From Dysgonamonadaceae bacterium (GTDB taxonomy: Bacteria; Bacteroidota; Bacteroidia; Bacteroidales; Azobacteroidaceae): a stretch of DNA of 33,689 nucleotides. Of this stretch, positions 1 through 33,689 are shown piece by piece (position 1 is the first letter of the stretch; every line of letters begins with the position of its first letter). The notes under the pieces were generated by a model. It did no database searches. It was not told the DNA's origin and was given only the letters and a program-made list of their open reading frames with translations. Location: positions 1-33,689 of the forward strand of contig JAIRNV010000135.1 of assembly GCA_031257875.1 (NCBI GenBank), in the 5' to 3' direction. The translations under genes and the position numbers were made by a program.

Positions 1-52
1 CAAAAGAAATATTTTCCGCTTTATTGTTTTCATTCATTTGTCAATTTCCCAA

Positions 53-166
53 TTTGTCCGCATAACTGACGTCATGCGGGGCGCTGTGCGATTCAAACGT
101 TTCTACCGAGCTGCAATCCCTGACGGAATTATTGCCGGCAGGGTATCTGTAATGCACAAAACCATA
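53..166 (+). repeat. Long direct repeat copy 1 (tttgtccgcataactgacgtcatgcgg...aatgcacaaaaccata)
   Basis: About 114 bp nearly identical to 254-366; contains internal dyads (CCGCAT...ATGCGG). Confidence 0.9.
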
Positions 167-253
167 CCGGTGAACCGGCATCTCGCAGAGATGCAAAGCT
201 CGGTAGAAAATAGCGTATCTCCGCCTTCACCGGCATCTCGTAGAGATGCGGCA

Positions 254-366
254 TTTGTCCGCATAACTGACGTCATGCGGGGCGTTGTGCGATCAAACGT
301 TTCTACCGAGCTGCAATCCCGGACGGGATTATTGCCGGCAGGGTATCTGTAATGCACAAAACCATA
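254..366 (+). repeat. Long direct repeat copy 2
   Basis: Near-identical to 53-166; partial third copy (gacgggattattgccggc-gggtatctgtaatgcacaaaa) near 543-582. Confidence 0.9.
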
Positions 367-683
367 CTCTTTTGAGACAATAGGAACACAGATAAAACGG
401 ATGATACGAATAGACACAGGTTTTTATATTTTTGACCGGCAGATAATTACGTTTTTCTACAAAAAGAAATATTCAGTGAAAAACCGTTTTATCCGTCTCA
501 TCCGTGTTCTAATTACTCTTTTGAAACTTAAGATAAATAAGGTGACGGGATTATTGCCGGCGGGTATCTGTAATGCACAAAATAAAACCGCGTGAAGTAT
601 ATTTATTTTGTATTCCGAAACAGGCTTGAAAACCTAAAATTCACCCAAATGCCCCCAATCAGTTGCAATGTAAAAAAATGTCG

Positions 684-691
684 TATCTTTG
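684..691 (+). promoter_or_regulatory. Bacteroidetes -7 box TATCTTTG for the 850 gene
   Basis: TAnnTTTG match with TTG at 663-665. Confidence 0.5.
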
Positions 692-849
692 CTCCGCAAA
701 CGGCAGGTATATGGACGAAAAGCGATAAATTAGATTTTATGCGGAATATTATCTTTTTTTCAAAAGTCGTAAAATATTTTCCGGTTTGATGTGTCTTCAA
801 TGAAGGAAGGCGATGTTGCCTTCCATAAAAAATCAATAATTATTAAAAA

Positions 850-1632
850 ATGAAAAAACTTAAATTATTAGCAGGGCTGCTTTTGTTCAGCGTGTGTGGT
901 TATTCACAGACAGTAAATGTTGGTGTTCGGGGAGGATTGAGTATTCCCAACATTGTATCGGGAGGTGATAATCCTGTGAGTAAAGGGTATTCGTCACGTA
1001 TTGCCGGAGGCGGCGGCGTATTTGCCGAACTGGGTATTAACAATTATGTATCTTTTCGCCTGGGCGTTGAGTATAGCGGCCAGGGCGGTAAGCGTAACGG
1101 TATTCAGGCGATGCCGTCGGAACAGATGATGGCCGGTATTACAGCCGCCATGAGTGGCGGGAACATGGAAGGTATGGACGCTATCCTCAGTCAGATACCT
1201 GAAATATTCTATGCAGATGTTAAAAACACTGCCGCCTTCGACTATCTGATGGTACCGGTATCCGTACAAATCGGAACAAATGCAAACAATCGGTGGCGGG
1301 TTTACGCAAATGTGGGGCCTTTTGTCTCGTTTCTTTTGCGCGGCGAACAAACTACGAAAGGTCAAAGCAAAATATACATGGACGCCGGCAAATCGCAAAC
1401 GCTATGGGATGAAATGGATCTTGGCTCTACGGAAGTGATTACAAGTGATTTGAATCCGGTAAATGCAGGTATTCAGGGAGATGTAGGATTATCTTACCGG
1501 CATGATCGCCACAGGATTTTTATTGAAATCGGCGGCAATTACGGTTTTATCAAAATGCAGAAAGACAAAGCGAACGGTTCAAACCGTATCGGGGCGGCTA
1601 CCGTTATGCTCGGATATGCAATCCAACTGTGA
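850..1632 (+). CDS. Outer-membrane beta-barrel (PorT/OmpA-like) family protein
   Basis: Signal peptide MKKLKLLAGLLLFSVCGYSQ; 'VNVGVRGGLSIPN', 'RLGVEYSGQG', C-terminal 'GAATVMLGYAIQL' strand. Confidence 0.75.
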   Translation: MKKLKLLAGLLLFSVCGYSQTVNVGVRGGLSIPNIVSGGDNPVSKGYSSRIAGGGGVFAELGINNYVSFRLGVEYSGQGGKRNGIQAMPSEQMMAGITAAMSGGNMEGMDAILSQIPEIFYADVKNTAAFDYLMVPVSVQIGTNANNRWRVYANVGPFVSFLLRGEQTTKGQSKIYMDAGKSQTLWDEMDLGSTEVITSDLNPVNAGIQGDVGLSYRHDRHRIFIEIGGNYGFIKMQKDKANGSNRIGAATVMLGYAIQL

Positions 1633-1697
1633 AATAATGATTAATGATTAATGATTAATGATTAGTGGTTAATAATTACCGGCAATCTAATCATTAA

Positions 1698-3227
1698 TCA
1701 TTTTTTCCTATATTTGCAGCAAGCGGGTAAAGCGCTGTAAGCCCCATCATTTGCTTTGTATTTTTCCGTATCGTGTCCGGCTTTCGCCAAAGCCTTCGCT
1801 GCTTCATCCGGCGACGTTTGCTTCGAATCGTACTGCAAATGTAGCTGTTTCGTTTTAATATCCCAAACGGCGGACAAAATGCCGGGTATGTTGTTCGCTG
1901 TTTTTTCAATCCGTTTTTTGCACATTTCGCACAGGCCTTCGACATGCAGAGCCGTTGCACGCAGGGTCTCCGCATCGATGCCGGCATTTAAATTCATCAT
2001 GCTCGGCTTGCCTTCCAGCTGGGCGCCGGCGTCGATAACAAATGCGCCGTTGACAACGATTTCTTCGCCGTCGACAAGTCCGGACAGCACAACGTATGCT
2101 TCGCCCAGGGATGTTCCCAAATCAATTTCCCTGAGTTTGAAAACCGGCAAATCCGTGTCTGGCTGTTTGACGTAAACGATGGAGCGTTTGCCTGTCCACA
2201 GTACCGCTGTCCGGGGGATAATGATTTCATTTCCGGTATGTTTCAAAGCAGCCCTGACATTGGCATTGGCATACATTTCCGGTTTGAGTTCCAGGTGCGG
2301 ATTGGCGGTTTCCACGCGGACTTTGGCGGTTCGCGCGGTTTTGTCGAGTATTGGGTCGATGAAAGAAATTTTACCGGAAAAGGTTTTGCCCGGCAATGTT
2401 TGCAGCGTGTATTCCACCCTGTCGCCGGTTTTCAGGTAAGGCAAATCCGATTCGTAGGCATCGAATATCGCCCAGACCGACGACAAATCCGCCAAGTCAA
2501 ACAGTGCGCCGCCCTGGCTGACATAGTCGCCCTGTTCGACTTTCTTGTCAATCACGGCGCCGCCCGCATTCGCCAAAATATTTGTAACCGGCAAAACCTT
2601 GCCTGTCTGCTCGATTTCGGCAATTTGCCTGTCGGAAAGTTTCCAGAAACGGAGTTTTTCGCGGGCGGCGTTCAGCAGGGCAGGTTGAGTCGTTTCCAAT
2701 TTTTTCGCTTCCAGCAGTTCTTGTTGGGCATTCAGTAAGTCAGGCGAATGGATTTTTGCAATCACCTGCCCTTCCCGAACGGTTTCGCCGGCAAAATTGA
2801 CCGAAAGCGTTTCGATGCGTCCGCTGACGTGCGACACCAGCGAGCGCAAAAGCCGTTCGTCGGGCTTGATGATGCCGTACATGCGTATTTCTTTTACGGG
2901 TGCTGCCCGTCCGACAGGCATTGTTTGAATGTTTGCCAGTGCGACGGCTTCTTCCGACATTTGAATTGCGTCGGGGTCGATGTTTTCCGTACCTGTTCCC
3001 GTCGTTTTGAGGGGGATTAAATCCATGGCGCAGATGGGGCATTTGCCCGGACGGGGCTGGCGGATTTGCGGATGCATGGAGCAGGTCCATGTTTGCGTTT
3101 CGTTTTCGGAAACCTGTTCCGCCGGGTGGTTGTGCCGGGAATGGCCGCCGAATATCAGCCGGCCGAAAAAGATTCCTGCTGCGAGGAACAGTCCGTAGAG
3201 GACGTACTTTAATTTGTTTGTTTTCAT
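1698..3227 (-). CDS. cusB: CusB-type RND periplasmic adaptor with N-terminal heavy-metal-binding domain and C-terminal HMA domain
   Basis: HMBD motif 'TWTCSMHPQIRQPRPGKCPICAMDLIPL', membrane-fusion-protein core, C-terminal 'HVEGLCEMCKKRIEKTANNIPGI' (CxxC HMA). Confidence 0.88.
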   Translation of the reverse strand: MKTNKLKYVLYGLFLAAGIFFGRLIFGGHSRHNHPAEQVSENETQTWTCSMHPQIRQPRPGKCPICAMDLIPLKTTGTGTENIDPDAIQMSEEAVALANIQTMPVGRAAPVKEIRMYGIIKPDERLLRSLVSHVSGRIETLSVNFAGETVREGQVIAKIHSPDLLNAQQELLEAKKLETTQPALLNAAREKLRFWKLSDRQIAEIEQTGKVLPVTNILANAGGAVIDKKVEQGDYVSQGGALFDLADLSSVWAIFDAYESDLPYLKTGDRVEYTLQTLPGKTFSGKISFIDPILDKTARTAKVRVETANPHLELKPEMYANANVRAALKHTGNEIIIPRTAVLWTGKRSIVYVKQPDTDLPVFKLREIDLGTSLGEAYVVLSGLVDGEEIVVNGAFVIDAGAQLEGKPSMMNLNAGIDAETLRATALHVEGLCEMCKKRIEKTANNIPGILSAVWDIKTKQLHLQYDSKQTSPDEAAKALAKAGHDTEKYKANDGAYSALPACCKYRKK

Positions 3228-3255
3228 ATAAAAATGAGTTAATTAGTCAACTCGT

Positions 3256-4710
3256 TTACTTATCATAATCAGACATTAATTTTTGAATATTTGCCGCCAT
3301 TGTATTGTAATCGGCGACCGCTTCGGCTGTTTTCAGTTCGTAGTCCAGCAGTTGGCGCTGCACCTGAATTACGCTTGACAAATCGTTTTTGCCCGATGCA
3401 AATTCTTGAATCATCAGGTTAAAAGCGGTTTGCGCCAGTTCCGTCTGTTTCCGGTAAAGGGCAATCCGCCGCGCGGCGTTGTCCATCTGGTGTTTGGTGC
3501 GATAGAGTTCGGCTTCAAGCATGTTTTGGGTGTCGGCGTATTTTTCGCGGCTTGCCTGCTGCAAAAAAGCGTTTTCCCGCTGCTGCGCCCTGTATTTGCT
3601 CCTGTAAACCGGAATACTGACGGATACCATCGGCATAATCATGTCCCGGCCGTTCATGCTGTTCATACCGCCCGTATTGCTCATGCCGCCCATACCGTCA
3701 TCTACCGCCGCACCCGCCGGTTTTTTATTTACAAGCATGTATTGCAGGCCAATGCCGAACATCGGGTAACTCATTTTCCTGTCCATTTCGGCTTTTGCCC
3801 GGTATGCCGATTCTTCTTCGCTAATCATGTTCAACATGGGATTCTGATTTGCCAGCAGGGTTTTAGCCGCCGCAATATCAAGGATAAAAGGAATTTGTTT
3901 CAATGAATCGGGAATTTGGATTTCGCTTTCGGCGGAACGGTTCAGCAAGGCGTTGAATTTGGCTTTTTCGGCCTGTATTTCCGACAGTATATTTTCCATG
4001 TTGTTGTCGGTTTCTGCTGTTTCCAGGCGGATTTGCAGGACTTCGGACATGCCGGACGTGTTTCCCCGCGACATTTGCGACATTGAAGACATTTGCGACA
4101 TGGGGGGCGAAGGGCTAACGGCCGGGGCGGTCATGTTCATAGCTCCCCCCAAAGAGGGGGGAGCGGCTGCGGATTCAGACTCACTGCGGTTGTTGCTCCG
4201 GCGCCCCCCTTCGGGGGCGGGTATGGGGGCGGTAAATCTTTGCAAAGCCAGTTTTTCCAGATGCGTCAGCAGTTTTTTGTTTTTCCGGTTGTTATTTAAT
4301 TGCTGTTGCAACCGGCAAAGCGTAAACCACCGGGTATAGACGTCGAGAAATAATTTATCCCGCGTTTCGCGAAACTGCTCGAAAGCCATTTGCGCCATGT
4401 GCAGGGCTTCCGTGCGGGCGGCTTTCCGTGTGCCGAACCATGGGAACATCTGCATCAGTTTGACGTCGGCAACCTGTTTCCCGTCAACGATTTCCATCGG
4501 CTGCAGGAAAAAGCCCAAATCTAATTGCGGGTCCTGCAGGGCGCCGGCCTGCGGGACTTTCTGCAAAGCGGCCAGGTAAGTCAGGAAACCGGCTTTCACG
4601 CCCGGATTGTTTTCTGCCGCAATTTTCAGATACCGGGGCAGGGAATCGGTTTGGGCGGAGACGGAGTGATACATTGTTATGAATAAAATTGCTGTTATGA
4701 TCCTGTTCAT
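3256..4710 (-). CDS. cusC: TolC/CusC-type outer membrane efflux protein
   Basis: OMF-like helices, signal peptide, operon context with CusB/CusA; Met/Ser/Pro-rich internal insert. Confidence 0.82.
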   Translation of the reverse strand: MNRIITAILFITMYHSVSAQTDSLPRYLKIAAENNPGVKAGFLTYLAALQKVPQAGALQDPQLDLGFFLQPMEIVDGKQVADVKLMQMFPWFGTRKAARTEALHMAQMAFEQFRETRDKLFLDVYTRWFTLCRLQQQLNNNRKNKKLLTHLEKLALQRFTAPIPAPEGGRRSNNRSESESAAAPPSLGGAMNMTAPAVSPSPPMSQMSSMSQMSRGNTSGMSEVLQIRLETAETDNNMENILSEIQAEKAKFNALLNRSAESEIQIPDSLKQIPFILDIAAAKTLLANQNPMLNMISEEESAYRAKAEMDRKMSYPMFGIGLQYMLVNKKPAGAAVDDGMGGMSNTGGMNSMNGRDMIMPMVSVSIPVYRSKYRAQQRENAFLQQASREKYADTQNMLEAELYRTKHQMDNAARRIALYRKQTELAQTAFNLMIQEFASGKNDLSSVIQVQRQLLDYELKTAEAVADYNTMAANIQKLMSDYDK

Positions 4711-4781
4711 GCTAATGATTAGTGATTAGTGATTAATGATTATTAATGACTCATGTTACGCAAATTACACAAATCTGTTAA

Positions 4782-4880
4782 TTTGCAGATCTGCAAAACC
4801 TTCCCGGCGTCTTTTTGGAGCTTTTGTCAGCTGACAAAACCTTCCTGACGTCTTTTTGGAGCTTGTGATCGCGATCAAAA
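4782..4880. repeat. Array of three unrelated palindromes at exact 41-bp period
   Basis: TTTGCAGATCTGCAAA (4782-4797), TTTTGTCAGCTGACAAAA (4822-4839), TGATCGCGATCA (4866-4877), separated by conserved ccttcc(c/t)g(g/a)cgtctttttggagc. Confidence 0.9.
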
Positions 4881-4892
4881 CCCTTTGTTCGG

Positions 4893-4986
4893 ACGAGGCT
4901 GTGCCTCGTTCGCCGTATCCTTACAGGTTGTACCTGTCTGACAGGCAGAGCCTGTCGGGATAGCCGGCGCGAGGTTGGAACCTCGC
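4893..4986. repeat. Hairpin cluster (four short stem-loops)
   Basis: ACGAGGC-tgt-GCCTCGT, ACAGGT-tgt-ACCTGT, GACAGGC-aga-GCCTGTC, GCGAGGTT-gg-AACCTCGC. Confidence 0.85.
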
Positions 4987-5001
4987 ACCAACGGGGGGAT
5001 T

Positions 5002-5092
5002 GTTTTGAACGCGAATTGCGCAAATTACGCACATTTTACATTTGAATTTTATCAAATAAATTTGTGTAATTCGCGTAATTCGCGTTCAAAAC
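5002..5092. repeat. Long imperfect inverted repeat (gttttgaacgcgaatt.../...aattcgcgttcaaaac)
   Basis: Arms 5002-5036 and 5058-5092; word recurs near 12480-12505. Confidence 0.85.
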
Positions 5093-7311
5093 AGATTCGT
5101 CCCTGCCTTAAGTGGGCTACCGTTAAAACGGAGGCTGTTCAGCACAACGCTTACACTGCTTAAAGCCATTGCAGCCCCTGCAATCATCGGATTGAGCAAA
5201 AAGCCGGTGAAAGGATAAAGCGCGCCGGCTGCAAGGGGAATACCAATCAGGTTGTAGATAAACGCCCAGAACAGGTTTTGGCGGATGGTCGCCACCGTAT
5301 TGCGGGACAGGCGGATAGCGGCCGCTATCTTTCGCAAGTCGCCCGAAACAATCGTAACGCCGGCTGTTGCGACAGCAATGTCGCTTCCTTTACCCATCGC
5401 GATGCTGACGTCGGCCTGCGCCAGAGCCGCACTGTCGTTGATTCCGTCGCCGACCATCGCCACTGTTTTCCCTTCCTGCTGCTTCGTTTTTACCAGACGC
5501 AGTTTATCTTCGGGCAGCGCCTGTGCAATAAATTCTTTGATTCCCGCCCGGCGGGCAACCGCCCTGGCGGCCGTTTCGCTGTCGCCTGTCGCCATCACGA
5601 TTTCAATGCCGGACGCCTGCAACTGCTTGATGCTTTGCCGCGCAAACGGCTTTATTTCATCCGATACGGCGAACACAGCCATGATTTGCGTTTCCGTTCC
5701 GAACAGGACAACCGTATGGCTCTCCTCTTCTTTTGCCGTTATCCATTCCCGGACTTCATCACTGTTGCCGGCAGCGGTAAACAACAGGGTATTGCCCGCG
5801 TAAAAATCCGTATCCCCGATGGTGGCTTTTACGCCTTTGCCGGGCAATATTTCCACGGCGAACGAATCAGGCGAGTTTGCTGCATAAGGGATTACACCTG
5901 TAATTGCTTTTGCCAGCGGATGCCCCGACGATTTTTCCATGCAGTATAAAATACGGTAAAATTCTTCCGTTTCGGGAACCAGCCATTTCATGTCCGTAAC
6001 TTCCGGGATGCCCTGCGTAACCGTCCCTGTTTTATCCATCACAACGGTATCGACTTTCCGCAGGGTTTCCAGGCTGTCCATATCTTTTATCAAAATGCCC
6101 TGCCCGGCGCCTTTTCCCATCCCGACCACGATGGCGGTGGGCGTTGCCAGTCCGAGTGCGCACGGGCAGGCGATAATCAGCACGGTTACAAATGCAAGGA
6201 AAGCATGAACCGGGGCGCCGGCGCCTCCGAAAAGCATCCACAGCAGTGCCGAAAGCGCGGCAATGGCCGCCACTGCGGGGACAAAAATACCGGTTATTTT
6301 ATCAACGGTTTTCTGGACAGGCGCCTTTGTGCCCTGCGCTTCGCTTACCAGGCGTATGATTTGCGCCAGCAAGGTTTCGTTCCCCGGTTTTGTAACGCGG
6401 AACTTAAAACTTCCATGCTGATTGACGGTTCCCGCAAACACGCGCTGCCCCGCGTTCTTTTCCACCGGAACGGGTTCGCCGGTAATCATGCTTTCGTCCA
6501 CAAAAGAATATCCGCCGGTAACGACGCCGTCTACCGGAATCTTTTCCCCTGCTTTTACCCATACAATATCGTGAACGCCAATATCGCGAATATCAATTTC
6601 CGCTGCGCTTCCGTCGGGACGGACAACCGTAGCCGTTTTTGACTGCAACCCGGCCAGTTTTTTTATTGAATCCGAAGTTTTCCTTTTGGCTTTTTCTTCC
6701 AGCAACTTGCCGATAAGGATAAATGCAATCAGCACGCCGGCCGTTTCAAAATAAAGCCCGGCATGTATTCCCCTGCCTGTCCAGAATTGAGGATACAGCA
6801 GGCCGAACAGGCTGAACGCATAAGCCGTCGCAGTACTCAGGGAGACAAGCGTATTCATGTTCATCCGCCGGTGTCTGGCCTGCCGGTATGCGTCAATAAA
6901 AAAGGAGCGTCCGCAAACAGATAGCACGAGCGTAGCGAGTATGCCCTCCGCATATCCCGTCCACGAAAAGTTTGCTAACGGGGTCATTGATAAAACAATC
7001 AGGCCGGCGGACAAAATCAGCGCGGTAACCGTCTGTATTTTCAAACGGCGATAACGCTGTTTTTCGCCCTGTTCCAACAATTTGTCCCCGTCTTCATTTT
7101 CAGGGGCAACCACAAGGTCGTAACCGGCTTCCCGCACGGCTTTCCGCAGTTCCATTGCACCGGTAAGCGCTTTGTCGTATTCGATACTTGCCGTCTGGGT
7201 GGCAAAATTGACACTGGCGCTTATTACGCCCGGCTGCTTCTGCAATACTTTTTGAACATGGCTGGCACAGCCGGCGCAGGACATCTTAACTATGATTTTT
7301 ATTTGATTCAT
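5086..7311 (-). CDS. copA: Copper-translocating P1B-type ATPase
   Basis: N-terminal HMA '[10 protein letters not shown]', '[14 protein letters not shown]' CPC motif, 'DKTGTVTQG', '[17 protein letters not shown]'. Confidence 0.95.
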
Positions 7312-7320
7312 TTGATTATT

Positions 7321-7531
7321 ATGATTACGTTGTCTGTACTATGATTTTTTACTATGATTTGATTATGATTTTTTTGATTGCTATGATTAAAATGTGAGAG
7401 AAAAAATCATGGTAATCATAAAAATCACAATAAATCATAGTCGATGTTTTTTGATTGCTATGATTTTTTTACGTTAAATGTTAAATCATAGCAATCATAA
7501 AAATCATAATCAAATCATAGTCGATGTTTTT
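7321..7531. repeat. AT-rich word repeat/inverted repeat (gattgctatgatt / aatcatagcaatc), left flank
   Basis: Multiple direct and inverted copies of TATGATTTTTTTGATTGCTATGATT. Confidence 0.85.
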
Positions 7532-7907
7532 TGTTAGTTAGTCGTTTGAATACCAGGCTTGCTTCGCCAAAATTGATTAACAGCCCGATTTCAAGATTAT
7601 AGGCTTCCAAATAGTTAATTGCCTGCGCAAAATGAGCATTATCTAAAGCGCTGACCGCTTTTAACTCAACTGATATTACGTCTTCGACAAAAAAATCAAC
7701 TCGCCGTGTGCCGATTCGTTCTTCACGGTAGAAAATCGGCATCACAAATTCCCGTTGAAACCGAATCCCTGCCATACGCAGTTCAATCGCTAACGCCCTT
7801 TGATAAATCACTTCCTGAAAACCGTTTCCTAAAGTTCTGTGAACGGTCATCGCACATCCTATTATTCTGGATGTCAACTCTGAATATTTGTATTGTTCTT
7901 TTATCAT
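7515..7907 (-). CDS. GxxExxY family protein
   Basis: 'ELTSRIIGCAMTVHRTLGNGFQEVIYQRALAIEL', 'RVDFFVEDVISVELKAV', 'INYLEAYNLEIGLLINFG'. Confidence 0.93.
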   Translation of the reverse strand: MIKEQYKYSELTSRIIGCAMTVHRTLGNGFQEVIYQRALAIELRMAGIRFQREFVMPIFYREERIGTRRVDFFVEDVISVELKAVSALDNAHFAQAINYLEAYNLEIGLLINFGEASLVFKRLTNKKHRL

Positions 7908-7913
7908 CGTCTT

Positions 7914-8056
7914 AAACTATGATTTTATTATGATTTTTTTGATTGCGGTGATAATTGTCTATACTATGATTTTAGTTTGATTTTTTTGATTGCTATGATT
8001 TTAAGGTAGCGAAAAAAAAATCATAGCAATCAAAAAAATCACAATAAAATCATAGT
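7914..8056. repeat. AT-rich word repeat/inverted repeat, right flank of GxxExxY gene
   Basis: Same TATGATTTTTTTGATTGCTATGATT words and their inverses as 7321-7531. Confidence 0.85.
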
Positions 8057-11000
8057 CTAGACTCCCGCCACCAGCACTGCAACACCGGCACCACAAACAT
8101 CGTCATGCTTTGAATCAGCATACCGCCGAAAGTCGGAATAGCCATCGGCGCCATCATATCGGCGCCTTTACCCGTCGAGGTCAGTACCGGCAAAAGCGCA
8201 ATCAGCGTAGTGGCGGTAGTCATTGCAGCGGGACGGACGCGCCTTAGTCCGGCATAAACCACCGCTTCCCTGATTTCCGCTTTCGTCTGTGGATTGCGTG
8301 CCGTAAACGTATCGTGAATGTATGTTCCCATCAACACGCCGTCGTTGGTAGCAATGCCGAACAAAGCGATAAATCCCACCCAGACGGCTATGCTCAAATT
8401 AACGGGATGCATCTGGAACAGGTCGCGCACATTTTCCCCGCCGATGGAAAAATTCATAAACCAGGGTTGTCCGTAAAGCCACAACAGAATAAATCCTCCC
8501 GCGAATGCGACAAAAACGCCCGAAAAGTGTATCAGCGAAGCCGTTACCGTGCGAAACTGGAAATAAAGCACCAGCAGGATAGCGATTAGACAAAGCGGAA
8601 TAACGACAAGCAGACGCTTGGCCGCCCGTTGCTGCTGTTCATAATTGCCTGCAAATTTGTAAGATACGCCGGCAGGGAGTTTCAATTCCCCCGTACCGAT
8701 TTTTTCTTTTAATAATTGATCCGCTTCCTGCACGACGTCCACTTCCGCTTTGCCCTGCTGCCTGTCGAAAATCACATAGCCGGTCGGGAAAGTGTTCTCG
8801 CTCTGAATCATCTGGGCGCCTTTGGCATAGCCGATGTCCGCCACTTCGCTTAAAGGAATCTGCACGCCGGTGGCCGTCGGAACCAGTAGGCCGGACAAGG
8901 CTTCGGGACTGTTGCGCAATTCGCGGGGATAACGCAGGCGGACGGGAAAACGCTCGCGCCCTTCGACAGTGGTAGTCAGCGTCATACCGCCTACCGCCGC
9001 TTCAATCACTTCCTGTAAATCGGCAACGGCAATACCGTAACGGGCCATATTCGGTCTGTTCAGTTTGATTTCGATATACGGCGCTCCGACGGCACGGTCG
9101 TAAAACACGGTAGAAGGCAGAACGGACGGCGATTCTTTCAACGCCGTTTCTATCGCTTTCCCGGCCTGTTCGATGCTTTCCAAATCGGGCCCCGACACTT
9201 TCAGTCCCATCGGTGCGCGCATACCCGTCGAAAGCATGACCAGCCGGGCTTCGACAGGCTGCAATTTAGGCGAAGAAGTCAGTCCCGGCAAGTGCGAAAC
9301 ATGAATGATTTCCTGCCAAATATCATCTGTGTTCTTAATCTGCGGCCGCCACTGGCGGAAATAGTCGCCCCAGCGGTCGGGAATCAAACTGTCGGCGGGA
9401 ATCGGCCGGAAGCCGCCGGCAGGGTTGTAAACCGCGCCGTTTTTCAGCAGGAACTCTCCTTTGGAATTGGTCTTGAAACGCATCCGCCGTCCGTTTTTGT
9501 CCAAAATATATTCGGGACGGTAGTTAATCGTGTTCTCAAACATTTGCGCCGGCGCCGGGTCGAGCGCCGAATTGACGCGTCCCCATTTCCCGACTGTCAC
9601 TTCCACTTCCGGAATAGCGCCGATGCGTTTATCCACCGTTCCGATCAGTTGCAGATTCCGTTCGATACCGGTATGCGGCATACTTGTCGGCATCAGGAGG
9701 AACGAGCCTTCGTCGAGACTCGGCATAAACTCCTTGCCCATTCCCCGCCAAATCCACAGCCCGAAAACCAGGGTAACAGCAGGTATCATCATAAACTTCC
9801 ACCGGTTGGCCAGACACCACCGCAAAATGCGTTCGTAGAAAACTACCAGCGACCACAGAACAGCCAGGATAATGCCGATGGACAGTATCACAAATACAAA
9901 ATTCAGCGAAAAGCCCGCGCCGGCGCCGACCGGCAGCCATTCGGCGGTGAGATGGAGGACTGCGGTTATTAGGGCGGCAAGGGTGATGATGGTTTTGCTC
10001 TTCTTTGACTTTAATGACTTTAAAGATTTCGGCAACCTGATGGAAAACACCCAGTAAGCCAGCGTGGGCAAAAGCGCAAAACCCAGCAGAAATGCCGAAA
10101 CAAGCGCAAACGTCTTGGTGTAGGCCAGCGGCTTGAAGAGCTTTCCTTCCTGCGCCTGCATGGCGAAAACCGGAAGGAAACTGATGACTGTCGTCAACAT
10201 GGCGGTAGCCAGAGCGCCGGAAACTTCCCCGGCGCTGCGGTAAACCAATTCGACGGATACGTTTCGTGAAACGCCGTTACCGCCGTGTCCGTCCATGTTT
10301 TTCAGGATGTTTTCCACAATCACCACGCCGACGTCCACCATCACCCCAATGGCTATCGCAATACCCGACAGCGCAACAATGTTTGCATCCACGCCCGTGT
10401 ACCGCATGATGATAAACGCCGCCAAAACCGCTATCGGCAGCAAACTCGAAATAATCGCCGAAGCCCGCAGGTTGAATACCAAAACGATAACGACAATAAT
10501 ACAGATCAATATCTCATGCGTCAATGCCGTTTCGAGCGTCCCGACGGTCTCCCTGATTAAGCCCGAACGGTCGTAAAACGGTACAACCGTTACTTTGGAT
10601 ACCGTGCCGTCTGCCAGCCTTTTCTGCGGAAGCCCCGCCGACATTTCTTCAATCCGGGCTTTAACGCGGTCTATCACTTCCATCGGATTGGAGCCGTAGC
10701 GGGCGACAACTACGCCGCCAACCGCTTCCACGCCTTCTTTATCCAATCCCCCGCGGCGGGTGGCCGGGCCGAAATTGACGAAAGCCACATCCTTGATTCT
10801 TACGGGAATCCCTTCGCGCACAGCGATGACCGCTTCTTCCAAATCGGACAGGTTTTTGATGTAGCCCAGTCCGCGCACCAGATATTCAACTTTGTTCAGT
10901 TCTACGGTTTCCGCACCAATGTCGAGATTACTTTTTTGAATGGCGCTCATCACGTCCATCACCGAAACGCTGTACGCACGCATCGCATGGGGATTGATTT

Positions 11001-11625
11001 CCACCTGGTATTCTTTCACGAACCCGCCGACAGATGCGACTTCCGACACGCCTTCAGCCGAAGAAAGCGAATATTTGACATAAAAATCCTGGATAGTGCG
11101 CAACTCGTCGGGACCCCATCCGCCGGACGGCTTGCCCGTTTCGGGATTCCTGCCTTCCAAAGTGTACCAAAAAACTTGTCCGAGAGCGGTAGCGTCGGGA
11201 CCCAAAGCCGGCCGGACGCCTTCGGGCAACATTCCCGAAGGCAGGGAATTGAGTTTTTCCAGTATCCGCGAACGGCTCCAGTAAAATTCCACATCGTCGT
11301 TGAAAATAATGTAAATGAACGACATTCCGAACATGGACGAACTGCGGATTGTCTTCACGCCCGGAATACCGAGCAGCGAAGTTGTCAGCGGATAGGTGAT
11401 TTGTTCCTGGATGTCTTTGGGCGAGCGTCCCATCCATTCGGTGGCGACAATCTGTTGATTCTCGCCGATATCGGGAATGGCGTCCACCGGTATGGGGTCA
11501 GACGGCAGCCAGCCTTTATGCCAGTTGAAAGGCGCTACCGAAATACCCCATAATACGATAACAATTAGCAACAACGCGGTTATCAACCTGTTGTTGAGAA
11601 AATATTTGATGAATTTGTTTAGCAT
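8050..11625 (-). CDS. cusA: CusA/CzcA-type heavy-metal RND efflux pump
   Basis: 'PVDAIPDIGENQQIVATEWMGRSPKDIQEQITYPLT', 'GIAIAIGVMVDVGVVIVENI', 'WVGFIALFGIATNDGVLMGTYI'; start at MLNKFIKYF preferred because the upstream ORF part is repeat-encoded. Confidence 0.94.
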   Translation of the reverse strand: MLNKFIKYFLNNRLITALLLIVIVLWGISVAPFNWHKGWLPSDPIPVDAIPDIGENQQIVATEWMGRSPKDIQEQITYPLTTSLLGIPGVKTIRSSSMFGMSFIYIIFNDDVEFYWSRSRILEKLNSLPSGMLPEGVRPALGPDATALGQVFWYTLEGRNPETGKPSGGWGPDELRTIQDFYVKYSLSSAEGVSEVASVGGFVKEYQVEINPHAMRAYSVSVMDVMSAIQKSNLDIGAETVELNKVEYLVRGLGYIKNLSDLEEAVIAVREGIPVRIKDVAFVNFGPATRRGGLDKEGVEAVGGVVVARYGSNPMEVIDRVKARIEEMSAGLPQKRLADGTVSKVTVVPFYDRSGLIRETVGTLETALTHEILICIIVVIVLVFNLRASAIISSLLPIAVLAAFIIMRYTGVDANIVALSGIAIAIGVMVDVGVVIVENILKNMDGHGGNGVSRNVSVELVYRSAGEVSGALATAMLTTVISFLPVFAMQAQEGKLFKPLAYTKTFALVSAFLLGFALLPTLAYWVFSIRLPKSLKSLKSKKSKTIITLAALITAVLHLTAEWLPVGAGAGFSLNFVFVILSIGIILAVLWSLVVFYERILRWCLANRWKFMMIPAVTLVFGLWIWRGMGKEFMPSLDEGSFLLMPTSMPHTGIERNLQLIGTVDKRIGAIPEVEVTVGKWGRVNSALDPAPAQMFENTINYRPEYILDKNGRRMRFKTNSKGEFLLKNGAVYNPAGGFRPIPADSLIPDRWGDYFRQWRPQIKNTDDIWQEIIHVSHLPGLTSSPKLQPVEARLVMLSTGMRAPMGLKVSGPDLESIEQAGKAIETALKESPSVLPSTVFYDRAVGAPYIEIKLNRPNMARYGIAVADLQEVIEAAVGGMTLTTTVEGRERFPVRLRYPRELRNSPEALSGLLVPTATGVQIPLSEVADIGYAKGAQMIQSENTFPTGYVIFDRQQGKAEVDVVQEADQLLKEKIGTGELKLPAGVSYKFAGNYEQQQRAAKRLLVVIPLCLIAILLVLYFQFRTVTASLIHFSGVFVAFAGGFILLWLYGQPWFMNFSIGGENVRDLFQMHPVNLSIAVWVGFIALFGIATNDGVLMGTYIHDTFTARNPQTKAEIREAVVYAGLRRVRPAAMTTATTLIALLPVLTSTGKGADMMAPMAIPTFGGMLIQSMTMFVVPVLQCWWRESRL

Positions 11626-11632
11626 TTTGCAT

Positions 11633-11745
11633 GTTGGATTAAGGGTGAAGGGTAAAAGGTGAAGGGTGAAAGGTGAAGGGTGAAAGGACTGCGTTTTGAC
11701 GTCGTGTACCGTGTACCCTTTACCTTTCACCTTTTACCTTTCCTC
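11633..11745. repeat. Purine-word inverted repeat (aagggtgaagggtaaaaggtgaaggg / ccctttacctttcaccttttacc)
   Basis: Direct and inverted gtgaaagg/aagggtgaagg words; same words flank the gene at 30549-30914. Confidence 0.85.
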
Positions 11746-12127
11746 AAATCCTGTAAATGCAAATCAAGTGGCGCAATGCTGCGCTATATCGCGCTAAGCC
11801 GCCGGGAGGAAAGACCTGTTGTAATAAAAGATTGGTTTTGCAGGGAAAAATCAGAACGTCGCACACAGTAAAAAATACCGTTTGCGGGCAGGCAGGCGCT
11901 TGAATATCCGTATCTGTCCTGTGAATGGAAAAGGAGTCGGTTTTAATTTTTAAAACCCTGTCGGAACAGCAACCCGGACGGTTTTTTTCGCAACAGGATT
12001 TCGGCAAATCTTTTTTGACAAAACTCACGGAATGCAGTTCGCTTTTGCAGTAGTGCAAAGCGATTGACGGCTGGGCGGCTGTCAGCAGCAAACCTATGAG
12101 TGATATAAAAGATATTGCCCGTTTCAT
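11744..12127 (-). CDS. HYC_CC_PP-like small Cys-rich exported protein
   Basis: 'LHYCKSELHSVSF', 'KSCCEKNRPGCCSD' motifs; first gene of the copper operon. Confidence 0.6.
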   Translation of the reverse strand: MKRAISFISLIGLLLTAAQPSIALHYCKSELHSVSFVKKDLPKSCCEKNRPGCCSDRVLKIKTDSFSIHRTDTDIQAPACPQTVFFTVCDVLIFPCKTNLLLQQVFPPGGLARYSAALRHLICIYRI

Positions 12128-12151
12128 AATTTATTGTAATTAAAACCGGTG

Positions 12152-12159
12152 CAAAAGTA
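12152..12159 (-). promoter_or_regulatory. -7 box (TACTTTTG on minus) of copper operon
   Basis: TAnnTTTG 25 bp upstream of ATG at 12127. Confidence 0.5.
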
Positions 12160-12312
12160 ATGATTTTTTTTAGAATACAAAAAAATTGCGATCGGATGTA
12201 TTTTAAATTGTTGCGCCCTGTCATTTCGCCCCCGGTCGGGCAACCTTTTAAAATTTGACACACGTGATGTTTAGTGATGCGAAATAAAGATATAACGGTT
12301 AATATAAAGTGT

Positions 12313-12376
12313 CGTCCCTGCGGGACAAGCCCTGCAATACCGTAAAATTGTGCAAACCCAGGTCCCGCAGGGACGA
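12313..12376. repeat. Inverted repeat CGTCCCTGCGGGAC...GTCCCGCAGGGACG
   Basis: 14-bp perfect arms 12313-12326 and 12362-12375. Confidence 0.85.
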
Positions 12377-12405
12377 TACCTTATTAATCGTATGCTTTTT
12401 GGGGC

Positions 12406-12464
12406 TTGCAACCGCGGTTGCAAACGTCCTGACGGCTTTTGGGGACTTTCGTACCGGTACGAAA
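12406..12464. repeat. Two 18-bp perfect palindromes, 41 bp centre-to-centre
   Basis: TTGCAACCGCGGTTGCAA (12406-12423), TTTCGTACCGGTACGAAA (12447-12464); spacer like that of 4782-4880. Confidence 0.9.
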
Positions 12465-12550
12465 ACGTCTAAGGTTCTGTTTTGAACGCGAATTACGCGA
12501 ATTTATTTGGTAACGTGAAATAAAAAAGATATAGCAATTTTAAGTTTCCC

Positions 12551-12677
12551 CTCCGTGTCTTTCCGTGAAACTCCCTCCGTGAAACGCTGTGTTTAATAAT
12601 TTTTACAACACGGAGTTTCACGGAGGGGCACGGAGGAAAAGTTTAAAACTGCAATATCTTGTTTATATCGCATTACT
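12551..12677. repeat. Dispersed hairpin element copy A (ctccgtgtctttccgtgaaa.../...ggggcacggagg...ctgcaatatcttgttta)
   Basis: Inverted repeat; same element at 20578-20718. Confidence 0.9.
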
Positions 12678-12867
12678 TAATGCGATATACTATAATATAT
12701 ATCAACATATTATGAATGGATTTCTCTATTGGTGTCCATTAGAAATTTAGTACCCAACCGGTGTGGATATTCCTAATGGACATTTGGGGTTTATTAACTT
12801 TTAAAAAACAAAAATCAGTCCGCTTGCCGGCGGGGGTATCGCTCAATGGTTTGAAAAACAAAAAAAG

Positions 12868-12881
12868 TACCCATTTGGGTA
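12868..12881. promoter_or_regulatory. Operator palindrome TACCCA-TT-TGGGTA upstream of ThiF gene
   Basis: Identical to 14434-14447; 62 bp before ATG 12943; GATCTTTG at 12905-12912. Confidence 0.75.
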
Positions 12882-12942
12882 TTGCGGGTGCAATTTCTCT
12901 ATCCGATCTTTGTCGAAAAATAAAACCCATAAATAAAATAAA

Positions 12943-13701
12943 ATGGAAGAAAGATATAGTAGAAATCGAATATACGTTCGTTCGGAAGAGCAACAGTTTA
13001 TCCGGAATTATCGCATTTTATCGGGAGGCGCCGGCATTGGCGGCATTATTGCGGAGTGTGCTTTGAGATTTGGCTTTGAGACTATTACTGTCGTGGATGG
13101 CGACACTGTTGAAGAGTCGAATCTAAACTGTCAGAATTACAGGATGGAAGATATTGGAAAACCTAAAGTAGAAGCCTTAAAGGAACGATTACTGAGTATT
13201 AATCCCAATGCCAACATCATCGCAATAAATACATTTGTTGATGCCGATAACGTGGAAGAACTGGTTAAAGAACACGACATTGCTATCAATGCGCTGGATT
13301 TCAAGTCCAATATTCCAATTGTTTTTGATGAGTGGTGTCAAAGGTTTAATATTCCAGTTATTCATCCTTATAACATTGGTTGGGGTGGTTTGGTTATTGT
13401 AGTGGAGCCAACGGGACCTCAACTTAAAGATTTCACCGATACTTGGGAAAATTTCGAGGTGAAACTTATTGAGCATATTGCAAATTACTTCAAATTCTGG
13501 GCAAAACCCAAACCGTGGATTGAAAATATCATAACTCAATACAAAAATGAAAAATCGGTATTTCCGCCACCGCAACTTTCTGTCGCTTCGTGGATTGCAG
13601 CAGGATTGTGTACAAATTTACTGTTTTACATTGCTACCGGACAGGAAATAAAACGTTACCCTAAATTTTATTTGTCATCAATCATCAATGACAAGAATTG
13701 A
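12943..13701 (+). CDS. ThiF/MoeB/HesA (E1-like) family adenylyltransferase
   Basis: 'GGAGIGGIIAECALRFGFETITVVDGDTVEESNLNCQN', 'DIGKPKVEALKERLLSINPNA', 'HDIAINALDF'. Confidence 0.85.
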   Translation: MEERYSRNRIYVRSEEQQFIRNYRILSGGAGIGGIIAECALRFGFETITVVDGDTVEESNLNCQNYRMEDIGKPKVEALKERLLSINPNANIIAINTFVDADNVEELVKEHDIAINALDFKSNIPIVFDEWCQRFNIPVIHPYNIGWGGLVIVVEPTGPQLKDFTDTWENFEVKLIEHIANYFKFWAKPKPWIENIITQYKNEKSVFPPPQLSVASWIAAGLCTNLLFYIATGQEIKRYPKFYLSSIINDKN

Positions 13702-13722
13702 ACAATTTCGCTATTGAAAATA

Positions 13723-13759
13723 AAAGCCGGTGCGTTTCATTCGGAACCGTACCGGCTTT
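13723..13759. terminator. Bidirectional terminator-like hairpin between convergent genes
   Basis: AAAGCCGGT...ACCGGCTTT arms. Confidence 0.65.
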
Positions 13760-13764
13760 CAACC

Positions 13765-14293
13765 TTATAGCAATTTACTGTTCATGACATAACAGATAGC
13801 TTCAGAAATATTATCAACGCCCAACTTTTCAAAAAGGTGTTTACGGTATACTTTTACGGTATCAAACGACCGGTGTATTTGATTTGCAATTTCGTGCATC
13901 GTATATCCCTTGGCTGATAGCCGAAGCACTTCCTTTTCCATGTCTTTCAGTTCCGGTCGAAGCATCCCGTGCCATTTTTTTGTTTTTCTGTTATAACTCC
14001 AATATCTACATGAATTATTTTGAGACATTTCTATGTTTCCTGATGTATTACGGGATGAGATAGATGCAACACATAGCGCTAACCACACACTCCCGTTTTC
14101 CGTAGAGAAATAACGGGTTATCCGCTACATACAGGAAATCCTGATGATAATAATCAATCACATAAACACTCTGATATGTGGTGCGGGCAAAAGCGCCGAC
14201 ATCTTCGATAATGTGACTGACTTCATTATATGCATCCTCAGAGAGGCAGTCTATAATATTTTCTTTGATAAAAAAATCCTTTGTCCCGGCCAT
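13765..14293 (-). pseudogene. LuxR-type HTH regulator (PAS-like N-terminus) with frameshifting internal deletion
   Basis: N-terminal part (MAGTKDFFIKE...YVADNPLFLYGK) and C-terminal part (NGSVWLALCVASISS...LSAKGYTMHEIANQIHRSFDTVKVYRKHLFEKLGV) lie in different frames and meet near 14090. Confidence 0.7.
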
Positions 14294-14395
14294 AATCAAT
14301 AGCGTTCTATAGTATAATTCGACAAAGGTAATAAAAAGCAGGCGGTTATTCGAACAATCACTAAACAACATCCTGCCTATTTGCTATTCTAAATA

Positions 14396-14409
14396 TACCC
14401 AAATGGGTA
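14396..14409. promoter_or_regulatory. Operator palindrome TACCCA-AA-TGGGTA, regulator side
   Basis: Reverse complement of the other two copies; 103 bp upstream of regulator ATG 14293. Confidence 0.7.
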
Positions 14410-14433
14410 ATTAATTGACATACAATGGACAAT

Positions 14434-14447
14434 TACCCATTTGGGTA
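14434..14447. promoter_or_regulatory. Operator palindrome TACCCA-TT-TGGGTA upstream of acyltransferase gene
   Basis: TTG at 14448-14450 and TACCTTTG at 14471-14478; same spacing as site 12868. Confidence 0.75.
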
Positions 14448-14513
14448 TTGTCAAACGATGATTCCACCAGTACCTTTGTCTCATCAAACAAACAAATTAA
14501 TAAACGAAAAAAA

Positions 14514-14912
14514 ATGGATAAATTAATTGCATCTTATAAAAACTATTCAATTTGGCAAATGAGGAAATTCTTTTTTTCACAATCCAAGGTATTTGTTGCC
14601 AAGAATAACACGAATGAAATTGCAGGAACAATTCGGGTTATGGAATGGAGTGGGCTGGAAGAATTACCTGTTACAAAATTGTTCGGCATACGAAAATTGG
14701 ATGAAATCTCACCAGAAGATAGTAATGCTCCTATTTGCAAACACAAAAAGGGAATTATGTTTGCCGAATGTGACAGGAAGCTATTTAAAACCGTAAACAG
14801 CTTAGGAATAAAAGCAATAGCTCTTGGTGAAGGTATTGAATATTTAGGGTCACTCACTATTCCTATGTATGCAACATGTAGTTGTCTGATAAGCCTCGTG
14901 GACTTTCATTGA
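14514..14912 (+). pseudogene. GNAT/LuxI-FeeM-like N-acyltransferase, apparently shortened
   Basis: 'SKVFVAKNNTNEIAGTIRVMEW', 'KKGIMFAECDRKLFKTVNSLGI', 'GEGIEYLGSLTIPMYAT'; only 133 aa, central region looks missing. Confidence 0.45.
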
Positions 14913-15436
14913 GAGTGGATTGGATTGAATCCATATCTTATGCAAACCAATTACCTGCTTGCATGTATCAAGGAGCTTTAAAACAAAAAGATGGGGGCCT
15001 AAGAGGTTGGACAACTTTCGAAGAAAAAGAATGGCTTGACCAATCAGTATTTTCTGTAAAACAAGACACTCGCCTTTTAGGGAAATACGCTGTATTAAAA
15101 GCCGTTGAACATATTAAAAATAGTGGCTTGAAACATGATTTGAAATTTGAGAAACTAGATTATTTCCTCCCACATATTTCTTCCATGTTTTTTTACGACA
15201 AACTAAAAAATCTATTAAGAGAAGAAAATGTATGTATTCCTGAAGATAATTGGTTTACTAACTTATCTTATGTGGGAAATGTTGGTTCTGCATCAATATA
15301 TCTAATGCTTAATGAATTATTCCATAGTGGAAAACTCAAAAACAATCAAAGTATTTTTCTTTTTATTCCGGAAAGCGGAAGATTTTCTTACACAACTGCA
15401 TTACTAACAGTTGTAAATGCGGAAGAAAAAAAATAA
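14882..15436 (+). pseudogene. 3-oxoacyl-ACP synthase III C-terminal half; N-terminal half with catalytic Cys absent
   Basis: 'YFLPHISS' (His) and 'NLSYVGNVGSASIYLMLNEL' (Asn/GN) motifs; ORF begins after an in-frame TAG at 14879-14881. Confidence 0.72.
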
Positions 15437-15612
15437 TACATCCTTAAATTACCGTTTCTAAAAAAACAAGGTAGTAAATTCCGAACAAAGCGAGTAATAA
15501 ACTTTCAATACATAATTTTTACCGGTTGAAAAACTCACTTTGTTCACTATATTACCGGAATTATACCCCGGCTATGCACATGTCAATTTCAATTTCAATA
15601 AAATAAAGCAAT

Positions 15613-16000
15613 ATGAAACAAAAGCATTTAAAGCGCAAATGCTACCAGCTTGTAATGGCTTTTTTGAGCATCGTATATACTGCGAATGCGCAAACCGTTT
15701 TAACAGTTGAAGACTGCATTCAAGATGCCGTAGCAAATTATCCGCTAACGCGACAATACGGACTAATTGAGCAGGCAAAAAACTATTCCGTGAGTAACAC
15801 CGTTAAGAGCTATTTGCCGCAAATTTCATTAAATTCACAGGCGACTTACCTGTCGGATGTTACCGGACTTTCTCCGGATTTGTCCTCCCTGCCATTTGAT
15901 TTGCATATTCCGGCCATGAGTAAAGACCAATACCGTGCAACTCTTGACATTTCACAACAGATTTGGGATGGCGGAATCACGGGTATCCAGCGTCAGTTAA
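15613..16000 (+). pseudogene. TolC-family outer-membrane efflux protein, 5' fragment
   Basis: Signal peptide + 'LTVEDCIQDAVANYPLTRQYGLIEQAKNYSVSNTVKSYLPQISLNSQATY...LDISQQIWDGG'; OMF homology stops near 16000. Confidence 0.72.
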
Positions 16001-16017
16001 TCCGCAAAAACAGCACT

Positions 16018-16606
16018 GGAGCGGAACAGGATAAAAAACCTGCTGAAAGATGGCGCCGCCACTCAAAAGCAGCTGGAGGATGCGGAGTCGCATATAACAG
16101 TTCTGAAAAATACGCTCTCTGCCCAGTCCTGCACTTTGTCCAATGCAACAAACGGCATTCGTGAAGAAGAAAATGTTTATACGATACAAATTGCGCAGAT
16201 AGAGGATATGCTGAACAAAAGCCGCATAGTAAATCCCGTATCGGGAACGGTATTAAACAAATATGCTGCCGAAAAAGAGCTGGCTGTTCAAGGAAAAGCC
16301 CTGTATAAAATAGCAAATATGCAATCCGTGTTTTTAAGGGTTTACGTTATTGCTTCACAGCTCGACAGCATCAAGACAGGTCAAAGGACAACGGTCTTTG
16401 TTCATTTATCCGATGGTGGATACAGGTCATATCCCGCAAAAATCATTTGGATTTCCGGCAAGGCGGAATTTACCCCCAAAACAATACAGACAAAAGATGA
16501 ACGTCAGAATTTGGTTTATGCCGTGAAACTCGAAGTGGAAAATACGGATGGTTTAATTAAAATAGGGATGTATGGCGATGTTAAATTCAAAACATCAGAA
16601 AAATGA
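16018..16606 (+). pseudogene. HlyD-type membrane-fusion protein, 3' fragment
   Basis: Frame reads NRIKNLLKDGAATQKQLEDAESHITVLKNTLSAQSCTLSNATNG...NKSRIVNPVSGTVLNKYAAEKELAVQGKALYKIANM; no N-terminal anchor. Confidence 0.75.
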
Positions 16607-17517
16607 ATGCGATAATTGCTGTGGATAATATCTCGAAAAAATATCCGGGAAAACAACCTGTTATCGCTTTGGATAGGGTAAGTCTACAGGTTAATGACGG
16701 AGAATTATTCGGTCTGATTGGGCCGGATGGCGCCGGAAAGACTTCGCTGTTCAGGATTCTTGCCACACTTCTCCTGCCCGATGAAGGAACGGGCAGAATC
16801 GACAGCAAAGATGTCGTTGCGGACTATATGGAGATAAGAAAAACAACAGGCTACATGCCCGGACGCTTTTCGCTCTATCAAGACTTGACAGTTGAAGAAA
16901 ATCTGAAATTTTTTGCAGATGTATTCAATACAACAGTCGAAAGCAACTACGATATAATAAAGGATATATATACTCAAATAGAACCGTTTAAGAAACGTAG
17001 AGCCGGAAAACTGTCCGGGGGAATGAAGCAGAAGCTGGCGCTATGCTGTGTCCTTGTACATAAGCCGGGCGTCCTGATTTTAGATGAACCGACAACAGGT
17101 GTAGATCCTGTATCAAGGAAAGAATTTTGGAATATGCTCAAGCAGTTGAAAAAGCAGGGGATTACAATAATCGCATCTACCCCGTACATGGATGAAGCAA
17201 GTTTGTGTGATAGAATTGCCCTCATTCAGTCGGGAAAGATTTTAACCGTCGATTCTCCCGAAAAAATCGTTTCAAATTATCCATTCAGGCTCTACGCGGT
17301 TAAGTCGAAGAACAACTATATGCTGCTTGAACATTTGAGAACGCGGGAAAATGTACGCCGAAGCTATATTTTCGGAGAATATCTGCATGTGGTTTTTAGA
17401 GGAACGGATGAATCTTTGGGTACAGGTATTTTTGAAAAAAAGGAAATTCAGCCAACGATAGAGGACTGCTTCATGCAGCTTATGGAACAATCACCAATGC
17501 AACAGGTAACAGAATGA
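16603..17517 (+). CDS. ABC transporter ATP-binding protein
   Basis: Walker A GPDGAGKT, signature LSGGMKQK, Walker B VLILDEPTTGVD; 4-bp overlap with both neighbours. Confidence 0.93.
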   Translation: MNAIIAVDNISKKYPGKQPVIALDRVSLQVNDGELFGLIGPDGAGKTSLFRILATLLLPDEGTGRIDSKDVVADYMEIRKTTGYMPGRFSLYQDLTVEENLKFFADVFNTTVESNYDIIKDIYTQIEPFKKRRAGKLSGGMKQKLALCCVLVHKPGVLILDEPTTGVDPVSRKEFWNMLKQLKKQGITIIASTPYMDEASLCDRIALIQSGKILTVDSPEKIVSNYPFRLYAVKSKNNYMLLEHLRTRENVRRSYIFGEYLHVVFRGTDESLGTGIFEKKEIQPTIEDCFMQLMEQSPMQQVTE

Positions 17518-18251
17518 GCGCAATTGAAGTAAAAAATTTAACGAAAAATTTCGGCAGGTTTGTCGCTGTTGATTCCATTTCATTTGATGTTGGAGCAGGA
17601 GAAATATTCGGTTTCCTCGGCGCCAACGGCGCAGGAAAAACAACCGCCATGCGAATGTTGTGCGGATTACTGGCTCCCACTTCCGGGACGGGGCAGGTGG
17701 CAGGATACGATATACGCAGGCAGACAGATATGGTAAAAAAGAACATAGGATACATGAGCCAAAAGTTTTCGCTGTACGAAGATTTAAGCGCTATGGAGAA
17801 TATGGAACTTTTCGGAGGCATTTACGGAATGAAGATGCGGGAGATTAGCGCAAAGACCAAAGAAGCCGTAAATGAGTTAGGTCTTGAAAATGAAAAAAAA
17901 CAGCCTGTGCAATCCCTGCCTTTGGGTATAAAGCAAAAAATCTCTTTTGCCGTTTCCACATTTCACTCTCCGAAGATTATATTCCTGGATGAACCTACCG
18001 GCGGCGTCGATCCCATTAGCCGGAGACTTTTCTGGGAAATGATATACAAGGCGTCCTCAAAAGGAATGACAGCGTTTGTTACAACGCACTACATGGATGA
18101 GGCGGAATACTGTAACCGGGTTTCGATTATGGTAGACGGTCAAATCAAGGCAATGGATACACCCCGGAATTTAAGAGAAAGCTTTCATGTCAAATCGATG
18201 GACGATGTTTTTCAAGTATTGGCGCGTTCCTCAAAATATTCAGGAAAATGA
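17514..18251 (+). CDS. ABC transporter ATP-binding protein
   Basis: Walker A GANGAGKT, signature variant LPLGIKQK, IIFLDEPTGGVDP. Confidence 0.93.
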   Translation: MSAIEVKNLTKNFGRFVAVDSISFDVGAGEIFGFLGANGAGKTTAMRMLCGLLAPTSGTGQVAGYDIRRQTDMVKKNIGYMSQKFSLYEDLSAMENMELFGGIYGMKMREISAKTKEAVNELGLENEKKQPVQSLPLGIKQKISFAVSTFHSPKIIFLDEPTGGVDPISRRLFWEMIYKASSKGMTAFVTTHYMDEAEYCNRVSIMVDGQIKAMDTPRNLRESFHVKSMDDVFQVLARSSKYSGK

Positions 18252-19351
18252 AACAGCTTATCAGCTTTATAAAAAAAGAAATATATCATATTATACGTGA
18301 TCCGCTGACATTATCCATCATGTTGATTCTTCCCGTATTACTTGTGCTGATACTTGGCTTTGCCGTAACAACGGAAATACGGAATACGCCTGTTGCCGTA
18401 TTCGACCGGTCTAAAACAGTCGAATCGCAAAGATTGATAGATAAGATTGACGGAAATGCTTACTTTACGCTGGTCAATAATTTACATTCGGAATCCAGTA
18501 TTGAGAAGTCATTTCAGAAAGGCGAATGCAAGCTTGCCATAGTGATACCTTCCGATTTTGGACAAAATCTTTTGTATAGAGAAAAAACAAACATTCAGGT
18601 AATTGTTGACAGCTCCGATCCGAATGAGGGTTCCACCCTGTGCAGCTATTTACAGCTTGTAATCGCTCAATACCGGAAAGAACTTATTAACCTTCAAAGC
18701 CATTCGGGTGCAATAAACACGGAAATAAAACTTCTGTACAACCCTCAAATGAAGGGAATGTACAGCATTGTGCCGGGAATAATCGGAATGATTATGATGT
18801 TGATATGCGCGTCTATGACCTCCATATCCATAGCGCGTGAAAAGGAAGCGGGAACAATGGAAATCCTGCTGGTTTCTCCGTTGAAGCCTGCTCAAATTGT
18901 TCTTGCAAAGGCAGCTCCCTATCTTTTTATTTCATTGGTTGATATGGTGCTATGCCTGCTTCTCGCCCGTTTTGTATTGGAGATTCCTGTTTTGGGAAAT
19001 GTGTGGTCGATAATGCTTCTGTCGTTGATATACACGCTCTCGGCCATTGCGCTGGGGCTTTTGATTTCTACGGTTTCGCAGACGCAACAGGAAGCAATGG
19101 TAACTTCCGGGGTTGGCTTATTGCTGCCTACCATGCTGCTGTCAAATTTGATTTTCCCGATAGACAGCATGCCGCTGCTGCTGCGGCTGTTTTCCTACAT
19201 CGTGCCTGCGCGCTGGTTCATCGACCCGCTGCGCGATATTATGATAAAAGGACTGGGATTTGGGGCTATCTGGTTCGAGTTCCTTATCCTGCTATCAATA
19301 AGTACGATATTGCTTTTTATCAGTATTAAAAAATTCAAAAACAGATTATGA
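18248..19351 (+). CDS. ABC-2 type permease (YhhJ/YbhS-like)
   Basis: 'KKEIYHIIRDPLTLSIMLILPVLLVLILGFAV', 'AREKEAGTMEILLVSPLKPAQIVLAK'. Confidence 0.92.
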   Translation: MKQLISFIKKEIYHIIRDPLTLSIMLILPVLLVLILGFAVTTEIRNTPVAVFDRSKTVESQRLIDKIDGNAYFTLVNNLHSESSIEKSFQKGECKLAIVIPSDFGQNLLYREKTNIQVIVDSSDPNEGSTLCSYLQLVIAQYRKELINLQSHSGAINTEIKLLYNPQMKGMYSIVPGIIGMIMMLICASMTSISIAREKEAGTMEILLVSPLKPAQIVLAKAAPYLFISLVDMVLCLLLARFVLEIPVLGNVWSIMLLSLIYTLSAIALGLLISTVSQTQQEAMVTSGVGLLLPTMLLSNLIFPIDSMPLLLRLFSYIVPARWFIDPLRDIMIKGLGFGAIWFEFLILLSISTILLFISIKKFKNRL

Positions 19352-20454
19352 CACTTCTATTTTTATTAAAGAAAGAATTTCTGCAAATATTGCGCAATAA
19401 GTTTTTACTGGCTGCAATGATTGTACTGCCGGTATTCGAGCTTGCGATATTGCCCTGGGCTGCCACCTTCGAGCAGAAAGACATTTCGCTGTGTGTCGTC
19501 GACAATGACCACAGCGCCTGTTCAAGAAACCTGATAACAAAAGTGTTATCTTCCGGATATTTCAAATTGACAGATTATGAGTTTGATTATCCGAAAGCGC
19601 TGTCTGATATGGAAAAATCCCGTGCAAATTTGATACTGGAAATTCCGGGTAATTTCGAGAAGGACTGCATAAACAGCCAGCCGGTGAATTTATCGCTGGT
19701 AATTGACGCTGTAGATGGGCGGAAAGCCGGACTTGGCATGTCCTACCTGTCTCAAATCATCAACGAATATGGCAAAGAGATTGTCATTGAGTCGGGAGGA
19801 CAAGCTCCCGTAATAGTGGATGTAAAGCCCTCTTTCAGGTATAACGCTGCCATGCGTTATCAAAACTATATGGTTCCGGGTCTTTTGGTTATACTGGTTA
19901 CCATGATGGGAGGAATGCTATCGGCGCTGAATATTGTCAGAGAAAAGGAAATGGGGACAATCGAGCAAATGAACGTAACGCCCGTATCCAAAACCATGTT
20001 TATTTTGGGAAAGCTAATTCCGTTTTGGGTTTTAGGTTTAATCAACCTGACGATAGGAATTTTCATAGGCTGGATTGTTTTCGGGATTTTTCCGACGGGA
20101 AACGTTATGAATATATACGTTTTTGCCTTTTTCTATCTTTTGGCGTTCACAGGCTTGGGCTTAATGATGTCAAATTTCGCCAAAACCCAACAGCAGGCAA
20201 TGTTCATGTTGATTTTTGTGTTGATTATATTTATCATGTTAAGCGGACTGTTCACTCCCATAACAAGTATGCCCGAATGGGCGCAGAAAATCACGCTTGT
20301 CAATCCGCTCCGTTATTTTGTGGATGTAGTCCGCCTTGTATATCTGAAAGGGAGCGGTTTACGTGATATATTGCCGCAACTGTGCAGCATGATGGTGTTT
20401 GTGGCGGTATTAAATGTGCTTGCGGTTATATCTTATCGAAAGACTGACAGTTAG
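19348..20454 (+). CDS. ABC-2 type permease (YhhJ/YbhR-like)
   Basis: 'KKEFLQILRNKFLLAAMIVLPVFEL', 'VREKEMGTIEQMNVTPVSKTMFILGKLIPF'. Confidence 0.92.
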   Translation: MTLLFLLKKEFLQILRNKFLLAAMIVLPVFELAILPWAATFEQKDISLCVVDNDHSACSRNLITKVLSSGYFKLTDYEFDYPKALSDMEKSRANLILEIPGNFEKDCINSQPVNLSLVIDAVDGRKAGLGMSYLSQIINEYGKEIVIESGGQAPVIVDVKPSFRYNAAMRYQNYMVPGLLVILVTMMGGMLSALNIVREKEMGTIEQMNVTPVSKTMFILGKLIPFWVLGLINLTIGIFIGWIVFGIFPTGNVMNIYVFAFFYLLAFTGLGLMMSNFAKTQQQAMFMLIFVLIIFIMLSGLFTPITSMPEWAQKITLVNPLRYFVDVVRLVYLKGSGLRDILPQLCSMMVFVAVLNVLAVISYRKTDS

Positions 20455-20577
20455 AGGCTATTTTAAAATCAGGCAAAGGGTTCATATTCTGTCATTCCCC
20501 TGCATTTCAAATTGTCGCAGCTATCGATTAATAAGATATAATAAGGTAATAAGGTTGGTTACGGATGAAACAATCAA

Positions 20578-20718
20578 CTCCGTGTCCCTCCGTGAAATCC
20601 ACTCCGTGAAACGCTGTATTTAATAATTTTTATAACACGGAGTTTCACGGAGTGGATTTCACGGAGGGACACGGAGGAAAAGATTAAAACTGCAATATCT
20701 TGTTTATTTCGCATTACT
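20578..20718. repeat. Dispersed hairpin element copy B
   Basis: Same orientation and near-identical to 12551-12677; partial copy around 26693-26745. Confidence 0.9.
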
Positions 20719-20833
20719 AAAAGTGAAAATAAAACTCAAAAGTGGATTATCAAGGAATTGACAACAATGAAAAAAGTATTTTATCTTTTCTGAAGAAATT
20801 GTTATCAGTCCGCTTGCCGGCGGGAGTTCACAT

Positions 20834-21337
20834 CTATTTTTTTATTGAAATTGTAGCACAAATACTTAATCTGAATCCTGTTTCGTTACGGAATTTTTCC
20901 ATCAATTCTTTATGGGAAGAATGATAGTAAGGGTGGCTTTTGTTGGCAAGGAAAGCCAGCTTTCTTGAAATACACAATAAACTGTAATTGTCTTGGAAAT
21001 TCAGAATTGTCGTTTTAAGTTGTTTTGTTCCATCAGGTATCCAACCCGAAGTTTTATTTGCTTCTTTTAGTTCCAAAAAATAGAAATCATACTTATTTTG
21101 AGGCCGCAAACAAATAAGCAAAGCATCACATTGTGATTCTTGCGTACCGTCCGGTCTTAAACATTTGATATTTTTATCAAGTGGAACAAAATAAATAGAA
21201 AAACCGTCGACATTTTCAACTTTGGCAGTACCGTTATCAATAGGAATCACTTTAGCCGGTAAACTTGAATCATCATAAATGCCGAAACTATCTGTCCTAT
21301 GCTCGAAGCAAGTTGTTGAAAATAAATCAATTTTCAT
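20834..21337 (-). CDS. Small PD-(D/E)XK-nuclease-like partner of the adjacent AAA ATPase
   Basis: 'CDALLICLRPQNKYDFYFLELKE' resembles D-x(n)-ExK; start MKIDLF at 21337 overlaps the ATPase stop by 11 bp. Confidence 0.5.
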   Translation of the reverse strand: MKIDLFSTTCFEHRTDSFGIYDDSSLPAKVIPIDNGTAKVENVDGFSIYFVPLDKNIKCLRPDGTQESQCDALLICLRPQNKYDFYFLELKEANKTSGWIPDGTKQLKTTILNFQDNYSLLCISRKLAFLANKSHPYYHSSHKELMEKFRNETGFRLSICATISIKK

Positions 21338-22553
21338 TTTCTTCCTCAATTTCTTGTAGTTGAGTAAACAGATTATTTGTGTCGGCAAGTATATTGTTCA
21401 AAAAATTGTCATCTGACGGTATTAAATCGTTGTATTTGGGTAATGATTTAATTGTACCCGTTTTTTCTTCCATTTCATAAATTGAAACATCTGTGGCATT
21501 TACGCAAGCATCAATCGAAATTATTTTTGAAATTTCTAAAGATAAAGTTTCTTTGTTAACTTGTGATAAACTGTCAAGCACTTGTTTTGCTTTTATTGCA
21601 ATAGTTAAATAATTAATCAGATACGGACTGTGAGTGGTCATAATCAATTCATTGCCAACATTCATATTATTAAATTCCAATAAACTTTGCAACATTTTCC
21701 ACTGGGAAACAGGAAATAGATTTTGTTCGGGCTCTTCAACAATATTTACGAATGTAGTTTTATTGAATTTTGCCGATAAAACAGAAAGAGCAATGCGCTT
21801 TTGTTCATCGGTTAAACTATCATTACTCCAAATTTCCTGTACTCCCTTCTGAAACTTAATTTTTTCTTCGCTACTCATCAATTCCTTATTTTCACTATGC
21901 TGTTTCACAGAATTGGCCAAATAATCGGAAACTATATACAAAGGAACAAACGATTGAAAACCGCTCGAAGCATCAGTTAATTTGACTTTATAATTTTCCC
22001 CTTTCAAATTAAGCGTATCATTCAGTTTGTCATACTCAATAAACGTTTCATTAATTGGCAATTTTAACGCATTCTTTAAATCTTGTTGAGCATTATAATA
22101 TTCCGTATTAAATTCCTGCAATGACTCTGACGATAATTTCAGTTCCTTTGCTCCTTTAATACAGGTTAAAAAATTCCTTTCTGCAGGCACATACATCACC
22201 TGCGGCAATTGATATGTATTTTGAGATATTCCGTCAATAATCAGCGTTTCCTTTTGATACTTAATTTTGTAAGCATCACCCTGATATTCAACTGTTGAAT
22301 GGGGACTCAAATAGGCCTCAATACGGTGGTAAGGCAGAAATTGACTTTTCAAACGGTTAACACCTTTGCGTTCAAACCATTTTTTGTCATAGTCGCCTCT
22401 TACCAATGCCTTCTCAATCCACTTGAATGTGGAAATCAACTTTGCCACAGTACTTTTACCGGAACCTTGATTTCCGACAAATACCGTAACTTTGTTAATA
22501 TCAATGTGTCCGTATTTGATTGGACCGAAATTTTTTATTTCTATTTGTTGCAT
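21327..22553 (-). CDS. AAA family ATPase (AAA_15/21-like)
   Basis: Walker A GNQGSGKST, 'ASSGFQSFVPLY' signature, Walker B 'FVNIVEEPEQNLFP', 'MTTHSPYLIN'. Confidence 0.88.
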   Translation of the reverse strand: MQQIEIKNFGPIKYGHIDINKVTVFVGNQGSGKSTVAKLISTFKWIEKALVRGDYDKKWFERKGVNRLKSQFLPYHRIEAYLSPHSTVEYQGDAYKIKYQKETLIIDGISQNTYQLPQVMYVPAERNFLTCIKGAKELKLSSESLQEFNTEYYNAQQDLKNALKLPINETFIEYDKLNDTLNLKGENYKVKLTDASSGFQSFVPLYIVSDYLANSVKQHSENKELMSSEEKIKFQKGVQEIWSNDSLTDEQKRIALSVLSAKFNKTTFVNIVEEPEQNLFPVSQWKMLQSLLEFNNMNVGNELIMTTHSPYLINYLTIAIKAKQVLDSLSQVNKETLSLEISKIISIDACVNATDVSIYEMEEKTGTIKSLPKYNDLIPSDDNFLNNILADTNNLFTQLQEIEEENEN

Positions 22554-22576
22554 ATTTTCGCGTATTTTGATGGCTG

Positions 22577-22584
22577 CAAAAGTA
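22577..22584 (-). promoter_or_regulatory. -7 box TACTTTTG (minus) for the 22553 ATPase
   Basis: TAnnTTTG consensus upstream of ATG 22553. Confidence 0.45.
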
Positions 22585-22672
22585 GTAATTTTATCGGAAT
22601 AATAATCTATTTCTTAATATAACCACCCTGATCCGGTTGACAAGTTAACAGTCAAGTATCAAAAACAAATTG

Positions 22673-22680
22673 TAACTTTG
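22673..22680 (+). promoter_or_regulatory. -7 box TAACTTTG for the 22718 ATPase
   Basis: TAnnTTTG consensus 38 bp upstream of ATG. Confidence 0.5.
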
Positions 22681-22717
22681 CACTTTATTTCAGAAACAAC
22701 ATATAGATATAAAAATA

Positions 22718-24064
22718 ATGGAAGTAAAAAACATTAAAATACGGAAATTGTTTGGTTTATTTGATTATAACATAGAATTAAACCAAAGCGGGAGCCTGAC
22801 TGTTTTGACAGGTCCGAACGGTTATGGCAAAACAACCATTTTGAATATTATTTACAGTCTTTTCAATCAAAGGTTTTTCTATTTTCAGAAACTTAATTTT
22901 GAGTTGATTTCGTTTTACTTTATCAACGGACAGCAAATTGACATTACAAAAAAGAAAGGGAAAGACAAAGTTGAACAAAGTGTACGAATAGTTAATAATC
23001 AGCAAAGAATCGTATCCCAAAATATTGAAACAGTTGATGTTCACATCAGGCTACTACAGACCGGTACGCCAATAGAAGCATTTATCTATAATTCGGAGAG
23101 TGAAAATAAACTGGTATTGGAGTTGGGAAAATATATTCCTGTTCATAAAATTTCTCAAAATATTGTTTTAGACAGTAGAACGGGGAAACAATTTTCGCTA
23201 AGAGATTTTTTAATTGAAAATATAAATTTTCTTCCGTTAAGTGTTATTAATTTAATCAACAAACAGGGAAGCGTTAAAATTTCCGAACTGTTAAATGCTA
23301 CAAATGTTTATCTCATTAGAGAAGAGAGGTTGTTGACTCAGACTCGCAATCCCAATCAAAACGTGTCTTTTGACAGAACGATTGAGAAATATGCCGAAGA
23401 ATTAAAAGCGTTAATAGCACAAAAGCAATTAGACGCATATAAAATTGCACAACAATTGGACGGCTCTTTTCCTAAACGCTTAATCGAATGCAAAGAATTT
23501 TTGTCGGAAAGTGATTTTAAATCCCGTTTTGCTGACTTGACTAAAAAACAGGCATTGCTAAAAACTTTTGGAATAGCAACTACCATACAAGATATTACAG
23601 AATACAATAACGAAACAAAAAACGTATTAACTGTCTATTTAGAGGATTCTGAGGCAAAAGTAAGAGTATATGATGAATTATTAAATAAAATAGAGTTGTT
23701 TGTGAATATTCTGAATGAAAAGATGTTTGCTTTCAAATCCATTGTAATAAACGGTTCGCAGGGTTTTTACTTTCAATTAAGCAATGGACAAAAATTGAAG
23801 TTGACGGACTTGTCTTCCGGTGAACAGCAGGAAGTTGTACTTCAATATGAATTGCTGTTTAAGACAAATCCCGATACTCTAATTTTAATAGATGAACCGG
23901 AAATTTCATTGCATGTGATGTGGCAAAAGGCATTTATACAGGATTTACAAAGGATAGCCAAAATAAAACAAATATCATTTCTTGTCTCGACTCATGCACC
24001 ACAGATTATTAACGACAATTGGGATTTGACTCGTGATTTGTATGAACTTTCCAATGCCGAATAA
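22718..24064 (+). CDS. AAA family ATPase (AriA-like candidate)
   Basis: Walker A GPNGYGKTT, 'LSSGEQQEVVLQYELLF', Walker B 'TLILIDEPEISLH', 'VSTHAPQII'. Confidence 0.87.
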   Translation: MEVKNIKIRKLFGLFDYNIELNQSGSLTVLTGPNGYGKTTILNIIYSLFNQRFFYFQKLNFELISFYFINGQQIDITKKKGKDKVEQSVRIVNNQQRIVSQNIETVDVHIRLLQTGTPIEAFIYNSESENKLVLELGKYIPVHKISQNIVLDSRTGKQFSLRDFLIENINFLPLSVINLINKQGSVKISELLNATNVYLIREERLLTQTRNPNQNVSFDRTIEKYAEELKALIAQKQLDAYKIAQQLDGSFPKRLIECKEFLSESDFKSRFADLTKKQALLKTFGIATTIQDITEYNNETKNVLTVYLEDSEAKVRVYDELLNKIELFVNILNEKMFAFKSIVINGSQGFYFQLSNGQKLKLTDLSSGEQQEVVLQYELLFKTNPDTLILIDEPEISLHVMWQKAFIQDLQRIAKIKQISFLVSTHAPQIINDNWDLTRDLYELSNAE

Positions 24065-24069
24065 ATACG

Positions 24070-24924
24070 ATGGAAGAAAATCGAACTTTGAAAGGAAGCC
24101 TTGACGCCACTAACAAAATCAATGATATCAGATTATCTTTGCGTAACAATACGGGAAGTAAGATTATTTGGATTTTAGTAGAAGGGACCAATGATTGCAA
24201 AATTTATCCGAAGTTTTTTGAAAAAGACAAAGCAAAAGTAGAATTTGTATACGGGGGAAAGGGGCAATTAAACATTGCTTTAACCACACTTGCCAACGAA
24301 ACGGAACAGGTAGCCGGTATTCGCGATGCTGATTTTTTACATTTGGAAAAAACTTATCCCAATACTAAAAACCTGTTCTTTACGGATTATCACGACATTG
24401 AAATGACGATGCTCGGATTTGAGGAGGTTCGTAATAATTTGGCTTCCGAATACAGACTGTCGGACAATTTGCAAAAAATATGGGACAATGTTCTAAATGA
24501 ATCGGCATTCATTGCTTACATTCGTTGGTATAACGAACAGAAACGTTGTAAAATACGTTTTGACGGGATAAAATTTGGTGGAAATTTATCAGAAATAACC
24601 GAAGGAAAAATAAGTATTAAAAAACAGGAATTGCTGATTGAATTAAACAATCGTTCTGCAAACAAAGCAGAAAAATTGACTTTTGAAAATATTGATCATT
24701 TTATAAACCAATATAAAACTTCCGATTTCCTTAATCTTTGTAACGGACACGATACAACTGCATTGTTTTCTTTACTTGTTGAAAAACAGGTCTCTCATAC
24801 CGAATTTTGTCGCCATTTAAGATTATCCTTTACTGGCCGGGAATTTTCCACTACAAAATTGTACTCTGCAATATATGATTGGCAGCAGAAAAATGGATTT
24901 GATATTTTGAAACAGCTTACCTGA
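24070..24924 (+). CDS. DUF4435/TOPRIM-like protein (AriB-like candidate)
   Basis: 'IIWILVEGTNDCKIYPKFF', 'VAGIRDADF', 'TDYHDIEMTML' motifs; 5 bp after ATPase. Confidence 0.75.
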   Translation: MEENRTLKGSLDATNKINDIRLSLRNNTGSKIIWILVEGTNDCKIYPKFFEKDKAKVEFVYGGKGQLNIALTTLANETEQVAGIRDADFLHLEKTYPNTKNLFFTDYHDIEMTMLGFEEVRNNLASEYRLSDNLQKIWDNVLNESAFIAYIRWYNEQKRCKIRFDGIKFGGNLSEITEGKISIKKQELLIELNNRSANKAEKLTFENIDHFINQYKTSDFLNLCNGHDTTALFSLLVEKQVSHTEFCRHLRLSFTGREFSTTKLYSAIYDWQQKNGFDILKQLT

Positions 24925-24960
24925 CTGTTTTCCTTAAATTATTTATTTTTAGTTACGGCT

Positions 24961-26136
24961 ATGAATCATAACAACCCCCTGAAAATAGTCTACCTGCTTC
25001 CCGGCGGACTTTTCGCCCCCGGCGGAATGGAACGCATTACAATCCTCAAAGCCAATTATCTGGCAGAAAAAACGGGCTGCGATGTTTCGATTGTTACGAC
25101 TGAACAAATGGGGCGCCCCGTATTTTTTCCCGTTTCGGAAAAAGTCCGCCTGTATCATTTGAATATCGGGATACACGCCGGATTCGGGAAAGAAAAGTAC
25201 ATTGAAAAGGTTATTTCGCGTTTTCTGAAGACACGGGAATATGTGCGGGAACTAAAGACATTGCTGAATACGGTGCGGCCGGATATTACCGTTTCACTGT
25301 TGGGACTGGATATTGAATTTTTAAATGATTTCAAAGACGGCAGCGTCAAGATCGGGGAACTGCATTTCCCTGCGAACTTCCGTCAATTGATGGCGCGAAA
25401 ACTGTCAAACGCTCCTGTTCCCAACTGGGTCGCTGCCGTCAGGACGCAAACATTCAGGCGGGCTTGCCGCAAACTATCGCGCTTAGTGGTGCTGACCCGT
25501 GAAGAAAAAGCATCGTGGAAAGGCGCAGACAACATAGAAGTGATACCCAATGCCGTGCCGTTTTTCCCTGAAACAACGGCCGATTACAGCGAAAAAAAAG
25601 CCATAGCCGCAGGGCGACTGGTTTATGAAAAAGGTTTCGACATGCTGATTGAAGCATGGAAAGCCGTTTATGAAAAACATCCCGACTGGGAACTGCACAT
25701 TTATGGAGACGGCAACGAAAAAGCAAATCTGTGCCGGCTGATCCGGCAAGCAGGTTTGGATGCCGCCGTCAAAATTCATCCGCCGGAAAAAGATATTTAC
25801 GCCCGATATCCGAAACATTCCATGCTGCTTTTCCCGTCGCGTTATCTGGAAGCGTTTCCCATGGTATTGCTGGAAGCCATGTCGTGCGGACTTCCGGTGG
25901 TTGCATTCGATGCCCCCTGCGGACCGAAAGATATTATCAGGGACGGCGTCAACGGGTTTCTTGCCGGGACGGGAGATATTGAGGCGCTGTCCGCAAAAAT
26001 AAACACTTTGATAGAATCGGAAGGAATAAGGAAAACAATGGGAAAGGCCGCGCGGGAAATGTCGTTCGATTATGGAGAAGAAAAAATCATGCAACGCTGG
26101 TTGCAATTGTTTGAAGATGTAAAAAAGGAGAGATGA
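24961..26136 (+). CDS. Glycosyltransferase family 4
   Basis: 'GGLFAPGGMERIT', 'AAGRLVYEKGFDMLIEAW', 'LFPSRYLEAFPMVLLEAMSCGLPVVAFD'. Confidence 0.92.
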   Translation: MNHNNPLKIVYLLPGGLFAPGGMERITILKANYLAEKTGCDVSIVTTEQMGRPVFFPVSEKVRLYHLNIGIHAGFGKEKYIEKVISRFLKTREYVRELKTLLNTVRPDITVSLLGLDIEFLNDFKDGSVKIGELHFPANFRQLMARKLSNAPVPNWVAAVRTQTFRRACRKLSRLVVLTREEKASWKGADNIEVIPNAVPFFPETTADYSEKKAIAAGRLVYEKGFDMLIEAWKAVYEKHPDWELHIYGDGNEKANLCRLIRQAGLDAAVKIHPPEKDIYARYPKHSMLLFPSRYLEAFPMVLLEAMSCGLPVVAFDAPCGPKDIIRDGVNGFLAGTGDIEALSAKINTLIESEGIRKTMGKAAREMSFDYGEEKIMQRWLQLFEDVKKER

Positions 26137-26183
26137 AACCTTTTCTTTTCTCATGCCTGAATAATTTTTCTATCAACAATAGT

Positions 26184-26309
26184 CTGACCATGTCGGATTT
26201 TCTCCCGACGGTGTTGGCAAATGATCTGACCATGTCGGATTTTTTCCCGACGATGTTGGCAAAAGATCTGACCGTGTCGGATTTTTTCCCGACGGCGTTG
26301 GCGAAAAAT
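26184..26309. repeat. Three tandem 42-bp repeats
   Basis: ctgacc(a/g)tgtcggatttt(c/t)tcccgacg(g/a)(t/c)gttggc(a/g)aa... x3; 14-aa unit in either strand's ORF. Confidence 0.95.
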
Positions 26310-26580
26310 CTGCGCTGCGCATACCGGATTTTTATATACCGGCGCTTATTTTTCATGTTTTAGTAATAAAAAATAAATCACATGTAACGACTGGCAATTG
26401 CGGCCAAACTTGAAGGTTACGGGGGGGGGTATTCGTTTTGAAGTTCCTTTCTATCTGAATGATTTAATCGGTAATATTGTTTTAATAAAATATTCCTGCC
26501 TGCCAACCGGAATTGTAAAACGGCAGAAGGCGCAGGAAGGCCGGCATAACCAATGCTGTTACGCAGGCACAACCAACACT

Positions 26581-26598
26581 TGTTATGCCGGCATAACA
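26581..26598. repeat. 18-bp perfect palindrome TGTTATGCCGGCATAACA
   Basis: Self-complementary; followed by GGCtGGCAGTTC-aggtaaa-GAACTGCCgGCC hairpin at 26610-26640. Confidence 0.85.
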
Positions 26599-26779
26599 GC
26601 AAAAAAAATGGCTGGCAGTTCAGGTAAAGAACTGCCGGCCATTCGGATATTGCCTGTTAAAGAATAAAAAACAAATAACATGTAACCATCAACTCCGTGT
26701 CTCTCCGTGAAATCCACTCCGTGAAACTCCGTGTTATAAAAATTTGGCAAACAGAGAATAAGTATGTATTTTATGGTGT

Positions 26780-27370
26780 ATGACAAATTGCATCATACCG
26801 CGTTTTTGATGCAGTTCATCAGCGTATTCCATTGATTTCCTTTTTTGCATGCTCTCAGATTGGCAATTCTTTGCAGTCCGTCAATAGACCATCTTTAACC
26901 CGATAATTTTATTCGCTGTTGAATAACATTCCGGTTAGCTGATTCTATAGTTCCCGAACCCATCAGACAGCCTTTCTCCATATAAGTTTTATACTGCATC
27001 CCGCCACTGTTATTCCGTTAATAACCAATCACATCCGTAAGAGCTTTGGCCGACTTGCCATTTCTTTCCTGCCTCCTGTAATTTTGAACTCATGCCGAAT
27101 TTCTTAGTGTGCTGACATGGAACGTGTGCCCTGCCTGCTTCGACTTTCCCGAAACAGGTGTGAAGTTTTTTTTTATTCCTGTTGCACGACACCGCACCCA
27201 GACTTTTTTGCATCATAATACGATTCACATGTTGTGACAGTTTCATAAATTCCGTTTCATACCCGTAGCCGTCCTTGATGGAATCTTTTTTCTCCAGCCA
27301 TATATCCAATTCTTCCGATATGGAGGCCTATATCGCCGCTTTTTCCGTTTCTTTGTTCTTTTTCATTGAT
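26780..27370 (-). pseudogene. Degenerate IS transposase
   Basis: Minus strand reads MQYKTYMEKGCLMGSGTIESANRNVIQQRIKLSG then stop, continuing RWSIDGLQRIANLRACKKGNQWN; N-terminal part in ORF 27010-27309 in another frame. Confidence 0.75.
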
Positions 27371-27473
27371 GATTATGGTAATTATTCGCAGAAGTAATTA
27401 TTTTCCGGATAAGTTGTGCTATTTGTCATACACCCGATTTATCCCGGTGGGAGGCTATGTAATAAATAATCGT

Positions 27474-27481
27474 TATCTTTG
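27474..27481 (+). promoter_or_regulatory. -7 box TATCTTTG for ispH
   Basis: TAnnTTTG 23 bp before ATG 27505. Confidence 0.5.
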
Positions 27482-27504
27482 GCGTCCGTTTAACGGGCAA
27501 TAAG

Positions 27505-28365
27505 ATGAAAACAGTTGAAATAGACGAAGGTTCCGGCTTCTGCTTCGGCGTGGTAAACGCTATTCAAAGCGCTGAAAAAGAACTGGCCGCAGACAAAGAA
27601 CTTTATTGTCTGGGGGATATTGTTCACAACAGTCAGGAAGTCGCCCGTTTGCAGGAAAAAGGCTTGCGCACGATTAACCATGAGGATTTGAAGAACATGC
27701 ACAACAAGCGCGTGCTTTTGCGCGCACACGGCGAACCGCCTTCTACTTACGAAACGGCCGGACAGAATGCCATCCGGATTATCGACGCTACCTGTCCGGT
27801 GGTTTTACAACTGCAAAGAAAAATCCTAAAGCATTACAAAGAAATAGATCCTGTTAATTCCCGGATTGTTATATTCGGGAAAATCGGTCATGCCGAGGTT
27901 AACGGCCTGGTAGGACAAACTGCCGGCAAAGCCATTGTTATTGAGAAAATAGCGGATTTGGATTTGTTGGATTTCAGCAAAAATATATATTTGTTTTCCC
28001 AGACAACAATGTCGGTGCATGATTTTAAGGAAATTGTGGCCGGGATTCAAACCCGGATTCATAAAGGCTCGGATTTCAGGTATTTTGATACTATTTGCCG
28101 GCAGGTGGCCAACCGGATACCGCACATCAGGGAGTTTGCGGCGCGCCATGATTTGATTTTGTTTGTTGCTGGCGAAAAGAGTTCCAACGGGAAAGTGCTT
28201 TTGGGCGAATGTATCAAAGCCAACGCAAATACTTACCTGATTGCCAGTCCCGACGATATTCATCCGCAATGGCTGGAAAACGTAGAATCGGCAGGCATTT
28301 GCGGGGCGACTTCCACCCCCAAATGGCTGATGGAAGATGTTGCACGAAAAATTGAATTACTTTGA
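27505..28365 (+). CDS. ispH: 4-hydroxy-3-methylbut-2-enyl diphosphate reductase
   Basis: '[15 protein letters not shown]', '[13 protein letters not shown]', '[11 protein letters not shown]', '[13 protein letters not shown]', 'SSNGKVLL'. Confidence 0.96.
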
Positions 28366-28646
28366 AAATGAAACGTTTGAATGTTTTTTATTATTTAATA
28401 TCCGTACATTTATCGGGAAACGGCAGGATGCAATATATAAAGATATACATACCGCTCGCCGTTTTGCTGTGGGCCGTTTGTTTTTCAGGAATGCGTGGTC
28501 AGGCTTTCTGCCGGTTTCGGTCAATACAGCCACGAAAGGGACAAAAGGATAATGCCGGGATGGATTAGATAAAATACTTCATACATTTTTCTTCCTAATC
28601 CAAGTATGAAAATGGCCGTTAAATTAATTATACTTTTATTTTTCCC

Positions 28647-29426
28647 CTATTTTATCTTATCCCTCACCCCCTGCAAAAATATCTTCATACCCTCCACATC
28701 CCGCGCTTCTATAATTTTCAGAAGATTGGCCAGTTCTTTTCGGATTTGTTCCAACTGTCCGGGAGTTTTCGGATTAAAAAGAATTTCCGTCAACAAATAA
28801 TCGTCTTCCGAAAGCAGGCCGCGGGCAATATCCATGTGCTTTTTAAACGTAGTTCCAGGCGCCTCCTGATGTTTCATCACAGATGCAAAAACCAGTGTCG
28901 ACGAAAACGGAATGGACAGCGAATAGGCAACCGTTTCGTCATGCTCATCGAAAGTATATTCAAAAATATTCAGTTTCAATGTATTGTACAAATCCCTGAA
29001 AAAGACTTTTCCCAAATGGGAAGATTCGGAAATAATAATGGCATTCTCGGATGAAAGATTGCCTAAAGAGGCAAAAGTCGGCCCGAACATCGGATGCGTG
29101 GAAACATAAGGCCTTCCCGTTTTTTTGTAAAACGCTTTCAGTCCCGTCTTTACGGATGCGATGTCCGAAATAATACAGGACGCCGGAACAAAAGGCAACG
29201 CTTGATGAAACGCCTCAACCGTATACCGGACGGTAGCGGCATTAATCAATATTTCCGGTTGGAAATCCCTGATTTCTTCCGGTTGACTCATCCGGATGCA
29301 ATTGTAGGTAAAGCGCAATTTTTCGGGATTCGGGTCGAAAATGGCAACTTCATGCGTAAAACTTAGTACGTCGGCGAAGAAAGAACCCATTTTTCCTGCG
29401 CCTAAAATTTGGATTTTCATAATCAA
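28647..29426 (-). CDS. tyrA: Prephenate dehydrogenase
   Basis: 'ILGAGKMGSFFADVL', 'ISDIASVKTGLKAFY', 'STHPMFGPTFASL'. Confidence 0.88.
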   Translation of the reverse strand: MIMKIQILGAGKMGSFFADVLSFTHEVAIFDPNPEKLRFTYNCIRMSQPEEIRDFQPEILINAATVRYTVEAFHQALPFVPASCIISDIASVKTGLKAFYKKTGRPYVSTHPMFGPTFASLGNLSSENAIIISESSHLGKVFFRDLYNTLKLNIFEYTFDEHDETVAYSLSIPFSSTLVFASVMKHQEAPGTTFKKHMDIARGLLSEDDYLLTEILFNPKTPGQLEQIRKELANLLKIIEARDVEGMKIFLQGVRDKIK

Positions 29427-29433
29427 TTACGAA

Positions 29434-30501
29434 TTACTTATTCAACACTTCTATCTGCTGTCGAATAGATTCTTCATGAATAGCTTCCAGAACCGTTTTC
29501 ATAAACCCGGCGCCGATTCCCATTTTTTCAGCCTGCGAAACCCTGTTTTCCAGAATTTCATCATAGCGAACGGTTTGCAGTACAGGCATATTATGCTCCT
29601 TTTTGTATTGTCCGATTTCTTTGGAAATGCGCATCCGTTTGGCTAAAATACCGAGCAGTTCATTGTCGATTTCGTCAATTTCCTGCCGGAGTTGCACCAG
29701 ATTTTCCGTCGTCTGTTTCGTTTCCCGGACAACAAGCATACTCAAAATGTAAGAAAGAACATCCGGCGTAATTTGCTGATCCTTGTCGCTCCAGGCGCAG
29801 TCCGGATCGCAGTGCGATTCGATAATCAGGCCGTCGTAGTTCAGGTCCATGGCTTGCTGGCTGATAGGAGCGATTAATTCGCGCTTCCCTCCGATATGAC
29901 TTGGGTCGGAAAAGATCGGCAGGCTCGGAATCCGTCGTTTCAATTCAATCGGAACGTGCCACTGAGGATGGTTGCGGTACAGTTTTTTATCATACGTACT
30001 GAATCCCCTGTGAATTACGCCGATTTTCCGAATCCCTGCGTTGTACATTCTTTCGATAGCGCCAATCCACAGTTCCAAATCGGGATTCACCGGATTTTTA
30101 ATCAGCACAACTCCCGTAAAGCCGGAAACCTGCAAGGCTTCGGCAATTTCCTGAACCGCAAAAGGATTGACGGAAGTCCGGGCGCCCACCCAAATAATGT
30201 CAATGCCATGCTTAACGGCTTCAAATACATGGCTTTTATTGGCGACTTCCGTAGCCGTATACATGCCGGTTTCCCGTTTCACTCGCTGTAACCAGGAAAG
30301 GCCTTCCGAACCGACGCCTTCAAATCCACCCGGTTTTGTACGCGGTTTCCATATTCCGGCACGGAATATTTTGATTTCCCTCTTTGCCAATTCTTTGGCG
30401 GTTGTCATCACCTGTTCTTCTGTTTCAGCGCTGCACGGGCCTGCGATAATTAGCGGGCGCCGTTCATTGAGGCCAGGTAGTAAGATTGATTCTAATTCCA
30501 T
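29434..30501 (-). CDS. Bifunctional DAHP synthase / chorismate mutase
   Basis: 'IIAGPCSAETEEQVM', 'RAGIWKPRTKPGGFEGVG', C-terminal 'RQEIDEIDNELLGILAKRMRISKEIGQYKKEHN' chorismate mutase. Confidence 0.94.
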   Translation of the reverse strand: MELESILLPGLNERRPLIIAGPCSAETEEQVMTTAKELAKREIKIFRAGIWKPRTKPGGFEGVGSEGLSWLQRVKRETGMYTATEVANKSHVFEAVKHGIDIIWVGARTSVNPFAVQEIAEALQVSGFTGVVLIKNPVNPDLELWIGAIERMYNAGIRKIGVIHRGFSTYDKKLYRNHPQWHVPIELKRRIPSLPIFSDPSHIGGKRELIAPISQQAMDLNYDGLIIESHCDPDCAWSDKDQQITPDVLSYILSMLVVRETKQTTENLVQLRQEIDEIDNELLGILAKRMRISKEIGQYKKEHNMPVLQTVRYDEILENRVSQAEKMGIGAGFMKTVLEAIHEESIRQQIEVLNK

Positions 30502-30512
30502 AATTTTTTTTC

Positions 30513-30543
30513 AGGTAAAAGGTGAAAGGTAAAGGGTGAAAGG
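30513..30543. repeat. Flanking purine-word repeat (aggtaaaaggtgaaaggtaaagggtgaaagg)
   Basis: Inverse of 30943-30967. Confidence 0.85.
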
Positions 30544-30548
30544 CCGGC

Positions 30549-30914
30549 TTATCCGTTTTTCCTGTACATAATCAATTTATGTAACATTTTTGATATGCAT
30601 TCGGTCTTTTCCACTAATACCATTCCATCTTCTTTTAATAAATAATTTAATTTTATTGATAAATATAATTGCGTTCTTAACTCTGCACATGAGCCTTTGG
30701 CAATGTACATGAATTGAACAAATTCTCTATTTGTCTGTCTTTCATATCCTTCAGCAATATTTGAAGGAACTGAAACAGCAGCTCTCTGCATTTGATCTTT
30801 AAATCCATAATCCTTACATAATTTTAATTTTTCATATACGGAAACAGTCATATTCATAGCATCTTTCCACACTTGTAAATCTTCAAATCTTTTTACTTCC
30901 CTGTTCATAATCAC
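30549..30914 (-). CDS. Four-helix-bundle protein (23S rRNA IVP / S23 family)
   Basis: 'FEDLQVWKDAMNMTVSVYE', 'YGFKDQMQRAAVSVPSNIAEGYERQTNREFVQFMYIAKGSCAELRTQL'. Confidence 0.95.
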   Translation of the reverse strand: MIMNREVKRFEDLQVWKDAMNMTVSVYEKLKLCKDYGFKDQMQRAAVSVPSNIAEGYERQTNREFVQFMYIAKGSCAELRTQLYLSIKLNYLLKEDGMVLVEKTECISKMLHKLIMYRKNG

Positions 30915-30942
30915 ACTTCCAATTAAATACGTACCCTCCCCG

Positions 30943-30967
30943 CCTTTTACCCTTCACCCTTCACCCC
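30943..30967. repeat. Flanking pyrimidine-word repeat (ccttttacccttcacccttcacccc)
   Basis: Inverse of 30513-30543. Confidence 0.85.
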
Positions 30968-32126
30968 TGATCCGTTCCAAAGCCTCCTGCAATTTCTCAT
31001 CTTTGCAACAAAGCGAAATCCGGATGTAACGGTTACCGTTACTGCCGAAAATGAATCCGGGGGCGATAAAAACACGGGCGCCGTACAGAATCCGGTCTGC
31101 CAATTCTCCGCTATCCGCGTATTTATCGGGGATTTTTCCCCAAAGAAACATACCGGACTGTTTCGGGTCGAACCGGCAACCGAGCGTGTTCATAATCTCT
31201 TCGGCAATCTTTCGCCTTCTCCGGTATACTTCATTCATGGACGAATACCATTCTTTGGGAGCTTGCAGGGCTTGCGCCGCCGCCAGCATCATCGGTTTGA
31301 ACTGTCCGCTGTCGATATTGCTTTTCACTTTCAAAACCCACCGGACAAACTGCGCATTGGAGGCAAGCATGGCGATACGCCAGCCCGGCATATTTTGCGA
31401 TTTGCTCAAAGAGTTCATTTCGATACAGACCTCTTTGGCTCCTTCGATTGACAGTATACTCTCCGGACGGTCATTCAAAATAAAACTGTAAGGATTGTCA
31501 TTACAGATAATTATCTTGTGTTTATGCCCGAAATCAACTAATTTTCGATAAAGTTCAAGCGTAGCCGGAGCGCCGGTCGGCATGTGGGGATAATTGACCC
31601 ACATGAGTTTAACATTTGATAAATCAAGTTGCTCCAAAGCATTGAAATCCGGTTGCCAGTCATTTTCTTCTTTCAAATCGTAAGGAATGATTCGAGCTTC
31701 GACCAGATTACCGACCGAAGTGTAAGTCGGATACCCCGGATTGGGCGTCAAAACGCCGTCGCCGGGATTGAGGAAAGCCATGGAAATATGCAAAATCCCT
31801 TCCTTGGAGCCGATTAACGGTTGAATTTCCGTGTCGGGATTCAAATCCACATCATACCACTGTTTGTACCAGCCGGCAAACGCCTTGCGCAATTCGGGAA
31901 TGCCCGCATAAGGCTGATAACCGTGTGAATCGGCTTTTCGCGCCGATTTGCACAAAGTCTCAATGGCTTCTTCCGAAGGCGGCAAGTCAGGGCTGCCTAC
32001 GCCCAAACTGATTACATCCAGTCCTTTCGCGTTCATCTCTGCAATTTCCTTCAGTTTTTTGGAAAAATAATATTCACTGACCGAATGTAACCGCCGGGAC
32101 GGCTCTATTTTTTTTGTCATATCCAT
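30954..32126 (-). CDS. Class I/II aminotransferase (aromatic operon)
   Basis: 'ISLGVGSPDLPPS', 'NPGYPTYTSVGNLVEA', 'MNSLSKSQNMPGWRIAMLASN'. Confidence 0.92.
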   Translation of the reverse strand: MDMTKKIEPSRRLHSVSEYYFSKKLKEIAEMNAKGLDVISLGVGSPDLPPSEEAIETLCKSARKADSHGYQPYAGIPELRKAFAGWYKQWYDVDLNPDTEIQPLIGSKEGILHISMAFLNPGDGVLTPNPGYPTYTSVGNLVEARIIPYDLKEENDWQPDFNALEQLDLSNVKLMWVNYPHMPTGAPATLELYRKLVDFGHKHKIIICNDNPYSFILNDRPESILSIEGAKEVCIEMNSLSKSQNMPGWRIAMLASNAQFVRWVLKVKSNIDSGQFKPMMLAAAQALQAPKEWYSSMNEVYRRRRKIAEEIMNTLGCRFDPKQSGMFLWGKIPDKYADSGELADRILYGARVFIAPGFIFGSNGNRYIRISLCCKDEKLQEALERIRGEG

Positions 32127-32155
32127 TTTTTTTTAGTTGTTTACTCATTTACTTG

Positions 32156-33016
32156 TTAACTCGTTAACTCATTTATATTGTTTTCTTTATATTCGCCTAA
32201 AATCTTAAAATCTCTCATCAAAGGGCGGGCAGCATCCAGTCCCTGCTTGTAATTCAAGATATCCGGGAAAGTCAGATCAATGTAAAACAAATACTCCCAT
32301 TCGCAGCCTAAAATCGGTAAAGACTGTATTTTAGTCAGATTTAAGTTGTAGAAATAGAAAATAGTCAATATTTTAGACAAACTTCCTTCCGTGTGCGGAA
32401 GGGTGAAAACAAGCGATGATTTGTTGATTTCGCCGCTTTTGACCAAATCGTCGGCTATCCAACGGTTTGAAATCAACAGAAAACGGGTAAAATTCCGTTT
32501 ATTCGTCTCTATGCCTTCTTCCAGGACCTGCAAACCGTAGCGTTCGGCAGCATACCGGCTGCATATTGCCGCATGTCCTTTCAGTTGATTTTCGGCAATG
32601 ATTTTCGCGCTTAACGCCGTATCTTCCTCTTCCACAATTTTTACCTTATGAAGCGTATTCAAATAATCGGCGCATTGCATCAAAGCAATCGGGTGGGAAT
32701 TTACTTCGCTGACCGTTTCTGCGGATTCGCCAGGCAGGACGGCAAAACTGTGGGTGATGCGGATTTTCTGTTCGCCGACAACCACTAAATCACTTTCCCT
32801 GATAAGTTCGTGATTTTGCAGCAAACTTCCCGCGATTGTATTCTCTATCGCCATGATACCGATAATATTCGGATCTTTTTTCACGGCGGCAATCACATCC
32901 TTGAACTGATTACAGGGAAGAATCCCAATATTTTCTTCCCCTTTTTCTTTGAAAAACCTGCGCGCGGCTATCTCATGCCAGGCGCCTTCGATTCCCTGAA
33001 TAGCAACTGTTTTCAT
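32156..33016 (-). CDS. pheA: Prephenate dehydratase
   Basis: 'VAIQGIEGAWHEIAARRFF', 'IMAIENTIAGSLLQNHELI', 'NFTRFLLISN', ACT 'SLVFTLPHTEGSLSKIL'; start MKTVAIQ at 33016. Confidence 0.93.
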   Translation of the reverse strand: MKTVAIQGIEGAWHEIAARRFFKEKGEENIGILPCNQFKDVIAAVKKDPNIIGIMAIENTIAGSLLQNHELIRESDLVVVGEQKIRITHSFAVLPGESAETVSEVNSHPIALMQCADYLNTLHKVKIVEEEDTALSAKIIAENQLKGHAAICSRYAAERYGLQVLEEGIETNKRNFTRFLLISNRWIADDLVKSGEINKSSLVFTLPHTEGSLSKILTIFYFYNLNLTKIQSLPILGCEWEYLFYIDLTFPDILNYKQGLDAARPLMRDFKILGEYKENNINELTS

Positions 33017-33026
33017 CTTTACGCAA

Positions 33027-33062
33027 TTAAATTCAAAAAAAAAATCCCGCCGTTCTCGACAG
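33027..33062 (-). terminator. Rho-independent terminator (attenuator) before pheA
   Basis: Minus strand AAATCCTGTCG-AGAA-CGGCGGGATTT followed by T-run; 11-bp stem with two G-U. Confidence 0.85.
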
Positions 33063-33120
33063 GATTTTATATTCATTTTATAACATATATTTTTTGTTTT
33101 TTATCATACAAAACCCTGTT

Positions 33121-33177
33121 TTACTCTTTATTAAAGTAAAAGTAATAAAAGGAATATGTAAAATAAAAATGATTCAT
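33121..33177 (-). CDS. Phe/Tyr-rich leader peptide of the aromatic operon
   Basis: ATGAATCATTTTTATTTTACATATTCCTTTTATTACTTTTACTTTAATAAAGAGTAA = MNHFYFTYSFYYFYFNKE*. Confidence 0.82.
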   Translation of the reverse strand: MNHFYFTYSFYYFYFNKE

Positions 33178-33205
33178 CGCTTGTTTGTTGTTACAAATTC
33201 GGGTG

Positions 33206-33213
33206 CAAATGTA
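33206..33213 (-). promoter_or_regulatory. -7 box (TACATTTG on minus) for the leader/pheA transcript
   Basis: TAnnTTTG 28 bp upstream of leader ATG. Confidence 0.55.
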
Positions 33214-33308
33214 ATCAATTTTTTTAACATACAAGTTATTGATGAATAAAAATTGCATTGCGCGACCTGTCATTCAAATGTGTGACATTTCTATTTAAAC
33301 CACAAAGG

Positions 33309-33363
33309 GGCAAAAGTCGCACAAAGGAGTTTCACAAAATCAACCTTTGTGCGACTTTATGCC
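33309..33363. repeat. Inverted repeat GGCAAAAGTCGCACAAAGG...CCTTTGTGCGACTTTATGCC
   Basis: About 19-bp arms with one mismatch/indel. Confidence 0.85.
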
Positions 33364-33689
33364 TTTATAGAATTCACCCATACACATCTTTTTTATTCCG
33401 GAATTGATTGTTTTTTGGCAGTGATTTAAAAAGTATGCTATAATAATTAAATATGTGTGAAAAATATAACCTAAACTGTTTATAGCTGCATATTTTTTAC
33501 ATCACCACCCATTTTTTTATGTGAAATAATTTGGATGGGAACATGGAATTCACCCATCATTATTCTAAAAATTTTTTTTCAAAATATACTTTGTATTTTT
33601 ACATCGAAAATTTTTAGAACCGGGAGTATATTTCGATTTAAATCAATGATTTAAATAAGAATCAAGAGTTGATTCCGATTTAAATCATT

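Follow-up and report, generated by a model that had tools for sequence, protein, structure and literature searches.

Intergenic hairpin arrays with exchanged dyads and a genome-wide 41/42-bp pitch in a Dysgonamonadaceae bacterium

What kind of element sets palindromes of unrelated sequence at an exact 41-bp step between nearly constant spacers? The question is raised by locus 1, located in a 33,689-nt stretch of DNA from a Dysgonamonadaceae bacterium (contig JAIRNV010000135.1; hereafter, the window). Direct reading of the window agreed to the base with the three palindromes, their centres and the spacers described in the original prediction (Table 1). The leader of locus 1 is not the one that recurs among other arrays in the genome; this leader and the first dyad class (G) are common with one further array, L064.

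Table 1. Coordinates of locus 1 and of the other repeat features in the window
Feature	Position	Strand	Remarks
Leader-like flank CATGTTACGCAAATTACACAAATCTGTTA	4751-4780	+	Common to the L064 array, there CATGTTACGCAAATTACAGAACTTGTTA
Palindrome 1 TTTGCAGATCTGCAAA	4782-4797, centre 4789.5		Inside 18-bp slot 4781-4798; letters read directly
Dyad 1, class G (ATTTGCAGATCTGCAAAA)	4781-4798	+	
Conserved 23-bp spacer CCTTCCCGGCGTCTTTTTGGAGC	4799-4821	+	
Palindrome 2 TTTTGTCAGCTGACAAAA	4822-4839, centre 4830.5		Fills 18-bp slot 4822-4839; letters read directly
Dyad 2, class D (TTTTGTCAGCTGACAAAA)	4822-4839	+	
Conserved 23-bp spacer CCTTCCTGACGTCTTTTTGGAGC	4840-4862	+	
Palindrome 3 TGATCGCGATCA	4866-4877, centre 4871.5		Inside 18-bp slot 4863-4880; letters read directly
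Dyad 3, class C (TTGTGATCGCGATCAAAA)	4863-4880	+	
Tail CCCTTTGTTCGG	4881-4892	+	Similar to CCGTTTGTTGACC, tail of L052, L054 and L059
Second copy of the locus-1 element	12406-12464	+	Dyad B 12406-12423, spacer 12424-12446, dyad A 12447-12464
Tail ACGTCTAAGGTTCTGTTTTGAACGCG of the second copy	12465-12490	+	Common to many arrays
42-bp hairpin array, 3 units	26183-26312	+	Sequence unrelated to locus 1, same pitch phenomenon
42-bp repeat with GATTTAAATC dyads, contig end	33616-33689	+	Same family as L139 11598-11862

Positions 4893-4986 of the window hold four short palindromes with different stems and similar centres (ACGAGGC-TGT-GCCTCGT, ACAGGT-TGT-ACCTGT, GACAGGC-AGA-GCCTGTC and GCGAGGTT-GG-AACCTCGC); they may be REPs of a REP-associated tyrosine transposase (RAYT), since similar palindromes flank the RAYT gene in L217. 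The long inverted repeat at 5001-5092 (TGTTTTGAACGCG...CGCGTTCAAAACA) is an element found after many 41-bp arrays. Dispersed CTCCGTG/CACGGAG inverted repeats lie at 12551-12685 and 20578-20726 and form a chain with arrays elsewhere (L063). The three-unit hairpin array has a four-unit counterpart at L095 14631-14812; the 42-bp unit of both folds into a long stem-loop.

The 14-base core of the spacer occurs twice in the window and again on further contigs of the same genome, a draft of 2.83 Mb in 234 contigs that is 84.7% complete. In the genome search and catalogue of units proposed in the original prediction, a degenerate spacer pattern gave 113 copies (55 + 58), against 1 and 0 for reversed-pattern controls, and about 23 arrays were delineated, with at least 113 spacer copies and 143 dyad slots, a few of which, at array edges, are not dyads. 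The unit is composed of an 18-bp dyad and a 23-bp spacer and is repeated at 41 bp with rare exceptions; arrays comprise 2 to 23 dyads, or 1 to 23 with the solo form, a single class A dyad with the recurrent tail TCTAAGGCTCTGTTTTGAACG (L133). The arrays are dispersed in intergenic gaps, some of them inside operon-like gene pairs. An assembly artefact is unlikely, because units differ by single changes and variants are common to different contigs. A coding role was rejected, as 41 is not divisible by 3 and the open frames over arrays are short or consist largely of the array itself. Read by eye only, the genes beside the arrays resemble ordinary cellular ones; none is common to the array neighbourhoods, and array orientation is not consistent with respect to them. 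Spacer arrays were found in none of 99 relatives, named GTDB genomes or viral contigs; the named GTDB genomes gave 12 single matches, several of them terminator-like or in open frames and none in an array. Apart from one tRNA, no curated Rfam model matched, and no covariation was seen by eye between the ends of the spacer hairpin CGTCCTGACG.

The arrays are polar. A leader, GTAAACAGTTTGACTGCGCTCCCG, and a tail, TCTAAGGCTCTGTTTTGAACG, recur among them; several arrays open with GTAAACAGTTTGACTGCGCTCCCGTTTTGGGGGAC and then a class A dyad, and all ten tails of the TCTAAGGCTCTGTTTTGAACG type follow a class A dyad. The end of the leader, TTTTGGGGGAC, is similar to that of the spacer, and the first bases of the tail, ACGTC, to the spacer's first bases, as would be expected if the unit came from duplication of a segment around one dyad.

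The 143 slots contain 59 distinct 18-mers in about eight unrelated classes, which are mixed within arrays: A (TTTCGTAC(CG/CA/TA)GTACGAAA-like, 56 slots), B (TTGCAACCGCGGTTGCAA, 18 slots), C (CGTYGATCGCGATCAAAA, 19 slots), D (TTGTGTCANNTGACAAAA, 22 slots), E (TTGCGGAGTGCGGCGAAA and relatives, 12 slots), F (TTTCGACACGCGGCAAAA), G (as at dyad 1 of locus 1) and H (CGTAGTACTGATACTACG and relatives). Since the same classes recur, the variable part amounts to a small shared repertoire. The distinct dyads form on average 6.22 Watson-Crick pairs of 9, compared with a mean of 4.16 (sd 0.17, maximum 4.80 of 2000 shuffles) in an arm-shuffled control and 2.07-2.81 when the arms are slid by 1-3 bases. At least two Watson-Crick types are found at every pair position, and compensatory changes are seen in TTTC-GTA/TAC-GAAA, TTGC-GTA/TAC-GCAA and CGTA-GTA/TAC-TACG. 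Related sequences inflate these pairing statistics, and the stronger fact lies at the level of the classes, several of which have no sequence relation to one another and yet are all self-complementary. Pairing is imperfect in classes E and F, and some of the classes have decayed. Variation in classes A and D falls in the central 2-4 bases, with a minor fraction of 0.24 and 0.23, respectively, in the four central bases against 0.015 and 0.029 in the stem; changes in classes B, C and E are not concentrated in the centre.

The same design, a constant spacer with exchanged dyads, is present in a second family whose sequence is unrelated to locus 1. Its spacer, CTCCYGCARCCTGCGTGGG, matches 18 times in the genome and 0 times in controls, and separates 22-bp dyads (ACTTTCCCTACACAGGGAAAGT, ACTTGCCCTGCACAGGGCAAGT, ACTTGCACCACTCGACGCAAGT and ACTTGCAGTACTCGCCGCAAGT) that include TTTCCCT/AGGGAAA and TTGCCCT/AGGGCAA, together with half-changed intermediates, e.g., ACTTTCCCTGCACAGGGCAAGT. 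The excess of pairing, the compensatory changes and this unrelated family bear out the claim that symmetry persists while the dyad sequence varies, and the loss of self-complementarity in other copies, which was to refute that claim, did not occur over the 59 distinct dyads.

Comparison with relatives shows gaps of different length at two sites. The copA-cusC gap, which in the genome under study contains locus 1, the four short variable-stem palindromes and the long inverted repeat, measures 375 bp there. In the two relatives whose CopA is closest, G021 (83%) and G014 (79%), it is nearly empty, with 31 and 15 bp, respectively; both are too diverged here to place the insertion point, and no terminal repeat was recognised by eye. 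The livH-livM gap, which carries a 41-bp array, is about 393 bp long; G003 has <25 bp at this place, and G018 about 90 bp. In G023 the livH-livM gap (L242 1265-1382) holds an independent, unrelated 23-bp palindromic array built on GATTCGGAGCCGGCTACGAATC.

A pitch of 41/42 bp recurs throughout the genome, irrespective of sequence. Tandem Repeats Finder (non-overlapping arrays, period 26-102), applied to 764 kb of the genome (27%), placed 31 of 40 tandem arrays at 41/42 bp, 14 with period 41 and 17 with period 42; one further array has a period of 83, i.e., 41 + 42. For 32 related species, with about 3-120 kb sampled from each and 836 kb in all, the corresponding count was 0 of 13 (Fisher exact 6e-7), and without the F1 arrays and the contigs chosen for them the comparison becomes about 24/29 against 0/13 (3e-7); the numerators were taken by hand from the array lists. 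Further loci of relatives added one 42-bp array, in G022. One family can account for several dispersed arrays, so that the number of families, approximately 15-18 and largely unrelated, is the fairer count. A single ancestor of all families was rejected: most of 210 pairs are dissimilar, with F1b-F1c and F4a-F4b clearly similar and a few others weakly so. All 32 arrays, including that of period 83, are intergenic. A significant stem-loop (p<0.1 against dinucleotide shuffles) was predicted for 13 of 21 consensus units (62%), compared with 11% of flanking 41-mers (n=108) and 9% of arrays in relatives; the combined p is 4e-8, a few of the 21 units being related to each other. Several families carry a hairpin at both the start and the end of the array. 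About a third of the families are without a significant stem, and the hairpin may therefore not be required for the 41/42-bp step.

The element is a real, non-coding, hairpin-based intergenic minisatellite and mosaic, best read as MITE-like, and outside the known families by the features tested. We give roughly even odds to the view that locus 1 represents, in three units, a non-coding intergenic element that is dispersed and species-specific, grows by duplication and is mixed by recombination. Arrays would gain and lose segments of about four helical turns, each with one hairpin, by replication slippage or unequal recombination, dyads would pass between arrays by recombination via the common spacers, and stems might stay self-complementary because the duplicating machinery acts on the folded hairpin, as single-stranded DNA or a cruciform. 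A hairpin-recognising nickase (a Y1/HUH transposase) and fork-stalling with template-switch are candidate setters of the step. More tentatively, and with the balance against it, we suggest that an undescribed process duplicates segments of about four turns around intergenic hairpins of any sequence, yielding 41/42-bp arrays whose stems are kept self-complementary.

Other readings explain parts of this picture. The dyads could be operators of a dimeric protein, brought to one helix face by the 41-bp pitch and serving in the nucleoid or in segregation; an exact pitch near 4 x 10.25 bp, its occurrence in unrelated families and the likeness of 18-bp dyads with a variable centre (classes A and D) to dimer sites all suit this reading. 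We consider it unlikely, given that dyads A-D and G were never found as single sites in the 764 kb sampled, outside the arrays and the solo form of the same element, and that many proteins would be needed for at least eight unrelated dyads here and for the 22- to 40-bp dyads of other families. Transcribed arrays whose hairpins stabilise, terminate or process mRNA are less likely still: the conserved stem and variable loop of classes A and D, the position between co-directional genes (e.g., copA-cusC and livH-livM) and the stems of most families are consistent with such a role, but the inconsistent array orientation and the lack of an Rfam match are not, G-U and A-C departures are about equally frequent in the dyad list by inspection, and the innermost positions, whose pairing a loop could do without, also pair above expectation.

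Mobilisation of REP-type elements by the genome's RAYT or IS200-like Y1 transposases ranks lower again in our estimation. The genome has five Y1-transposase matches, including one RAYT above the cut-off, and its arrays provide hairpins in many intergenic copies with CGTC near the dyad; however, the RAYT gene lies at C154, on another contig, and is flanked by different palindromes (GCAAGGCTGGAGCCTTGC and GGCGTAGCGTGGACGCTACGCC), GTAG or GTGG is absent from the foot, and CGTC, which reads TGTC or CTTC in certain units, stands on the 3' side of the dyad at a distance of 1 nt, whereas the described GTAG and CGTC tags stand 5' at the hairpin foot (PMC3733652, PMC6006769). By the features tested the element differs from ordinary REPs, as originally proposed, and a linked RAYT or nuclease, for which a test had been suggested, was not found beside the arrays. 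Of 41 genomes of the genus, 4 (including G023) have a RAYT above the cut-off, too few for counts to reveal an association with arrays; another of the four, G007, has no 41/42 array in the 40 kb sampled. Canonical SbcD was not found in the genome under study, but 31 of 40 congeners lack it as well, some of which have no arrays, so that SbcCD loss does not explain the difference. Reverse transcriptases were set aside as well, as no array was found beside the four RVT_1 matches, which lie on two contigs (two are neighbouring portions of a single gene interrupted by a stop, and one is below the cut-off). A CRISPR-like or other guide-array system with palindromic exchangeable units, to which constant and variable parts at a regular pitch and a recurrent leader might point, is very improbable, for the variable parts are few, repeated and self-complementary and the sites dispersed, with no common neighbouring gene. 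Classes are indeed mixed within arrays, but the earlier likening to an array of exchangeable units, in the sense of a CRISPR- or integron-like system, is not supported: the repertoire is small, the approximately 23 sites are scattered, their neighbourhoods have no gene in common and the RAYT is remote.

With one fixed pitch across arrays of unrelated sequence, the origin of tandem repeats is set apart from what their sequence is; the pitch points to an unexplained duplication process, or a structural constraint, that acts on folded DNA and not on sequence. Should the pitch be due to an enzyme of set reach, a molecular cause could be traced for bacterial minisatellites and for REP-like mosaics. 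The arrays are also a natural example of symmetry preserved under free sequence, suited to testing folded single-stranded DNA as a unit of selection or mutation.

The nearest known kinds of array element are BrickBuilt, the Neisserial intergenic mosaic elements with dRS3 (NIME) and REP. With REP/BIME the arrays share short intergenic hairpins whose stems vary from one family to the next and which have a constant motif beside them; they differ in their head-to-tail tandem order at 41 bp and, as noted above, in the foot of the hairpin and the genes beside it. NIME likewise combines small inverted-repeat units with other repeats in intergenic mosaic arrays of hundreds of copies, but there the ends of the 20-bp dRS3 (ATTCCC N8 GGGAAT) stay the same and the variation lies in the RS parts of 30-160 bp (PMC3898611), whereas the present arrays vary in the dyad and have a constant spacer and a fixed pitch. 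The dRS3 pattern is fitted by 0 of the 59 different dyads. BrickBuilt, a MITE/minisatellite of Porphyromonas gingivalis built of 23-nt units without spacers and of one repeat sequence (PMC4596501), is similar in being a dispersed tandem repeat of a Bacteroidales genome with a leader, a tail and predicted stem-loops; in place of its spacerless unit, the arrays described here have units of 41/42 bp, with exchange of the dyads while the spacer stays constant, and a single pitch is common to many unrelated families.
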